Of a stretch of DNA of 64,000 nt, positions 1 through 64,000 are shown piece by piece. Made by a program: the position numbers and the translations under genes. The notes beneath the pieces were generated by a model that ran no database searches, was not told the origin of the DNA, and worked only from the letters and a program-made list of their open reading frames with translations. Position 1 is the first letter of the stretch, and the number at the start of each line of letters is the position of its first letter. This stretch comes from Lachnospiraceae bacterium 28-4 (GTDB lineage Bacteria > Bacillota > Clostridia > Lachnospirales > Lachnospiraceae), in contig KE159598.1 of NCBI GenBank assembly GCA_000403275.2, forward strand, positions 832,356-896,355. Reading direction: 5' to 3'.

Positions 1-121
1 AAGACGAGGCCTCCCACGCGGAAGCGGTAAGGCCCCCCGTAGAGGACGGGGTAGGTGGGCGCGGAGTGGAAGCGCAGCAATGCGTGCAGCGGACGCGTAC
101 TAATCGGCCGAGGGCTTACCC
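1..121 (+). rRNA. 23S ribosomal RNA, 3' end (partial)
   Basis: The first ~120 bases match the conserved 3' terminus of bacterial 23S rRNA, including the segment reading GTACTAATCGGCCGAGGGC just before the mature end. The 5' part lies outside the window. The exact 3' end is estimated (about 118-123). No 5S rRNA is recognisable between here and the terminator at 216-243. Confidence 0.93.
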
Positions 122-215
122 ATCGTGGAGGAGCGGGTGGTGGAAGAAGGGGTATCTGTAGGATACGGTATTCGGTTTTGAGGGCATGTCCCTTTTTATA
201 ATATAGTGTTTATGG

Positions 216-243
216 GCTATTCTACAGAGAATAGCTTTTTTTA
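216..243 (+). terminator. Terminator of the rRNA operon
   Basis: A perfect 8-bp stem (GCTATTCT/AGAATAGC) with a 4-base ACAG loop is followed by a run of T. It sits about 95 bases beyond the 23S end and just before the cheV promoter. The spacer 122-215 holds no gene that I can see, only a small hairpin near 152-166 and a conserved-looking CGGTTTTGAGGG stretch. Confidence 0.85.
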
Positions 244-250
244 TTATCTT

Positions 251-279
251 TTGACACTCATGATAATCTATGATATAAT
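251..279 (+). promoter_or_regulatory. Promoter of cheV
   Basis: A consensus -35 TTGACA (251-256) and -10 TATAAT (274-279) are separated by exactly 17 bases, about 60 bases before the cheV start codon. This is a near-ideal housekeeping sigma-A promoter. Confidence 0.85.
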
Positions 280-339
280 GGCTATAGTTGAGTGTGGTTA
301 GGAAAAACATACGAATAAATGGTGTGAGGTGGATCGAGT

Positions 340-1245
340 ATGGATACAAATATTTTGCTGGAAAATGGTACGAATGAATTGGAAGTATTAGAGTTCTTAC
401 TGGAAGGACGGCATTATGGAATTAATGTTGCGAAGATAAGAGAGATTATCGCCTATCAGGATGTTACGCCGGTACCGAATGCACATCCCAGTATTGAAGG
501 GATTTTTATGCCAAGGGATACTATGATCACAGCGATAAATTTAAGAAATTGCTTGCAAATGCGGGATTATGATGAAAAGGAAAAGATTTCCTCATTATTT
601 ATAGTAACTAATTTTAATAAATTGGATATCGCTTTTCACGTTGATTCCGTTGTTGGAATACATAGAGTTTCATGGAACAGCATTATTAAACCGGGGAATA
701 CCGTTTCAACTAGCGAAGACGGCGTTTCTACAGGTATTGTTAAAATTAATGGAGAACTGATCATTATTCTGGATTTTGAAAAGATTGTGACGGATATCAA
801 TCCGGAAACAGGATTAAAAATATCAGAAATAGAAGCTTTGGGTGAAAGACCGCTGAGAGATACACCGATTTTGATAGCTGAAGATTCTCCGTTATTGAAT
901 AAATTGATTGTTAATTCCCTGAAGCAGGCAGGCTACACCAATTTGATCCATACTGAAAACGGAAAACAAGCATATGATGTAATACAGCAATGTAAGGCAG
1001 ATGGTACATTAAGAGACCATGTACAATGCATTATTACGGATATTGAGATGCCGGAGATGGATGGACATCGTTTGACAAGGCTGGTAAAAGAAGATGAAGA
1101 AACGAAACATATTCCTATCGTTATTTTCTCATCGTTGGTAAATGATGAAATGAAGAGAAAAGGAAAAGCACTCGGAGCGGATGCTCAGCTTTCCAAACCG
1201 GAAATAGGAAACCTGGTACACATAGTAGACGAGTTACTTCAATAA
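340..1245 (+). CDS. cheV: CheV: CheW-receiver chemotaxis coupling protein
   Basis: 301 aa. Residues about 12-155 form a CheW-like coupling domain; residues about 175-301 form a response-regulator receiver domain. The receiver has the acidic pair (IAEDS), the phospho-accepting Asp in the segment CIITDIEMPEMDG, and the conserved Lys in LSKPE. In the family, CheV links chemoreceptors to the CheA kinase and adapts through receiver phosphorylation. The start at 340 has a GAGGTGG ribosome site and its own consensus promoter, and the gene ends at a terminator, so it is monocistronic. No other chemotaxis genes lie nearby. Confidence 0.93.
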   Translation: MDTNILLENGTNELEVLEFLLEGRHYGINVAKIREIIAYQDVTPVPNAHPSIEGIFMPRDTMITAINLRNCLQMRDYDEKEKISSLFIVTNFNKLDIAFHVDSVVGIHRVSWNSIIKPGNTVSTSEDGVSTGIVKINGELIIILDFEKIVTDINPETGLKISEIEALGERPLRDTPILIAEDSPLLNKLIVNSLKQAGYTNLIHTENGKQAYDVIQQCKADGTLRDHVQCIITDIEMPEMDGHRLTRLVKEDEETKHIPIVIFSSLVNDEMKRKGKALGADAQLSKPEIGNLVHIVDELLQ

Positions 1246-1259
1246 AATATGAATATATG

Positions 1260-1285
1260 GCCGGGAGTAATTCCCGGCTTGTTTT
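1260..1285 (+). terminator. Terminator of cheV
   Basis: A 7-bp G+C-rich stem (GCCGGGA/TCCCGGC, loop GTAAT) is followed by TTGTTTT, starting 14 bases after the cheV stop. It excludes the in-frame ATG at 1249 as the start of the next gene. Confidence 0.85.
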
Positions 1286-1287
1286 AT

Positions 1288-1375
1288 GCGCAGGGGTGCG
1301 TAAGGAAATTAGCAGCTTTGCTGCACGCACCCCGCGCGGCGAGTAGGGAAGATGAATCTTTTCTACTCGATTATC
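1288..1375. repeat. Two adjacent imperfect palindromes in the leader of the SIR2-like gene
   Basis: Hairpin 1 pairs GGGGTGCGT (1293-1301) with ACGCACCCC (1325-1333), extended outward by GCGC/GCGC and inward by GCAGC/GCTGC across a 10-base left bulge. Hairpin 2 pairs 1341-1352 with 1364-1375 over 12 bp including two G-U pairs. No coding function is apparent. It could be a leader RNA structure or a dispersed repeat; the sequence alone cannot decide. Confidence 0.55.
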
Positions 1376-1398
1376 ATGCGGCGGAGACAGGAAAAGAG

Positions 1399-2193
1399 AT
1401 GGAGACTATAAAAGATATTTTACTTGAAAAAATAGAAGATGCGGAACTTGTTTTAGTTGGTATTGGAGAAGAGTTTGAAGAATCGGTGCCTAAAGTGGAG
1501 GAAAATCCTGAATTTTCAGACGCCCTGAGACGAATGGAGGAGCAGGAAAAGGATGCATGGATGTATCCCTACTTTAAAAAAGCATATCTCGACAGATCTA
1601 AGGGAGATAAGACAAAAGAAGCATATAGCATATTGGATAATTTGTTAGAGGGTAAAAATTATTTTATTGTATCCACCCGTACGGATGACTATATTTATAA
1701 GACGAAGCTTTCAAAAGAAAGAATCGTAACGCCCTGTGGAGGATATCGATTTTGCCGGTGTGCGGAGGGCTGTAATAAACAACTGTATCCGGCAGACGGA
1801 CAGCTTTCGGAGAAAATATATGACTTTTTGCTTAAGAAGGAATATGATAAAAAAATAGAACAGCCGGTATGTCCTGCCTGTGGGAAGAATCTGGTTTTTA
1901 ACCTTGTGGGAGAAGACGGATATATAGAAGAGGGGTATTTACCACAATGGAACCAATATATGAAATGGCTGCAAGGAACGGTCAATAAGAAATTGTGCGT
2001 ATTGGAACTGGGTGTCGGCATGAAGTATCCTACCGTTATTCGATGGCCTTTTGAAAAGATAGTCTATTTTAATCAGAAGGCGAATATTTTCAGAGTACAT
2101 AGCAAATTGTATCAACTGACAGAAGAAATTAAGGACAGAGGGTATAAAATAGAAAAAAAACCAATGGATTTTCTTATAAATGGGTTTGTCTAA
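1399..2193 (+). CDS. SIR2-like (sirtuin-fold) protein, probably degenerate
   Basis: 264 aa from the ATG at 1399, chosen because AGGAAAAG precedes it and because the upstream ATG at 1249 lies inside the preceding terminator. The segment FIVSTRTDDYIYK resembles the sirtuin TTN-D NAD-binding motif. A Cys set (CRCAEGC near residue 120, CPACG near residue 165) looks like the zinc module. The glycine-rich NAD motif is weak (LVGIGEEFEE), and the position expected to carry the catalytic His reads TPCGG, so deacetylase activity is doubtful. This is a fold-level call; ADP-ribose binding or a non-enzymatic role is possible. It is probably monocistronic. Confidence 0.6.
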   Translation: METIKDILLEKIEDAELVLVGIGEEFEESVPKVEENPEFSDALRRMEEQEKDAWMYPYFKKAYLDRSKGDKTKEAYSILDNLLEGKNYFIVSTRTDDYIYKTKLSKERIVTPCGGYRFCRCAEGCNKQLYPADGQLSEKIYDFLLKKEYDKKIEQPVCPACGKNLVFNLVGEDGYIEEGYLPQWNQYMKWLQGTVNKKLCVLELGVGMKYPTVIRWPFEKIVYFNQKANIFRVHSKLYQLTEEIKDRGYKIEKKPMDFLINGFV

Positions 2194-2259
2194 TAAGTAT
2201 ATATATGATAAACTAAAGTGATAAATAATAAAATATAAGTAAAAATGTGAGGGTGTTTC

Positions 2260-4446
2260 ATGAGTTCAGATGAAGAATACTTAGATGATTTTATTAGTTC
2301 TCTTATGAAAGAAGAGTCAGGAGAGGGTCTTGCGCCTTCGGATGAGGAGAAAGAAGAATCCGGTTCAGAAGAAGGAATGGAGCCGGAAGATTTAGATTTT
2401 GCAATAGAAGATTTAGCACCGGAAGAATTTGAGGCCGGTGATTTTGCGTTGGAAGATTTTGAGGGAGAGGGACCTGAGTTAGAAAGCGGTCTGGAAGATT
2501 CTTCCATAGATGATATGATGGACGGATTGCTGGAGGATATGCCGGAGGAAGCGGCGCTGGAAGATATACTGGAGGAACCGGCTTTGGAGGATATACCGGA
2601 GGAACCGGCTTTGGAGGATATACCGGAGGAACTGGCTTTAGAGGATATGCCAGAGGAATTAGCTTTGGAGGATATGCCGGAGGAATTAGCTTTGGAAGAT
2701 ATACCGGAGGAACTGGCTTTGGAAGATATACCGGAGGAACTGGCTTTAGAAGATATGCCGGCAGAAGAGGCTGATTTGGAAGATTTTAGCTTGTCTGATT
2801 TTCAAATGGATGAAATGGAAAACGAGGATTTTGATGATGAAGAAGAAAGCCTGATTTCACCGGATGAGGTTGATGCGATGTTTGCAGCAGCAGATGCGGC
2901 GGCAGATATGGGAGAGGATCTCACAGAGGAAGATGCCTTATTCGATGCAGAAATGCAGACGGATGAAATCTTTGACTTTTTAGATGATATGCCGACGGAA
3001 GAAGAGGACAGCGGAGAATTCGGGGATCCGGCTGTAGGCGGCGTGCAGGAAACGCCGACGGAAGAAGAGCAGGAAGAGAAGAAGGAAAAGAAAAAGAAGG
3101 AGAAAAAAGCGAAAAAAGAAAAAAAATCGTTATTTGGCAAAAAGAAGAAGTCTGGGGAAGGAGATGCGGAAGACGCAGGAGAAGGCGATTCCGGAAGCGA
3201 TAGTCAGAATGCGGAGGATGGCGCGGAGGGAGAAAAGGAAGAGAAGAGCCAGGGGCTTTTTAGTAAAATCATGGCCTTTTTGACCGAAGCAGACGACGAG
3301 GACGGGGAAGAAGGAAGGGCGGATGGATTGGAGCCTTCCGATGAAAATAAAAATATCCTGAAAGAACTGGATGACGAGGATAAAAATAAAAAGAAGAAAA
3401 AGGTAAAAGCGAAAGGCGACGAAGAAGGAAAAGAAAAGAAAGAGAAAAAGAAGAAGGAAAAAAAGGAGAAAAAGAAAAAAGAGAAACCCGCGGCAGCCGA
3501 TGCTGAAGGTTCGGAGACCGTTAAAAAAGGAAAAAGAGTTTCTATTAAGAGTATTTTGGTAATAGCAGCGTTTTGCTTGACGATAACGGCAATGATTATT
3601 GTGACATGCAGTATTATTCCGGACTTTTTTGATAAGAGAAAGGCAAGAGAAGCCTTTTATCAGGCAGATTATATAAAATCCTATGAGCTGATGTATGGAA
3701 AAAAATTGGATGAGAGCGATGCCATTATATATAATAAGGCAAAAACGATTCTCGAAATGAAGAGGAAATTGGACTCCTACCATAATTATCTGGGCATGGG
3801 AAAAGAAATACAGGCGTTGGATGCTCTCATGTCAGGGGTGGAACATTATCCCGAAATATTGGCTAAAGCCGAAGAATATCGGGTGACTCAGGAAGTCAAT
3901 GCGATTTATGAATCAATATTAAGTATTTTGAATGATAAATATACTTTGGCGGAGCCGGTTGCGCAGACGATCATAGCATATGATGATGTGACATATACGA
4001 AAAGGTTGGAATCTATCGTTTATAATACTCCGTTCATTATGCCGGAGGAAAAGACAGAAGAAGAGGAAGCGGTTCCAACAGAGGATATTCTTCCAGAAGA
4101 ACAGGAAATGATGGAGGAAGAGCAACTTCCGGATGCAATGGAGCAGGATCTTCCCCAGGATACGTTAGCGGATGAAATGACAACGCCGGAAGAGGAGATG
4201 CCGCAGGGAGAGGATGTGTCTCAGCAGGAACCGGAAGGGGATGGAACAGAACCGTCCGTAGAAGAACCTTCTGCAGCAGAAGCTCCTTACGTAAATGATT
4301 CTGTGGCGGATTCGCCCGTTCAGGGAGGAAATACCTCTCAGGGAGAGGATGTGTCCACATGGACAGGTAACAGCGGTTTCGGCAGTCAGGGAGAGCAGAT
4401 TCAGGGGTTACAGCAGCCTATTAATATAGAAATACACGGAAATTGA
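2260..4446 (+). CDS. Acidic/lysine-rich single-pass membrane protein with tandem repeats, function unknown
   Basis: 728 aa, not recognised. Residues 1-95 are acidic. Residues about 96-175 are nine-residue repeats of the type EELALEDMP. More acidic sequence follows, then lysine/glutamate stretches about residues 275-300 and 370-415. One hydrophobic helix spans about 427-450. After it come about 120 residues of helical, TPR-like sequence (REAFYQADYIKSYELMYGKK onward), then a Pro/Glu/Gln-rich acidic tail. Topology suggests a long charged cytoplasmic N-terminus and an extracytoplasmic C-terminus. The start has a GTGAGGGTG ribosome site. It ends 22 bases before hisH and may be cotranscribed with it, which does not reveal a function. 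Confidence 0.75.
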   Translation: MSSDEEYLDDFISSLMKEESGEGLAPSDEEKEESGSEEGMEPEDLDFAIEDLAPEEFEAGDFALEDFEGEGPELESGLEDSSIDDMMDGLLEDMPEEAALEDILEEPALEDIPEEPALEDIPEELALEDMPEELALEDMPEELALEDIPEELALEDIPEELALEDMPAEEADLEDFSLSDFQMDEMENEDFDDEEESLISPDEVDAMFAAADAAADMGEDLTEEDALFDAEMQTDEIFDFLDDMPTEEEDSGEFGDPAVGGVQETPTEEEQEEKKEKKKKEKKAKKEKKSLFGKKKKSGEGDAEDAGEGDSGSDSQNAEDGAEGEKEEKSQGLFSKIMAFLTEADDEDGEEGRADGLEPSDENKNILKELDDEDKNKKKKKVKAKGDEEGKEKKEKKKKEKKEKKKKEKPAAADAEGSETVKKGKRVSIKSILVIAAFCLTITAMIIVTCSIIPDFFDKRKAREAFYQADYIKSYELMYGKKLDESDAIIYNKAKTILEMKRKLDSYHNYLGMGKEIQALDALMSGVEHYPEILAKAEEYRVTQEVNAIYESILSILNDKYTLAEPVAQTIIAYDDVTYTKRLESIVYNTPFIMPEEKTEEEEAVPTEDILPEEQEMMEEEQLPDAMEQDLPQDTLADEMTTPEEEMPQGEDVSQQEPEGDGTEPSVEEPSAAEAPYVNDSVADSPVQGGNTSQGEDVSTWTGNSGFGSQGEQIQGLQQPINIEIHGN
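2545..2787 (+). repeat. 27-bp in-frame tandem repeat (about 8-9 units)
   Basis: Consecutive 27-base units encode variants of EE(L/P/A)ALED(I/M)(P/L). Units differ mainly by Ile/Met and Pro/Leu exchanges. The array lies in the acidic N-terminal part of the gene at 2260-4446 and is a likely site of copy-number change by slippage. Confidence 0.9.
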
Positions 4447-4468
4447 CGGAGATAGAGAGCGGCGGCAT

Positions 4469-5089
4469 ATGACAGCGATTATTGACTATGATGCGGGAAA
4501 TATAAAAAGCGTGGAGAAAGCACTTCTTTTTCTCGGGGAACAAGTTTGTGTGACACGGGAGAGGGAGAAAATTCTGAGTGCGGACAGAGTGATTTTGCCA
4601 GGGGTAGGATCTTTTGGAAAGGCAATGGAGAGGATTCGCAGCTACGGTCTGGAAGATGTAATAAAAGAGATTGTTAGCAGGGGAACTCCGTTTCTCGGCA
4701 TCTGTCTTGGGCTGCAGCTGTTGTTTGAACGAAGTGAAGAATGCGAGGGGGTTGCCGGGCTGGGCATTCTGAGAGGAGAAATTATTCGGATACCGGAGAA
4801 AGAAGGCGGAAAGGTTCCGCAGATCGGATGGAATTCCCTGCGTTATCCGAGGAAGGGAAGGCTGTTTGAAGGAGTTGCGGAGGAATCCTATGTATATTTT
4901 GTACATTCCTATTATTTGAAAGCGGGAGAAGAAAATATCGTTACCGCTACGGCGGAATATAATACATTGATCCACGCATCCGTGGAAAAGGGCAATGTGT
5001 TTGCCTGTCAGTTCCACCCGGAAAAAAGTTCTGAGACAGGGTTGAAGATTCTCCGTAATTTTATCGAAATACAAAAGGAGGGGAAATAA
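4469..5089 (+). CDS. hisH: Imidazole glycerol phosphate synthase, glutaminase subunit HisH
   Basis: 206 aa, the usual length. It is a class I glutamine amidotransferase that releases ammonia from glutamine for HisF in histidine biosynthesis. The nucleophile is Cys79 in GICLGLQLLFE; the His183/Glu185 pair is in FHPEKS. It is directly followed by hisF, whose ATG comes right after the hisH stop, so the two subunits are translationally coupled. The other his genes are not in the window. Confidence 0.96.
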   Translation: MTAIIDYDAGNIKSVEKALLFLGEQVCVTREREKILSADRVILPGVGSFGKAMERIRSYGLEDVIKEIVSRGTPFLGICLGLQLLFERSEECEGVAGLGILRGEIIRIPEKEGGKVPQIGWNSLRYPRKGRLFEGVAEESYVYFVHSYYLKAGEENIVTATAEYNTLIHASVEKGNVFACQFHPEKSSETGLKILRNFIEIQKEGK

Positions 5090-5851
5090 ATGCATGCGAA
5101 ACGTATTATCCCTTGCCTGGATGTACATAATGGAAGAGTGGTAAAAGGGGTTAATTTTGTAAATCTGAAAGACGCGGGTGACCCGGTGGAAATAGCGGCT
5201 GCTTATGATAAAGAAGGCGCGGATGAATTGGTATTTCTCGATATTACGGCATCTTCTGACGCGAGGGCAACGGTGGTGGATATGGTACGGCGCGTGGCGG
5301 AGAAAGTGTTTATTCCTTTTACCGTAGGAGGTGGAATCCGTACCGTAGAAGATTTTAAGGCGATTCTCAGAGAAGGGGCGGATAAAGTTTCCATCAATTC
5401 TTCCGCCATTGATTATCCGAGCCTGATCTGTCAGGCAGCAGAAATATTTGGCAGTCAGTGCGTTGTGGTGGCAATCGATGCGAAAAAGCGGGAGGATGGT
5501 TCCGGCTGGAATGTTTATAAGCATGGAGGCAGGGTGGATACCGGCCTGGATGCGGTGGAATGGGCGATGAGAGCCGATGTGCTGGGGGCAGGAGAGATTC
5601 TTTTGACGAGCATGGACTGCGATGGCACGAAGGCCGGTTATGATATAGAACTGACAAAGACGATAGCTGAAAATGTTTCTATACCCGTAATAGCGTCCGG
5701 AGGGGCCGGACGATTAGAAGATTTTAACGCCGCGCTGACAGAAGGCCGGGCGGATGCCGCTCTGGCCGCATCGCTGTTTCATTATAAGGAACTGGAGATA
5801 TGTGAGGTGAAAAAATTTTTAAGGGAGCGGAAAGTACCGGTAAGGCTATAA
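5090..5851 (+). CDS. hisF: Imidazole glycerol phosphate synthase, cyclase subunit HisF
   Basis: 253 aa (beta/alpha)8-barrel. The catalytic acids Asp11 (PCLDVHNG) and Asp130 (VAIDAKK) are present, as are the phosphate-binding glycine motifs (TVGGGIR and IASGGAG). It makes imidazole glycerol phosphate and AICAR, using ammonia channelled from HisH. The ribosome site (AAAGGAGGGG) lies inside the end of hisH and the genes abut without a gap. Confidence 0.97.
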
Positions 5852-5872
5852 GGATAAAAGGAGTACAAAAGC

Positions 5873-6553
5873 ATGGCAATGATTCAGAATGACTGGCTGG
5901 AAGCGTTGAAGCCGGAATTTTCCAAGCCATATTACAGGCAGCTTTTTCAGTTTGTGCAGGGAGAATATAGTAAGTCGGTGATCTATCCTCCGGCAGATGA
6001 TATTTTCAATGCATTTCATTTTACGCCTTTGAGTCGGGTAAAAGTATTGCTGTTGGGACAGGATCCATACCATAATGAGCATCAGGCTCATGGATTAAGT
6101 TTTTCCGTACTTCCTGATCAGAAAAATATCCCGCCATCCCTTCAGAATATTTATCAGGAATTGCATGATGATATGGGATGCCGTATTCCGAACAACGGAT
6201 ATTTGAAAAAATGGGCGGATCAGGGAGTTCTGCTTTTGAATACGGTGCTTACGGTAAGGGCCCACCAGGCGAATTCCCATCAGGGAAAAGGCTGGGAAAT
6301 GTTTACCGATGCCGTAATTGAAGCGGTCAACGCCCAGGATCGGCCGATCGTTTATTTTTTGTGGGGAAGGCCGGCACAGAATAAAATGTCTATGTTGACA
6401 AATCCCAAACATCTTATATTAAAAGCGCCTCACCCCAGTCCGCTGTCCGCATACAGGGGGTTTTTTGGATGCAGACATTTTAGCAGGGCCAATGAATTTC
6501 TGGCAGAGAACGGAGTGGAGCCGATTGATTGGCAGATCGAAGATATTGAATAG
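5873..6553 (+). CDS. ung: Uracil-DNA glycosylase, family 1
   Basis: 226 aa. It carries the family 1 water-activating motif GQDPYH with Asp64, the uracil-binding motif LLLNTVLT, and the HPSPLSAYRGFFGCRHF loop that compresses the DNA backbone. It removes uracil from DNA as the first step of base excision repair. A strong AAGGAG site precedes the ATG. It lies between hisF (21-base gap) and lysA (14-base gap), apparently in the same transcript. Confidence 0.97.
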   Translation: MAMIQNDWLEALKPEFSKPYYRQLFQFVQGEYSKSVIYPPADDIFNAFHFTPLSRVKVLLLGQDPYHNEHQAHGLSFSVLPDQKNIPPSLQNIYQELHDDMGCRIPNNGYLKKWADQGVLLLNTVLTVRAHQANSHQGKGWEMFTDAVIEAVNAQDRPIVYFLWGRPAQNKMSMLTNPKHLILKAPHPSPLSAYRGFFGCRHFSRANEFLAENGVEPIDWQIEDIE

Positions 6554-6567
6554 AAACGGGGAGAAAG

Positions 6568-7845
6568 ATGAAAAAAGAACCATTTGTAACGAAAGAAATG
6601 ATAGAAGAGATTGTAAAAGATTACCCTACGCCTTTTCATATTTATGATGAAAAGGGGATCAGGGAAAATGCAAAGGCGGTAAAAGAAGCTTTTTCATGGA
6701 ATCCGGGATTTAAGGAGTATTTTGCAGTGAAAGCGACGCCCAATCCATGTCTGATGCAGATATTGAAAGAATATGGCTGTGGGTACGATTGTTCCTCCAT
6801 GACGGAACTCATGCTGAGTGCGGCAATCGGTGCGACAGGAGAAGATATTATGTTTTCCTCGAATGAGACTCCTGCTGAAGAATATGCATATGCTGCAAAG
6901 CTGGGAGCAATTATCAATTTGGATGATATTACACATATTGATTATCTGGAAACGGTTTTAGGAAAGCTTCCTGAAACAATAAGCTGCCGATACAATCCGG
7001 GCGGTGTATTTACAATGAGCAATGGAATTATGGACAACCCCGGGGATTCCAAGTATGGTTTTACTCAGGAACAGATGTTTGAGGGATTTCGCATCCTTAA
7101 GGAAAAGGGTGTGAAAAATTTTGGGATTCATGCGTTTCTGGCAAGCAATACGGTGACGAATGAATATTATCCGACGCTGGCAGGACAGTTGTTCGAAATG
7201 GCAGTACGTTTAAAAGAGGAAACTGGTGCGGCGATTAAATTTATTAACCTTTCAGGAGGCGTTGGCATTCCTTATCAGCCAGGACAGGCCGGAAATGATA
7301 TTTACGCTATCGGGGAGGGAGTAAGAAAGGTATACGAAGAGGTGCTTGTTCCGGCAGGAATGGGAGACGTGGCCATTTATACGGAAATGGGGCGTTTTAT
7401 GATGGGGCCTTATGGAGCGCTTGTAACGAAGGCGATCCATGAAAAGCATACCTATAAGGAATATATCGGAGTGGACGCTTGTGCAGTCAATCTGATGCGT
7501 CCGGCGATGTACGGGGCATATCATCACATAACGGTACTTGGGAAAGAACAGGAGCCTTGTGATTGCAAATATGATATCGTTGGTTCTTTATGTGAGAATA
7601 ACGATAAATTTGCTGTGGACAGGATGCTGCCGGAGATTGATAAAGGGGATTATCTTTTTATCCATGATACGGGAGCTCATGGATTTTCCATGGGGTATAA
7701 TTACAATGGAAAATTAAAATCGGCAGAACTTTTGCTGAGGGAAGACGGCGGCGTGGATTTGATCCGCAGGGCGGAGAAACCGGAGGATTATTTTGCTACA
7801 TTTGACGGGCTAGACATTTATAAAAATTTAGAAAAAGAATTTTAA
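6568..7845 (+). CDS. lysA: Diaminopimelate decarboxylase (PLP-dependent)
   Basis: 425 aa, alanine-racemase/ornithine-decarboxylase fold (group IV). Lys55 in YFAVKATPNP is the predicted PLP Schiff-base residue. The glycine-rich phosphate site reads NLSGGVGIPYQPG. The second active-site segment is GSLCENNDKFA, where Cys and the following acidic residue match the CES(G)D type motif. The predicted reaction is meso-diaminopimelate to L-lysine. Related group IV decarboxylases share this fold, so the exact substrate is slightly uncertain. It is the last gene before the tRNA-Leu transcription unit. Confidence 0.85.
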   Translation: MKKEPFVTKEMIEEIVKDYPTPFHIYDEKGIRENAKAVKEAFSWNPGFKEYFAVKATPNPCLMQILKEYGCGYDCSSMTELMLSAAIGATGEDIMFSSNETPAEEYAYAAKLGAIINLDDITHIDYLETVLGKLPETISCRYNPGGVFTMSNGIMDNPGDSKYGFTQEQMFEGFRILKEKGVKNFGIHAFLASNTVTNEYYPTLAGQLFEMAVRLKEETGAAIKFINLSGGVGIPYQPGQAGNDIYAIGEGVRKVYEEVLVPAGMGDVAIYTEMGRFMMGPYGALVTKAIHEKHTYKEYIGVDACAVNLMRPAMYGAYHHITVLGKEQEPCDCKYDIVGSLCENNDKFAVDRMLPEIDKGDYLFIHDTGAHGFSMGYNYNGKLKSAELLLREDGGVDLIRRAEKPEDYFATFDGLDIYKNLEKEF

Positions 7846-7853
7846 AAAATGAC

Positions 7854-7894
7854 TTGCCAATATCAGCCGAGTATGATATTATATTACTCGGCTG
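7854..7894 (+). promoter_or_regulatory. Promoter of tRNA-Leu overlapping a 10-bp hairpin (possible lysA terminator)
   Basis: TTGCCA (7854-7859) and TATTAT (7877-7882) are 17 bases apart, about 45 bases before the tRNA. The same bases form a 10-bp perfect stem (7864-7873 with 7885-7894), placing the -10 box in the loop. A second inverted repeat, CTGTTA/TAACAG (7892-7908), shares three bases with the first. The region probably acts both as the tRNA promoter and as the end of the lysA transcript. Confidence 0.6.
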
Positions 7895-7926
7895 TTAGAT
7901 TTTAACAGAATCAAAATAAGTGATAA

Positions 7927-8010
7927 GCCGATGTGGCGGAATTGGCAGACGCATCAGACTCAAAATCTGACGATGGCAACATTGTACGAGTTCAAGTCTC
8001 GTCATCGGCA
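7927..8010 (+). tRNA. tRNA-Leu (anticodon CAA)
   Basis: 84 bases with acceptor GCCGATG/CATCGGC and discriminator A. The anticodon loop CTCAAAA gives CAA. There is a long variable arm typical of leucine tRNA and a T arm ACGAG-TTCAAGT-CTCGT. The CCA end is not encoded. Confidence 0.96.
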
Positions 8011-8058
8011 TACAAAAAACTTGCCGTACTAATTAATTAGTACGGCAAGTTTTTTGTA
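8011..8058. terminator. 48-bp perfect palindrome, terminator after tRNA-Leu
   Basis: Every base from 8011 to 8034 pairs with 8035-8058. The G+C-containing stem ends in a run of T (TTTTTTGTA) on the + strand and equally on the - strand, so it can terminate from either direction. It begins directly after the tRNA discriminator base. Confidence 0.93.
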
Positions 8059-8142
8059 TTTTATGCAATATATGAAATGTATAATAATTCGGAATGTGAG
8101 AAGAATATATTCAACATAAAACACAAAAAAAGCATTATCTGC

Positions 8143-8171
8143 TTGACAGAAATTGTATAAATTGTTATGAT
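8143..8171 (+). promoter_or_regulatory. Promoter of ptsH-nagB
   Basis: A consensus -35 TTGACA (8143-8148) and -10 TATGAT (8166-8171) have a 17-base spacer. The start codon is 117 bases downstream, leaving a leader of about 110 bases in which I see no recognisable riboswitch. The stretch 8059-8142 holds nothing else that I can identify. Confidence 0.8.
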
Positions 8172-8287
8172 ATACCCAGATATTTACTGGAAAATATTGT
8201 GAGCGGATGAGATGACAGAAGACGTCCGGAGTAGATGAATACGGTAGAAATCCTTGCAAAGGGAATGAAAGAAAGGAGAAATATATT

Positions 8288-8545
8288 ATGCAGGAGTTCA
8301 AGTATACGATTAAGGATGAGCTGGGAATTCATGCGAGACCTGCAGGATTGCTGGTAAAGCAGGCAGCAGCTTTTAAGAGTACTATTATGGTGGATACCGG
8401 TACGAAAAAAGCGGATGCAAAGAAGATCATGGCGCTTATGGGAGCTGGCGCAAAGAAAGGTACGACTGTTACTTGTACGGCGGAAGGCCCCGACGAGGCA
8501 GAAGCAATCGCAGCTTTAAAGAAATTCTTTGAAACCAATTTGTGA
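8288..8545 (+). CDS. ptsH: HPr, phosphocarrier protein of the PTS, lacking Ser46
   Basis: 85 aa. His15 sits in GIHARPAG, the site phosphorylated by enzyme I. Aligned without gaps to Bacillus HPr (VNLKSIMGVM), the segment ADAKKIMALM has Lys46 where the HPr kinase target Ser46 is expected. The protein should therefore carry phosphate in sugar transport but not act as the Ser46-phosphorylated corepressor. AAAGGAGAA precedes the ATG. It is followed by nagB with an 11-base gap, so sugar phosphotransfer and amino-sugar use share a transcript. Confidence 0.95.
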   Translation: MQEFKYTIKDELGIHARPAGLLVKQAAAFKSTIMVDTGTKKADAKKIMALMGAGAKKGTTVTCTAEGPDEAEAIAALKKFFETNL

Positions 8546-8556
8546 TAGGAGCAGAA

Positions 8557-9288
8557 ATGAGAATAATTAAAGCAAAAGATTATAAAGATATGAGCAGGAA
8601 GGCTGCTAATATTATTTCAGCCCAGGTCATTGTAAAGCCGAATTGCGTTCTTGGGCTTGCAACGGGATCTACGCCGATTGGAACTTATGAACAGCTGGTG
8701 GAATGGTACCAGAAAGGTGATTTGGATTTTTCTAAGGTTACATCGGTGAATCTGGATGAGTATAAAGGGCTGACGAAGGATAACGATCAGAGCTATTATT
8801 ATTTTATGAACGATCATCTTTTCAGTAAGGTGAATATAAACAAGGATAACACCCATCTTCCTGACGGAACGGAGCCGGACAGCGACAAGGCATGTGCTGA
8901 TTATAACAAAGTGATCGAATCGGTAGGAGGTATCGATTTACAGCTTTTAGGACTTGGGCATAACGGACATATCGGGTTTAACGAGCCGGCAGATGAGTTT
9001 ATTCCTGAGACTCATTGCGTGGATCTGACACCATCTACGATTGAAGCGAATAAGAGATTTTTTGCATCTTATGACGATGTGCCGAAACAGGCGTATACGA
9101 TGGGCATTAAGACAATTATGCTGGCAAAATCGGTGCTTGTAGTAGTCAGCGGAGAAGACAAGGCTGCGATCGTAAGAGATGCATTCTTCGGGTCGATTAC
9201 TCCTAAGGTACAGGCATCGGTATTACAGCTTCATCCTAATGTAACCGTAGTGGCAGATGAAGCGGCTCTTTCTCTTGTAAAAATGTAA
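8557..9288 (+). CDS. nagB: Glucosamine-6-phosphate deaminase
   Basis: 243 aa. It converts glucosamine 6-phosphate to fructose 6-phosphate and ammonia. Visible motifs are the phosphate loop LATGSTPIG, the catalytic NLDEYKGL segment, and LGLGHNGHIGFNEPAD with the Asp/His/Glu active-site residues. The start at 8557 is preferred over the in-frame GTG at 8542 because AGGAG lies five bases upstream and homologues begin MRII. A terminator follows at 9345. Confidence 0.96.
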   Translation: MRIIKAKDYKDMSRKAANIISAQVIVKPNCVLGLATGSTPIGTYEQLVEWYQKGDLDFSKVTSVNLDEYKGLTKDNDQSYYYFMNDHLFSKVNINKDNTHLPDGTEPDSDKACADYNKVIESVGGIDLQLLGLGHNGHIGFNEPADEFIPETHCVDLTPSTIEANKRFFASYDDVPKQAYTMGIKTIMLAKSVLVVVSGEDKAAIVRDAFFGSITPKVQASVLQLHPNVTVVADEAALSLVKM

Positions 9289-9344
9289 TCAATAAAAGTT
9301 AGTGATTGAAAATATTTATTTATGGTATAAGAAAGAATTTTATG

Positions 9345-9389
9345 AAAAGACCGAACTACAGTATTTTACGATAGTCCGGTCTTTTTTTT
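9345..9389 (+). terminator. Terminator after nagB
   Basis: AAAAGACCGAACTA pairs with TAGTCCGGTCTTTT (one mismatch), followed by a run of eight T. It ends the ptsH-nagB unit. Confidence 0.9.
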
Positions 9390-9458
9390 GTTTGGAGAAG
9401 ATTCCTTTCCTTCTCGCTTGTTATGCGGTGTTTTCTCAAATTAATTTTTCAGGAATAC

Positions 9459-9487
9459 TTTCAAAAAAGCTGATTTTAGTGTATAGT
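9459..9487 (+). promoter_or_regulatory. Possible promoter of the anti-sigma-like/polA operon
   Basis: TATAGT (9482-9487) is a good -10 box. A weak -35 (TTTCAA, 9459-9464) lies 17 bases upstream. The position, between the nagB terminator and the next gene, is right, but the -35 match is poor. Confidence 0.4.
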
Positions 9488-9569
9488 AAATAAAGTATGG
9501 GTATATCGCGTGCGAATATTCCGGCATAAAATAAAGAAATATACTTAAGAGAATGATCGGGGAGCTGCT

Positions 9570-9893
9570 ATGGATTGCAAAGAAGTAATAAAGATGATAC
9601 CGGACTTTTTGAATCATAAATTAAATAGCAGAGAATTGAGAGATTTTTTAGATCACATTGAAGAATGCAAGGAATGCAAAGAAGAACTCAGCATACAGTT
9701 TCTTGTGCAGGAAGGAATGGCCAGACTGGAGGAGGGGAATACCTTTGACTTGCAGAAGGAATTTGACTGGATGATGGAAGATGCCAGGAGAAGGATGAAG
9801 ATACGCGAAGTATTGCACTTCCTTGTATATGGAGTGGAAGTTCTGGCGATTATAACCATTATAACAATTATCGTTTTGATTATAGTGCTGTGA
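9570..9893 (+). CDS. Zinc-finger anti-sigma-like small membrane protein
   Basis: 107 aa. Residues 1-45 look like an anti-sigma zinc finger (zf-HC2/ZAS type): an N-terminal Cys3 and a His-x3-Cys-x2-Cys segment (HIEECKEC). A C-terminal hydrophobic helix spans about residues 86-107. That arrangement is typical of membrane-tethered anti-sigma factors, but no sigma factor gene is adjacent and the extracytoplasmic part is absent. It could instead be a zinc-finger adaptor of another kind. It ends 13 bases before polA and is probably cotranscribed with it. Confidence 0.7.
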   Translation: MDCKEVIKMIPDFLNHKLNSRELRDFLDHIEECKECKEELSIQFLVQEGMARLEEGNTFDLQKEFDWMMEDARRRMKIREVLHFLVYGVEVLAIITIITIIVLIIVL

Positions 9894-9906
9894 AAACAGC
9901 GGGGAT

Positions 9907-12579
9907 ATGGAGCATATGGAAAAAATAGTATTGATCGATGGACATAGTATTTTAAACAGGGCGTTCTATGGAGTGCCGGATTTGAGCAATTCGGAGGGGC
10001 TTCATACGAATGCCATTTATGGGTTTCTGAATATTATGTTTAAAATTCTGGATGAAGAACATCCCGAATATTTGGTGGTGGCTTTTGACGTACATGAACC
10101 TACGTTCCGCCATAAAATTTACAGCGAATATAAAGGGACAAGAAAGCCCATGCCGGAAGAACTGCGCGAGCAGGTTCCCGTGATGAAAGAAGTTCTCGCA
10201 TCGATGGGGATACGGACGGTAGAAAAGCCCGGATTGGAAGCGGATGATATTCTTGGGACGCTGGCAAAGCGGTCGGAAAAGGAAGGAATGGAGGTTGCCC
10301 TGATTTCCGGCGACAGGGATCTGCTGCAGATCGCTTCTTCCCGCATTAAGATCCGTATACCGAAAACGAAAGGCGGCAAAACGGAAGTAGAGGATTATTA
10401 TGCGGCGGATGTGGAAAAAAAATATCAGGTGAATCCGGTACAGTTTATCGATTTGAAGGCGCTGATGGGAGATACCGCGGATAATATTCCCGGCGTACCA
10501 AAGGTTGGCGAAAAGACGGCGACAGATCTGATGGTGCGTTTTGGTTCTCTGGAGGGAATCTACGAACATTTGGAAGAGGTATCCAGGAAATCGGTCAGAG
10601 AATCTTTGGAAGCGAACAGGGAGCTTGCCGATTTGAGCAAGGAGCTGGCGACGATCAAAGTGGATGGAGATATTGCTCTTTCTTATGACGATGCCCGAAT
10701 CGGTGATTTTTATACGGAAGACGCTTATAAGATTTTTCAACGGCTGGGATTTAAAAATATGTTGAGCCGTTTTGAGAAGCAAGGCATAGAAAATAAAGAA
10801 ACGCAATATTTTAAGACGGTGACGGATCTGGGAGAGGCAGAGGAACTTTTCCAAAAGCTGCGTACTTTGGAGAAAGAACAGTGGGCGGCCTTTGAGATCA
10901 TAGAAGACAGCAGCAGGGAGGAGGATTTTGTCGGCATAGCTCTGGCTTTTGGGGAAAAAGAGATTTATTTCCTGAGGCCGGAAGGATTTCTGACGAGGGA
11001 ATATCTGCTGGAAGGTCTGGGGGAGGCGACTGCGGGAGAAAGAAAACCCGGTATGAGGTTTGCTGCCTTTGACATGAAAAACAAATATAAATATATGAAG
11101 ACGGATAAGACGGCAGGGCTGTTTGATATATTGATTGCGGCGTATTTATTGAATCCCTTGAAGAACGATTACCAGCCGGAAGATATCGCTTCGGAATATC
11201 TGGGACTGACGATTCCGGGAAAAGCACAGCGGTTTGGAAAGACGCCTTTGAAAAAAGCAGTGGAAGAAAATGAAAAAGAAGTTATGGAATATGCATGTTT
11301 TCTTGCGTATGTGGATTGGATGGCGGCACCTGTTTTAAAAGAGAGGCTCGGACAGACGGGCATGGAACGGCTGATGGAAGAAATTGAAATGCCCCTTTCC
11401 TATGTCCTTTATTGCATGGAAAAGGAAGGCGTCAAAGTAAAACCGGACGAGCTGCGCGCTTATGGGGAGGCGCTAAACGGGAGGATTGGGGAGCTGGAAG
11501 AAAGTATTCACCGGATAGCAGGATGCGATTTTAATATTAATTCTCCGAAGCAGCTGGGGGAGGTTTTATTCGAGAAAATGGGCATTCCGGGCGGGAAAAA
11601 GACGAAGACCGGATATTCTACGGCTGCGGATGTATTAGATAAGCTGGCCCCGGACTACCCCATTGTGGAGGAGGTTCTGGAATATAGGGGATTGACGAAA
11701 CTAAAATCCACCTATGCGGAAGGGCTGGCGGCATATATAGGGGAAGATAACAGAATACACAGCACTTTTAACCAGACGATTACGGCTACGGGGCGGATCA
11801 GTTCAACGGAACCGAACTTGCAGAATATTCCGATGAGAATGGAACTGGGCCGGCTGATAAGGAAAGTATTTGTCCCGGAAGAGGGGTTTGTATTTACGGA
11901 TGCGGATTATTCCCAGATAGAGCTGAGGGTACTCGCCCATATGTCGGAGGATGCCCAACTGATTGAGGCTTATAAAATGGACGAAGATATCCATAGAATT
12001 ACGGCTTCCAAAGTATTCCATACTCCTTTTGAAGAAGTGACGGATTTGCAGCGAAGGAATGCTAAGGCGGTAAACTTCGGTATCGTGTATGGCATCAGTT
12101 CCTTTGGATTAAGCCAGGATCTGAGTATTTCCAGAAAAGAGGCAGCAGAGTATATCGAACAATATTTTGCAACTTATCCGGAAGTAAAGAAGTTTTTGGA
12201 CAGGCAGGTAGAAAATGCGAAAAAGGAAGGCTATGTGACAACGATGTTCGGACGCAGAAGGCCGGTGCCAGAGCTTTCCTCCAGCAATTTTATGCAGCGT
12301 TCCTTCGGGGAAAGGGTTGCGATGAATTCCCCGATACAAGGTACGGCGGCGGATATTATTAAGATCGCTATGATCAGGGTGTGGCGGAGATTAAAGGAAG
12401 AAAACTTATCTTCCAGGCTGATCCTTCAAGTACACGATGAACTTTTGATCGAGACAGCGGAAGAGGAAACGGAGAAGGTGAAGGCCATTCTGGATGAGGA
12501 AATGAAGGCGGCGGCGAATCTGGCCGTCACGCTGGAAGTAGATATGCACACCGGAAAGAACTGGTATGAGGCAAAATAA
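9907..12579 (+). CDS. polA: DNA polymerase I
   Basis: 890 aa. Residues 1 to about 290 are the 5'-3' exonuclease (KALMGDTADNIPGVPKVGEKTA). Residues about 310-480 are a 3'-5' exonuclease-like domain in which the acidic metal ligands are not recognisable (AAFEIIEDS), so proofreading is probably lost. Residues about 500-890 are the polymerase: motif A DYSQIELRVLAHMS, motif B RRNAKAVNFGIVYG, motif C VHDELLIE. It fills gaps in replication and repair. ATGs at 9907 and 9916 are both possible starts; neither has an ideally spaced ribosome site. Confidence 0.97.
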   Translation: MEHMEKIVLIDGHSILNRAFYGVPDLSNSEGLHTNAIYGFLNIMFKILDEEHPEYLVVAFDVHEPTFRHKIYSEYKGTRKPMPEELREQVPVMKEVLASMGIRTVEKPGLEADDILGTLAKRSEKEGMEVALISGDRDLLQIASSRIKIRIPKTKGGKTEVEDYYAADVEKKYQVNPVQFIDLKALMGDTADNIPGVPKVGEKTATDLMVRFGSLEGIYEHLEEVSRKSVRESLEANRELADLSKELATIKVDGDIALSYDDARIGDFYTEDAYKIFQRLGFKNMLSRFEKQGIENKETQYFKTVTDLGEAEELFQKLRTLEKEQWAAFEIIEDSSREEDFVGIALAFGEKEIYFLRPEGFLTREYLLEGLGEATAGERKPGMRFAAFDMKNKYKYMKTDKTAGLFDILIAAYLLNPLKNDYQPEDIASEYLGLTIPGKAQRFGKTPLKKAVEENEKEVMEYACFLAYVDWMAAPVLKERLGQTGMERLMEEIEMPLSYVLYCMEKEGVKVKPDELRAYGEALNGRIGELEESIHRIAGCDFNINSPKQLGEVLFEKMGIPGGKKTKTGYSTAADVLDKLAPDYPIVEEVLEYRGLTKLKSTYAEGLAAYIGEDNRIHSTFNQTITATGRISSTEPNLQNIPMRMELGRLIRKVFVPEEGFVFTDADYSQIELRVLAHMSEDAQLIEAYKMDEDIHRITASKVFHTPFEEVTDLQRRNAKAVNFGIVYGISSFGLSQDLSISRKEAAEYIEQYFATYPEVKKFLDRQVENAKKEGYVTTMFGRRRPVPELSSSNFMQRSFGERVAMNSPIQGTAADIIKIAMIRVWRRLKEENLSSRLILQVHDELLIETAEEETEKVKAILDEEMKAAANLAVTLEVDMHTGKNWYEAK

Positions 12580-12605
12580 CCGGAATAGCGGAACAGGAGT
12601 TTTTT

Positions 12606-13202
12606 ATGAAGATCATTGGCATTACGGGCGGCATTGGGGCCGGCAAGACGGAAGTATTGGCATATATAAGAGGAAAATATAATTGTCAGGTATTGCTGGC
12701 CGATGAAGCGGCGCATAAAGTGAAAGAGCCTGGAGAAAGCTGCTATGGGGCGTTGGTGAAGCTGCTCGGCCAGGAGATACTTGCGCCGGATGGAAGGATT
12801 GACCGGCAAAAAATGGCGGAGAAAATATTCGGCAGCGAGGCTCTTTTGCAGCAGGTGAACGATTTGATCCATCCGGTGGTCAGGGAATATATTCTGAAAG
12901 AAATCGAAAAGGCCGGCAGGGAAGGAAAAACCGATTTTTTGTTTATCGAGGCGGCGCTTTTGATCGAGGGCGGATATGAAAATATAGTGGATGAACTTTG
13001 GTATATTTACGCCGGAGAGGAAGTGCGGAGGCGGAGGCTGAAGCATTTTAGAAACTACAGCGATGAAAAAATCTCCGGTATCCTGGAGCGGCAGCTTTCG
13101 GAAGAAGAGTTCAGGAAGCATTGTAAGGTCGTGATCAATAATGGGGGCAGCCTTGCGGATACATATGAGCAGATTGATAAGAAATTGGAGGGATATCTGT
13201 GA
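12606..13202 (+). CDS. coaE: Dephospho-CoA kinase
   Basis: 198 aa. A P-loop is at residues 7-15 (TGGIGAGKT), the LADEAAHKV substrate region follows, and the lid region is RRRRLKHFRNYS. It phosphorylates dephospho-CoA, the last step of coenzyme A synthesis; coaBC, another enzyme of this pathway, lies at 32.8 kb. The polA-coaE order is common in Firmicutes. It overlaps the next gene by 4 bases (GTGA). Confidence 0.95.
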   Translation: MKIIGITGGIGAGKTEVLAYIRGKYNCQVLLADEAAHKVKEPGESCYGALVKLLGQEILAPDGRIDRQKMAEKIFGSEALLQQVNDLIHPVVREYILKEIEKAGREGKTDFLFIEAALLIEGGYENIVDELWYIYAGEEVRRRRLKHFRNYSDEKISGILERQLSEEEFRKHCKVVINNGGSLADTYEQIDKKLEGYL

Positions 13203-15364
13203 CAGAGGGAAAAAACTATTCGGGACAGCTTGTTTTTGGATTGGACATAGGAACGAGAAGCGTAGTGGGTACGGTGGGATACCGCAGCAATGACCGTTTT
13301 TATGCGGTGGCACAGAGAATGAAAGAGCATGAGACCCGCGCCATGCTGGATGGGCAGATTCATGACATCCGGAAAGTGGGGGAGACTGTCCGGCAGATCA
13401 AGGAAGAACTGGAAGCAGCAACGGGAAGAAAATTGGCGGAAGCCTGTATCGCGGCCGCAGGACGTGTGCTTCGCACTGTGAATGTGACGGTGGACAGCGA
13501 GTTTGCCCATGAAAAGGAAATTACACAGGAGGATATGTACGGCCTCACCTCTTACGGCGTGGAACGGGCTTATGAGAGGTTTCAGAATGAAAATGATACG
13601 GATATGAAATTTTACTGTGTGGGCCATTCTGTCATCCATTATTATATTAATCATTATCCGATTTCCAATCCGGAGGGGCATAAGGCAAAAATATTGAGCG
13701 CGGAAATGATTGCCACATTTTTGCCGGATGATGTGGTGGACGGATTGAATAAAGCGGTGGAACTGGCGGGGCTTAATGTGGCAAATATGACGTTGGAGCC
13801 GATCGCGGCGATCCAGGTGGCAATCCCTGAAATGTACCGGATGCTGAACATCGCTTTGGTGGACGTGGGAGCGGGGACTTCGGATATTTCCATTACGAAG
13901 GACGGAAGCATCATTGCATTTGGAATGATCCCCATGGCCGGCGACGCCCTGACAGAAACGATTGCCAGACATTGTCTTGTGGATTTTGGAACGGCGGAAC
14001 AGATAAAAAAAGATGCGGGAATCATGAAAGAGATCACCTATAAGGATATTATGGGCTTGCAGCAGAGCATCACCAAAGGCGAACTGCTGGAAGTGGTGAA
14101 TCCGGTCATAGAATCCATGGCGCTTCAAGTGGCCGATAAAATCAAGGAGCTGAACGGAGGGAAATCGGTCAGCGCCGTTTTTGTAGTAGGCGGGGGAGGT
14201 AAAATAGAAGGCTATACGGAACGGCTGGCGGAAGAACTGGGCATACAAAAGGAAAGAGTAGCGGTACGCGGCGGAGAAGTATTGCAGTCTGTAGAATTTT
14301 TGGAAGATCATATTGTAAAAGATTCCCTGCTGGTGACGCCGGTCGGTATTTGCCTGAGCTTTTATGAACAGAGCAATAATTTTATATTCGTGGATTTTAA
14401 CGGACAGAGGGTGAAATTATACGATAACAATATGCTGGCGGTGGTAGATGCGGCGATGCAGGCCGAGTTTGAAAAGGAAGGGCTGTTCCCGAAGAGAGGG
14501 AAGGAGTTGAATTTCCGGGTCAACGGAAAGACGAGAATTGTCCGGGGACAGTTGGGGGAAGCGGCGGTCATTCGGGTAAACGGGGAAGAGGCTGATATAC
14601 ATACACCTATTCGCAGAGGAGATAAGATAGAAGTGGTTCCCTCCACGGCGGGAGACGCGGCGGCTATGGAGCTGGGCGCGTTGAATGAATTTGGCGATGT
14701 AATCAGGGTGACAGTGAACGAGAAAAGGATCAACCTGCCGAAATTTGCCCGGGTCAACGGAAAACTACAGTCGAAATATTATGATATCAGGGATAATGAC
14801 GAGATCGAAATGCTGAATTATTATACGGTGAGACAGATCGCCGATTTTATGGACGTTATGGTGGATGACAGGCTTCACATGTATGTCAATAACCGGAGGG
14901 CGGATATGGATACCCATGTATTTGAGAATTTTACCGTGTCGTGGGCGATGCGGGGGACGGATGAAGATACGTGGCTGACAAGCAGGGAAAGAGGAGAGAT
15001 GGCTGCCGAAAGGGCGGAAAAGGACAGAATGCCGGAATATGGGGCATATGCCCTCATAGAAGAAGGCATTGAGGAAGAACCGGAAAGTGCGGAGCCGGCA
15101 AGCCGGAAAAAAGAAGAAATGCCGTCGGACAGCGCAAGAAGGGGGAAGGAACCTTCCAGAACGATCCACCTTCTGGTAAACGGGAGCCCTGTAACGATGA
15201 AGGGGAAAATGTCATACGTATTTGTGGATATTTTTGATTATATTGATTTCGATCTTTCCAGTCCCCAGGGGGCTTGCGTGATCACGAAGCGGAATGGACA
15301 GATATCGAGATATATGGAACAAGTGGAAGATGGGGACGTTATAGAGATTTACTGGGAAAAATAA
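13199..15364 (+). CDS. FtsA-like actin-fold ATPase with long C-terminal extension
   Basis: 721 aa, about 300 longer than typical FtsA. Residues about 8-370 have actin-family motifs: phosphate 1 GLDIGTRSVVG, phosphate 2 LVDVGAGTSDISI, and the adenosine region VFVVGGGGKIEG. The C-terminal ~340 residues contain three stretches reading like a short beta-rich module, each with VNG early; the first and last also have GD-x-IE at the end (HTPIRRGDKIEVV and VEDGDVIEIYWE), suggestive of beta-grasp folds. The start is GTG overlapping coaE. It is not in a division cluster, so a cell-division role is inferred only from family similarity; a PilM-like or other polymerising role is possible. Confidence 0.75.
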   Translation: MTEGKNYSGQLVFGLDIGTRSVVGTVGYRSNDRFYAVAQRMKEHETRAMLDGQIHDIRKVGETVRQIKEELEAATGRKLAEACIAAAGRVLRTVNVTVDSEFAHEKEITQEDMYGLTSYGVERAYERFQNENDTDMKFYCVGHSVIHYYINHYPISNPEGHKAKILSAEMIATFLPDDVVDGLNKAVELAGLNVANMTLEPIAAIQVAIPEMYRMLNIALVDVGAGTSDISITKDGSIIAFGMIPMAGDALTETIARHCLVDFGTAEQIKKDAGIMKEITYKDIMGLQQSITKGELLEVVNPVIESMALQVADKIKELNGGKSVSAVFVVGGGGKIEGYTERLAEELGIQKERVAVRGGEVLQSVEFLEDHIVKDSLLVTPVGICLSFYEQSNNFIFVDFNGQRVKLYDNNMLAVVDAAMQAEFEKEGLFPKRGKELNFRVNGKTRIVRGQLGEAAVIRVNGEEADIHTPIRRGDKIEVVPSTAGDAAAMELGALNEFGDVIRVTVNEKRINLPKFARVNGKLQSKYYDIRDNDEIEMLNYYTVRQIADFMDVMVDDRLHMYVNNRRADMDTHVFENFTVSWAMRGTDEDTWLTSRERGEMAAERAEKDRMPEYGAYALIEEGIEEEPESAEPASRKKEEMPSDSARRGKEPSRTIHLLVNGSPVTMKGKMSYVFVDIFDYIDFDLSSPQGACVITKRNGQISRYMEQVEDGDVIEIYWEK

Positions 15365-15388
15365 AAGTGGGAAAGGCTGGATAAGGAA

Positions 15389-16189
15389 ATGCGGATGTGC
15401 AGTATTGCCAGCGGAAGCAGTGGAAACTGCATCTATGTGGGTTCCGATGCCACACATATATTAGTGGATGTTGGGATCAGCGGCAAAAGAACAAAAGAAG
15501 GACTGGAAAAACTGGGGATAAAGCCGGAAGAGTTGGACGGAATCTTTATCACCCATGAACATGCGGATCACATCCATGGGCTGGGAGTGATGGCAAGGAA
15601 GTACAACATTCCTGTTTATGGAACAAAAGGAACGCTGGATGCGATCCGTTGTTCTTCCATGGCAGGAAAGATTGAAGAATGTTTGTTTCATGAACTGGAA
15701 GCGGATCATAAAGTGACTCTCAAGGATCTGGTGGTAAATCCTATGAAGATTTCCCATGATGCGGCGGAACCGGTGGCATACCGTATCAGCCATGGAAGGC
15801 AAAAGCTGGGGATCGTGACGGATCTTGGCTGCTATAACGATTATACGGTGGAATGCCTAAGGGGGATGAATGCACTGCTGATAGAAGCGAATCACGATGT
15901 GAATATGCTTCAAGTGGGGCCTTATCCATATTATTTAAAAAGAAGGATTGCCGGGGATCGGGGGCATCTGTCCAATGAACTTTCGGGGCAGCTGCTTTGC
16001 AGATTATTGAACGACGGTATGCAGACGATCGTACTGGGGCATTTAAGCAAAGAAAATAACCTGCCGGAGCTTGCCTATGAAACGGTGCGGGTAGAAATTG
16101 CGATGGCGGATAATAAATATAAAGCAAACGATTTTCCGATACGGATTGCGAACAGAAGCGAGGTATCGGAAATAGTGGAAATTGCATAG
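15389..16189 (+). CDS. Metallo-beta-lactamase-fold hydrolase, WalJ/YycJ family
   Basis: 266 aa. Metal-binding motif HEHADHIHG (His56, His58, Asp60, His61), with further ligands in SHDAAEP and at LGHLSKENN. The N-terminus CSIASGSSGN is characteristic of the WalJ/YycJ group, thought to act as a nuclease linked to DNA processing. The adjacent walRK genes seen in Bacillus are not present here. AAGGA precedes the ATG at 15389; the ATG at 15395 is an alternative. Confidence 0.88.
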   Translation: MRMCSIASGSSGNCIYVGSDATHILVDVGISGKRTKEGLEKLGIKPEELDGIFITHEHADHIHGLGVMARKYNIPVYGTKGTLDAIRCSSMAGKIEECLFHELEADHKVTLKDLVVNPMKISHDAAEPVAYRISHGRQKLGIVTDLGCYNDYTVECLRGMNALLIEANHDVNMLQVGPYPYYLKRRIAGDRGHLSNELSGQLLCRLLNDGMQTIVLGHLSKENNLPELAYETVRVEIAMADNKYKANDFPIRIANRSEVSEIVEIA

Positions 16190-16224
16190 GGGCGGCGGAT
16201 AAAGCCGTAGAAATGGAGAATACG

Positions 16225-16497
16225 ATGAAAAAGACGATTATTACTGTAGTAGGGAAAGATACGGTTGGCATTATCGCAAAAGTATGTACTTATCTGGCGG
16301 ACAATAAAATCAATATTCTGGATATTTCACAGACGATCGTACAAGGGTATTTCAATATGATGATGATCGTGGATATGAGCAGGACGGAAAAGCATTTTGG
16401 GGATATCGTGGATGAACTGGGAATGCTAGGGGAGGAGATCGGCGTTATCATCAAATGCCAGAAGGAAGAAATCTTTGATAAAATGCACAGGATTTGA
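16225..16497 (+). CDS. ACT-domain protein (UPF0237 family)
   Basis: 90 aa, a single ACT domain (TIITVVGKDTVGIIAKVCTY) of the type that binds small ligands. The ATG at 16225 is chosen over 16213 because GGAG lies eight bases upstream and the resulting length fits the family. It is followed 14 bases later by the DUF711 gene. The two families are commonly adjacent, suggesting that the ACT protein senses a ligand for or regulates its partner; the ligand is not known to me. Confidence 0.9.
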   Translation: MKKTIITVVGKDTVGIIAKVCTYLADNKINILDISQTIVQGYFNMMMIVDMSRTEKHFGDIVDELGMLGEEIGVIIKCQKEEIFDKMHRI

Positions 16498-16511
16498 AAT
16501 GAGGAGAGACG

Positions 16512-17876
16512 ATGATTAATATATTTGAAGTTGCGGAAACAAACCAGATGATTGAAAAGGAAAATCTGGATGTAAGGACGATAACGCTCGGTATCAGTCT
16601 GCTGGACTGCATCGATTCCGATTTGGATAAATTAAATGAAAAGATATACGTCAGAATTTATGAGGCGGCAAAGGATTTGGTGAAAACGGGGGAAGAGATT
16701 TCCAGGGAATTTGGAATACCGATTGTCAATAAAAGGATTTCGGTTACTCCGATCGCGCTTGTTGGCGGGGCTGCATGCAAAACGCCGGAGGATTTTGCAA
16801 GGATCGCTAAAACACTGGATAAGGCGGCGCACGAAGTAGGCGTTAATTTTATCGGCGGATATTCCGCCCTGGTGTCGAAAGGGATGACGGAGGCGGATCG
16901 GATCTTCATAGAATCCATACCGATCGCCCTGTCTGCAACGGAGAGGGTATGCAGTTCCGTGAATCTGGGTTCCACAAAGACGGGGATCAACATGGACGCG
17001 GTAAAGCTGATGGGAGAGATCGTAAAGAAGACGGCGGAATATACGAAAGAAGAAGATTCTCTTGGATGTGCGAAACTGGTTGTATTTTGCAATGCGCCGG
17101 ATGATAATCCGTTTATGGCCGGGGCGTTTCATGGCGTGACGGAAAGCGACCGGATCATTAACGTGGGAGTCAGCGGCCCGGGAGTGGTAAAAACCGCTCT
17201 TAGCAAGGTGCGCGGCAAGAATTTTGAAATATTGTGTGAGACAATTAAAAAGACTGCTTTTAAAGTGACGAGGGTAGGACAGCTGGTGGCGCAGGAGGCA
17301 TCCAAAAGGCTGGGGGTTCCCTTTGGCATCGTAGATTTGTCGTTGGCGCCGACTCCGGCGATCGGCGACAGCGTAGCGGATATTTTGTGCGAGATCGGTC
17401 TGGAGTATGCGGGCGCGCCGGGAACAACGGCCGCTTTGGCATTGTTGAACGACCAGGTGAAGAAAGGCGGCGTTATGGCGTCCTCGTATGTGGGAGGATT
17501 GAGCGGGGCATTTATACCGGTCAGCGAAGACCAGGGGATGATAGATGCGGTCAGCGCCGGTGCGCTTACGTTGGAAAAACTGGAGGCTATGACCTGTGTA
17601 TGTTCCGTGGGGCTGGATATGATAGCGATTCCAGGAGATACGAAAGCCACTACGATTTCAGGCATTATTGCCGATGAAATGGCAATCGGCATGGTGAATC
17701 AGAAGACGACGGCAGTAAGGATTATTCCCGTAATCGGGAAAGGGGTGGGAGAAAGCGTAGAATTTGGCGGTTTGCTGGGGCATGCACCGATCATGCCGGT
17801 GAACGGTTTTTCCTGCGATGATTTTGTGAACAGAGGAGGACGTATTCCTGCGCCTATCCATAGTTTTAAGAATTAG
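16512..17876 (+). CDS. DUF711 (UPF0210, PFL-like) family protein
   Basis: 454 aa, the full length for the family, which is structurally related to glycyl-radical pyruvate formate-lyase folds but lacks an obvious radical motif here. Conserved glycine-rich stretches include [25 protein letters not shown] and [15 protein letters not shown]. Biochemical activity is not established to my knowledge. It is paired with the ACT-domain gene upstream. GAGGAGAGACG precedes the start. Confidence 0.9.
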
Positions 17877-17931
17877 GAGAGCAGTTGGGCAAAATATACT
17901 GCGTGTTCAGAAATTATTAAGAAATGTGTGA

Positions 17932-17985
17932 TTGTACTAAAGATAAGACTATGTTATGATTCGATATATAGTGCTATTATAGCGC
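17932..17985 (+). promoter_or_regulatory. Promoter and possible operator of the solute-binding-protein operon
   Basis: TTGTAC (17932-17937) and TATGAT (17955-17960) are 17 bases apart. Just downstream, near the expected transcription start, is the near-palindrome GTGCTAT-T-ATAGCGC (17971-17985, one wobble position), placed where a LacI-type or similar repressor would bind. The promoter is fairly convincing; the operator is only suggested by symmetry and position. The leader runs about 90 bases to the first start codon. Confidence 0.6.
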
Positions 17986-18056
17986 GATGGAATACTAAGT
18001 GTTGTGTTATTGTGTATACGTCCCAATGTTTATAGGTTATAGAAAGGGAATTTATT

Positions 18057-20681
18057 ATGATGAAAAATAAGTCAAATTGGAAAAAAGCGATACTGACGGT
18101 TCTGTTGGCTGCTATGGGAATACAGGCGGCGGGCTGCGGCGGCTCCAAAACGGATAATACGACGGCGCAAAAGGAATTTGTATATGTGCCGGAATACCGG
18201 AGCCTGGATGCGCAGGACGGCGTGGATCAGGTTTTTATCAACGAAGATACCATATATTACAGATCCGGTTCCTATAATGAAGCGGCGCAGAGTTATGAGG
18301 AATATCTCGTTATGCTGAAGGTCGGTGAAGATGAGTCGCAGAAAATTCCACTGGACTTTGGGGAGGACAGCAGTATTCAGCAGATCGCCATGGATAGAGA
18401 TGGGAGTTTCCTGGCCGTATTGAGCAGATATGTTTATGATGAAGGCAAAACGGGTGAAGCCGGTGAGGCGGCGGGAGAGGAAGAAGATGCGGAAGTATTG
18501 GAAGGTACGGAAGTATCGGAAGATGTGGAAGTGTCGGAAGGCGCGGAAGTACCGGAGGACGGAGAAGCATCAGAGGACGCGGAAGTACCGGAGGACGGAG
18601 AAGCATCAGAGGATGCGGAGGTACCGGAGGACGGAGAAGCATCAGAGGATGCGAAGGTACCGGAAGATGCGGAAACGTCAGAAAAGAAAGAAAACTCCAA
18701 GGAAGAACTTTCTTATGAAATTGTAAATGAAGGAGGCGAAGGTTCTCATGTTTATGCTGGAGAAGGAGTAGGAGTAGCTGTGGCTTCCAGCGCAGATACT
18801 GGCGGATGGTCGGAGCCTTCTTCGCGCACTATGGAGTTATGCAGATTTTCCCAAGATGGAAATATTTTGTCCAAAACGGATATCAGCGATGTCTTTGAAG
18901 ATGAGGAATCCTATGTGCAGATTCTGGAGACGGATAAAGACGGAAATATCTATATGTGCCTGTACCAGAGCGTAGTGGTTCTTGATAAGGATGGAAATGA
19001 GATTTGTGAGATAAAGACAGAAGACTGGATCAATGAAATGTTTTCCACGAAGGATGGCGCAGTATATGCGGTGTATTATGGTAATGAAGGCATGGAAACC
19101 CATCTGGTCGATATCAACGCGAAAGCGATGGGCGAAGCGGTGAAAGAGCTGATGATAGGAAGGTATGAGGGATATACCTTTGCACCGGGTGTGGATTCGG
19201 ATCTCGTATTTAGTATGGGCGATAATTTGTATACCTATTCTTTTGGGGATGCGGCGCCGGCCAAAGTGTTGAACTGGGTCGACTGTAATATAGACAGAGA
19301 CGATGTACGTTCCTTTGCCGTATTGGAAGACGGGCGGATTATGGTCGTTCTTTCGTCATGGGATTATGAAAGCGGCATAAGCAGTGCGGAACTGGCATTT
19401 TTGACAAAAAAGAAGGGTTCCGAAGTGCCGGAGCAGAAGATACTTACTTATGGCACATTATATTTAAATTATGACATCAGAAAGGAAATTATTGATTTTA
19501 ATAAGAAAAATCAGGAATACCGGATCGAAGTAAAAGAGTATGTGACAAACGACAGTGCGGAGGGATATGGCTCCGGGGTGGAGCAGATGAATGCGGATAT
19601 GATCAGCGGAAAGGGGCCGGATATTATCGAACTTTCCAGTGCCAATGTACAGATGTATGCGGCAAAAGGAATTTTAGAGGATTTATATCCCTATATAGAT
19701 GCGGATAGCGAGATGAACAGGGAAGATTTTCTGGAAAATATCAGGAAGGCTTATGAGATAGATGGAAAGCTTTATACGATGCCATCGAGATTTTATATAA
19801 ATACGGTGTTGGCAAAGGTATCCAATGTGGGAGAGAGGGACAGTATTACATTGGATGAGGTGATGGAAATTGCGGGCGGTCTGCCGGAAGGCACGCAGCT
19901 TTATGAATATGCGACGAAAGGCAGCATATTAATGACGAATGTTGTCATGAATCTGGATCAGTATGTGGATTGGAGTACGGGTGAGTGCAAGTTTAACGAT
20001 GGGGAATTTGTAAAGGCGCTGGAATTTGCCAACCGGTTTGATACGGATTATAAAGAGGATACAAGCGGGCTGACTATGCCGGAGAAGGTTCAGCAGAACC
20101 GGCTTCTGATGGTGCAGACAGGTATCAGTTCCATGCAGGAGTATATTATGTATGAGGCGATGTTCGGAGAGCCGATCGCATTTTGCGGCTATCCGACCAG
20201 TTCGGACAACGGTTCTTTTATTTCCAACGCAGGTTCCACTATGGGGATCAATGCAAAATCTCCGAATAAAGACGGTGCATGGCAGTTTGTCCGCCGCAGT
20301 CTTACAAAGGAAGCGCAGGAAGGATCTCCACGGGGAGGAGATTATGGCTTTCCAATTATGAAGTCGGCATTGGAAAAGCAGTTTGAAAAAGATATGACAG
20401 AGGACTATTATGAGGATGTGGACGGAACGAAAAAGCGGTCGGAAAAGACGAGCTGGGGATACGATAATTTTTCCGTTCGAATTTTTGCTGCAAAAGATTA
20501 TGAGGTGGAAACGGTAAGGAAATTGATTGAAGGCACCGATCAGATGTACCAGTATGATGAAAAGATCATGGAAATTATTACGGAAGAGTCCAATGCTTAT
20601 TTTGAGGGCCAGAAATCGGCAAAGGAAACGGCGGATGTTATTCAAAACAGGATACAGGTTTATGTGAATGAGAACCGATAG
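18057..20681 (+). CDS. Large solute-binding lipoprotein (N-terminal propeller-like domain + SBP family 1), paralogue 1
   Basis: 874 aa. A lipoprotein signal peptide (lipobox QAAGC, Cys near residue 24) anchors it outside the membrane. The N-terminal ~430 residues contain repeated DG-rich beta strands (DKDGNIYMC, DKDGNEICE, STKDGAVYAV), looking like propeller blades, interrupted by an acidic repeat array. From about residue 457 it resembles ABC sugar-binding proteins (ILTYGTLYLNYDIRKEIIDF; KGPDIIELSS). The C-terminus IQNRIQVYVNENR recurs in its two paralogues in this operon. The ligand is unknown. AAAGGGAA precedes the start. Confidence 0.82.
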   Translation: MMKNKSNWKKAILTVLLAAMGIQAAGCGGSKTDNTTAQKEFVYVPEYRSLDAQDGVDQVFINEDTIYYRSGSYNEAAQSYEEYLVMLKVGEDESQKIPLDFGEDSSIQQIAMDRDGSFLAVLSRYVYDEGKTGEAGEAAGEEEDAEVLEGTEVSEDVEVSEGAEVPEDGEASEDAEVPEDGEASEDAEVPEDGEASEDAKVPEDAETSEKKENSKEELSYEIVNEGGEGSHVYAGEGVGVAVASSADTGGWSEPSSRTMELCRFSQDGNILSKTDISDVFEDEESYVQILETDKDGNIYMCLYQSVVVLDKDGNEICEIKTEDWINEMFSTKDGAVYAVYYGNEGMETHLVDINAKAMGEAVKELMIGRYEGYTFAPGVDSDLVFSMGDNLYTYSFGDAAPAKVLNWVDCNIDRDDVRSFAVLEDGRIMVVLSSWDYESGISSAELAFLTKKKGSEVPEQKILTYGTLYLNYDIRKEIIDFNKKNQEYRIEVKEYVTNDSAEGYGSGVEQMNADMISGKGPDIIELSSANVQMYAAKGILEDLYPYIDADSEMNREDFLENIRKAYEIDGKLYTMPSRFYINTVLAKVSNVGERDSITLDEVMEIAGGLPEGTQLYEYATKGSILMTNVVMNLDQYVDWSTGECKFNDGEFVKALEFANRFDTDYKEDTSGLTMPEKVQQNRLLMVQTGISSMQEYIMYEAMFGEPIAFCGYPTSSDNGSFISNAGSTMGINAKSPNKDGAWQFVRRSLTKEAQEGSPRGGDYGFPIMKSALEKQFEKDMTEDYYEDVDGTKKRSEKTSWGYDNFSVRIFAAKDYEVETVRKLIEGTDQMYQYDEKIMEIITEESNAYFEGQKSAKETADVIQNRIQVYVNENR
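18544..18651 (+). repeat. 36-bp tandem repeat (3 units) encoding AEVPEDGEASED
   Basis: Three nearly identical 36-base units encode the 12-residue motif AEVPEDGEASED; degenerate units flank them from about 18480 to 18690. The acidic Ser/Pro/Glu linker is absent from the two paralogues downstream. Confidence 0.9.
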
Positions 20682-20708
20682 GAAGAAAGGAAAGGAAGGA
20701 GGATGCGA

Positions 20709-22952
20709 ATGAAGATCAGAAATTGGCTGGCGGCTGGCATAGTGGTAATCACAACTTTGGCTTTGGCCGGATGCGGAGGTAAAGGAAAGGAAGAAAACGT
20801 GCCTGAGGCGGCGGAAAGTGCAAAAGACGATTTTATTTATGTGGCGGAATATGAAACGCTTGGAGAAGAAGGATATATGGTCGGCAACGTGATGAGCGGT
20901 GACGAAGGCACCATATATTTTGTAGGGGGGAAGGACAATCAGACGAAGCTGTTTGTAAGAAAGATGGACGGCAGCCAGGAGGAAATTCCTGTAGATTTGG
21001 CAGAAAATACCGTGATCAGCGTTATTGGAAAGGATACGGAAGGAAATCTTCTGCTGGGGCTGGAGACATATGACCAGCTCGGAGGAATGGAGAGCAAAAC
21101 GGAAAATGTTACGATAAGAAAGATTTCTCCGGATGGAACGGTATTGCAGGATGTCGATACGGGAAAAGCGATGGTTAAGGACGACAGCTTTTATATGCAG
21201 AGTCTGCTGGAAGATAAGGACGGGAATTATTATGTCTGTCTGCAGAACAGCATCTGCGTTATCAAACAGGATGGACAGCCCTATTGCGAAATAGATGTTG
21301 GAACTTATATCGGGAGTATGTTCAGCGTAAAGGGAGAGAAAGTTCTGGTTTCTTATTTTGGTGATGTGGCTTATGAAGTGCAGGAAGTGGATCTGGCAGG
21401 AAAGCGGTTAAAGGCGCTGGATGTTCCCATAACCTTTGAATACGGCACTTATTTAAGCGGCGGGGAACTAGCGGACATTCTCTATACGGTAGGAACAAAG
21501 CTTTATACATATAATCTGGGCGATGAGGAGCCGGTGGAGATTTTGAACTGGGTGGACAGCGATATCGACAGCGGAAACCTGAGAGATTTTCAGATCCTTG
21601 CGGATAGCAGGGTAGTGGCTTTTTCCATGGACTGGAGTTCGGATGAGCCGAAGGCGGAACTGGCGGTTCTGACGAAAAAGAACAGAGCGGAAGTGCCGGA
21701 GAAAACGGTATTGACTTATGGCACGACTTATATCCCTTATTTTGCGAAAGCGGATGTAGTAGCTTTTAATAAGCAGAGCGATAAATACCGGATAGAGATC
21801 AAGGATTACAGTGAGGGGGATAAGGATTATGAAACAATAGTCTCTCTCTGGTCGGCGGATATGTCCAGCGGCAATGGGCCGGATATTATCGATATGGTAT
21901 ATTCTCCGGTTGAATTAGAAGAACTGGTTTCCATGGGCGTAGTGGAAGACCTGAATCCATATCTGGATAAGGATGCCGATATGAACAGGGAAGATTATGT
22001 GGAAAATGCGTTGAAAGCGTATGAGGAGGACGGAAAGCTTTATGCGGTCATGAGGTGCTTTGGCGTGGAAACAATGATCGGCAAGGAGTCTGACATAGGA
22101 ACTGGAACATCATGGACGCTGGATGATGTGATGGCGCTGATGGATTCCAAAGAATCGGATGTGGAATTGTTCGAATATACGACAAAGTACAATGCTTTGC
22201 AGATGATGCTGGCGATAAACGGCGATAAATTTGTGGATGAGGAAAATGGAACCTGTCATTTTAATGACGGGGAATTTATAAAAATTCTGGAGTTCGCCAA
22301 TCGTTTTCCACAAGAGGTTACGTATGACCAGAACGGGCCCAGCGATGTAGAAAAAATAAGAAAAGGGAAACTTCTCTTGCTGAAGGAAACGGTTACTTCC
22401 GTACAGCAGTATCAGCTGTATGAGAATAAATTCGGGGGAGCGATCAATATGATCGGGTACCCCACTTCCGGGGAAAGCGGGACGATGATTACGCCTAACG
22501 GAACGACGGTAGCAATGAATGTGAATTCTAAAAATAAAGAAGGCGTCTGGGAGTTCATGAAATTTCTATTGGATCAGGAACGCCAGGAGAACCTTCAATC
22601 CGCCAATGCCGGTTTCCCGGTTATGAAATCGGCGCTGGAGAAGCAGTTTGAAAAGGATATGACCGCAGAATATTATGAGGATGCGGACGGAACGAAAAAA
22701 GAGATGCCGAAAGCGACCTGGACAAGCGGAGCGTCAGGGGAAGTTACGGTAGAAGTTTTTGCGGCTTCCCAGGAACAGGTGGACAGGATCCGGCAGATGA
22801 TCGAAACGGCGGGCGCTGCCAGGATAGATTCACAAATATTCAGTATTATTATTGATGAGTCACAGAGTTATTTTGATGGACAGAAGAAGGCGGAAGATGC
22901 GGCAGGACTCATTCAGGAGCGGGTACAGGTTTATTTGAATGAAAAGAGATAA
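20709..22952 (+). CDS. Large solute-binding lipoprotein, paralogue 2
   Basis: 747 aa. The ATG at 20709 is used because AGGAGG (20697-20702) lies six bases upstream; the ATG at 20703 touches the AGGAGG. The lipobox is LALAGC. The N-terminal ~330 residues again look like a propeller-type domain (EGNLLLGLETYDQ; EDKDGNYYVCLQ). The SBP family 1 region begins near residue 331 (VLTYGTTYIPYFAKADVVAF; NGPDIIDMVYSP). Its end overlaps the first permease gene by 14 bases, so it is probably the binding protein translationally tied to that importer. Confidence 0.85.
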   Translation: MKIRNWLAAGIVVITTLALAGCGGKGKEENVPEAAESAKDDFIYVAEYETLGEEGYMVGNVMSGDEGTIYFVGGKDNQTKLFVRKMDGSQEEIPVDLAENTVISVIGKDTEGNLLLGLETYDQLGGMESKTENVTIRKISPDGTVLQDVDTGKAMVKDDSFYMQSLLEDKDGNYYVCLQNSICVIKQDGQPYCEIDVGTYIGSMFSVKGEKVLVSYFGDVAYEVQEVDLAGKRLKALDVPITFEYGTYLSGGELADILYTVGTKLYTYNLGDEEPVEILNWVDSDIDSGNLRDFQILADSRVVAFSMDWSSDEPKAELAVLTKKNRAEVPEKTVLTYGTTYIPYFAKADVVAFNKQSDKYRIEIKDYSEGDKDYETIVSLWSADMSSGNGPDIIDMVYSPVELEELVSMGVVEDLNPYLDKDADMNREDYVENALKAYEEDGKLYAVMRCFGVETMIGKESDIGTGTSWTLDDVMALMDSKESDVELFEYTTKYNALQMMLAINGDKFVDEENGTCHFNDGEFIKILEFANRFPQEVTYDQNGPSDVEKIRKGKLLLLKETVTSVQQYQLYENKFGGAINMIGYPTSGESGTMITPNGTTVAMNVNSKNKEGVWEFMKFLLDQERQENLQSANAGFPVMKSALEKQFEKDMTAEYYEDADGTKKEMPKATWTSGASGEVTVEVFAASQEQVDRIRQMIETAGAARIDSQIFSIIIDESQSYFDGQKKAEDAAGLIQERVQVYLNEKR

Positions 22953-23817
22953 AAATAAAAGGAAGCGGGGGAGAAAAATTTCATCTATATTTTTAGCCCC
23001 CAGCATCCTTGGGGTGCTGGTGTTTTTTGTGTTACCCTTTTTTGTCGTTATTTTTTATTCGGTGGTGGATAATCCGATCAATCATCAATTTGTATTTCTG
23101 GACAATTTTAAAATGGTATTTACAAACGCGGCCTTCCGCCAGGCGGCTTCCAATACGATGAAGTTTTCCGCGATTGCGGTTCCCCTGGCGGTGGCGCTGT
23201 CTTTGGGGCTTGCTATGCTTCTGGACAGCAAGATGCCTTTTAAAAGCCAGTTTCGTACTTTTTTCCTGACGCCCATGATGGTACCTATCGCATCGATCGT
23301 GCTGATATGGCAGGTGTTGTTTCATTATAATGGGATGGTAAACGATATCACGTCTTTGTTTGGGATGGGAAAGATCGACTGGCTGAAATCGGATCATGCG
23401 CAGATCGTGATTATCGTGTTGTTTTTATGGAAAAACCTTGGTTATAATATGATATTGTTTATGGCGGCATTGAGCAGTATTCCAAAGGATATTCTGGAGG
23501 TGGCTATATTGGAGAGCGCCAAGCCGTGGCAGATTTTCTGGTTCATTAAGATCAGGTATCTTTCTTCTACGTTGCTGTTCGTAACGATCATGTCGCTGAT
23601 CAATTCCTTTAAAGTATTCAGGGAAATCTATCTTTTAACGGATGATTATCCATATCCTACGGTATATATGATGCAGCATTTTATGAATAATACCTTTGGC
23701 AAGCTGGATTACCAGAGGCTGTCGGCGGCAGCGATTATGATGTCTCTTGTCATGGTAGTCATTATCGGAATATTGTTTCTGGCGGAAAATTATTTCGGAA
23801 GGGATGTGGAAGGATGA
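22939..23817 (+). CDS. ABC sugar-type permease (MalF/UgpA-like, CUT1)
   Basis: 292 aa with about six membrane helices. The EAA-loop segment reads EVAILESAKPWQIFWFIKI, where the importer permease contacts its ATPase. It overlaps the preceding binding protein by 14 bases and the next permease by 4. No ATPase gene is nearby. In Firmicutes, CUT1 importers often share one ATPase of the MsmX type encoded elsewhere, which would fit. Confidence 0.93.
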   Translation: MKRDKNKRKRGRKISSIFLAPSILGVLVFFVLPFFVVIFYSVVDNPINHQFVFLDNFKMVFTNAAFRQAASNTMKFSAIAVPLAVALSLGLAMLLDSKMPFKSQFRTFFLTPMMVPIASIVLIWQVLFHYNGMVNDITSLFGMGKIDWLKSDHAQIVIIVLFLWKNLGYNMILFMAALSSIPKDILEVAILESAKPWQIFWFIKIRYLSSTLLFVTIMSLINSFKVFREIYLLTDDYPYPTVYMMQHFMNNTFGKLDYQRLSAAAIMMSLVMVVIIGILFLAENYFGRDVEG

Positions 23818-24707
23818 GAAAGAAAAAAGTGAAAATTTTTTTAAAAAAGTGGTCTGCCGTGCTTATAGCAGCATTTTTCGCTATTCTTTTTCTTATGCCG
23901 ATTATCCTTACCATTACCAATTCCTTTATGGCCTCATCGGAAATATCTTCCAATTACGGCCAGGTATTTGCTTCCGGCAGCACCGGTGGGAAAACGTATA
24001 TTTCGGAAAAGGTGAATTTGAAGTTTATTCCTGATATGGTTTCCTTCAGTCAATATATTACGGTATTGCTGAAAAGCCCGGATTATTTGTTCAAATTTTG
24101 GAATTCGGTGATTTTGGTGGCACCGATCGTATTTTTCCAGCTTATGGTCGCCGTGCTGGCCTCGTATGGTTTTACCAGGTATCGGGGCAGAATAAAGGAA
24201 ATCATATTTTTTACTTATATTATTTTGATGCTGATGCCATATCAGGTGACGCTGGTTCCAAATTATTTGGTTTCGAGCTGGCTTCATCTGCTGGATACGA
24301 GATGGGCGATATGGCTGCCGGGAATATTTTCTCCCTTTGCCGTATATTTGCTTACAAAATTCATGCGCAGGATTCCTATTTCCGTGATTGAGGCGGCCCA
24401 GATCGACGGGGCCGGGGAATGGCAGATATTCCGGCGCATCTGTCTGCCGCTTTGCAAGGGCTGCCTTTGCTCCGTGGCGATTCTGGTTTTTATTGATTAC
24501 TGGAATATGGTGGAACAGCCGCTGATTTTACTTTCAGACGATACGATGCATCCGCTTTCTGTTTTTCTTTCCAAGATCAAAAACGGAGAAATCGGACTGG
24601 CATTTGCAGTGGCGACAATATACATGATACCTACGCTTCTTGTATTCCTCTACGGGGAAGATTATCTGGTAGAAGGAATTACATATCAGGGCGGGATTAA
24701 GGGATAG
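23814..24707 (+). CDS. ABC sugar-type permease (MalG/UgpE-like, CUT1)
   Basis: 297 aa, six predicted helices. The EAA motif EAAQIDGAGEWQIFRRICLP is a very good match to the family. It forms the second half of the transmembrane channel with the upstream permease; the genes overlap at ATGA. Residues about 42-75 form an unusually long extracytoplasmic loop after helix 1. Confidence 0.94.
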   Translation: MRKKKVKIFLKKWSAVLIAAFFAILFLMPIILTITNSFMASSEISSNYGQVFASGSTGGKTYISEKVNLKFIPDMVSFSQYITVLLKSPDYLFKFWNSVILVAPIVFFQLMVAVLASYGFTRYRGRIKEIIFFTYIILMLMPYQVTLVPNYLVSSWLHLLDTRWAIWLPGIFSPFAVYLLTKFMRRIPISVIEAAQIDGAGEWQIFRRICLPLCKGCLCSVAILVFIDYWNMVEQPLILLSDDTMHPLSVFLSKIKNGEIGLAFAVATIYMIPTLLVFLYGEDYLVEGITYQGGIKG

Positions 24708-24718
24708 GAGGAAATGAG

Positions 24719-26788
24719 ATGAACGAAAATACAAATCCGGCAAAGAGAAGGGAATGGGTGAAAAATGCGGCGATCATCTTTTTATCTATTATGCTGGTGC
24801 TGACATTTTTTTCCAACACGATCATGAATTACTCGCTGCCTGAGGTGGCGACGGAATATGTGCAGAGCGGCACGATTACGGAGAAGGTGCGCGGAACAGG
24901 AACGATTACGGCCTCAGACCCCTATAATGTGTCCATCAGCGAAAGCCGCGTGATTTCCAGCGTGGCCGTAAAGGCAGGGGATGAGGTAAAGAAAGGCGAT
25001 CCGCTGTTCTATCTGGAAGATATGGAAAGCACGGAATTGATGGATGCGGAGAAGGAACTGAATTCCCTGATCCTCGCTTATCAGCTGGCCGTGATCACAG
25101 AAAGCATGGAAGTGGGTACGGTGAGCAATATCGAAGGCGACCGGACGCTTTCCCTGACACAGAAACAGCAAAGGCTGCAAAATGCTATATCGACGGTAGA
25201 TGCGGCACAGGCAGAATACGATGCCGCAACGTTGCAGGTGGCTTCGGTCAATAAGGAACTTGGTTATATCGGAAACCAGGTTGTGGATACGACAAATGAG
25301 AAAAATGCGGTGAGCAATGCCCAGAGGGAAGCGAATGCGGCGGGACAGAGCGTGGCGAATGCGCAGGTGGAAATAGATAGGGCAAGTACAGATTTGGATG
25401 CAGCTAAAGGAAATTTAGAAAATGTGACTGCTGCGGCAGAAAATATTGAAAAGGCAAAGCAAGAATTAGAAACAGCGACTATTAATTATAACCAGCAAAA
25501 AGAAAGCTTATCGGTAAATCAAGAGAATGCGAATCAGGAAGTTGAAAGAACTACAGCTGAATATAATGAAGTGAATAGTGAATGTGAGAAAGTGGAAGGG
25601 GCATATAACAGTTGGTATGAAAACAATAAGGATACGGCAAGCGCTGAGGATATTGCAAGAGAATGGCAAGCAGTGGAAACAATAAGGGCATCAAGAGATA
25701 ATGCTAAAGCAGCTAAGGAAAATGCGGAGGCAGCGAAGAAAAAAGTAGATGAGGATTTGTTGAATGCCCAGCAACAATATGAAAATGCAGCTAAGATGTA
25801 TAATGAATTAGGCGGTGATAACGCATATAATAATGCGGCAATGAATATAGAAAATGCACAAAAAGCTGTAAATAATGCGGAAGGTAATTTATATGATAAG
25901 ACGCAGGAAAAGGCAAACAGAGAAAGTGAGAAAAATGCAAAAGATGCCGCAGTAAGTAATGCCCAGCAAGCCCTGACCGACAAAGAAAACAACAACGACA
26001 ATTCCATAAATAAAGCGAACGTTTCGAACCAGCTCTTAGATGCCCAGGACAGACAGGCGAAGGCGGAGATAAATCTGAACAAGGCGAAGGAGGACTTGGC
26101 AGAGGTTCAGAAAGAGTTATTGGCGGAGATCAATCTGGAATCACAGAATGATGCGATAGAACTCCAGCAGGAAAAGGTAGAAAAACTGAGGGAGAAATCG
26201 GTAGGGGCGACGATCGACGCTCCGGTGGACGGGATCGTGATGAACGTAAATAAAGCGGCGGGAGAAAAAACGGAACCGGAAGAGGCTCTTGCGGTTATGC
26301 AGGTAGCCGGAAAGGGATTTACCCTTGTTTTTTCCGCGACTACAGAACAGGCGAGGAAACTTTCCGTGGGAGATATAGCGGAACTCCAGAATGCATGGTA
26401 TTACGACAATGTAAAGGCTACGCTGACTTCCATCAAACCGGATCCTGACGATCCGGCGCAGAAAAAACAACTCACTTTCCAGATTGAGGGCGATGTGCAG
26501 TCGGGACAGTCACTAAGCCTCTCGGTAGGGCAGAGGAGTGCCGATTATGAGCTGGTGGTGCCGAACAGCGCGATCAGGGAAGACAATAACGGGAAATTCA
26601 TTCTGATCGTGGAATCGAAGAGCAGCCCTCTCGGCAACCGTTATATTGCAACGAGGGTGGATGTGGAAGTTGTGGCTTCGGATGATACGCACACGGCGAT
26701 TTCCGCAGGGCTTTACGGCTATGAATATGTGATCACTACGGCGACAAAGCCGGTGGAAGCAGGAAAGCAAGTGCGGCTGACGGATTAA
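24719..26788 (+). CDS. MacA/HlyD-type membrane adaptor with very long coiled coil
   Basis: 689 aa. One membrane helix lies at about residues 17-37. A barrel-sandwich half follows (GTITASDPYNVSISESRVIS; VKAGDEVKKGDPLF), then a helical hairpin of roughly residues 105-490 rich in Ala/Glu/Asn/Gln. The second lipoyl-like half is IDAPVDGIVMNVNKAAGEK, followed by a C-terminal beta-barrel region. The family links an inner-membrane transporter to the outside. The middle of the coil (about 25380-25980) is markedly A+T-rich compared with its flanks. AGGAGGAAAT precedes the ATG. It sits between the permeases and a MacB-like gene. Confidence 0.85.
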   Translation: MNENTNPAKRREWVKNAAIIFLSIMLVLTFFSNTIMNYSLPEVATEYVQSGTITEKVRGTGTITASDPYNVSISESRVISSVAVKAGDEVKKGDPLFYLEDMESTELMDAEKELNSLILAYQLAVITESMEVGTVSNIEGDRTLSLTQKQQRLQNAISTVDAAQAEYDAATLQVASVNKELGYIGNQVVDTTNEKNAVSNAQREANAAGQSVANAQVEIDRASTDLDAAKGNLENVTAAAENIEKAKQELETATINYNQQKESLSVNQENANQEVERTTAEYNEVNSECEKVEGAYNSWYENNKDTASAEDIAREWQAVETIRASRDNAKAAKENAEAAKKKVDEDLLNAQQQYENAAKMYNELGGDNAYNNAAMNIENAQKAVNNAEGNLYDKTQEKANRESEKNAKDAAVSNAQQALTDKENNNDNSINKANVSNQLLDAQDRQAKAEINLNKAKEDLAEVQKELLAEINLESQNDAIELQQEKVEKLREKSVGATIDAPVDGIVMNVNKAAGEKTEPEEALAVMQVAGKGFTLVFSATTEQARKLSVGDIAELQNAWYYDNVKATLTSIKPDPDDPAQKKQLTFQIEGDVQSGQSLSLSVGQRSADYELVVPNSAIREDNNGKFILIVESKSSPLGNRYIATRVDVEVVASDDTHTAISAGLYGYEYVITTATKPVEAGKQVRLTD

Positions 26789-26848
26789 TAGTGGGACGAT
26801 GACGGAGCCGGGCCGTGGGCAGACGGAAAGGGAAGATGGAAACAGACG

Positions 26849-27940
26849 ATGAATAAAATCAAAATTTTTATAAAGGGTCTTTCATGGAGGCAGATATTTT
26901 TATCGGCCCTTGTCCTGCTTTGCCTCTTATGCTGGGGAGGACTGACCGCTTTTGCCACAGTGAAAAAAAACGAACTGTTGGATCAGAATGCGGCGAAGAG
27001 ATGGGCGGAGGGGAACGATGCCGCGCAGGTGAGTTGTTTTTTTACGGAAAGTACGGAAATCGATAAAGATAAAATCAGATCTTTCGAGTATGAGCTGGAT
27101 AAAGCGCTTCTGGAGGCTTCCATTACGGCTCCCAATGAAAACGCAAGGTTGTGGGCGGATGCCTACAGTTCTTCCGGTACCATTACTTTATCATCCGGGA
27201 AAAAGTCTTTGGCGGATGTGGCAGCTGTGGGGATCGGAGGGGATTTTTTCCTGTTTCATCCGGTGCAGTTGTTAAAAGGCTCCTATTTTTCGGGAAACGA
27301 TCTGATGCATGATAAAGTGATTCTGGATGAAGATGCGGCCTGGCAGCTGTTTGGTTCCAATGATGTAGTCGGTATGCCCTTGAATATCGGCGGAACGCCG
27401 CATTATATATCGGGCGTGATCCGAAGGGAAGAGGGACGTTTCCATGAGGCGGCCGGGCTGGATAAGACGCTGGTCTATGTGTCCTGTGAGACTTTGGAGG
27501 AATTCGGCAAGACAGAGGGGATCAACAGCTATGAAGTGGTCATGCCGAATCCGGTGAAAAATTTTGCGTATAACAGTGTAAAAGAAAAGATGGGCATTGA
27601 TGAAAACCATATGTGGGTTGTGGAAAATACTTCCCGCTTTCATCTGAAAGGCCTTTTGACCGTAATTTCCGAATTTGGCATGCGTTCCATGAACGCCAGG
27701 GCGATTCAGTATCCTTATTGGGAAAATGTGGCCAGGGGATGGGAAGATGTGTTTGCCGTTGTTTTGATATTGCAGATATTGTTTTTGCTTTGTCCTTCCG
27801 TGATTGTTGGGTCAGCATTGATTCTTTCATGGAAGAGGAGGCAGTGGACATGGAAGGATGCAGGGCATTTTCTTTTGGAATGCAAAGATCGGGCGGCGGA
27901 CAGATTTCATAACGAAAAAAGCAAATGGAAATATTTTTAA
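26849..27940 (+). CDS. MacB-like extracytoplasmic-domain membrane protein without ATPase or full permease
   Basis: 363 aa. An N-terminal helix (about residues 15-37) is followed by about 260 extracytoplasmic residues resembling the MacB periplasmic core: GGDFFLFHPVQLLKGSYFS, DKVILDEDAAWQLFGSNDVVG and the VSGVIRRE-like ISGVIRREEG. A single C-terminal helix lies at about residues 307-333. MacB-type permeases normally have three C-terminal helices and an ATPase; both are missing. It follows the adaptor gene, so the two probably form a complex, but energy coupling is unclear. I may be missing a distant ATPase elsewhere in the genome. Confidence 0.72.
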   Translation: MNKIKIFIKGLSWRQIFLSALVLLCLLCWGGLTAFATVKKNELLDQNAAKRWAEGNDAAQVSCFFTESTEIDKDKIRSFEYELDKALLEASITAPNENARLWADAYSSSGTITLSSGKKSLADVAAVGIGGDFFLFHPVQLLKGSYFSGNDLMHDKVILDEDAAWQLFGSNDVVGMPLNIGGTPHYISGVIRREEGRFHEAAGLDKTLVYVSCETLEEFGKTEGINSYEVVMPNPVKNFAYNSVKEKMGIDENHMWVVENTSRFHLKGLLTVISEFGMRSMNARAIQYPYWENVARGWEDVFAVVLILQILFLLCPSVIVGSALILSWKRRQWTWKDAGHFLLECKDRAADRFHNEKSKWKYF

Positions 27941-28001
27941 AGGGATTTATAAAAAGGAAGAAGAGGTAACAGGGGAAATGGGGCGTCGTGGAGGAGAGTA
28001 T

Positions 28002-30245
28002 ATGAACAGGAAAAGGGTATTGGTTTATTTTTTGGCAGTGTGCATGTCTTTGGCGCTGGCGGCTTGCGGAGGGAAAGACGGCGGCAGCGCTGCCGTTTCT
28101 TCCAAAGAATACGTCTATAAGGCGGAGGAGGTTTCCGCGGAAGGAATGGAAAATTTCAATCAGTTCCAGAACTTTTCCATAAAAGGGGAAAGAATGTATA
28201 TCGCTGCGATGGAATGGCTGGAGGAAGGAAGCCGGGCTACTTTCATGAATTGTAAAATGGATGGTTCTGATGTCAAGTCTTTTACTATGGATATGTCGCA
28301 GAACTCTTATCTTTCCTATATCAATTCGGACGAACAAGGGAACTATTATATTATTTATGATGAATTTGTCGAGCAGAATTCGGAAGAAGAGGATTCTGTT
28401 TATGAAGATATATACTATTTGATCAAGGTGGACGGCACCGGAAAAGAAGTATGGAAATTGCCATTGAATGAGAGCGGTCAGAATTATTGGGTAAAGTGGA
28501 TGCATCTGTTCCCGGATGGAAGAATCGGAGTAGCGGATCAGAACGGGGTCTCATTTTATGATACGGAAGGTAAGCCGGCCGGACATTTGGATCCTAAGGA
28601 AGAATTGGACGGCGGAACTTATTTTTTAAAAGACGGGACGGTTGTCATAAGTGTTTATAACGAAGCGCTGAATAAAAATGTTTTGCGTAAATTGGATATA
28701 AATACAGGGGAATATTCTGAGGAATATGAGATTTCCGGCCTGAATGGATATAGCCTGTACCCGGGTGCGGACAGCGATTTCCTGCTGGTGGGCAATGGGG
28801 GGATATATTCCTATAATCTTGGCGATGCGCAGGTAAAGAAGCTGCTGGACTTTATCGACTCTGATATGAGTTCTTCTTATGTGTACCATCTTTCCGCGGT
28901 CAGCGAGAAAGAATTTTATGGAGTGATGGCCGATGATATGACGGGGGAAGAAGCACTCATGAAGTTTACCAAGGTAGACCCTAAAGATGTGGCGGATAAA
29001 ACGGTGCTTACGCTCGCATGCTATTATCTGGACTGGGAGGTAAGAAAGTATGTGGTGGAATTCAATAAGTCGAACCCCGATTACAGAATTACGATTACCG
29101 ATTATTCCCAATATGATACGGATGAAGACTATACGGCGGGAATCACAAAGCTGAATACGGATATTGTATCGGGAAAAATGCCGGATATTCTCCTTCTAAA
29201 CGATAATATTCCGGTGGAAAGCTATGCGGCGAAGGGCCTGTTTGAAGATTTGTATTTTTATATAGATCAGGATACGGAATTAAAGAGGGAAGATTATTTC
29301 CAAAATGTGCTGAAAGTTCATGAAAATAACGGAGAATTATATTGTCTGCCTTCCAGGTTCATTATTTATACCGTGACAGGAAAAACGGCGGATGTGGGAA
29401 ACGGGACGGGTTGGACGCTTCAGGAATTGAAAGACGTATTGGCGGCCAAGCCGGAAGGAACCCAGGTTTTTTCAGGAATGACAAGGCAGGAGATGCTCTA
29501 TTATAGTATCCGTATGTCAGGAAACCAGTTCATTGACTGGGAAAGCGGAAAATGTAATTTTAATACGGAAGGATTTATCTCCCTTCTCGAGTTTATCAAA
29601 GATTTTCCCGAAGAACTTCCGGAGGATTATTGGGAAAAAGATATGGGGATGAGCTGGGATGAACAGCTCCGTCAGGGAAAAGTGCTGCTGGATCAAACCG
29701 TGTTAGATAGTTTTTCCGGTTATAATTATTTGAAGAAGGCGTTCTTTGGGGAAGATGTTACGATGATCGGTTTCCCGTCCGAAAACAAAAAGGGATCTGC
29801 TATTGGCGCGAATATAAAACTGTCCATGTCTTCCAAATCGAAGAATAAGGACGGAGTATGGCAGTTTTTACGCTATTTTCTGACAGAGGAATACCAGGAA
29901 AAGGACAATTACGGATGGCCTCTCAGCCTGAAACAAGCGGAGTTGATGGCGCAGAAAGCGCAGAAAAAACCTACTTATGAGGACGAAAACGGGAATCAGG
30001 TGGAATATGACGAGACTTATAATATCAATGGAGTGGATATAGTGATCGAACCCATGACCCAGGAGGAAGTGGAAGAAGTCTTGGGCTTTATGCAGTCAGT
30101 AGACCAGCTTTATACGAATAACCAGGCATTGATCGATATTATTTCGGAAGAGGCTGCACCCTATTTCGCAGGGCAGAAAAATGTAAAAGAAGTGGTGGAT
30201 ATTATTCAGAACAGGGTACAGATTTATGTCAGCGAGAATAGATAA
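28002..30245 (+). CDS. Large solute-binding lipoprotein, paralogue 3
   Basis: 747 aa from the ATG at 28002, chosen for its GGAGGAGAG site and because it starts the signal peptide; the lipobox is LALAAC. The N-terminal half is again propeller-like. The SBP part begins near residue 330 (KTVLTLACYYLDWEVRKYVVEF; SGKMPDILLLNDN). It ends IQNRVQIYVSENR, like paralogues 1 and 2. Placed after the adaptor/MacB-like pair, it may serve a different ligand from the copies next to the permeases. Its end overlaps tcdA by 20 bases. Confidence 0.84.
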   Translation: MNRKRVLVYFLAVCMSLALAACGGKDGGSAAVSSKEYVYKAEEVSAEGMENFNQFQNFSIKGERMYIAAMEWLEEGSRATFMNCKMDGSDVKSFTMDMSQNSYLSYINSDEQGNYYIIYDEFVEQNSEEEDSVYEDIYYLIKVDGTGKEVWKLPLNESGQNYWVKWMHLFPDGRIGVADQNGVSFYDTEGKPAGHLDPKEELDGGTYFLKDGTVVISVYNEALNKNVLRKLDINTGEYSEEYEISGLNGYSLYPGADSDFLLVGNGGIYSYNLGDAQVKKLLDFIDSDMSSSYVYHLSAVSEKEFYGVMADDMTGEEALMKFTKVDPKDVADKTVLTLACYYLDWEVRKYVVEFNKSNPDYRITITDYSQYDTDEDYTAGITKLNTDIVSGKMPDILLLNDNIPVESYAAKGLFEDLYFYIDQDTELKREDYFQNVLKVHENNGELYCLPSRFIIYTVTGKTADVGNGTGWTLQELKDVLAAKPEGTQVFSGMTRQEMLYYSIRMSGNQFIDWESGKCNFNTEGFISLLEFIKDFPEELPEDYWEKDMGMSWDEQLRQGKVLLDQTVLDSFSGYNYLKKAFFGEDVTMIGFPSENKKGSAIGANIKLSMSSKSKNKDGVWQFLRYFLTEEYQEKDNYGWPLSLKQAELMAQKAQKKPTYEDENGNQVEYDETYNINGVDIVIEPMTQEEVEEVLGFMQSVDQLYTNNQALIDIISEEAAPYFAGQKNVKEVVDIIQNRVQIYVSENR

Positions 30246-31020
30246 CAGTAAAGGCCGTTTCGGGCGGATGGAAATGCTCGTCGGCGGAGAGGCGGCGGAA
30301 CGTCTGCAAAAGGCCAGAGTCGCGGTATTTGGAATAGGAGGCGTTGGAGGCTATGTGGTGGAAGCACTGGCGAGGAGCGGCGTCGGTGCGTTTGACCTGA
30401 TCGACAGCGACAGAGTGGCGGAAAGCAATATAAACCGCCAGATCATCGCGCTTTCCAGTACGATAGGAAGATATAAGACGGATGTGATGAAGGAACGGAT
30501 TCTGGAAATCAACCCTTTGGCCAAAGTCCAAGTGTTTCATTGCTTTTTTCTGCCGGAAAATAAAGACTTGTTTGATTTTTCCTGCTATTCCTATGTTGCG
30601 GATGCCGTGGATACGGTAACGGCAAAAATAGAACTGGTCATGCAGGCACAAAAATACCATGTGCCTGTAATCAGCAGCATGGGAACTGGCAATAAGCTGA
30701 ATCCGGCCGGCTTTGAAGTGGCGGATATTTATGGGACCAGCGTCTGCCCTCTGGCGAGGGTGATGCGCAGGGAATTAAAAAAGCGCGGGGTAGAAAGCTT
30801 AAAAGTAGTATATTCCAGGGAAGAACCGGTTGCTCCGGGAATAAAAAAAGGAGAGCTGCCTTTTGAAGAAAAGCCTTCCGGGAAGGATCCTGCAGAGGAG
30901 GAGTTGTTCGGGAAAAAAACCCCTTCCCCCCGTCCGGTTCCCGGAAGCGTATCGTTCGTGCCTCCGGTGGCAGGAATGATCATGGCGGGGGAAATTATCA
31001 AGGATCTTATGAAAGGATAA
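30226..31020 (+). CDS. tcdA: tRNA threonylcarbamoyladenosine dehydratase (TcdA/ThiF family)
   Basis: 264 aa, E1-like Rossmann ATPase. The nucleotide motif GIGGVGGYVVEAL and the following DSDRVAESNINRQ segment (conserved Asp and Arg residues for adenylation) are clear; DAVDTVTAK follows. TcdA cyclises t6A37 of tRNA to ct6A. It lacks an obvious zinc-binding CxxC pair. The start lies inside the preceding lipoprotein gene with no strong ribosome site, which suggests coupled translation, although the functions seem unrelated. Confidence 0.9.
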   Translation: MSARIDNSKGRFGRMEMLVGGEAAERLQKARVAVFGIGGVGGYVVEALARSGVGAFDLIDSDRVAESNINRQIIALSSTIGRYKTDVMKERILEINPLAKVQVFHCFFLPENKDLFDFSCYSYVADAVDTVTAKIELVMQAQKYHVPVISSMGTGNKLNPAGFEVADIYGTSVCPLARVMRRELKKRGVESLKVVYSREEPVAPGIKKGELPFEEKPSGKDPAEEELFGKKTPSPRPVPGSVSFVPPVAGMIMAGEIIKDLMKG

Positions 31021-31092
31021 TATTATTCGCTCATAAGATTCCTTGATACCAACAGAAAATTTTGTAAAAATTGACGAAATTCAAATTTATAC

Positions 31093-31121
31093 TGTACAAA
31101 TTGATTTTTTGATAGTATAAT
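31093..31121 (+). promoter_or_regulatory. Promoter of the Crh-like gene and tRNA-Gly
   Basis: A consensus -10 TATAAT (31116-31121) lies 17 bases after TGTACA (31093-31098). The -35 match is weak. It lies between tcdA and the HPr-like gene. Confidence 0.55.
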
Positions 31122-31161
31122 AGCTAATGTCATCGAAAACAGGAAGAAAGAGGTTGCCCGG

Positions 31162-31404
31162 ATGAAAAGCATTATGATCAGGCTGGAGACCATTGAAGGC
31201 GTGAAAGATTTTGTCAGCATTATGGCACAGTTCCAAGGAAACTTCGACTTGGCTTCCGGCAGATATGTGGTAGATGCAAAGTCCGTGATGGGAATTTTCA
31301 GTATGGATTTGTCGAGGACATTAGAGCTGCGGATTTTAGAGACTAATGAAGAAGAGAAAGAAATTCTGGCAGCCCTGAAGCCGTTTATCACGGATATGCC
31401 ATAG
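31162..31404 (+). CDS. HPr-like (Crh-like) regulatory protein lacking the catalytic His
   Basis: 80 aa with the HPr fold pattern. The loop normally holding His15 (GIHARP) reads EGVKDF, so no phosphotransfer from enzyme I is expected. The segment VVDAKSVMGIF matches the Ser46 region, with Ser41 at the regulatory site. This is the Crh pattern in Bacillus, where the Ser-phosphorylated protein acts as a CcpA corepressor. It complements the ptsH product at 8288, which has His15 but not Ser46. It is followed 14 bases later by tRNA-Gly. Confidence 0.82.
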   Translation: MKSIMIRLETIEGVKDFVSIMAQFQGNFDLASGRYVVDAKSVMGIFSMDLSRTLELRILETNEEEKEILAALKPFITDMP

Positions 31405-31418
31405 AATAACGGTATCAT

Positions 31419-31489
31419 GCAGATATAGTATATCGGTAGTACATCAGCTTCCCAAGCTGAGGGGGTGGGTTCGACTCCCATTATCTGCT
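31419..31489 (+). tRNA. tRNA-Gly (anticodon CCC)
   Basis: 71 bases: acceptor GCAGATA/TATCTGC with discriminator T, anticodon stem TCAGC/GCTGA, loop TTCCCAA giving CCC, and T arm GTGGG-TTCGACT-CCCAT. It probably shares a transcript with the Crh-like gene. Confidence 0.94.
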
Positions 31490-31515
31490 CTATTTTTATA
31501 AAATTTATAATTCTG

Positions 31516-31546
31516 AAATGAAACAGCTATACAGTTGTTTCATTTT
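31516..31546 (+). terminator. Hairpin after tRNA-Gly (weak terminator)
   Basis: A 13-bp stem (31516-31528 with 31533-31545, one G-U) with an ATAC loop. Only a few T follow, so termination here may be inefficient; a stronger terminator follows at 31562. Confidence 0.6.
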
Positions 31547-31561
31547 AGAAAGATTAAGCAT

Positions 31562-31596
31562 AGCAGCTGAAAACCAAATTTCAGACTGCTTTTTTT
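31562..31596 (+). terminator. Terminator downstream of tRNA-Gly
   Basis: AGCAGCTGAAA pairs with TTTCAG-A-CTGCT (one bulged A), followed by seven T. It is a classical intrinsic terminator, about 35 bases before the large palindromic element. Confidence 0.85.
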
Positions 31597-31630
31597 ATGC
31601 ACATGGGTGCGATGCGCAAGAGTGCGCAAG

Positions 31631-31985
31631 GAAATCCATTTTAAAAAGCGCCTTGGCAGCCGGAAGCAAACGAGAGGGGCGGGAACAGCAGGAAAAAGGG
31701 GCTGGCCGGGGGCGGAGTTTTTTGCTGTTGCGTACAATCAGCTATTTCACTTATGAAATGGTCAATAACCAGAGCGAAACCGCCAGGACGGCGGTTTCAG
31801 GGAGCGCAGGACAGGATGTCCGTTGCTCCCGGCTCGTCCGGTTGAACACCATATACCCATTTCATTAGTGAAATCTGATTGGAAGCCCCAGCAAAAAACT
31901 CCGCCCCCGGCCAGCCCCTTTTTCCTGCTGTTCCCGCCCCTCTCGTTTGCTTCCGGCTGCCAAGGCGCTTTTTAAAATGGATTTC
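31631..31985. repeat. Large palindromic element, copy 1 (355 bp; 97-bp perfect inverted repeats)
   Basis: Arms 31631-31727 and 31889-31985 are exact reverse complements over all 97 bases. The 161-base core contains further pairing: CAATCAG with CTGATTG; about 18 bp of ATTTCACTTATGAAATGG with its near complement; a 9-bp stem GAAACCGCC/GGCGGTTTC; and GGGAGC/GCTCCC enclosing GGACA/TGTCC. Copy 2 is at 41759-42100. No target-site duplication is visible. The open frames across it exist only because the arms mirror each other. It could be a MITE-like element or the gene for a large structured RNA. Confidence 0.92.
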
Positions 31986-32026
31986 CGTCTACCATCCCCC
32001 CTCAAAACTGCTGTTCGCCAAAAACC

Positions 32027-32055
32027 TTTACAATCCCGCTCAAATATGGTATCTT
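32027..32055 (+). promoter_or_regulatory. Promoter of the ECF S component/coaBC pair
   Basis: TTTACA (32027-32032) and TATCTT (32050-32055) with a 17-base spacer lie directly downstream of palindromic element copy 1 and about 50 bases before the gene start. Confidence 0.55.
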
Positions 32056-32106
32056 CTTATCGTATTGTATCTCTAAAATAAGAGAATGATAACAGGAGGA
32101 AGAAAA

Positions 32107-32775
32107 ATGAATAACAAAAAAACTTTATCTATGGTTATGACCGGGCTTTTTATGGCAATTATCGCGGTCATGACTTTCATTCCAAATGTAGGTTATATTA
32201 ACCTCATTGTCATCAAGGCGACATTGCTCCATGTGCCGGTCATTGTCGGATCCATCGTTCTTGGACCGAAAAAGGGTGCGGTATTGGGAGCTACTTTCGG
32301 AATTACCAGTCTGATTAAAAATACGCTGGAGCCGAGCCTTCTTTCCTTTGCGTTTTCCCCTTTTTACCAGGTAGGGGATATCGGAGGAAACGGCTGGAGC
32401 GTGGTAATTGCGTTGGTGCCAAGGATACTTGTGGGAGTCATTCCCTATTTCGTATTTACTGGTATAGAAAAATTGTTAAAGAATATAAAAATGAGGAGGA
32501 CTATAGCCCTTCCCCTGGCATGTGCGTCAGGCGCTTTAATTAATACGCTATTAGTGATGCACCTGATCTTTTTCTGCTTCAGGGAAGAGTTTGCGGCGGC
32601 ACAGAGCGTAGCCGTTGATGTGGTATACTCTATGATACTCGGAATCATTGCGGCAAACGGGATACCGGAGACTATCGTTGCCGTTGTGATCGGCGGCGCA
32701 GTCAGCCTTGCCCTGCTTCGGGTATCCCCGCAGCCGGCCAGAATTACGGAAAAGGTTGTAGGACATGCAAAATAG
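32107..32775 (+). CDS. ECF transporter S component, probably for pantothenate
   Basis: 222 aa, about six hydrophobic helices. The start at 32107 is used because AGGAGGA lies just upstream. The N-terminal MTGLFMAIIAVMTFIPNVG and central glycine/proline pattern (GPKKGAVLGATFGITSL) are typical of ECF substrate-binding proteins, which work with a shared EcfA/EcfT module encoded elsewhere. The adjacent downstream gene coaBC uses phosphopantothenate, so pantothenate (PanT type) is the best guess for the substrate; this is inference from context. Confidence 0.8.
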   Translation: MNNKKTLSMVMTGLFMAIIAVMTFIPNVGYINLIVIKATLLHVPVIVGSIVLGPKKGAVLGATFGITSLIKNTLEPSLLSFAFSPFYQVGDIGGNGWSVVIALVPRILVGVIPYFVFTGIEKLLKNIKMRRTIALPLACASGALINTLLVMHLIFFCFREEFAAAQSVAVDVVYSMILGIIAANGIPETIVAVVIGGAVSLALLRVSPQPARITEKVVGHAK

Positions 32776-32790
32776 GAGAAAGGAAATCAT

Positions 32791-34002
32791 ATGCTGCGTG
32801 GAAAAAATGTTGTACTTGCGGTGACGGGAAGTATTGCCGCTTATAAAATAGCATATTTGGCGAGTATGCTGAAGAAACTGAATGCGGATGTTACGGTTTT
32901 AATGACAAGGAATGCGGTTAATTTTATTCATCCGATTACTTTTGAGACATTGACAGGAAACAAATGCCTGATCGATACTTTCGATCGTAATTTTGAGTAC
33001 AGCGTTGAACATGTTTCGCTGGCGAAACGCACGGACGTGGTGCTGGTTGCCCCGGCGACGGCCAATGTCATCGGAAAGCTGGCCAATGGGATAGCCGATG
33101 ATATGCTGACCACTACGGTGATGGCGTGCGAATGCAAAAAAATCATTGCCCCTGCCATGAATACCCATATGTACCACAATCCTGTGGTGCAGGACAATAT
33201 CAAAAAATTGAGGCATTATGGTATGGAAGTGGTAGCGCCCGATACGGGATATCTGGCCTGCGGCGATGTGGGGGAGGGCAAGATGCCTTCCGAGCAGGTG
33301 TTGTTGGAATATATTTTAAGGGAAATCCGCTTTGAAAAGGATCTGGAAGGGAAAAAGGTCATGGTTACGGCAGGACCCACCCGTGAAAAAATCGATCCGG
33401 TTCGGTTTATTACCAACCATTCTACCGGAAAAATGGGGTATGCCCTTGCAAAACACTGCGCGCAGAGAGGAGCGGAAGTCACGCTGATTACCGGAAAGAC
33501 ACAGTTGGAACCGCCGCTTTTTGTCCGTGTCATAGAGGTGGAGTCGGCCGGAGAGATGTTTGAAGCCGTGAAGGAACGCTATGAAGAGCAGGATATTATT
33601 ATGAAAGCTGCGGCCGTGGCGGATTACCGTCCCCTTTCCGTTTCGGAAGAAAAAGTAAAGAAGACGGAAGGGGAAATGTCAATCGCCCTGGAACGGACGG
33701 AGGATATTTTAAAATTTCTCGGGGAAAACCGCAGGAAGGGACAGTTTTTATGCGGATTTTCGATGGAGACCGAAAACATGCTGGAAAATTCCAGGGCAAA
33801 GCTGGAAAAGAAACATGCGGACATGATCGTGGCGAATAATCTGAAGCAGGAAGGTGCCGGCTTTGGCACGGATACGAATATCGTTACACTGATCACGCGG
33901 GACGGATGCCGGGAACTTCCGGTTATGAGTAAGGAAGACGTGGCAAAACATATTATAGATACAATACAAAACCATCTTTTGAGCGATGATCCTCTTCTTT
34001 GA
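32791..34002 (+). CDS. coaBC: Bifunctional phosphopantothenoylcysteine decarboxylase/phosphopantothenate-cysteine ligase
   Basis: 403 aa. The N-terminal flavoprotein decarboxylase (CoaC, about 1-180) has the catalytic His in VEHVSLAK, PAMNTHMY, and a Cys-containing flap ACGDVGEGKMPS. The C-terminal CoaB ligase begins near residue 188 with TAGPTREKIDPVRFITNHSTG. It adds cysteine to 4-phosphopantothenate, then decarboxylates the product, for CoA synthesis. AAAGGAAA precedes the ATG; the gap to the S component is 15 bases. Confidence 0.96.
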   Translation: MLRGKNVVLAVTGSIAAYKIAYLASMLKKLNADVTVLMTRNAVNFIHPITFETLTGNKCLIDTFDRNFEYSVEHVSLAKRTDVVLVAPATANVIGKLANGIADDMLTTTVMACECKKIIAPAMNTHMYHNPVVQDNIKKLRHYGMEVVAPDTGYLACGDVGEGKMPSEQVLLEYILREIRFEKDLEGKKVMVTAGPTREKIDPVRFITNHSTGKMGYALAKHCAQRGAEVTLITGKTQLEPPLFVRVIEVESAGEMFEAVKERYEEQDIIMKAAAVADYRPLSVSEEKVKKTEGEMSIALERTEDILKFLGENRRKGQFLCGFSMETENMLENSRAKLEKKHADMIVANNLKQEGAGFGTDTNIVTLITRDGCRELPVMSKEDVAKHIIDTIQNHLLSDDPLL

Positions 34003-34022
34003 GGTGAAAGAGATATAAGAAT

Positions 34023-35369
34023 ATGTTAAAAAAGAAATGGCATAACAAATTAACTGCAACAAGAACGATTGCGATCGGCTTTTTAGGGATCATACTGGCC
34101 GGTACCGTGCTGCTGGCGCTTCCTATAGCGTCAGCGGACGGGAAGGCCGTTGATTTGCTGACGGCGCTTTTTACGGCAACAAGTGCAACCTGCGTAACAG
34201 GGCTGGTGGTGGTGGACACTTACAGCGGCTGGTCGGCTTTCGGCAAGACCGTTCTTCTCACATTGATACAGATCGGCGGCCTTGGATTTATGACGATCGG
34301 AGTATTCGTGGCAGTGCTGATGAAAAAAAATATCGGTCTGAAAGAAAGGGGAATCCTTCAGGAGAGCATGAACATGCTTCAAATAGGAGGGATCGTCCGC
34401 CTGGTGAAGAAGATTACGATAGGAACTTTTCTGATAGAGGGAGTCGGAGCGGTTCTTTTATCCATACGTTTTATTCCGCAGATGGGATGGATCAGGGGGA
34501 TTGGCAATGGGATATTCCATTCCATATCCGCTTTTTGCAATGCAGGTTTCGACCTGATGGGGAAAACGGAGGAGTATTCTTCCCTGGTATCTTATTCGGG
34601 AGACGTTCTTGTGAATATTACTATAATGGCGCTGATCGTCACGGGAGGCATCGGCTTTCTCGTATGGGATGATTTGCAGAAGAAAAAACTGCGCTTTAAA
34701 GAATATCTCCTCCATACGAAGATCGTTCTTGTGGTGACGGCTTCTCTGCTGTTTGGGGGCGCTTTGCTCATTTATCTGTTTGAAAGGAATCATCTGATGG
34801 CGGATATGGGGGCCGGGGAGAAAGTATTGACCTCTTTATTTGCTTCGGTAACGGCCAGGACGGCGGGTTTTAATACGATCGACGTAGGAGGGATGAGCGC
34901 CAGCAGCAAGCTGGTGACGATCGTGCTGATGTTTATCGGCGGCAGTCCGGGGTCTACGGCGGGCGGCATTAAAACGACCACTTTTGCGGTGATGCTTATT
35001 TTTGTCTGGGCGAACCTCCGCAACAGCCACGGGAGCAATATATTCGGAAGGCGTCTGGAAGAAGAGGAGATCAGGAAAGCGAGTATCGTAGTAACGATCA
35101 ATCTTCTGCTGGCTGTGGCGGCAGCCGTTATATTATGCGGCATGCAGAGTTTTCCGATGGAAGATGTGCTGCTGGAAGTGTTTTCTGCGATAGGCACGGT
35201 CGGAATGTCGTCGGGCATTACCAGACAGTTGAATATAGTTGCCCGAGTCATTATTATTTTTTTGATGTATTGCGGAAGGATCGGCAGTATGACGTTTGCT
35301 CTTTCTTTTACGGAGCGCAAAAAGGTTGCGCCGGTACAGCTGCCCGCGGAAAAAATTATCATAGGTTAA
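34023..35369 (+). CDS. Potassium transporter membrane subunit, KtrB/TrkH family
   Basis: 448 aa. It contains the four selectivity-filter loops of the superfamily: TSATCVTGL, SAFCNAGFDL, TARTAGFNT and AIGTVGMSSG, plus IGGSPGSTAGGIKTTT in the gating region. It forms the potassium (or sodium-coupled) pore and is paired with the RCK-type regulator downstream (31-base gap). KtrB versus TrkH assignment is not certain; the length and partner favour Ktr. Confidence 0.93.
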   Translation: MLKKKWHNKLTATRTIAIGFLGIILAGTVLLALPIASADGKAVDLLTALFTATSATCVTGLVVVDTYSGWSAFGKTVLLTLIQIGGLGFMTIGVFVAVLMKKNIGLKERGILQESMNMLQIGGIVRLVKKITIGTFLIEGVGAVLLSIRFIPQMGWIRGIGNGIFHSISAFCNAGFDLMGKTEEYSSLVSYSGDVLVNITIMALIVTGGIGFLVWDDLQKKKLRFKEYLLHTKIVLVVTASLLFGGALLIYLFERNHLMADMGAGEKVLTSLFASVTARTAGFNTIDVGGMSASSKLVTIVLMFIGGSPGSTAGGIKTTTFAVMLIFVWANLRNSHGSNIFGRRLEEEEIRKASIVVTINLLLAVAAAVILCGMQSFPMEDVLLEVFSAIGTVGMSSGITRQLNIVARVIIIFLMYCGRIGSMTFALSFTERKKVAPVQLPAEKIIIG

Positions 35370-35399
35370 GAAGAAATTGAGGGAAGGACAGGAGAGGAT

Positions 35400-36053
35400 A
35401 TGAAATCGATACTGATTATAGGAATGGGAAAGTTCGGTCATCATCTTTGTGCAAATCTGGCGAAGCTGGACAATGAGATTATGGTCGTGGATGAAAAGGA
35501 AGAGATGCTGGAGGATCTGCTTCCTATTGTCACTAGCGCGAAAATAGGGGATTGCACGAATGAAGATGTGTTAAGAAGCCTCGGCGTCCGGAATTTTGAC
35601 ATCTGTTTTGTCTGTATCGGCACTAATTTCCAAAGCAGCCTGGAGATTACGAGCCTGATCAAAGAACTGGGGGCAAAATATGTAATCAGTAAAGCGAACA
35701 GGGATATCCATGCCAAGTTTCTTCTGCGCAACGGAGCGGATGAGGTTATTTACCCGGATCGGGATATTGCTGAAAAGCTGGCGGTCAGGGTGAGCGCGAA
35801 CCATGTGTTTGATTATATCGAATTGACGGAGGAATATTCTATTTATGAAATTCCCATTATTCGCAGCTGGGCAGGAAAGTCCATCGGGGAAGTGGATATA
35901 CGGGCGAAGTACCATGTCAATGTGCTTGGTATGAAAAAGGACGGAAAGCTGGATCTGCTTCCGGGTGCTAATTATGTGATGCGGGAGGATGAACATATTA
36001 TGGTGCTTGGAAGAAAAGAAGATATTGATAAGATATTAAAGCATCTTACGTGA
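35400..36053 (+). CDS. Potassium uptake regulatory subunit, KtrA/TrkA (RCK) family
   Basis: 217 aa. The N-terminal Rossmann RCK domain starts SILIIGMGKFGHHLCANL and has the acidic residue of nucleotide binding in VVDEKEEM. The C-terminal TrkA-C domain is at about residues 140-217. It binds ATP/ADP or NAD(H) and gates the upstream channel protein. AGGAGAGGAT precedes the ATG. Confidence 0.93.
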   Translation: MKSILIIGMGKFGHHLCANLAKLDNEIMVVDEKEEMLEDLLPIVTSAKIGDCTNEDVLRSLGVRNFDICFVCIGTNFQSSLEITSLIKELGAKYVISKANRDIHAKFLLRNGADEVIYPDRDIAEKLAVRVSANHVFDYIELTEEYSIYEIPIIRSWAGKSIGEVDIRAKYHVNVLGMKKDGKLDLLPGANYVMREDEHIMVLGRKEDIDKILKHLT

Positions 36054-36081
36054 TTCATACCGGCAAAAGCTGACAGGAGAC

Positions 36082-36118
36082 AGGGCGTTTCATTGGAATT
36101 GATGAACGCTCTTTTATA
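36082..36118 (+). terminator. Terminator after the potassium transporter genes
   Basis: An 11-bp stem with one bulge (36082-36093 with 36102-36112), then TTTTATATTTTTTT. It separates the potassium pair from the ABC exporter operon. Confidence 0.8.
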
Positions 36119-36138
36119 TTTTTTTAATATATTTTTAA

Positions 36139-36231
36139 TTGCAATGGCGGAGAAGTCAGAGTAGGATATTAAATTGAAAATTAAAATTTTCAATTTGTAA
36201 AGTTTGTGTCTGCATAGCATCCACAAACTTT
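36139..36231 (+). promoter_or_regulatory. Promoter and two perfect inverted repeats upstream of the ABC exporter
   Basis: TTGCAA (36139-36144) and TAGGAT (36162-36167) are 17 bases apart, a moderate promoter. Immediately downstream, 36171-36181 pairs with 36186-36196 (11 bp, AAATTGAAAAT) at the expected transcription start, an operator-like position. A second perfect repeat pairs 36199-36208 with 36222-36231 (AAAGTTTGTG). Either could bind a repressor or fold in the leader RNA. No regulator gene is adjacent. Confidence 0.55.
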
Positions 36232-36263
36232 ATGAATATATATGGAGGAGGCGAAGACAGAAG

Positions 36264-38330
36264 ATGTTCAAAGTATTGAGATATTTGAAGAAATCGAAAG
36301 CAGCGGTGGCGGCCATCATAGCGCTTTTGATTTTACAGGCATATTGCGATCTGGCTCTGCCGCAGTTTACGGCTGATATTGTGGATGTGGGCATCGGACA
36401 GGGAGGGATTGAAAACGCCGTGCCGAAACGTATGCGCGGGGAAACGATGGAGAAGCTGGCTTCGCTGATGAAGGAGGAAGAAGCGCTGCTTCGTTCCAGT
36501 TACCGGCAGTTGGAAGACGGTTCCTATGAACTGGCAGCGGAGGAAGAGGCTGTAAGCGGGTTAAGCGAAAGCCTGGAAGAGCCTATGGCAAAGCTTGTGC
36601 TTCTGACCGCATCCGAAGGAACGGATATGGATCTGGAAGGAATGAGCGGTTCCATGATAACGCAGATGGCGGTAAATGGAGTAAAGGCGGAATATGAAGC
36701 TCTTGGGATAAGCACCGCCTCCGTACAGACGGAATATTTGCTCGGGAAAGGCGGGGGGATGCTTGCGCTTTCCGTTTTAATGATGGCGGCGGCTATTTTA
36801 TCGGGATTGTTGTCGGCGCGTACTTCTGCAAAGACCGGCAGGGACTTGAGAGAAAGGGTGTTCCATAAAGTCGTTTCTTTTTCGGATACGGAGATGGACA
36901 GATTTTCTACCGCATCCCTGATTACGAGAAGCACCAACGACATCCAGCAGATACAGATGGTATCGGTGATGCTCCTGCGCATGGTATTATATGCGCCTAT
37001 TGTCGGAGCCGGCGGCGTTATTAAAGTGGTGAATACAAAGACTGGCATGGGATGGATTATTATCGTTGCCGTTCTTTCGATTATGCTGCTCGTGTTTACG
37101 CTGATGCGCATTGCCATGCCGAAATTCAAAATCATGCAGAGCCTGGTGGATAAACTGAATCTGGTATCGCGGGAGATTTTAACGGGGATACCGGTGATCC
37201 GTGCTTTCAGCAGGGAGAAGTTTGAAGAAGAGAGATTTGACAAGGCGAACAGGGAGCTGATGAGAACCCAGCTTTTTACAAACAGGGTTATGACATTTAT
37301 GATGCCGGTTATGATGATGATTATGAACGGCGTGGCGGTGATGATCGTCTGGTTTGGAGCTATGGGAGTGGATGCAGGAAACCTCCAGGTCGGCGATATG
37401 CTTGCATTTATTACATATACAATGCAGATTGTTATGGCGTTCCTTATGATTACGATGATATCCATTATGCTGCCTAGGGCAGGAGTGGCAGCGGAGCGTA
37501 TTGAGGAAGTGCTGCATATGGAAAATTCGATTCACGATAAAGAGGTGACGATGGACGAAAGCCTGAAAGATGTGGAAGGAGTCGTTCGTTTTGAAAAAGT
37601 CAGCTTTAAATATCCGGGGGCCGATGAGAATGCTTTGGAAGAGATCGATTTTGCCGCTTCTCCGGGAGAAACAACAGCGATCATCGGAAGTACGGGATGC
37701 GGCAAATCCACGCTGATCCGACTGATTCCACGTTTCTATGATGTGACGGAGGGCCGGATTACGATCGACGGGATCGATATCAGAGACATATCCCAACATA
37801 AACTGCATGATATGCTGGGATATGTACCGCAGAAGGGCGTTCTTTTTTCCGGCGATATAGAGTCCAATATTAAGTTCGGAGGGGATTTTATTACCGACAG
37901 AGATATGGAAGAGGCGGCCAGGATCGCACAGGCTATGGAATTTATTGAAAGCAAGCCGGAAAAATTTGCCAGCGGAATCTCGCAGGGCGGAACTAATGTT
38001 TCCGGAGGGCAGAAACAAAGGCTGTCCATTGCCAGGGCGATTGCGAAACATCCTAAAATATGCCTGTTTGACGATAGCTTTTCCGCTTTGGATTACAAAA
38101 CGGATGTGACGCTTAGAAAAGCGTTGAGCGAGAAGCTAAGAGATGCAACGGTGATTATTGTGGCGCAGAGGATCAGCACGATCCTTCATGCGGATAAGAT
38201 CATTGTGTTAGATGAGGGAAGGATCGCCGGTATTGGAAGGCACGAAGAACTGCTGGCGTCATGCGGGGCGTATCAGGAAATCGCCCGTTCCCAGCTTTCG
38301 GAAGATGAATTGAAGGGAGGGAGAGCATAA
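36264..38330 (+). CDS. ABC exporter half-transporter, subunit 1
   Basis: 688 aa from the ATG at 36264 (GGAGGAGG upstream, somewhat far). N-terminal transmembrane domain with a large extracytoplasmic insert of about 140 residues after helix 1; ATPase at the C-terminus. Walker A GSTGCGKST near residue 474, signature VSGGQKQR near 579, Walker B KICLFDDSFSALD. The residue after Walker B Asp is another Asp rather than Glu, the usual sign of a degenerate catalytic site in heterodimeric exporters. It pairs with the next gene (overlap at TAATG). The substrate is unknown; multidrug or lipid export is possible. Confidence 0.92.
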   Translation: MFKVLRYLKKSKAAVAAIIALLILQAYCDLALPQFTADIVDVGIGQGGIENAVPKRMRGETMEKLASLMKEEEALLRSSYRQLEDGSYELAAEEEAVSGLSESLEEPMAKLVLLTASEGTDMDLEGMSGSMITQMAVNGVKAEYEALGISTASVQTEYLLGKGGGMLALSVLMMAAAILSGLLSARTSAKTGRDLRERVFHKVVSFSDTEMDRFSTASLITRSTNDIQQIQMVSVMLLRMVLYAPIVGAGGVIKVVNTKTGMGWIIIVAVLSIMLLVFTLMRIAMPKFKIMQSLVDKLNLVSREILTGIPVIRAFSREKFEEERFDKANRELMRTQLFTNRVMTFMMPVMMMIMNGVAVMIVWFGAMGVDAGNLQVGDMLAFITYTMQIVMAFLMITMISIMLPRAGVAAERIEEVLHMENSIHDKEVTMDESLKDVEGVVRFEKVSFKYPGADENALEEIDFAASPGETTAIIGSTGCGKSTLIRLIPRFYDVTEGRITIDGIDIRDISQHKLHDMLGYVPQKGVLFSGDIESNIKFGGDFITDRDMEEAARIAQAMEFIESKPEKFASGISQGGTNVSGGQKQRLSIARAIAKHPKICLFDDSFSALDYKTDVTLRKALSEKLRDATVIIVAQRISTILHADKIIVLDEGRIAGIGRHEELLASCGAYQEIARSQLSEDELKGGRA

Positions 38331-40183
38331 TGAGCGGTGAAAATACGGGACAAAGACGGGGAATGCACCATGGACACGGCCCGGGAGGGCCTATGATGCC
38401 GGGGGAAAAAGCCAGGGATTTTAAAGGAACCACGGGGAAGCTTCTGCGCTACATGGGTTCTTACCGATATGGGCTGATCGCGGTTCTGATATTCGCTATA
38501 GGAGGAACGGCTTTTAATATAGCAGGGCCAAAGATTTTAAGCAAGGCGACCACGGAATTATTCAATGGCCTGATGGCAAAGGTATCGGGAACGGGAGGAA
38601 TCGATTTTGAAAAGATCGGGCGGATTTTGTTGTATTTGCTCGGCGTATATCTCTTAAGCGCTTGCCTTTCCTTCATACAGGGACTGATTATGACGGGAAT
38701 ATCCCAGAAGCTTTGCTATCGTTTCCGCAAAGAGATTTCCATGAAGATTCACAGGATGCCTTTCCGGTATTTTGAATCCAGGACGGTAGGCGAGGTGCTT
38801 TCCAGGATTACCAACGACGTAGATACCCTGGGGCAGAGCCTGAACCAGAGCATCACCCAGTTGATCACATCGGTGACGACGATTATAGGGATACTGATCA
38901 TGATGCTCAGCATCAGCCCGGTTATGACGCTGATCGCTTTGGTAATCCTTCCGGTATCGGGTATGCTGATCGGTATCGTGGTAAAATTTTCCCAGAAATA
39001 TTTTGTGGCGCAGCAGACGTATCTTGGCAAGGTAAACGGACAGGTAGAAGAGGTTTACGGAGGGCATAACATTGTAAAAGCGTTTAACAGGGAGGAACAG
39101 GCGCTGAAGGAATTCAATGAAAATAACGAAGCCCTTTATCAGTCGGCATGGAAGTCGCAGTTTTTATCGGGAATGATGCATCCGATTATGATGTTTGTCG
39201 GAAATCTTGGATATGTGGCGGTAGCGGTAAGCGGCAGCTTCCTGGCGATCAAAGGAACGATCGAAGTGGGGGATATCCAGGCATTTATACAGTATGTAAA
39301 GAATTTTACCCAGCCGATCGTTCAGGTGGCTCAGGTCTCCAATATGCTGCAATCCATGGCGGCCGCGGCGGAGCGAGTGTTTGAATTTCTGGATGAGGAA
39401 GAAGAGGATGTAGAAATCGCCCATCCTGTCCGGCTGGATAAGATCGAAGGGGCAGTCAGCTTTGAACATGTGAAATTCGGCTATCAGGAGGATAAGATCA
39501 TTATCCACGATTTCAGCAGCCGGATAGCGCCCGGCCAGATGGTGGCGATCGTAGGCCCTACCGGCGCAGGAAAGACAACGATGGTAAAGCTTTTGATGCG
39601 TTTTTATGATGTCAATGAAGGAAGCATCCGTGTGGATGGGCATGATATCAGGGAATTTAACAGAAGCGAGCTGCGGGAAGGATTTGGCATGGTGTTACAG
39701 GATACATGGCTGTTTAAGGGGACGATCATGGAAAATATTCGTTACGGGAGGCTGGATGCCACGGATGAAGAAGTGATTGCGGCGGCGAAAGCGGCCCATG
39801 CGCACCGTTTTATCCAGACGCTGCCGGGAGGCTATCAGATGGAACTGAACGAGGATGCCAGCAATGTTTCGCAGGGACAGAAGCAGCTGCTTACCATAGC
39901 CAGGGCGATTCTGGCAGACAACCGGATATTGATCCTGGATGAAGCGACCAGTTCTGTAGATACGAGGACGGAGGCGAGGATACAGAAAGCGATGAACAAT
40001 CTGATGAAGGGACGTACCAGCTTTGTGATTGCCCATAGGCTTTCTACTATACGGGACGCGGACTTGATTCTGGTTATGAAGGACGGGGATATTATCGAAC
40101 AAGGGAACCATGAGCAGCTTTTGGCAAAGAAAGGGTTTTATGCGGAGCTGTATAATTCCCAGTTCGAAGAAGGAACGGCTTAG
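38330..40183 (+). CDS. ABC exporter half-transporter, subunit 2
   Basis: 617 aa. A hydrophilic Gly/His-rich start (residues 1-30) is followed by six helices and the ATPase: Walker A GPTGAGKTT near residue 408, signature VSQGQKQLL near 512, Walker B ILILDEATSSVD with the catalytic Glu present. Having a complete Walker B here and Asp-Asp in the partner suggests one active and one degenerate ATP site, as in TM287/288-type exporters. It ends seven bases from the convergent tmcAL gene with no visible terminator between. Confidence 0.93.
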   Translation: MSGENTGQRRGMHHGHGPGGPMMPGEKARDFKGTTGKLLRYMGSYRYGLIAVLIFAIGGTAFNIAGPKILSKATTELFNGLMAKVSGTGGIDFEKIGRILLYLLGVYLLSACLSFIQGLIMTGISQKLCYRFRKEISMKIHRMPFRYFESRTVGEVLSRITNDVDTLGQSLNQSITQLITSVTTIIGILIMMLSISPVMTLIALVILPVSGMLIGIVVKFSQKYFVAQQTYLGKVNGQVEEVYGGHNIVKAFNREEQALKEFNENNEALYQSAWKSQFLSGMMHPIMMFVGNLGYVAVAVSGSFLAIKGTIEVGDIQAFIQYVKNFTQPIVQVAQVSNMLQSMAAAAERVFEFLDEEEEDVEIAHPVRLDKIEGAVSFEHVKFGYQEDKIIIHDFSSRIAPGQMVAIVGPTGAGKTTMVKLLMRFYDVNEGSIRVDGHDIREFNRSELREGFGMVLQDTWLFKGTIMENIRYGRLDATDEEVIAAAKAAHAHRFIQTLPGGYQMELNEDASNVSQGQKQLLTIARAILADNRILILDEATSSVDTRTEARIQKAMNNLMKGRTSFVIAHRLSTIRDADLILVMKDGDIIEQGNHEQLLAKKGFYAELYNSQFEEGTA

Positions 40184-40190
40184 GGCTGTT

Positions 40191-41438
40191 TTAAAGAATC
40201 ACCAGCTGCCGGGAATATTCGTTGATAAAAGATGCCTGGAATTTGTGGCATGCCACAGAGTCATAAATATGAGCGGAGCGGATGTCGTCTTCCAGCATGG
40301 AGAGTCCTGTTTCATCCAGGAGGGGGGAGGCATCCGCGAGTTTGGAGATCAGGGGAAGGGATGCGTTAGCCTTTAAAATGCCGAACAAGGGGGCTGCTTC
40401 CCGGCGGAAGCCAAGAATACGGGCATAAAAAACATAATCTTTTTCGGTATATTTCTCTGTTTTTTCCGATGTTATGCCAAGAAGAATGTGAGTCAGGCAG
40501 CGGCTGATTCGGGAATGGGTGATTTCCCTGGATTTTAGCAGGCTGCAGAACTGCTCAAAATTTTCGTAATCATACAGGTGTTTCTTTATTTTACCGGATA
40601 GGGAAGTGGTTACGTCCTGGTAATGGGCAAAGCCGTTTTCTTTTTCCAACAGCAGACGGTATTTCAGCATCAGGGAGAAATCGCCGCTGTTTACGGGGAA
40701 GCTCTTTCCGTAAGATGCCTGTAGCAGTTGGAACACGGATGGCGGAACGTGCCGCCGGATACCGGACAGGCCGGAACAGGAACCGATGCTGTCCCGGATG
40801 GCGGAAGCGGAACTAAAGGACATAGAGTCATTCGAGCCATTCAGGGCGCTTTCATGATAGCCGCTTCCTTGTCTTTGAAGAGTGAGAGGAATGATCGGGC
40901 TGTTTCTTTTGAAAAGAGCCTTGATATATTCGATGCCAAGGATATTGTTCGGAGATGTGAGATCGATATCATCCGGGCGGCCGGGAAGGAAGTTTTGCAG
41001 TGCTATACTTCTTGCTTTTGGAAAAGAATGGCCCTTTTTTAATTCTTTTTGCAGTGCGGAGCGGTATTCTTCCGGTTCTTTCAGAAGAACGGACGCGATG
41101 CGGGAGAGCGGTTTTAAGCTGCCGCATTCACTTCCAAAGCAAAGAGAATCCACGGAGCCAAGCCTATCCAGAAGGGATACGGCGCCCATGGCGAAAAACT
41201 CCGCACTTCCTGCGGCATAGACGGCAGGAAGCTCCAGAACAAGATCCGCACCGTTTTGCAAGGCCATTTCGGTGCGGGCATATTTGTGGATAAGGGCCGG
41301 GACTCCGCGCTGCATAAAGTCGCCGCTGATTACGGCAATGATATAGTCCGCGCCGGATATGGCGCGGGTTTGTTCCAGATGGTATCGATGGCCGTTGTGG
41401 AATGGGTTGTATTCTGCGATGACTCCGGTGATTTTCAT
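40191..41438 (-). CDS. tmcAL: tRNA(Met) cytidine acetate ligase
   Basis: 415 aa on the - strand. The start at 41438 is chosen because AGAAAGGAAAC lies upstream and homologues begin KITGVIAEYNPFHNGH, which carries the nucleotidyltransferase HxGH motif; an upstream ATG at 41552 would lie inside the palindrome. Other conserved parts are AVISGDFMQRG, SEFFAMGAV and SPNNILGIEY. It activates acetate to make N4-acetylcytidine at position 34 of elongator tRNA-Met. It is convergent with the ABC exporter and divergent from pta. Confidence 0.92.
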   Translation of the reverse strand: MKITGVIAEYNPFHNGHRYHLEQTRAISGADYIIAVISGDFMQRGVPALIHKYARTEMALQNGADLVLELPAVYAAGSAEFFAMGAVSLLDRLGSVDSLCFGSECGSLKPLSRIASVLLKEPEEYRSALQKELKKGHSFPKARSIALQNFLPGRPDDIDLTSPNNILGIEYIKALFKRNSPIIPLTLQRQGSGYHESALNGSNDSMSFSSASAIRDSIGSCSGLSGIRRHVPPSVFQLLQASYGKSFPVNSGDFSLMLKYRLLLEKENGFAHYQDVTTSLSGKIKKHLYDYENFEQFCSLLKSREITHSRISRCLTHILLGITSEKTEKYTEKDYVFYARILGFRREAAPLFGILKANASLPLISKLADASPLLDETGLSMLEDDIRSAHIYDSVACHKFQASFINEYSRQLVIL

Positions 41439-41501
41439 AAGTTGGTTTTGTTTCCTTTCTGATGATAGGGGAATGGGGAATTGTAAAAGGGTAAGCTGTG
41501 G

Positions 41502-41659
41502 GAATATTCTGACAATATCTTCTGTGAAAATCTTTTTGTGCCATGGAACCAAGACCGCAAAATCATGGAGGCGCTATCGCCGACATGATTTCGCTTTACC
41601 GGGCTTGGTGGAATGTCCGGCACAGTTAGATTTTCACAGAAGATATTGTCAGAATATTC
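41502..41659. repeat. 158-bp palindromic element with 32-bp perfect terminal inverted repeats
   Basis: 41502-41533 and 41628-41659 are perfect reverse complements over 32 bases. The 94-base interior pairs further: TGTGCC/GGCACA, ACCAAG/CTTGGT, AAATCATG/CATGATTT and an apical GGCG/CGCC. It is unrelated in sequence to the 342-355 bp elements. It lies 63 bases upstream of tmcAL and could be its leader structure, a MITE, or an RNA gene. The remaining 41660-41758 is A+T-rich with no recognisable gene. Confidence 0.88.
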
Positions 41660-41758
41660 GGCAAGGTTATTCCTTTTGCAATTACCTATTTTATGACTCT
41701 TTTTAGGGTAACATGATTAGGGATATTGTTCAAATATTATTTATAGTTTTCTGATACA

Positions 41759-42100
41759 GAAATCCATTTTAAAAAGCGCCTTGGCGGCTGGAAACGAAAG
41801 GGGGCTGCGGCGGCAGGAAAAGGGACTGGCCGGGGGCCGGTTTTTTGCTGTTGCGTACAATCAGCTATTTCACTTATGAAATGATCAATAGACAGAGCGA
41901 AACCGCCAGGATGGCGGTTTTAGGGAGCGTAGGCATGGATGCCGTTGCTCCCGGCTCGTCCGGAACCACAATATTGCCCATTTCATTAGTGAAATCTGAT
42001 TGGAAGCTCCAGCAAAAACCGGCCCCCGGCCAGTTCCTTTTCCTGCCGCCGCAGCCCCCTTTCGTTTCCAGCCGCCAAGGCGCTTTTTAAAATGGATTTC
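41759..42100. repeat. Large palindromic element, copy 2 (342 bp)
   Basis: Arms 41759-41850 and 42010-42100 are near-perfect complements (one base of length difference in an A run, one G-U-type difference). The outer ~26 bases and the ~160-base core closely match copy 1 at 31631-31985. The middle of the arms differs strongly between copies yet stays complementary within each copy. In the apical stem, GGACA/TGTCC of copy 1 is replaced by GGCAT/ATGCC here. It is in the same orientation as copy 1, between tmcAL and the pta promoter. Confidence 0.92.
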
Positions 42101-42122
42101 CCCCTTATCCCAGATTTTCATC

Positions 42123-42151
42123 TTGTGCGAAGTACATAAATCTTGTATAAT
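42123..42151 (+). promoter_or_regulatory. Promoter of pta
   Basis: TTGTGC (42123-42128) and TATAAT (42146-42151), 17-base spacer, 33 bases before the start codon and 23 bases after palindromic element copy 2. Confidence 0.75.
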
Positions 42152-42184
42152 TTTGGTTATAAAACCGAAAGGAGTTTGGGGGAC

Positions 42185-43186
42185 ATGGCTTATATTGATA
42201 TTATTAAGGAAAAAGCGAGAAGCGACAGAAAAACGATTGTTCTGCCGGAGACAACGGATAAAAGAACGCTGATTGCCGCTTCCCATATTATTCAGGACGG
42301 CATTGCCAATATTATAATGATAGGAAATGAAGAGAAGATCATGGACGGTGCCGGGTGGCTGGAAGTGGATCTGGATGGGGCGACGATCATTGATCCTTCG
42401 CAGACGGAAAAACTGGACGGATATGTGGAACTTTTGTACGAAACGAGGAAATCCAAAGGAATGACACCGGAAAAGGCAAGGGATGTTCTTTTAAAAGATT
42501 TTCTTACGTTCGGAGTAATGATGGTAAAGGCAAATGATGCGGACGGAATGGTGGCGGGAGCATGCCATGCCACGGCAGAGACGCTTCGGCCCGCATTGCA
42601 GATATTGAAGACAGCCCCCGGCGTGAAACTGGTTTCCGGCTTTTTCCTTATGGATGTGCCTGATTGCAAATTCGGGGATAAGGGAACCTTCCTTTTTGCG
42701 GATTGCGGGTTAAATCAGGATCCGACCCCGGAAGAGTTGGCGGCGATTGCGGATACGAGCGCGAAAAGTTTTAAGCAGCTGGTAGGCTCCAAACCAATTA
42801 TTGCCATGCTGTCCCATTCCACAAAGGGAAGCGCGAAACATCCCCTTGTAGATAAAGTGGTGGAGGCGACGCGGATTGCCCATGAGCAGTATCCTCATCT
42901 GCTGCTGGACGGAGAATTGCAGACCGACGCCGCCCTGGTTCCACAGGTAGCCAAATCCAAAGCGCCCGGCAGCGAAGTGGCAGGAAAAGCAAACGTATTG
43001 ATTTTCCCGAATCTGGACTGCGGAAATATCGGCTATAAGCTGGTGCAGAGGCTGGCAAAAGCGGAAGCCTACGGCCCCATGCTGCAGGGGATTTCGAAAC
43101 CGGTAAACGATCTGTCCCGCGGGTGTTCCTGGGAGGATATCGTAGGCGTAGTTGCCCTGACTGCGGTACAGGCGCAGCTGGCATAG
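42185..43186 (+). CDS. pta: Phosphate acetyltransferase
   Basis: 333 aa. Start at 42185 after AAAGGAG. Family segments include IVLPETTDKRTL, GMTPEKARDVL, MVAGACHATAETLRPALQI, DCGLNQDPTPEELAAIA and FPNLDCGNIGYKLVQRL. It interconverts acetyl-CoA and acetyl phosphate, normally with acetate kinase for ATP production. ackA is not adjacent here, unlike in many relatives; a DUF177-rpmF unit with its own promoter follows. Confidence 0.97.
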   Translation: MAYIDIIKEKARSDRKTIVLPETTDKRTLIAASHIIQDGIANIIMIGNEEKIMDGAGWLEVDLDGATIIDPSQTEKLDGYVELLYETRKSKGMTPEKARDVLLKDFLTFGVMMVKANDADGMVAGACHATAETLRPALQILKTAPGVKLVSGFFLMDVPDCKFGDKGTFLFADCGLNQDPTPEELAAIADTSAKSFKQLVGSKPIIAMLSHSTKGSAKHPLVDKVVEATRIAHEQYPHLLLDGELQTDAALVPQVAKSKAPGSEVAGKANVLIFPNLDCGNIGYKLVQRLAKAEAYGPMLQGISKPVNDLSRGCSWEDIVGVVALTAVQAQLA

Positions 43187-43205
43187 CGTTTTTATACAAA
43201 ATATC

Positions 43206-43234
43206 TTGACAAACCTATATTCGACAGGTATAAT
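43206..43234 (+). promoter_or_regulatory. Promoter of the DUF177-rpmF unit
   Basis: Perfect TTGACA (43206-43211) and TATAAT (43229-43234) boxes with a 17-base spacer. The promoter also proves that the in-frame ATG at 43206 cannot be the start of the next gene. Confidence 0.9.
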
Positions 43235-43265
43235 TGACGGAGTGCAAAATAATAAGGAGCCAGCT

Positions 43266-43796
43266 ATGTTAATAAACCTAACCGATGTGTTGACATCCGA
43301 AGGAAAAGAAGAGAGGCTTCAGGCGGAAGTGGAACTAACGGATATTCATTGTAAGATGGGAGATTTCCCCATTTTGGAAAAAACTCCGCTGAACCTTACT
43401 TTAAAAAATCTTGGAGTGAATAAGGCATCTATTGAGGGCAGGATGGAATTAGTGCTTGCGATGAACTGCGACCGCTGTCTGAAAGATGTCCATCAGAAGA
43501 TAGCTTTTCATTTCGTGAGAGAGGCAGAAGGGCCGGATGCATATCAGGAAAGGGAAAAAGATGACGAGCAGAATTTTATGCTTGGTTATCAGCTTGATGT
43601 AGATGGATTGATCAAAAATGAATGCCTTATGAACTTGCCGACGAAGGTTTTATGCAAACCGGACTGCAAGGGAATTTGTATCAAGTGCGGAAAAGACTTG
43701 AATACGGGAGAGTGCGGATGCGATACTTTTGTGCCAGATCCGAGAATGGCAGGAATTAAAGATATTTTTAATGCAGCAAAATCCGAGGCGGAATGA
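43266..43796 (+). CDS. DUF177 (YceD) family protein
   Basis: 176 aa, start at 43266 with AAGGAG upstream and a consensus promoter. The family almost always precedes rpmF. In this protein two Cys clusters (MNCDRC near residue 70; CKPDCKGICIKCG and CGC near the C-terminus) look like metal-binding sites. In E. coli and plants, relatives affect 23S rRNA accumulation; the molecular role is not settled. Confidence 0.92.
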   Translation: MLINLTDVLTSEGKEERLQAEVELTDIHCKMGDFPILEKTPLNLTLKNLGVNKASIEGRMELVLAMNCDRCLKDVHQKIAFHFVREAEGPDAYQEREKDDEQNFMLGYQLDVDGLIKNECLMNLPTKVLCKPDCKGICIKCGKDLNTGECGCDTFVPDPRMAGIKDIFNAAKSEAE

Positions 43797-43852
43797 TGCA
43801 ATGCAGAAAAATCCGCTAAGAATGAATTCGATACAAAAAGGGAGGTGTAACG

Positions 43853-44032
43853 ATGTCTATTTGTCCCAAGAATAAATCTTCCAAATCAAGAAGAGATAAA
43901 AGAAGAGCAAATTGGAAAATGAGCGCTCCTGCATTGGTAAAATGCAGCAAATGCGGCGCATTAATGATGCCTCACCGCGTTTGCAAAAAGTGCGGCTCAT
44001 ACAACAAAAAAGAGATCATCACGGTTGAATAA
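43853..44032 (+). CDS. rpmF: Ribosomal protein bL32
   Basis: 59 aa, beginning MSICPKNKSSKSRRDKRRAN, with a four-Cys zinc ribbon (KCSKCG and CKKCG). GGAGGTG lies six bases upstream. It follows DUF177 as in most bacteria and ends at a terminator. Confidence 0.97.
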   Translation: MSICPKNKSSKSRRDKRRANWKMSAPALVKCSKCGALMMPHRVCKKCGSYNKKEIITVE

Positions 44033-44040
44033 TGAAAAAT

Positions 44041-44070
44041 AAAGGCTTTCCTAAATGGAAGGCCTTTTTT
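44041..44070 (+). terminator. Terminator after rpmF
   Basis: AAAGGCTTTCC pairs with GGAAGGCCTTT (one T-G), loop TAAAT, followed by T. Confidence 0.9.
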
Positions 44071-44093
44071 CATGGGCAACATAAAAAAATAAC

Positions 44094-44122
44094 TTGATTT
44101 TTAGATAGGGGTTTAGTATATT
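44094..44122 (+). promoter_or_regulatory. Promoter of plsX
   Basis: TTGATT (44094-44099) and TATATT (44117-44122) with a 17-base spacer, 26 bases before the start codon. No FapR-like operator is recognised. Confidence 0.65.
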
Positions 44123-44147
44123 AAAGAAAGGTATTAGGAGGTTTATC

Positions 44148-45161
44148 ATGTCAGAAATGGTAAAAGTTGCTGTCGATGCGATGGGCGGGGATAACGCTCC
44201 GCTGGAGATTGTAAAAGGAGCGGTGGAAGCCGCCAATGAGAACAGCAAAGTAAAAGTGTGCCTGGTAGGCGCGGAAGATATTATAAAAAAAGAATTGAAG
44301 AAATATACTTATAAAAAAGAGCAGGTGGAAGTCGTCAACGCGACGGAAGTGATTGAAACGGCGGAACCGCCGGTTATGGCGATCCGCAAAAAGAAAGATT
44401 CTTCCATCGTAAAGGCATTGCAGCTCGTAAAATCCGGGGAATGCGATGCTTACGTATCGGCGGGAAGCACCGGAGCAACATTGGTAGGCGGACAGGTGAT
44501 CGTAGGAAGGCTCAAAGGCGTGGAACGCCCTCCGCTGGCGCCGCTTATTCCTACGAACCGGGGAGTTGCTCTGCTGATAGACTGCGGGGCCAATGTGGAT
44601 GCAAGGCCGTCCCATCTGGTGCAGTTTGCGAAGATGGGCAGCGTATACATGGAAAGCGTGATGAAGATAAAAAATCCGAGAGTGGCGATCGTCAATATCG
44701 GTGCCGAAGAGGACAAAGGAAATGCACTGGTAAAAGAAACCTTTCCGCTGTTGAAAGACTGCCCGGATATTAATTTTATAGGAAGCATCGAAGCGAGGGA
44801 TATCCCTTTCGGGCATGCGGACGTTATTGTATGCGAAGCGTTTGTGGGCAATGTTATACTAAAGCTGTATGAAGGAGTGGGCGGTGCGCTGATTAAAAAA
44901 GTAAAGGAAGGGCTGATGACCTCTCTGCGGAGCAAAGCAGGGGCATTCCTGGTAAAACCTGCGCTGAAGGAGACTCTGAAAGTTTTTGATCTGGAACAGT
45001 ATGGCGGAGCGCCACTTTTGGGGCTGAAGGGGCTGGTAGTAAAGACCCACGGAAGTTCTAAGGCGATTGAGATCAAAAATTCTGTTCTTCAATGCGTCAC
45101 GTTTAAGGAACAGAAGATTAATGATAAAATAAAAGAAAAAATTACTTTGGAAGATGAATAA
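44148..45161 (+). CDS. plsX: Phosphate acyltransferase PlsX
   Basis: 337 aa. It makes acyl phosphate from acyl-ACP for phospholipid synthesis. The start VAVDAMGGDNAP is diagnostic; YVSAGSTGATL, LIDCGANVDARPSHL and FVGNVILKLYEG are further family segments. An AGGAGG site is present. It is followed by acpP (15-base gap), the protein that carries its substrate. Confidence 0.97.
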   Translation: MSEMVKVAVDAMGGDNAPLEIVKGAVEAANENSKVKVCLVGAEDIIKKELKKYTYKKEQVEVVNATEVIETAEPPVMAIRKKKDSSIVKALQLVKSGECDAYVSAGSTGATLVGGQVIVGRLKGVERPPLAPLIPTNRGVALLIDCGANVDARPSHLVQFAKMGSVYMESVMKIKNPRVAIVNIGAEEDKGNALVKETFPLLKDCPDINFIGSIEARDIPFGHADVIVCEAFVGNVILKLYEGVGGALIKKVKEGLMTSLRSKAGAFLVKPALKETLKVFDLEQYGGAPLLGLKGLVVKTHGSSKAIEIKNSVLQCVTFKEQKINDKIKEKITLEDE

Positions 45162-45176
45162 GAAAGGGCTGTGGAA

Positions 45177-45407
45177 ATGGAATTTGAAAAATTGAAAAAA
45201 GTGATTGCCGAGGTATTGAATGTGGACCCGGAGGAAATTACGATGGAGACGACATTTACAGATGATCTTGGCGCAGATTCCCTGGATGTGTTCCAGATTA
45301 TTATGGGAATTGAAGAAGAATTTGACATTGAGATTCCTGCAGAAGAGGCTGAGAAGATCAGTACGGTGGAAGAGGCGGTTGAATTGATCAAAAGCGCTAA
45401 GAACTAG
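45177..45407 (+). CDS. acpP: Acyl carrier protein
   Basis: 76 aa, acidic. Ser35 in [10 protein letters not shown] receives the 4'-phosphopantetheine arm (Leu-Asp-Val replaces the more common Leu-Asp-Thr/Val). Start ATG at 45177, with AAGGG at a good distance; an in-frame GTG at 45171 is less likely. It lies in the plsX-acpP-rnc order typical of Firmicutes. Confidence 0.96.
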
Positions 45408-45445
45408 TTACAAAGAGGTAAGCTGCTTCGGTAGCGATTTATCGG

Positions 45446-45467
45446 AAGCCCTTTTCAAGGGCTTTTT
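45446..45467 (+). terminator. Intrinsic terminator between acpP and rnc
   Basis: AAGCCCTT/AAGGGCTT with a TTC loop and a run of five T. It probably lowers rather than abolishes read-through into rnc, since no clear promoter is seen before rnc. Confidence 0.8.
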
Positions 45468-45527
45468 CGATTACAATAAGCTGGCTCGCGAAGCGTGGCA
45501 GCGTTTGTTGTTTATGAGGGAAAGGAT

Positions 45528-46220
45528 ATGTTGACAGAAGAGTCCATAAACGAATTGGAAGAAAAAATAGGATATTGTTTTCAGAAGAAGGAACTGTTGA
45601 AACAGGCATTTACCCACAGTTCTTTTGTAAACGAGCAGCGGATCAACCGGCTGCCGGATTATGAAAGACTGGAATTTTTGGGAGATGCAGTATTAGAACT
45701 GACGACCAGCGATTTTTTGTTCCGGCATTTTCCGGATGTGAAGGAAGGCGAACTGACGAAGAGGCGGGCATCCATCGTATGCGGTTCTTCCCTGGCACGG
45801 TGCGTGGAAGATTTTGGCCTGGGGCAGTATATTCAGATGGGAAAAGGAGAAGAGACTACCGGAGGACGGCATAAGGAGAATATCCTGTCCGATGTGCTGG
45901 AGGCAGTCATAGGAGCGGTTCATCTGGACGGCGGTTTTGAGCAGGCTGTTGCGCTGATTCATCGCCTTATTTTGGATGATTTTGAGGATAAAAGGTTATT
46001 TTATGACAGCAAAACGCTGCTGCAGGAATATGTGCAAAAAGAAAAAGGCGCAGTGCTGGAATATGTGCTGGTAAACGAATATGGCCCGGACCATAGCAGG
46101 GAGTTTGTGGTGGAAGCCAGGGTAAACGGCAGACCGATGGGAAAAGGGATAGGGAGGACAAAAAAGGCGGCAGAACAGCAGGCCGCTTATGAAGCTCTTT
46201 TGGCAGCCGGAGAAAAATAA
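45528..46220 (+). CDS. rnc: Ribonuclease III
   Basis: 230 aa from the ATG at 45528 (GGAAAGGA upstream; an in-frame GTG at 45495 lacks one). The catalytic signature ERLEFLGDAVLEL is at residues 46-58 with Glu49 and Asp53. The C-terminal double-stranded-RNA-binding domain is at about 155-228. It processes rRNA and other structured RNA. Its two 16-base-apart neighbours, acpP and smc, follow the Firmicutes order. Confidence 0.97.
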   Translation: MLTEESINELEEKIGYCFQKKELLKQAFTHSSFVNEQRINRLPDYERLEFLGDAVLELTTSDFLFRHFPDVKEGELTKRRASIVCGSSLARCVEDFGLGQYIQMGKGEETTGGRHKENILSDVLEAVIGAVHLDGGFEQAVALIHRLILDDFEDKRLFYDSKTLLQEYVQKEKGAVLEYVLVNEYGPDHSREFVVEARVNGRPMGKGIGRTKKAAEQQAAYEALLAAGEK

Positions 46221-46236
46221 GTAAACGGGAGAATAT

Positions 46237-49200
46237 ATGTATTTAAAAAGTATAGAGGTGCATGGATTTAAGTCATTTGCCAATAAAATAGTGTTCCGGT
46301 TCCATAATGGCATTACCGGGATCGTGGGGCCTAACGGCAGCGGTAAGAGCAATGTTGCCGATGCTGTCCGCTGGGTGCTGGGAGAGCAGCGGGTAAAGCA
46401 GTTAAGGGGAGCTTCCATGCAGGATGTTATTTTTTCCGGAACGGAAATGCGCAAGGCCCTCGGCTATGCCTACGTGGCAATTACTTTGGATAACAGCGAC
46501 CATCAGCTGGCGGTCGATTACGATGAAGTGACGGTGGCCAGGAGGATATACCGTTCGGGAGAGAGCGAATATCTTTTAAACGGTACTCCCTGCAGGCTCA
46601 AAGATGTCAACGAACTGTTTTATGATACGGGAATCGGCAAGGAAGGATATTCCATCATCGGACAGGGGCAGATTGACAAAATATTGAGCGGCAAGCCGGA
46701 AGAACGCAGGGAATTGTTCGACGAGGCAGCAGGAATCGTAAAGTTTAAACGGCGTAAAAACGCGGCGCAGAAGAAATTGGAGGATGAGAAGCAAAATCTC
46801 CTGCGCGTGGGGGATATTTTATCGGAGCTGGAAAAGCAGACAGGCCCTTTGGAAAAACAGTCGGAAACGGCAAAAATATATTTGAAGAAAAAAGAAGAAC
46901 TGAAAGCTTTGGACGTCAACATGTTTCTACTGGAAAATGCCAGGATCAGGGAACAACTGAAGGCTGTGGAGGAAAAATACGGCATCGCCGGCGGCGACCT
47001 GAGGGAAACGACGGAAAAATATGAGGGTATCAAGGCGGAATATGAGCAGATTCAGGGGAAGATCGAGCTGTTGGACGAGTCGATAGAAGCGGCCAGGACA
47101 AAATTAACGGATACGGAGCTTTTGCGGGGAAAGCTGGAAGGGGAGATCAATGTTCTGCAGGAACAGATCAACTCGGCAAAGGGGAATGAAGAACATTTGA
47201 AAAACAGGCGTCAGGCCCTGTATAAAGAAATCGAAGCAAAAAATATAGATAAAGAAGCGATTTTAGAGGATAAAAAGGAAATCGACGGACAGCTTGCCGA
47301 GGCGGAAAAAGTAAGGGATGAGGCGAGAGGTCTGTTAAGCGATGTCCAGAATAAAATTGAAGAATTAAACAATAACATAGAGTCGGGAAAAAATACAATT
47401 ATCGATGCCCTGAACGGCCGCGCGACTATCAAATCCAAGATCGGGCGTTTTGACACGATGATGGAGCAGGTGAATATCCGTAAGGCGGAATTGACTTCCC
47501 GCCTGCTTCGTGTGAAATCGGACGAAGCCAGACAGGAGGAGACGATCCGGCAGCTGGAGGAAGAATTTGAAAGAATCAACGGGGAGATCATCCATTTTAA
47601 TGAAACCCAGTCGGTAATTGAAGAAAAGCTGGGGGGGCTTCATGATGAACTGGCGGGGAGGGACCAACAGCTGCGCGACGCCCAGGTCGTTTATCATCAG
47701 GAGAAATCGAAGCTGGATGCACTGGCCAACCTGACGGAGCGGTATGACGGTTATGGCGGCAGCGTAAAACGAGTGATGGAGTGCAAGGAAGAAGAAAAAG
47801 GAATTATAGGGGTCGTAGCCGATATTATAAAGGTGGATAAAAAATATGAGACGGCCATAGAAACGGCTCTTGGCGGAAATATTCAGAATATTGTCACGGA
47901 AGACGAAGGCACGGCAAAGAGGATGATTGCCTTTTTAAAGAAACATAAGGCAGGACGGGCTACATTCCTTCCCTTGACAAGCATCACGGAACCACAGGAA
48001 TTCAAACATTCGGAGGCTCTGAAAGAAGAAGGGGTGGTAGGAATGGCGGACAGCCTGGTAAAAACGGATAAAAAATATCAGGATGTGGCCAAAGCGATGC
48101 TGGGAAGGATCGTCGTGGTGGATCATGTGGATCATGCGGTGAAAATAGCGAGGAAATTCCACTACGGAATCCGTATGGTGACGCTGGAGGGGGAACTTCT
48201 CGTACCGGGGGGCGCTATCAGCGGCGGCGCTTTTAAAAACAGCAGCAACCTTCTCGGAAGAAGAAGGGAAATGGAAGAACTGGCCGCAAAGGTAAAGGAA
48301 TATCTGACGAAAATAGACGGCTTGCTGGAGGATATCGAAAATACAAAGAAGGAAAGAAACAGGCTGAGGATGGAGCTGGAAAATACCAAATCCGGCTTGC
48401 AGGATAAATTTATTGAACAGAATACGGCCAGGATGAATGTGATCAAGGCGCAGGAACGGAAAAACGAAACGGAGGAAGGCTTCGGGGAACTGAAAAACGA
48501 AGAGAGGGAAATCGAAGAAAAAATATTGGAGATCCGGTCAGAGAAGGAAGCCATCGTCAGGGAATTGGAGGAGTCCGAACGCCTGGAAACCAATGTGCAG
48601 AAGCAGATCCAGGAATTCCAGAAAGAACTGGAAGAGCAAAGAAAAGGAGAATCCGAGCAGTCAAAAGAAGTTTCCAAATGGGAAGTGGAGGCGGAAAAAA
48701 TGCTTCAGCGCCAGGAATTCCACCGGCAGAATGTGGAGCGTATCGACGGAGAAATCAAACGTTTTGCCGCAGAACTGACCCAGGTGGAAGAGGGATTGGA
48801 GAACAGCGCCGCGGAAGCGGAGAGGAAGAGACAGAATATTCTGGAGATCGAAAATACCATCGCGGCTTCCGATACGTTCCGGTCCGATGCGGAAGTCCGT
48901 TTAAAAGAGGAAATTACGGAAAGGGAAGGCCTGTCCGCAAAACAAAAGAATTTCTTTGCGACGAGAGAAGAACTGGCGGAAAGAATGTCCGCGCTTGATA
49001 AGGAAGTGTACAGACTGAACGCCCAGCGGGAAAAACTGGAGGAATCCATAGAAAGCCAGATCAATTACATGTGGAACGAATATGAGATTACGCTTTCCGA
49101 CGCGGCGTCCATGAGGGACGAAAGCATGACGGAGCTTTCTTCCATGAAAAAAGAGGCGGCTTCATTGAAGGAACAGATTCGAAAATTAGGGGATGTGAAT

Positions 49201-49797
49201 GTCAATGCGATAGAGGATTATAAAAACCTGATGGAGAGATACCTGTTCCTGAAAAATCAGCATGACGATCTGGTGGAAGCGGAAAAAACGCTGTTAAATA
49301 TTATCGAGGAACTGGATACCGCCATGCGCAGACAATTCGAAGAAAAATTTGCGGAGATCGGCAGGGAGTTCGATAAAGTGTTTAAGGAACTGTTCGGCGG
49401 AGGAAAGGGAACTTTGGAGCTGATGGAAGAGGAGGATATTCTGGAGGCTGGCATCCGCATTATCGCGCAGCCGCCGGGAAAGAAACTGCAAAATATGATG
49501 CAGCTGTCAGGAGGGGAAAAGGCGTTGACGGCCATCGCGCTTTTATTTGCCATCCAGAACCTGAAACCGTCGCCCTTCTGTCTTTTGGATGAGATCGAGG
49601 CGGCTCTGGATGAGAATAATGTGGGAAGGTTTGCAAAATATTTGCATAAGCTGACAAAACATACACAATTTATTGTAATTACTCACAGACGTGGTACAAT
49701 GGAGAAAGCGGACAGGCTTTATGGCATTACGATGCAGGAAAAAGGCGTGTCCACGCTGGTAAGCGTTAATTTGATTGACAAGGAGCTGGATGATTAG
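46237..49797 (+). CDS. smc: Chromosome partition protein SMC
   Basis: 1186 aa, full length. Walker A GPNGSGKSN at residues 31-39; long coiled coil; hinge about 500-680 with the GG-rich VPGGAISGG; second coil; signature LSGGEKALTAIALLFA near 1090; Walker B CLLDEIEAALD near 1113. It forms the condensin ring that compacts and segregates chromosomes. It starts 17 bases after rnc and is followed by ftsY. Confidence 0.98.
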   Translation: MYLKSIEVHGFKSFANKIVFRFHNGITGIVGPNGSGKSNVADAVRWVLGEQRVKQLRGASMQDVIFSGTEMRKALGYAYVAITLDNSDHQLAVDYDEVTVARRIYRSGESEYLLNGTPCRLKDVNELFYDTGIGKEGYSIIGQGQIDKILSGKPEERRELFDEAAGIVKFKRRKNAAQKKLEDEKQNLLRVGDILSELEKQTGPLEKQSETAKIYLKKKEELKALDVNMFLLENARIREQLKAVEEKYGIAGGDLRETTEKYEGIKAEYEQIQGKIELLDESIEAARTKLTDTELLRGKLEGEINVLQEQINSAKGNEEHLKNRRQALYKEIEAKNIDKEAILEDKKEIDGQLAEAEKVRDEARGLLSDVQNKIEELNNNIESGKNTIIDALNGRATIKSKIGRFDTMMEQVNIRKAELTSRLLRVKSDEARQEETIRQLEEEFERINGEIIHFNETQSVIEEKLGGLHDELAGRDQQLRDAQVVYHQEKSKLDALANLTERYDGYGGSVKRVMECKEEEKGIIGVVADIIKVDKKYETAIETALGGNIQNIVTEDEGTAKRMIAFLKKHKAGRATFLPLTSITEPQEFKHSEALKEEGVVGMADSLVKTDKKYQDVAKAMLGRIVVVDHVDHAVKIARKFHYGIRMVTLEGELLVPGGAISGGAFKNSSNLLGRRREMEELAAKVKEYLTKIDGLLEDIENTKKERNRLRMELENTKSGLQDKFIEQNTARMNVIKAQERKNETEEGFGELKNEEREIEEKILEIRSEKEAIVRELEESERLETNVQKQIQEFQKELEEQRKGESEQSKEVSKWEVEAEKMLQRQEFHRQNVERIDGEIKRFAAELTQVEEGLENSAAEAERKRQNILEIENTIAASDTFRSDAEVRLKEEITEREGLSAKQKNFFATREELAERMSALDKEVYRLNAQREKLEESIESQINYMWNEYEITLSDAASMRDESMTELSSMKKEAASLKEQIRKLGDVNVNAIEDYKNLMERYLFLKNQHDDLVEAEKTLLNIIEELDTAMRRQFEEKFAEIGREFDKVFKELFGGGKGTLELMEEEDILEAGIRIIAQPPGKKLQNMMQLSGGEKALTAIALLFAIQNLKPSPFCLLDEIEAALDENNVGRFAKYLHKLTKHTQFIVITHRRGTMEKADRLYGITMQEKGVSTLVSVNLIDKELDD

Positions 49798-49823
49798 GGC
49801 TTTGCAGTAAAAATGGAGGAAGC

Positions 49824-50774
49824 ATGATGGGCGGAGAGAAAAAAGGATTTTTCAGCAGATTGAAGGATGGGCTTACAAAGACAAGGAATAATATCGTAAA
49901 TGGAATTGATTCCGTTTTTAACGGATTTTCGGCCATTGATGAAGATTTTTATGAAGAACTGGAAGAGATATTGATCATCGGGGACATCGGTGTGAATGCG
50001 ACAAATTCCATTATTGAAAAACTGCGGGCACAAGTGAAGGAAAATCATATCAAACAGCCTTCGGAGTGCAAGGAATTTTTGATCAAAAGTATCAAGGAGC
50101 AGATGAGAGTGGAGGAGACGGCTTATGAATTTGAGCATAAGCAGTCGGTCATACTTGTCATAGGTGTGAACGGAGTGGGAAAGACCACATCTGTCGGCAA
50201 GCTGGCGGGGATATTGAAAGACCAGGGGCGCAAGGTATTGATTGCGGCAGCGGATACTTTCCGTGCGGCGGCCGGAGAACAGCTTGGCGAATGGGCGAAC
50301 CGGGCGGGAGTGGATATTATCAGGGGAGCGGAAGGCTCCGATCCGGCCAGCATTATTTATGATGCGGTAAATGCGGCGAAGGCGAGGAATGTGGATGTAT
50401 TGATATGCGATACGGCAGGACGGCTGCATAACAAAAAGAATTTGATGGAAGAACTGAAAAAGATAAACCGCGTAATTGACAGGGAGTTTCCGGGAGTATA
50501 CAGAGAAAATCTGGTGGTATTGGACGGCACGACCGGACAGAATGCTTTGAAACAGGCGATCGACTTCGGAGAAGTGACCGACCTGACGGGAATTATTTTA
50601 ACGAAGATGGATGGAACCGCAAAGGGAGGCATCGCCGTAGCCATACAATCGGAGCTGCATATCCCCGTTAAATATATCGGGGTGGGGGAAACCTTGGAGG
50701 ATCTGCAAAAATTTGATTCGGATCAGTTTGTAAACGCTCTGTTTGATATCAGGCAGACGGAGGAAGAGGGATAA
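49824..50774 (+). CDS. ftsY: Signal recognition particle receptor FtsY
   Basis: 316 aa. NG domain with G1 GVNGVGKTTS (residues 114-123), the DTFRAAA segment, DTAGRLHNKK, and TKMDGTAKGG. The acidic A domain is short, as is usual in Gram-positives. It docks ribosome-SRP complexes at the membrane. GGAGGAAG precedes the ATG; ATG at 49827 is an alternative. Confidence 0.97.
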   Translation: MMGGEKKGFFSRLKDGLTKTRNNIVNGIDSVFNGFSAIDEDFYEELEEILIIGDIGVNATNSIIEKLRAQVKENHIKQPSECKEFLIKSIKEQMRVEETAYEFEHKQSVILVIGVNGVGKTTSVGKLAGILKDQGRKVLIAAADTFRAAAGEQLGEWANRAGVDIIRGAEGSDPASIIYDAVNAAKARNVDVLICDTAGRLHNKKNLMEELKKINRVIDREFPGVYRENLVVLDGTTGQNALKQAIDFGEVTDLTGIILTKMDGTAKGGIAVAIQSELHIPVKYIGVGETLEDLQKFDSDQFVNALFDIRQTEEEG

Positions 50775-50798
50775 AGCGGAATACAGGAGGTAGGACAA

Positions 50799-52022
50799 GT
50801 GACGGAGGAAATGTTGACGCTGGATAAATTTGAAGAAGCTTCGGAAGTGGTCAGGCAGGTGACGCAGGAGACAAAACTGGTATACAGCAGCTATCTAAGC
50901 GCGCAGACTGGGAATAAAGTATATTTGAAGCCGGAAAATATGCAGTTTACAGGGGCATATAAAGTGCGGGGCGCATATTATAAGCTGAGTACTCTGACGG
51001 ATGAGGAACGCAGACGGGGATTGATTACGGCTTCCGCCGGAAACCATGCCCAGGGCGTTGCTTATGCGGCAAAATGCCACGGAGTGAAGGCGGTCATAGT
51101 AATGCCCAATACGACGCCCCTGATCAAAGTAAACCGGACGAAAAGCTATGGGGCGGAAGTAGTTCTGTTCGGTGATGTGTATGACGAGGCATGCGGCCGC
51201 GCCTATGAACTGGCAGAAGAAAAAGGATATACTTTCATTCATCCTTTCGACGACCTGGCTGTGGCCACCGGACAGGGGACGATTGCCATGGAAATTTTTA
51301 AAGAACTTCCTCTCGTGGATTATATCCTGGTTCCCATCGGGGGAGGAGGATTGGCGACCGGCGTATCAACGCTTGCGAAACTGCTGAATCCAAAAATTAA
51401 AGTGATTGGCGTGGAACCGGCGGGAGCGAACTGCCTCCAGGCCTCGATAAAAGAAGGAAAAGTAATGACATTGGATTATGTCAGCACGATTGCGGACGGT
51501 ACGGCGGTAAAGACGCCGGGAACGAAGATATTCCCCTATCTATGCAAGTATTTGGACGATATTCTCACAGTGGAAGATGAAGAGCTGGTAGTCGCATTTC
51601 TGGATATGGTGGAAAATCATAAAATGGTTGTGGAAAATTCCGGTCTTCTCACGGTGGCGGCGTTGAAACATCTCAACGTAAAGGATAAAAGGGTAGTATC
51701 CATTTTAAGCGGGGGAAATATGGATGTGATCACCATGTCTTCCGTTGTGCAGCAGGGCCTTATCCTCCGAGACAGGATCTTTACGGTATCCGTGCTTCTG
51801 CCCGACAGGCCGGGCGAGCTGAGCCATGTAGCGGATGTGATCGCGAAACAAAACGGCAATGTAATCAAGCTGGAGCACAACCAGTTTGTATCCATTAACA
51901 GGAATGCGGCAGTGGAGCTGCGCATTACGCTGGAAGCCTTCGGCTCCGAACATAAGAAGCAGATCATTGACGCCCTGCATGAGAGCGGATACCAGCCCAA
52001 GGTAGTCAGAACGAATATATAG
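50799..52022 (+). CDS. ilvA: Threonine ammonia-lyase with C-terminal ACT domain
   Basis: 407 aa, GTG start with GGAGG at a good distance. PLP Lys55 in TGAYKVRGA; SAGNHAQGVAYAA; the glycine phosphate loop PIGGGGLATG. An ACT-like domain covers about residues 325-405 (VSVLLPDRPGELSHVADVI). It converts threonine to 2-oxobutanoate, for isoleucine synthesis or catabolism. With a single ACT domain it resembles the shorter IlvA/TdcB forms; biosynthetic and catabolic roles cannot be separated by sequence alone. Confidence 0.93.
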   Translation: MTEEMLTLDKFEEASEVVRQVTQETKLVYSSYLSAQTGNKVYLKPENMQFTGAYKVRGAYYKLSTLTDEERRRGLITASAGNHAQGVAYAAKCHGVKAVIVMPNTTPLIKVNRTKSYGAEVVLFGDVYDEACGRAYELAEEKGYTFIHPFDDLAVATGQGTIAMEIFKELPLVDYILVPIGGGGLATGVSTLAKLLNPKIKVIGVEPAGANCLQASIKEGKVMTLDYVSTIADGTAVKTPGTKIFPYLCKYLDDILTVEDEELVVAFLDMVENHKMVVENSGLLTVAALKHLNVKDKRVVSILSGGNMDVITMSSVVQQGLILRDRIFTVSVLLPDRPGELSHVADVIAKQNGNVIKLEHNQFVSINRNAAVELRITLEAFGSEHKKQIIDALHESGYQPKVVRTNI

Positions 52023-52029
52023 ATATAGA

Positions 52030-52073
52030 AAGATTGTTTTTGAGGTATAGGAAATACCGGGAATGGCAATCTT
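52030..52073 (+). other. Branched hairpin between ilvA and the YitT gene
   Basis: AAGATTG (52030-52036) pairs with CAATCTT (52067-52073), enclosing GGTAT/ATACC. The right arm is followed by ATG at 52074, which would be an in-frame but poorly served start for the next gene. There is no T run, so it is not a classical terminator. Confidence 0.45.
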
Positions 52074-52109
52074 ATGTTAGTATCCAGAAAACGAAACCGG
52101 AGTTTGTAT

Positions 52110-53054
52110 ATGAAAGAGAAGTCAGCGGATCAGGCAGCGGAAGAAAGATATCTTGTAAAAATCGAACAGGAGTATGAGAAAAAAAGGGAAACGAAAAAAT
52201 CAATCGGGGAAATTGCCCTGGACTATATGATCATTACCTTGGCATCGGTGATTTATGGGGCGGCGGTCAGCCTGTTTATTGATCCGAATGATCTCGCTCC
52301 GGGAGGAGTAACCGGAATTGCGATTCTGTTAAGCCGTGCGATACCGCTGGAAACGGGAACTCTTATACTCCTGCTCAATGTGCCTATTGTTCTTTTAGGA
52401 GTATGGAAATTCGGGGTTCGTTTTATTATTTCCACTTTTTATGCCATCGCGATGACTTCCCTGTTTACAAATCTTCTGGCACCTTTTGGGGCGGCGACGG
52501 ATGATATTCTGCTGGCGGCTCTTGCAGGAAGCGTTTTGATTGCGGTATCCATTGGAACGATATTCAAGAGAGGGGCGACGACGGGTGGAACCGATATTAT
52601 TATTAAATGTCTCCGACTGAAATTTCCCCATTTAAAGACAGGAGTTTTGTTTTTTATAACGGATGTGTGCATCGTATCCATTTCCGGATTTGTGTTTCGG
52701 AATATCGATTCCGCATTGTATGCGGGAATTGCAGTGGTAGTTACGGCCGTTGTTCTGGATGTTGTCCTTTATGGAAGGGACGGCGCAAAGCTGGTTTATA
52801 TCATCAGCGACTGCCAGGAGAAGATCACGGACAGACTGCTGGCGGATCTGGATGTGGGAGTTACCCATTTGAGCGGCGCAGGGGCATATAGCGGAAAAGA
52901 AAAAAAGATCATTATGTGTGTGGTAAAGAAACCTTTGTTTCCACGCGTGGAAGGCATTGTAAAGGAAGAAGATCCGGACGCCTTTATGATTGTTACCAGC
53001 GCAACGGAAATATTCGGGGAGGGCTATAAGAGTTATTTCAGCGAAAAAATATAG
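52110..53054 (+). CDS. YitT family membrane protein (DUF2179)
   Basis: 314 aa from the ATG at 52110, which has CGGAG seven bases upstream; the in-frame ATG at 52074 lacks a site. An N-terminal charged tail of about 30 residues is followed by five or so membrane helices (GGVTGIAILLSR; TGGTDIIIKCLRLKF) and a C-terminal cytosolic DUF2179 domain (about 225-314; HLSGAGAYSGKEKKIIMCVV). The family's transport or signalling role is not established. Confidence 0.92.
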   Translation: MKEKSADQAAEERYLVKIEQEYEKKRETKKSIGEIALDYMIITLASVIYGAAVSLFIDPNDLAPGGVTGIAILLSRAIPLETGTLILLLNVPIVLLGVWKFGVRFIISTFYAIAMTSLFTNLLAPFGAATDDILLAALAGSVLIAVSIGTIFKRGATTGGTDIIIKCLRLKFPHLKTGVLFFITDVCIVSISGFVFRNIDSALYAGIAVVVTAVVLDVVLYGRDGAKLVYIISDCQEKITDRLLADLDVGVTHLSGAGAYSGKEKKIIMCVVKKPLFPRVEGIVKEEDPDAFMIVTSATEIFGEGYKSYFSEKI

Positions 53055-53114
53055 CTTTTGGAATGTATGCAATATGTGATAAGTTACGGCGGATGAAAAG
53101 AAGCGGGGATGCAG

Positions 53115-54314
53115 ATGAAGCACAGGGATTATTCCAATAGAAATACGAATGATAGAAATACCAATGATATTTTTATCCAGGATATGGATCGGGAGGAGTT
53201 ACATAGTTATCCTTCGGGGAAAACATTCCCGGGTGAGGGGATGCCGCCAAAAAGGAGAAAAAGAAGGAGAAGGCGGGGAATCGCCCTGCCGGTATTTTTG
53301 TGTATCATAGCGCTTGGATCTTTGACGGGCTGTCTGTTTCTGGTGATAAAAAACAGGCTGTTGGAAACGGAGATCAGCGAAGCGGCGGCATATGTGGAGG
53401 AAATGAACAACACCGTATTATATACGGAAGAGGAAACAGCGGATATGATCAACGCCGCGGTTTCGGATGCTTCCAGACAGAAGGAGGAAGATATTCTAGG
53501 AAGGGTAAAGACGATGATGGAGAACGGCGAGGGAACTTCCGCCATGCTGCGGGAACTTTATCCGGGCGAGATCGTGGTTGCGGCTGACAGCCGGTATTAT
53601 TTTTTCCCTGTTCTGGATACGATCAGGCATCATTCATACATAGAGGATCAGTTTGTCATGAATGAAGATGATATTTTGGAATACATGGCGGACGGAGAAG
53701 TTTTATCGAAAAAGGGAATCGACGTTTCCAGGTACCAGGGGGAGATCGACTGGGAGAAGGTGGCGGGGGACGGCGTGGAATATGCGTTTATCCGGCTGGG
53801 AATACGGGGAGCGACGGAAGGAAAACTGATGCTGGATGAAACTTATGAAGATAATATGGAGGGAGCGCTGGAAAACGGCGTCAATGTGGGCGTTTATTTT
53901 TTCACACAGGCGTTGAACAAAGAAGAAGCCGTCGAGGAAGCGGAATTTGTCTTAGAAAATTTGAAGGATTATGATGTTTCGTATCCGATCGTTCTGGATG
54001 TGGAAGAAATAACGACGAAAAATCCCCGCACGAAAAATATGGGGAAACAAGACTGGACCAATGTATGTATCGCTTTTTGCGACCGTATCAGGGAGGCGGG
54101 CTATGTGCCGATGATTTATGGCAATTTGAAGACCTTTATGCTTATGGTAGATCTGGAACAGTTGGAGGAGTACGAGAAGTGGTTTGCCTATTACCGGACA
54201 CCGTTGTATTTTCCTTATGAATTCAGCGTTTGGCAATATAGTTCCACGGGGAAGGTAAACGGGATCGACACCGATGTGGATATGAATATCAGTATGAAAG
54301 ATTGGGGAGAATAG
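53115..54314 (+). CDS. Membrane-anchored GH25 lysozyme (muramidase)
   Basis: 399 aa from the ATG at 53115, six bases after GGGG; ATG at 53109 touches that site. A basic cytoplasmic tail (KRRKRRRRR), one helix at about 56-78, a helical linker about 80-190, then a GH25 domain about 200-395 with the active-site strands GIDVSRYQGEIDW (Asp203) and PIVLDVEE. It should cut the glycan of peptidoglycan while staying attached to the membrane, suggesting a role in wall remodelling rather than phage lysis. Confidence 0.93.
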   Translation: MKHRDYSNRNTNDRNTNDIFIQDMDREELHSYPSGKTFPGEGMPPKRRKRRRRRGIALPVFLCIIALGSLTGCLFLVIKNRLLETEISEAAAYVEEMNNTVLYTEEETADMINAAVSDASRQKEEDILGRVKTMMENGEGTSAMLRELYPGEIVVAADSRYYFFPVLDTIRHHSYIEDQFVMNEDDILEYMADGEVLSKKGIDVSRYQGEIDWEKVAGDGVEYAFIRLGIRGATEGKLMLDETYEDNMEGALENGVNVGVYFFTQALNKEEAVEEAEFVLENLKDYDVSYPIVLDVEEITTKNPRTKNMGKQDWTNVCIAFCDRIREAGYVPMIYGNLKTFMLMVDLEQLEEYEKWFAYYRTPLYFPYEFSVWQYSSTGKVNGIDTDVDMNISMKDWGE

Positions 54315-54334
54315 AGATATTTTCCCCAATCTTT
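54297..54334. terminator. Bidirectional terminator between the lysozyme and the - strand gene
   Basis: AAAGATTGGGGA pairs with TCCCCAATCTTT over 12 bp, overlapping the end of the lysozyme gene. It has T on both sides and can serve the convergent gene at 54344-54580. Confidence 0.8.
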
Positions 54335-54343
54335 CTGCAGATG

Positions 54344-54580
54344 TTAGAAACCTGCCATCATAAGCCCGATCAGCTGGTCCCGCTGAACGGCGTCCTCGGA
54401 ACCCTTCGCTTTTGAGGCGGTGCCGCTGAGTTCTATGTCGCTGGAGGCGGCGCGCATCAGCTTTTCCTGGAATTCTTTTTTATCCTTTGCTGCCTTTTCA
54501 GCCCTTCTTTCCGCTTTGGCCTGGTTTTGCAGTCTCATGGCGTTTTCCATGGAATGAAGCATTTGTGTCATATCGGTCAT
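54344..54580 (-). CDS. Small charged helical protein, function unknown
   Basis: 78 aa, not recognised. Residues about 10-45 are Lys/Arg/Glu/Ala-rich and probably one helix (RLQNQAKAERRAEKAAKDKK). The C-terminus is RDQLIGLMMAGF. A strong AAAGGAGGT site six bases before the start supports a real gene. No signal peptide or membrane helix. It lies convergent with the lysozyme gene. Confidence 0.75.
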   Translation of the reverse strand: MTDMTQMLHSMENAMRLQNQAKAERRAEKAAKDKKEFQEKLMRAASSDIELSGTASKAKGSEDAVQRDQLIGLMMAGF

Positions 54581-54658
54581 AAGTTACCTCCTTTCATTGA
54601 CGCCTGTTTTTCTTTCATTTATTGTATCGGCTGTTTTGGATGTTATTTTATATTGTAA

Positions 54659-54687
54659 TTGTATATTCTGTGATTATCAGATATAAT
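54659..54687 (+). promoter_or_regulatory. Promoter of the Uma2 gene
   Basis: TTGTAT (54659-54664) and TATAAT (54682-54687) with a 17-base spacer, just upstream of the Uma2 ribosome site. Confidence 0.75.
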
Positions 54688-54709
54688 AAAATCAGGTTTG
54701 GAGGTGAAA

Positions 54710-55267
54710 GTGATAGATACATTGAGAAAAGAAGATATTTGTACGATAGATGACATTTATGCTTTGCCGGACGGGGAACGGGCCGAGTTAATTGATGGAA
54801 AGCTTTATGCTATGGCTCCGCCGAATACAAAACATCAAAGATTGGTACATTTTTTTGACAGGGAAATAGGAAACTATATTCAGCACAATCATGGAGAATG
54901 CGAAGTATTTCCTGCGCCGTTTTCTGTATTTTTAAATGAAAATGATAAAAATTATGTAGAACCGGATATATCTGTAATATGCGATAAGAATAAAATAACA
55001 GACAGGGGATGCAATGGAGCGCCGGATTGGGTGATTGAGATTGTTTCGAAAAGCAGTAAGTATATGGACTATTATACAAAACTTTTTAAATATCGAACGG
55101 CTGGAGTAAAAGAATATTGGATAGTGGATCCTGTAAAGGATTTGGTTATGGTATATAGATTCGAAAAAGAAACAATAGAGCAGTATTCTTTTGGTGAAGA
55201 TATGCCGGTTGGAATTTATGAAGGATTTTCACTGAAAGTGGAACCGGATACGGAACAGACTGAATAA
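54710..55267 (+). CDS. Uma2 family (DUF820) PD-(D/E)XK nuclease-like protein
   Basis: 185 aa from the GTG at 54710, with GGAGGTG directly upstream; in-frame TTG (54698) and GTG (54704) overlap that site. The restriction-endonuclease-like core is visible: VEPDISVIC (Asp), then APDWVIEIVSKSS (Asp/Glu). The family has the fold of nucleases but its function is unproven. It is A+T-rich compared with its neighbours, has its own promoter, and sits alone between core genes, which suggests recent acquisition. Confidence 0.85.
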   Translation: MIDTLRKEDICTIDDIYALPDGERAELIDGKLYAMAPPNTKHQRLVHFFDREIGNYIQHNHGECEVFPAPFSVFLNENDKNYVEPDISVICDKNKITDRGCNGAPDWVIEIVSKSSKYMDYYTKLFKYRTAGVKEYWIVDPVKDLVMVYRFEKETIEQYSFGEDMPVGIYEGFSLKVEPDTEQTE

Positions 55268-55318
55268 ATAACAGATAATAAGGCAACGCCCGGACAAGGA
55301 GCAGCATGAAAATTCTTC

Positions 55319-55347
55319 TTGCATTTTCCAACTGCCGGTGCTATAGT
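55319..55347 (+). promoter_or_regulatory. Promoter of the rimP-nusA-infB operon
   Basis: TTGCAT (55319-55324) and TATAGT (55342-55347) with a 17-base spacer. It lies upstream of the leader terminator at 55377. Confidence 0.65.
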
Positions 55348-55376
55348 AATAAGAAGATAATATGTTACCGTTAATC

Positions 55377-55404
55377 AGAGTGGACTTGCGAGTCCACTCT
55401 TTTT
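55377..55404 (+). terminator. Leader terminator (attenuator) of the nusA operon
   Basis: A perfect 10-bp stem AGAGTGGACT/AGTCCACTCT with a TGCG loop and a run of T. It lies after the predicted operon promoter and before rimP, so it could control expression by premature termination. It also shows that the in-frame ATG at 55362 cannot be the rimP start. Confidence 0.85.
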
Positions 55405-55445
55405 GCGGGGATGAAAACTATATGGGGAAAGGAATCGGTGGGAGT

Positions 55446-55910
55446 ATGTCCAGGAAGGAAACATATGAAGGCAGAACGGAAGAGCTGCTTGCGCCCATAG
55501 CGAAGGCGGCGGGCGTGGAAATTTATGACGTGGAATATGTAAGGGAAGGCAGCGACTATTATTTGAGGGCATATATCGATAAACCGGGCGGCGTGGATAT
55601 CAACGACTGCGAACGGGTGAGCCGGATTTTGTCGGATGCGCTGGATGAAAAAGATTTTATTCAGGATGCCTATATCCTGGAAGTGAGCAGTCCCGGGCTG
55701 GGAAGGGCATTGAAAAAGGATAAACATTTGGAAAAGAGCCTGGGGGAAGATGTGGAAGTGAAAACATATAAGCCGGTGGATAACTGCAAGGAATTTAGCG
55801 GTGTTTTAAAAACATATGATGAAAATTCCATCACTATAGAGGCGGAAGGCCGGGAACTGGTTTTTGCAAAGGCGGATATTGCGGTAATCAGATTAGCGCT
55901 TGATTTTTAA
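55446..55910 (+). CDS. rimP: Ribosome maturation factor RimP
   Basis: 154 aa from 55446, where homologues begin (MSRKETYEGRTEELL); the ribosome site there is unusually close (GGAG one base away), so 55422 is an alternative. Family segments: DVEYVREGSDYYLRAYID, INDCERVSR, LEVSSPGLGRAL. It aids assembly of the 30S subunit. It is first in the nusA operon as in most bacteria. Confidence 0.93.
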   Translation: MSRKETYEGRTEELLAPIAKAAGVEIYDVEYVREGSDYYLRAYIDKPGGVDINDCERVSRILSDALDEKDFIQDAYILEVSSPGLGRALKKDKHLEKSLGEDVEVKTYKPVDNCKEFSGVLKTYDENSITIEAEGRELVFAKADIAVIRLALDF

Positions 55911-55939
55911 CGAGGAAAAGAAGAAAGGAAAAGAAGGAA

Positions 55940-57211
55940 ATGAACAAAGAATTGATGGAAGCGTTGGATATCTTAGAGAAGGAAAAAGAAATAAGCAAAG
56001 AAACCTTATTTGAGGCCATTGAAAACTCCCTGATCACAGCTTGTAAAAATCATTTTGGAAAGTCCGATAACATAAAGGTCGAAATCGATAAGGAGACATG
56101 TGACTTCTTATGCTATGCGGAAAAGGAAGTAGTGGAAGAAGTAGAAGATGACTGCGTTCAGATATCTTTGGAAGATGCCCTGAAAATATCCAAACAGGCA
56201 CAGACGGGCGATATTATCCATGTAGAGATTAAGTCCAAAGAGTTTGGCCGTATTGCGACCCAGAATGCGAAGAACGTTATTCTGCAAAAGATCCGTGAAG
56301 AGGAAAGAAGCGTTATTTATAATCAATATTATGAGAAAGAAAAAGATATTGTGACCGGTATCGTACAGCGTTATGTGGGAAGAAATATCAGCATTAATCT
56401 CGGGAAGGCGGACGGTATCTTAAATGAGAGCGAACAGGTAAAAGGAGAGACATTCAAGCCTACGGAGAGAATTAAGGTCTATATATTGGAAGTGAAAAAT
56501 ACGCCGAAAGGCCCGCGCATTTTGGTGAGCCGTACACACCCGGAACTGGTGAAGCGTTTGTTTGAATCGGAAGTGACGGAAATCAAAGACGGTACGGTGG
56601 AGATAAAGAGTATTGCCAGAGAAGCGGGAAGCCGTACGAAAATGGCGGTATGGTCCAACAATCCCAATGTGGACGCGGTCGGGGCATGCGTAGGCATTAA
56701 CGGTTCCAGGGTCAACACGATCGTGGAGGAATTAAGAGGAGAAAAAATCGATATCATCAACTGGGATGAAAATCCGGGGAATTTGATTCAGAATGCTTTG
56801 TCTCCGGCGAAGATAGTTGCCGTATTTGCGGATCCGGATGAAAAAACGGCGAAAGTAGTCGTTCCCGATTACCAGTTGTCCCTGGCGATCGGCAAAGAAG
56901 GGCAGAATGCAAGGCTGGCAGCAAGGCTGACCGGTTATAAAATAGATATTAAGAGCGAGACTCAGGCCAAGGATGCTCCGGGCTTCCGTTACGAGGATTA
57001 TCTGGAAGACTATGATGAGTATGAAGAGGGAGAATACGAAGAAGAGTTTGACGCGGAAGACGGTTTCTCGGAAGAGCCTTTGGAAGAAGCGGCGCAGGAC
57101 GGGGCATTCGAAGAGGAAACATCCGGGAAGGAAGAGACTTTGGATGAAGAAGGAATCATGGAAGAGGAGCCGGTGGAAGATGAAGCGGACGAAACCGCAT
57201 GGAGCGAATAA
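55940..57211 (+). CDS. nusA: Transcription elongation/termination factor NusA
   Basis: 423 aa. N-terminal RNA-polymerase-binding domain, S1 domain about 135-200, and two KH domains about 205-345 (VGACVGINGSRVNTIVEEL; LAIGKEGQNARLAARLTGYKIDI). The last ~70 residues are very acidic. It promotes pausing and intrinsic termination. In Bacillus it represses its own operon through a leader terminator, which fits the hairpin at 55377. Confidence 0.97.
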   Translation: MNKELMEALDILEKEKEISKETLFEAIENSLITACKNHFGKSDNIKVEIDKETCDFLCYAEKEVVEEVEDDCVQISLEDALKISKQAQTGDIIHVEIKSKEFGRIATQNAKNVILQKIREEERSVIYNQYYEKEKDIVTGIVQRYVGRNISINLGKADGILNESEQVKGETFKPTERIKVYILEVKNTPKGPRILVSRTHPELVKRLFESEVTEIKDGTVEIKSIAREAGSRTKMAVWSNNPNVDAVGACVGINGSRVNTIVEELRGEKIDIINWDENPGNLIQNALSPAKIVAVFADPDEKTAKVVVPDYQLSLAIGKEGQNARLAARLTGYKIDIKSETQAKDAPGFRYEDYLEDYDEYEEGEYEEEFDAEDGFSEEPLEEAAQDGAFEEETSGKEETLDEEGIMEEEPVEDEADETAWSE

Positions 57212-57234
57212 TCAATAACGGGAAAGAGGAGCGT

Positions 57235-57501
57235 ATGGCAAAGAAGATCCCTTTGAGGCAATGTGTCGGATGTTCAAAGATGAAGGGCAAGAAGGAGATG
57301 ATGAGAGTCCTGAAGACAGCGGAGGATGGCATCATCCTGGATATGACAGGAAAGAAAAACGGGAGAGGCGCGTATCTTTGTATGGAAAGGGAGTGCTTGA
57401 AAAAGGCAAGAAAGAACAAAGGGCTGGAACGGTCTCTGAAAATGAGTATCCCCGATGAGATATACGATAATCTGGAAAAGGAGTTTGAAAAAGGTGAATA
57501 A
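57235..57501 (+). CDS. rnpM: RnpM (YlxR, DUF448)
   Basis: 88 aa from 57235 (GAGGAG upstream). IPLRQCVGCSKMKGKKEMMRV and GRGAYLC are the family signature. In Bacillus the protein was recently described as binding RNase P RNA and modulating it. It ends overlapping the next gene by 8 bases. Confidence 0.92.
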   Translation: MAKKIPLRQCVGCSKMKGKKEMMRVLKTAEDGIILDMTGKKNGRGAYLCMERECLKKARKNKGLERSLKMSIPDEIYDNLEKEFEKGE

Positions 57502-57841
57502 AATATATTCATTGCTCGGACTGGCAGTAAGATCCAGAAATGCGGTGAGCGGAAGCTTTGCTACCGAAAAGGCGGTAAAAAGCGGCCGGGCCGCAATGGT
57601 AATTGTGAGCAAAGATGCGTCGGATAATACGGTGAAAATGTTTCGTAACATGTGTAGTTTCTATGGAGCGCCTATATTCCGTTATGGAAAAAAGGAAGAG
57701 CTGGGTCATGCCATGGGAAAAGAAGAACGGGCGGTATTGGCTGTTACGGATGAAGGGTTTGCAAGATCCATAAAAAAGCAGTTGGAAGCGGTTGAACAAG
57801 AAGACGGAGGTAGTGAGCATGGCGAAAATGAAAGTACATGA
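57494..57841 (+). CDS. L7Ae-family RNA-binding protein YlxQ
   Basis: 115 aa from the GTG at 57494, chosen because it starts [19 protein letters not shown] as in the family; AAAGGAG is about ten bases upstream. L7Ae proteins bind kink-turn RNA; the specific target of YlxQ is not known. It overlaps rnpM and infB, so translation through this part of the operon is tightly coupled. Confidence 0.9.
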
Positions 57842-60722
57842 ACTTGCGAAGGAATTAGATAAACAGAGCAAAGAACTAATAGCTTTTTTGCAGGAAAAAG
57901 GAATTGATGTAAAAGCGGCCCAAAGTTCCATTGAAGAAGAGGCGGCGGCTTTGGTAAGAACGCACTTTAAGAAGAATAAACCGGAGGCACCGGAAAAGAA
58001 AGAAGAAAAAACCGAAAAAATGGAGATGAAAGAGGAGAAACCGATGACGAAAGAGGGAGGAGCGGGAAACGAAGCACCGAAAAAGAAGAAAAAAATAATT
58101 TTTGTGAGCAATCCTCATAACAGCAAGATGCCGGGGCAAAAGCCAAAGCCGGCAGGAGACAAAAAACCTCAGGCGGCAAGCGGGCAGAGACAGGGGAATT
58201 ATGGACGACAGGACAAACAGGAGAAGATGGCGCCTTACCGGCCAGTCAAACCGTTGACGCCTCCTTCTCCTACGCCCCCTGTTACTATGGTACCTGCCCA
58301 TAACAATATGCCGAAGAGAGATCAGAAACCGGCGGCAAAGACGGAAAACAGAAGGCCGGAGCCGGCACCTGAGGTAAAAGCATCCAGGCCGGAACAGACG
58401 GCTGGCACGCCTGTGGCAAGCCGTGAACAGGAACAGGCAAAGAGGCCGGATCATTTCAGGACGGAAAGACAGGAGAGGCCGGAACGGAGCGGCAGACCGG
58501 AAGGACAGGACAGACCGAGAAACGGGGAACCGCAGCGGCGGCAGGAAAACAGAGGCGAGAATAGAAATGAAAACAGGAGCAATAATAGGAATGACGGACG
58601 GAGGACGGATGGCCAGAATCGCAGACCTTTTGAAAATCATCAAGGTAATCAAGGGGATAGGCGCGGTAATGCTGGCGGCCAGAATCATAACCGGTTTGGT
58701 GGAAATAATGAGCGCCCTAACAGGGGAAATGGAGGGCAGGACAATCGATTCAGAAAGCCTGCGGCTCCTAAAGGATTCATGCCGGAGAACCCTGTCAAAG
58801 ATCAGGAGAAGCATAGGGATGAGGAAAAACGCAGAATCAGTCAGGAAAAAGATAAACGTTCCAAGAAAGATCTGATCTATGAAGAGGACGACATGAAGAT
58901 ATCCGGCAAGAATAAAGCCGGAAGATTTATTAAGCCTGAGAAAAAGATGGAAGAGGCAAAGGAAGAGCAGATCAAAGTAATCGTTGTTCCCGACTCCCTG
59001 ACCATCAAGGAACTGGCGGATAAGATGAAGATGCAGCCGTCCGTGATCATCAAGAAATTGTTCTTGCAGGGACAGATTGTTACTGTGAATTCGGAACTTT
59101 CCTTTGAAGAGGCGGAGAATATTGCGATCGAATATGACATCATTTGTGAGAAAGAAGAAAAGGTTGATGTTATCGAGGAACTTTTGAAAGAAGAAGAAGA
59201 AAAAGAAGAAGATATGACAAAACGTCCGCCGGTTATCTGCGTTATGGGACACGTCGATCATGGAAAGACGTCCCTGCTGGATGCGATCCGGAAAACGAAT
59301 GTCACGGATAAAGAAGCTGGCGGGATTACCCAGCATATCGGCGCTTATACGGTAAAGGCCGGCGGGGAGAAGATTACTTTCCTGGATACGCCGGGCCATG
59401 AGGCGTTTACTGCGATGAGGATGAGAGGGGCAAATTCTACCGATATTGCGATTCTCGTCGTAGCTGCGGATGATGGCGTTATGCCTCAGACAATAGAGGC
59501 TATTAACCATGCCAAGGCTGCCGGTATTGAAATCATCGTTGCGGTGAACAAGATCGATAAGCCCAATGCGAATATTGACAGGGTAAAACAGGAGCTGACG
59601 GAATATGAACTGATTCCGGTAGACTGGGGCGGAAGCACGGAGTTTGTACCGGTATCCGCAAAGTCCGGCGAAGGTATTGATACGTTGTTGGAAACGATTC
59701 TTCTTACGGCGGAAATTCTGGAATTAAAAGCAAATTCCAGGAGACGCGCCAGAGGACTTGTTATTGAAGCGGAACTGGATAAAGGAAGAGGCCCTGTGGC
59801 AACGGTACTGGTTCAGAAAGGTACGCTTCACGTGGGAGATTTCATTTCTGCGGGATCCAGCCACGGAAAAGTGAGGGCGATGATCGACGATAAGGGAAGA
59901 AGGGTGAAAGAGGCATTGCCTTCTACGCCTGTGGAGATATTAGGCCTTTCCGATGTACCCAGTGCAGGAGAAGTATTTATTGCCCATGAAAACGATAAAA
60001 CGGCAAAATCCTATGCGGAAACATATTTAGCGCAAAACAAGGAAAGAATGCTGGAAGATACAAAATCAAAGATGTCCCTGGACGATCTTTTTACACAGAT
60101 CCAGGCGGGCAATTTGAAGGAACTGAACCTGATCATCAAGGCGGATGTCCAGGGAAGCGTGGAGGCGGTAAAACAAAGTCTGCTGAAACTTTCCAACGAA
60201 GAAGTAGTCGTAAAATGCATTCATGGAGGCGTAGGAGCTATTACGGAATCCGATGTATCCCTGGCCTCCGCGTCTTCGGCGATCATTATCGGTTTTAACG
60301 TAAGGCCGGATGCCATGGCAAAAACGGTTGCCGAGAGGGAAGGCGTGGATATCAGGCTCTACAAAGTAATTTATCAGGCGATCGAAGATATCGAAGCAGC
60401 CATGAAAGGGATGCTGGATCCTATTTTCGAAGAAAAAGTTGTCGGCCATGCGGAGGTGCGCCAGATATTCAAAGCTTCTGCGGTGGGTAATATTGCCGGT
60501 TCCTATATTTTGGATGGTGTATTCAAACGCGACTGCAAGATACGTATTACAAGGGAAGGCGAGCAGATTTATGAGGGCGCGCTCAGTTCTTTAAAACGTT
60601 TCAAAGACGATGTAAAGGAAGTGAAGGCCGGTTTCGAATGCGGTCTGGTATTTGACGGCTTTGACCAGATGCAGGAATTGGATATTGTAGAAGCATATAT
60701 TATGGTAGAAGTGCCCAGATAG
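57819..60722 (+). CDS. infB: Translation initiation factor IF-2
   Basis: 967 aa from 57819 (GGAGGT upstream). The N-terminal domain is [14 protein letters not shown]; a long low-complexity linker rich in Arg/Asn/Gly/Pro runs about residues 60-370. G1 GHVDHGKTS lies near 476, DTPGHEAF and NKIDKP follow, and the C-terminal fMet-tRNA domain ends at 967. It delivers initiator tRNA to the 30S subunit. An antisense open frame over the linker arises from its composition. Confidence 0.98.
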
Positions 60723-60749
60723 GAAGAAATAAGGGAGTATATATTATTT

Positions 60750-61109
60750 ATGAGAAAGAACAGCATAAAGAATACGAGAATCAACGGGGAAGTGCAGAAG
60801 GCGCTGGCGGAAATTATACGGGGAGGGATCAAAGACCCCCGTATCAGCCCGTTGACTTCCGTGGTGGCGGTGGAAGTATCGCCGGATTTAAAAACATGCA
60901 AAGCGTGGATCAGCGTTCTTGGCGAAGAAGGGATGCAGAAGGATACGCTGGAAGGCTTAAAGAGCGCGACGGGTTATATTAAGAATCAGCTGGCGAAAGA
61001 AGTGAACCTGCGCAATACGCCTGAAATCACTTTTATTATGGATCAGTCCATTGCCTACGGCGTAAATATGTCCAGATTGATCAATGAAGTAAACGGAGGC
61101 GGAGAATGA
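60750..61109 (+). CDS. rbfA: Ribosome-binding factor A
   Basis: 119 aa. KH-like fold with RINGEVQKALAEIIRGGIKDPRI and LRNTPEITFIMDQSIAYG, both family signatures. It helps mature the 16S rRNA 5' end. It overlaps nrnA by 4 bases. Confidence 0.96.
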   Translation: MRKNSIKNTRINGEVQKALAEIIRGGIKDPRISPLTSVVAVEVSPDLKTCKAWISVLGEEGMQKDTLEGLKSATGYIKNQLAKEVNLRNTPEITFIMDQSIAYGVNMSRLINEVNGGGE

Positions 61110-62077
61110 AAATAGAAGAAGTTGTAAAGGACGCGGAGAGTATAGGAATCGGCGGGCATATCCGCCCCGACGGGGACTGTGTGGGGGCATGCATGGCGCT
61201 ATACTTGTATTTGAGGAAGGTATTTCCTGAAAAGTCGGTGGAACTGTTTTTGGAACGTCCGTCGGAAGTATTTCATTGCATAAAGGATATCGATAAGATC
61301 CGTACGGACGTGATGGAAGGCGGAAGCTATGACGGGGATTTTGACGTTTTTATTGCGCTGGATACGGTGAAGGAGCGGCTGGGCGCGGCACAGCCGTTGT
61401 TTGACCGTGCAGGAAAGACGGTCAATATCGACCACCATATCAGTAACAAAGGATGTGGAACCGTCAATTATATCGATCCCCACGCGAGTTCTACCAGCGA
61501 ACTGATCTTTCGTGCGATAGAGGAAGAAAAGCTGGATGTGGAAATTGCAAAAGCAATTTATATCGGGATTGTGCATGATACAGGAGTGTTCCGCTATTCC
61601 AGCACTTCGCCGGAAACTTTGGCGATCGCATCCAAACTGGTTGCTTTCGGATTTGATTTTTCAGAGATCATAGACCGGACATTTTATGAGAAAACTTATG
61701 TGCAGACGCTTCTCCTGGGGCGGGCTCTCCTGGAAAGCATTCTTATTATGGATGGGAAATGCATCGTCAGCGGAATAGAAAAGAAAACCTTGGATTTTTA
61801 CCATGCGGATGCGAAGGATCTGGAGGGGATCGTTAGCCAGCTCAATCAGACAAAAGATGTGGAATGCACGATTTTTACCTATCAGACAGGAGTGCTGGAG
61901 TATAAGGTGAGTCTGCGTTCCAAGGGCAAAGTGGATGTGGCGGAGATTGCTGTATACTTTGGCGGCGGCGGACATAAGAGGGCAGCAGGATGTACGATGA
62001 ACGGTACATTTTACGATGTGGTAAATAATCTGACGTTACATATTGAAAGGCAGCTGAAGAAGGCCGTCAGGGAATGA
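61106..62077 (+). CDS. nrnA: Bifunctional oligoribonuclease/pAp phosphatase NrnA (DHH family)
   Basis: 323 aa. DHH motif in TVNIDHHISNKG, the preceding IRPDGDCVGACM (DGD metal ligands) and FIALDT, and the C-terminal DHHA1 substrate segment GGGGHKRAAGC. It degrades nano-RNA and 3'-phosphoadenosine 5'-phosphate. Its place between rbfA and truB is typical of Firmicutes. Confidence 0.95.
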   Translation: MKIEEVVKDAESIGIGGHIRPDGDCVGACMALYLYLRKVFPEKSVELFLERPSEVFHCIKDIDKIRTDVMEGGSYDGDFDVFIALDTVKERLGAAQPLFDRAGKTVNIDHHISNKGCGTVNYIDPHASSTSELIFRAIEEEKLDVEIAKAIYIGIVHDTGVFRYSSTSPETLAIASKLVAFGFDFSEIIDRTFYEKTYVQTLLLGRALLESILIMDGKCIVSGIEKKTLDFYHADAKDLEGIVSQLNQTKDVECTIFTYQTGVLEYKVSLRSKGKVDVAEIAVYFGGGGHKRAAGCTMNGTFYDVVNNLTLHIERQLKKAVRE

Positions 62078-62102
62078 TCCGGCGGACAGCGGAGAAAAAC
62101 AG

Positions 62103-63005
62103 ATGTACAACGGAATGATAAATGTATATAAGGAGGCCGGCTATACTTCCCACGATGTGGTGGCAAAGTTGAGAGGCATCCTGAAACAAAAAAAAATCGG
62201 CCATACCGGTACTTTGGATCCGGATGCGGTTGGCGTCCTGCCTGTCTGCCTCGGCAGCGCCACCAAACTGTGCGGTATGCTTACGGATACGGATAAGGAA
62301 TACCGGGCAAAGATGTTGCTTGGGAAGGAAACGGATACCCAGGACGCTTCGGGGAAAGTATTGAAACAGAGCGAAGTGCAGGTGACGGAAGAAGAGGCCG
62401 CCGGGGCGGTTATGTCTTTTCTGGGTGAATACGGACAGATTCCTCCGATGTATTCGGCGATCAAGGTGAACGGGAAGAAACTGTACCAGCTTGCCAGGGA
62501 AGGAAAAGAGATAGAACGCAGTCCAAGGATGGTCAGGATCTGCGATCTGGAAATAGAGGAAATGGCTCTTCCCTGTATTTCCATACGGGTTGCCTGTTCC
62601 AGAGGAACTTATATCAGAACCCTTTGCCATGATATCGGACAGAAACTAGGATGCGGCGGCATTATGGTTTCGCTGGAGAGAACAAAAGCGGGCATTTTTT
62701 GTGCAGAGAATGCGCTCCGGCTTTCGGAGATCGAGAGGCGGAGAGATGAGGGGAGTTTGCAGGACAGTATTCTGCCGGTGGACGCGGTATTCGCGGAGTA
62801 TGGGACGGCGACGGTGGAACGGAAATACCAGAAACTGATTGATAATGGCAACGCTTTTTATCGGAATATGGTAAAAGAAGGCAAAAAATATATACCGGAG
62901 GAAGAAGTCAGGGTGTATAATGAGGAAGGCAGGTTCTATGGCATTTATAAATACAGGCCGGAGGACGGGCGTTTTCTGCCGGTGAAAATGTTTATGGAGA
63001 ATTAA
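62103..63005 (+). CDS. truB: tRNA pseudouridine-55 synthase TruB
   Basis: 300 aa. The catalytic Asp is in HTGTLDPDAVGVLPVCLG; later segments PPMYSAIKVNGKKLYQLAREG and CSRGTYIRTLCHDIG match the family. It modifies U55 in the T loop of tRNA. It is seven bases upstream of ribF. Confidence 0.97.
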   Translation: MYNGMINVYKEAGYTSHDVVAKLRGILKQKKIGHTGTLDPDAVGVLPVCLGSATKLCGMLTDTDKEYRAKMLLGKETDTQDASGKVLKQSEVQVTEEEAAGAVMSFLGEYGQIPPMYSAIKVNGKKLYQLAREGKEIERSPRMVRICDLEIEEMALPCISIRVACSRGTYIRTLCHDIGQKLGCGGIMVSLERTKAGIFCAENALRLSEIERRRDEGSLQDSILPVDAVFAEYGTATVERKYQKLIDNGNAFYRNMVKEGKKYIPEEEVRVYNEEGRFYGIYKYRPEDGRFLPVKMFMEN

Positions 63006-63011
63006 CAGCAG

Positions 63012-63947
63012 ATGCAGATCATTCATAGTACGACAGACTTTGGGATAGAAGAAAAGAGCGCCGTGGCAGTGGGCAAATTTGACGGTATCCATCTGGGACA
63101 TCAAAAATTGCTCCGCTGCATACTGGAACAGAAAAAGCAGGGATTGAAGTCCGTGGTATTTACTTTTGATCCGCCTCCCGCCGTTTTGTTCGGAATGTCT
63201 TCCGTAAAAGAACTGATGACAAGGGAAGAAAAAAGGGCGGCTTTTTTGGAGATGGGAATCGATATTCTGATCGAGTTTCCATTGACTTATGAAACGGCGG
63301 CGATGGACCCGCAGGATTTTATCGAAGAGGTACTCGTCCGCAGAATGCGGTCAGCCTATATCGCGGCGGGAGCGGATGTATCCTTTGGGGCGAAAGGCGC
63401 GGGAAATTATATGCTTCTCAGATCAATGGAAGCCTTCGGCGGATATGAACTGCAGCTGGTTGAAAAAGTATGTTATAACGGAAGAGAAATCAGTTCCACT
63501 TATGTGAGGGAAGAAGTGGAAAAAGGAAATATGGAGGAAGTAAAGGTGCTGCTTGGAGCGCCTTATGGAATAAAGGGAACGGTAATGCATGGAAAACGGT
63601 TTGGAAGGACGATCGGGATGCCGACGGTAAATCTTCTGCCGGAACCTGGCAAGCTGCTTCCGCCGAACGGAGTATATTATTCGGAAGTATGGATAGACGG
63701 GGAAAAATATAAGGGAATCACGAATATCGGTTATAAGCCTACGGTCAGCGAAAAGGAACAGATAGGAGCCGAGACTTATATTTATGGATTTGAGGAAGAA
63801 ATATATGGAAAAGAAATCACAGTAAAGCTTCTGAGGTTTAAGCGCCCGGAGCGGAAGTTTCATGGAAAAGCGGAATTAAAAGAACAGATGATGAAGGATA
63901 TGGAAGAAGGGATGGCTTTTCATACGGGTGTACAAATGAAAGGATAG
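63012..63947 (+). CDS. ribF: Bifunctional riboflavin kinase/FAD synthetase
   Basis: 311 aa. The N-terminal FMN adenylyltransferase carries VGKFDGIHLGHQKLL (the HxGH motif) and ISSTYVREEVEKG. The C-terminal flavokinase (about 185-311) has KRFGRTIGMPTVNL. It converts riboflavin to FMN and FAD. It is the last complete gene of the operon in the window. Confidence 0.97.
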   Translation: MQIIHSTTDFGIEEKSAVAVGKFDGIHLGHQKLLRCILEQKKQGLKSVVFTFDPPPAVLFGMSSVKELMTREEKRAAFLEMGIDILIEFPLTYETAAMDPQDFIEEVLVRRMRSAYIAAGADVSFGAKGAGNYMLLRSMEAFGGYELQLVEKVCYNGREISSTYVREEVEKGNMEEVKVLLGAPYGIKGTVMHGKRFGRTIGMPTVNLLPEPGKLLPPNGVYYSEVWIDGEKYKGITNIGYKPTVSEKEQIGAETYIYGFEEEIYGKEITVKLLRFKRPERKFHGKAELKEQMMKDMEEGMAFHTGVQMKG

Positions 63948-63954
63948 AAAAATT

Positions 63955-64000
63955 ATGAATGTGGAGATTATACTATCGATGGCCGGAGGGCTGGGACTGT
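63955..64000 (+). CDS. Na/Pi cotransporter (NptA-like), N-terminal fragment cut by the window edge
   Basis: Only 15 codons are visible (MNVEIILSMAGGLGL), starting 7 bases after ribF. The opening resembles Na/Pi-cotransporter family II proteins, which typically begin with a short hydrophobic helix and a Gly-Gly-Leu-Gly turn. The evidence is thin. Confidence 0.4.
   Translation, partial: MNVEIILSMAGGLGL

Follow-up and report, generated by a model that had tools for sequence, protein, structure and literature searches.

How can the two arms of a long inverted repeat diverge from one copy to the next and yet stay complementary to each other? The question is raised by an element that occurs twice in a 64,000-nucleotide stretch of contig KE159598.1 from Lachnospiraceae bacterium 28-4, a gut-type bacterium (the window, meaning the whole stretch of DNA that was analyzed). 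The window's own genome comprises 4.28 Mb on 7 contigs and is referred to here as G000, with C1, C2, and so on in locus names standing for contigs. The features of the two copies are as follows.

41759 to 42100, + strand: copy 2 of the whole element, 342 bp, intergenic, between divergent open reading frames (ORFs) at 40191 to 41552 (- strand) and 42143 to 43186 (+ strand)
41759 to 41845, + strand: left arm of copy 2, purine-rich, pairing with the right arm
42014 to 42100, + strand: right arm of copy 2, 99% complementary to the left arm over 87 nt
41759 to 41785, + strand: left outer end of copy 2, of the terminal inverted repeat type, equal to that of copy 1
42074 to 42100, + strand: right outer end of copy 2, equal to that of copy 1
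41851 to 42009, + strand: TwoAYGGAY RNA core of copy 2 (RF01731), matching the full model (1 to 168) at 83.8 bits against a gathering score of 43
41900 to 41921, + strand: first core hairpin of copy 2 (P2), with a GGA loop
41923 to 41952, + strand: second core hairpin of copy 2 (P3), with the apical GGCATGGATGCC at 41932 to 41943
31630 to 31986, + strand: copy 1 of the element, with arms at 31630 to 31741 and 31875 to 31986
31728 to 31888, + strand: TwoAYGGAY core of copy 1, 83.7 bits

An inverted-repeat search of the window returned 87-nt arms around a 168-nt spacer for copy 2 (99% complementary) and arms of 112 nt each for copy 1 (96% complementary). The folded strand of copy 2 has a predicted energy of -269.8 kcal/mol, whereas 100 shuffled versions average -118.2 (z = -24.8). 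A sequence-only reading of the locus had held that the arms of copy 2 diverged from those of copy 1 but remained self-complementary, each change on one arm being mirrored on the other, and this was confirmed when the two arms of each copy were aligned together, four sequences in all: in 15 columns both arms carried a substitution, and a further 7 gap columns were common to both, 1 of them in the base of the stem and 1 at the outer tip. Another 10 columns had changed on a single arm and 4 were complex, and 9/10 of the former and 4/4 of the latter fell inside the first 16 columns, which form the asymmetric, imperfectly aligned base of the stem; beyond column 16, only 1 column carried a single-arm change. 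The outer part of about 26 bases was indeed kept, as the two copies are identical over the outermost 27 aligned columns before the tip, and the repeat blocks that span the core are 85 to 90% identical. The same reading had pointed to an apical stem in which GGACA/TGTCC becomes GGCAT/ATGCC. That change is real but is not private to this pair: the apical stem reads GGACAGGATGTCC in copy 1 and GGCATGGATGCC in copy 2, two common alleles found in 20/55 and 19/55 copies with a type-A core (see below), and these differ by one base pair and one loop base in addition to the substitution. The window also holds an unrelated palindromic repeat beside copy 2 (41485 to 41676; arms of 58 nt, 81% complementary), which has relatives in genomes G002, G003, G004, and G014, and a nine-copy repeat with 27-nt spacing at 2479 to 2802, within an ORF at 2260 to 4446.

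The two copies belong to a large family. BLASTN identified 41 places in the window's genome after second-strand and split rows of the same place were merged, and the union with matches to RF01731 came to 78 copies; arms were found in 75, and the 3 copies lacking recognizable arms were left out of all arm counts. Two further loci, neither among the 78, resemble a full copy (L245) and a truncated copy (L230). Among 61 genomes searched, 14 carried the family: G000, 11 congeneric genomes, and a single representative of each of two further genera within the organism's family. The closest relative found, G004, has a pta gene 89% identical to that of G000.

Several properties of the family point to mobility. 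Conserved ends of the CACGGAAATCMATTTT type were recognized on both sides, at 3 mismatches or fewer, in 64 of the 130 copies from G000 and G004, although strong family-wide conservation of the outer end extends only over about its first 16 nt. In these 64 copies, which define the target-duplication count, direct repeats of at least 7 bp flanked 14 elements (versus about 0.3 expected from shuffled pairs) and those of at least 8 bp (8 or 9 bp) flanked 11 (versus about 0.1); in five copies the duplication was exactly 9 bp and abutted both ends. Most copies, including both in the window, had no detectable target duplication. The corresponding G004 site is empty at the locus of copy 2 and at that of another copy, L233. 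Neither a transposase gene in or around the element nor a partner transposase with matching ends was found in G000, and a pattern search there (1 mismatch or fewer) yielded no facing pairs of CACGGAAATCMATTTT-type ends 0.5 to 3 kb apart. Bacterial MITEs are short, multicopy elements with inverted ends and a fixed-length target duplication that lack a transposase gene. The element shares these traits, to the extent that a transposase gene was not found, and is nonautonomous and MITE-like, with TwoAYGGAY structured RNA as its payload and the arms lying between the conserved ends and the core; it differs from bacterial MITEs in that its inner arms, hypervariable from copy to copy, change in concert within each one, and in that no partner transposase was found. 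By rough longest-ORF calls, 30/77 copies in G000 lie between divergent genes and 6/77 between convergent ones. Head-to-head pairs of elements recur at about 330 to 465 bp from start to start (in G000, C3:653045/653430, C1:1195130/1195564, C2:131313/131680, C1:1031191/1031554, and C3:333495/333827; also in G023, on C47 and C33). L231 appears to be a half-element with one end, one arm, and part of the core, the pattern that partial deletion of the palindrome would leave; L232, L239, L244, and L246 also appear to be half-elements as judged by motif positions, L231 being the only one read through.

The core has its own history in the literature. TwoAYGGAY was described as a probable RNA that is probably not cis-regulatory (Weinberg et al. 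2010, PMC2864571), and a text search showed the terms “inverted repeat” and “mobile” to be absent from the main text of that paper. It was proposed in the RMfam paper to be a CsrA-binding RNA, a prediction presented there as awaiting validation (PMC4333381). In G000, 62 matches to RF01731 were found, each above the cutoff. The core of copy 2 resembles the described RNA in covering the full model at the score given above, with both GGA-loop hairpins, whereas the Rfam match stops about 91 nt short of each end of the element. Cores in G000 fell into 55 of type A and 22 of type B, with 1 copy in neither, and the consensus structures of both types contain both hairpins. At least one loop with the strict pattern CA(N)GGAYG was present in 54/55 type-A and 21/22 type-B copies; two such loops were present in 29/55 and only 2/22, respectively, the second loop of type B departing from the pattern. 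As in the CsrA-binding small RNAs discussed in PMC4333381, the core loops keep GGA motifs, and CsrA is encoded in G000; the presence of CsrA in 11/14 genomes with TwoAYGGAY versus 31/47 others is a weak contrast. The conserved core is probably made as RNA. The arms also gave Rfam matches to MIR1858 and the RRE family, all below gathering scores and treated as chance matches of long stems.

The arms present a different picture from the core. Over the inner 60 nt, the two arms of a copy had a median identity of 0.95 (69 G000 copies), whereas inner-arm identity between copies was 0.617 for type A (0.583 when shuffled) and 0.633 for type B (0.567 when shuffled); cores were identical between copies at 0.80 (type A) and 0.89 (type B). 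Apart from this complementarity, the arms would seem to be unconstrained, their sequence almost free to change. Read toward the core, they are purine-rich (G 0.45, A 0.23, C 0.19, T 0.13; flanks, G 0.20, A 0.29, C 0.22, T 0.30). Against dinucleotide shuffles, the arms of 72 G000 copies were enriched in GGA (310 versus 237 expected, z = 7.4) and ANGGA (87 versus 51 expected, z = 5.5) and depleted in GGG (z = -8.0).

Mismatch between arms rose with distance from the core, from 2.6 to 3.7% in the inner 40 nt to 10.6% at 70 to 90 nt and 14% at 90 to 110 nt (73 G000 copies). The same outward trend was seen in G004; it was flat in G003 and absent in G002. Independently drifting arms, which the sequence-only reading had named as evidence against its view, thus do occur, mainly in the distal parts of arms in G000. 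Two copies, C4:153680 and C4:6746, combine diverged outer ends with a perfect inner arm. Arms with zero mismatches were found in 6 of the 39 G000 copies used here (of 78), one of which has a target duplication; since a duplication was missing in 29/33 of the other copies as well as in 5/6 of these, its absence cannot date the copies with perfect arms. For relatives, copies cut by contig ends were dropped from the arm counts (46/52 kept in G004 and 17/20 in G001), 30 of 43 matches were used from G015, G019, and G023, and certain partial or below-cutoff matches were never used (G004 C81 and C91; G002 C132; G001 C55 and C122).

Matched changes on two arms may be fixed by selection on pairing in RNA or arise by copying of DNA, and the two leave different traces: selection on pairing lets G.U but not A.C persist on the RNA strand, whereas DNA copying treats both alike. 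The check for wobble intermediates across copies, which the sequence-only reading had proposed, gave different answers for arms and core. The arms of 75 G000 copies had no G.U excess (163 G.U versus 178 A.C, p = 0.45), nor did those of eight genomes pooled (361 versus 403, p = 0.14), although single genomes departed in both directions (G.U to A.C, 48/25 in G001, 5/18 in G003, and 10/29 in G015). The core hairpins did have an excess (33 versus 8, p = 0.0001; Fisher p = 6e-5 versus the arms), in counts whose cells are not independent, as copies share ancestry; a single type-A hairpin contributed 25 of the 33 G.U cells, and without it the count was 8 versus 5. In the basal stem region A.C exceeded G.U (43 versus 18, p = 0.002), likely because of fixed asymmetric positions there, as the mostly Watson-Crick columns of the core stem gave 25 G.U versus 16 A.C. 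Support for RNA-pairing selection, as far as these patterns of substitution can indicate it, is thus confined to two small core hairpins and does not extend to the arms.

Copies at the same site in different genomes allowed the arms to be followed between species. Likely orthologues were chosen by flank comparison among five genomes together with core ranking. In ten such comparisons, the arms differed by substitution on both sides in 147 columns and on one side in 42, with 81 more being complex; a trio of copies from G001, G002, and G003 is counted three times in these figures, and without one of its comparisons the ratio of both-arm to one-arm columns was 139 versus 39. The four strictest comparisons, with both flanks matched and cores reciprocally best, gave 52 versus 15 (G000 C1:921605; G000 C3:349882; G001 C173 with G002 C122; and G002 C28 with G003 C101). 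Five of the ten were matched on one flank only (G000 C3:179914, C2:1325088, and C1:1031554 with G004, and two trio comparisons with G003), and three were not reciprocally best in the core (C2:1325088, C1:1031554, and G002 C81 with G003 C208). Gap columns, inflated in these comparisons by unequal arm extents, were excluded as evidence. Runs of 5 or 6 adjacent bases had changed on both arms between sister species.

In two of the strictest pairs the core itself was inverted: G000 C1:921605 versus G004 C102:17660 and G000 C3:349882 versus G004 C48:77664. In both, the flanks were in place, 88 to 93% identical, and in the opposite orientation to the core, and the cores were reciprocal best matches among 78 copies in G000 and 52 in G004. 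A G002 copy matched on one flank to the second of these sites (C22:84681) shares the orientation of G004, which tentatively places the C3:349882 inversion on the G000 side. Among 13 same-site pairs of G000 and G004, 11 were not closest to each other in the core and 5 had different core types; such discordant pairs may reflect repeated insertion at one site or replacement. At one insertion site, G000 C2:659551 and G004 C2:14911 have different core types, and their flanks align up to the ends of the element.

A further copy extends the symmetry beyond the element.

G000 C1:1396342-1396722: L233, with its core at about 1942 to 2122 of the locus

Here, perfect symmetry continues into the host DNA for about 15 bp beyond the left end. 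The left side agrees with the empty site in G004, so the left flank is ancestral and the right flank a mirrored copy. The core of L233 is odd in its own right, with no Rfam match up to E = 1. At its 69 unpaired symmetric positions, all 69 pairs were allowed and 0 disallowed under the rule that each letter is the alphabetically first of the two that the core and its reverse complement have at that position, whereas the same test on 78 ordinary copies gave a median of 28 disallowed pairs. Most likely, the sequenced population contained both core orientations, the record originally carried ambiguity codes for them, and these were later resolved to single letters; alternatively, a sequencing or assembly artefact at the perfect palindrome may be responsible. 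Adenine-specific hypermutation of the type seen with diversity-generating retroelements was considered for this core and rejected, the pattern being the positionwise alphabetical minimum of two orientations. Another G000 copy, at C1:1511898-1512064, has flanks mirrored for about 12 to 15 bp past its ends.

The sequence-only reading had left open whether selection on pairing or arm-to-arm conversion underlies the matched changes. DNA-level copying is favored for the arms because they lack a G.U excess, because multibase changes occur on both arms in likely orthologues, and because cores were inverted and host flank was mirrored, whereas pairing selection is supported only in the core hairpins. 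Judged from these sequence comparisons, we consider it quite likely that the arms stay matched mainly via arm-to-arm copying of DNA, by template switching or recombination, rather than through a need of the RNA; that template switching is the main route we hold with somewhat lower confidence. A mutation or small indel would start on one arm. Occasionally, DNA synthesis would fold back or switch strands at the inner arm, and one arm would be copied onto the other, proceeding outward from the core over varying lengths. Hence the arms would change together, with complementarity best beside the core and decaying outward, and the same copying events could invert the core or pass the end of the element and mirror host DNA. 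Concerted multibase change, the outward gradient, inversion of the spacer, and extension into the flank together fit quasipalindrome template switching, the gradient and flank extension being marks that we derive here from the fold-back model. Against copying of this kind, the arms of G001 alone have 48 G.U versus 25 A.C, and the gradient is missing in G002 and flat in G003.

Of the alternatives, the one that survives best differs in the agent rather than in the outcome: RecA-dependent homologous recombination, or hairpin mismatch repair, would homogenize the arms instead of a polymerase switching templates. With arms of about 90 bp and more, the repeats are long enough, and recombination between inverted repeats is established to invert the spacer as well, such that RecA acting on the two arms could account for inversion and conversion alike. 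Neither process, however, would carry the complementarity over into unrelated flanking host DNA, as is seen in L233 (one copy), and hairpin mismatch repair gives conversion only and no core inversion. The outward gradient suits fold-back copying, though recombination tracts could also produce one. We regard this alternative as unlikely, if worth keeping in view, and infer that the arms are matched by template switching during replication and not by recombination of the RecA type.

That selection on a DNA hairpin or cruciform, needed for example by a transposase, keeps the arms paired appears quite improbable. A DNA hairpin under selection would also yield equal G.U and A.C, and the absence of a wobble bias that it predicts is what was seen; but pairing is poorest in the distal parts, the very ones that a transposase should depend on most, and the mirrored flank is left unexplained. 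Very improbable, too, is selection on RNA pairing, in which a transcript would need the long stem and compensatory changes would be fixed via G.U intermediates. The core is a curated RNA family with a G.U excess in its hairpins, the predicted fold of copy 2 is very strong, and the arms of the relative G001 show the G.U majority given above; yet arms overall have no such excess, sister species differ on both arms by runs of 5 or 6 neighboring bases, and pairing selection does not predict core inversion or flank mirroring. Least probable of all is that the arms are rebuilt at each transposition, by an intermediate that copies one arm into the other, and decay afterwards: perfect-arm copies do exist (6/39, one with a target duplication), but likely orthologues carry different arms that are self-complementary in each species, which contradicts this scheme unless the insertions were independent, the old-looking C4:153680 and C4:6746 have diverged ends with a perfect inner arm, and decay alone would yield no distance gradient.

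Arm copying by DNA synthesis has one further possible consequence. The element might be a self-maintaining invertible RNA switch, in which copying keeps the repeats long and perfect and the core keeps flipping; we find this doubtful, and if it were true, flipping would change toward which neighbor the RNA is made. The alphabetical-minimum core of L233 (69/69) is what would be expected if the sequenced population held both core orientations and the codes were later resolved.

TwoAYGGAY RNA, MITEs, and template switching are each already known. Template switching is reported to be able to create and maintain RNA hairpins, with multibase compensatory change, loop inversion, and perfect stems arising without selection (Monttinen and Löytynoja 2022, PMC8794818); the stems in that report are short ones in established RNA genes, with patterns of 59 bp or less, and its own evidence for stem maintenance is termed circumstantial. 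The concerted change on both arms and the spacer inversion seen here resemble the quasipalindrome template switching of that study, whereas the present arms are of about 90 nt and more, in dozens of copies and in likely orthologous pairs. In yeast, inverted repeats are reported to undergo both arm homogenization and spacer inversion (Abraham and Hazkani-Covo 2021, PMC8604942), as in the present system, but those are short repeats inside coding genes and not a bacterial mobile element with a structured-RNA spacer. The arm copying proposed here would be a known mechanism, acting on a large scale on a mobile structured-RNA element. Searches of open-license PMC papers turned up no description that we recognized of such a combination, in which arms change in concert across dozens of copies, orthologous cores are inverted, and flanks are mirrored.

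Compensatory base change is the usual proof of a functional RNA stem, and matched changes alone do not prove RNA structure. The copies of this element form a large natural set of long, often perfect stems whose concerted changes bear no mark of RNA selection overall, beside short hairpins in the same molecule that do bear one; as such, they offer a test case for telling covariation made by mutation from covariation made by selection, and they bear on the question of how much template switching maintains stems. TwoAYGGAY, an orphan RNA, gains a mobile-element context, and careful reading of its outer-stem covariation is advised.
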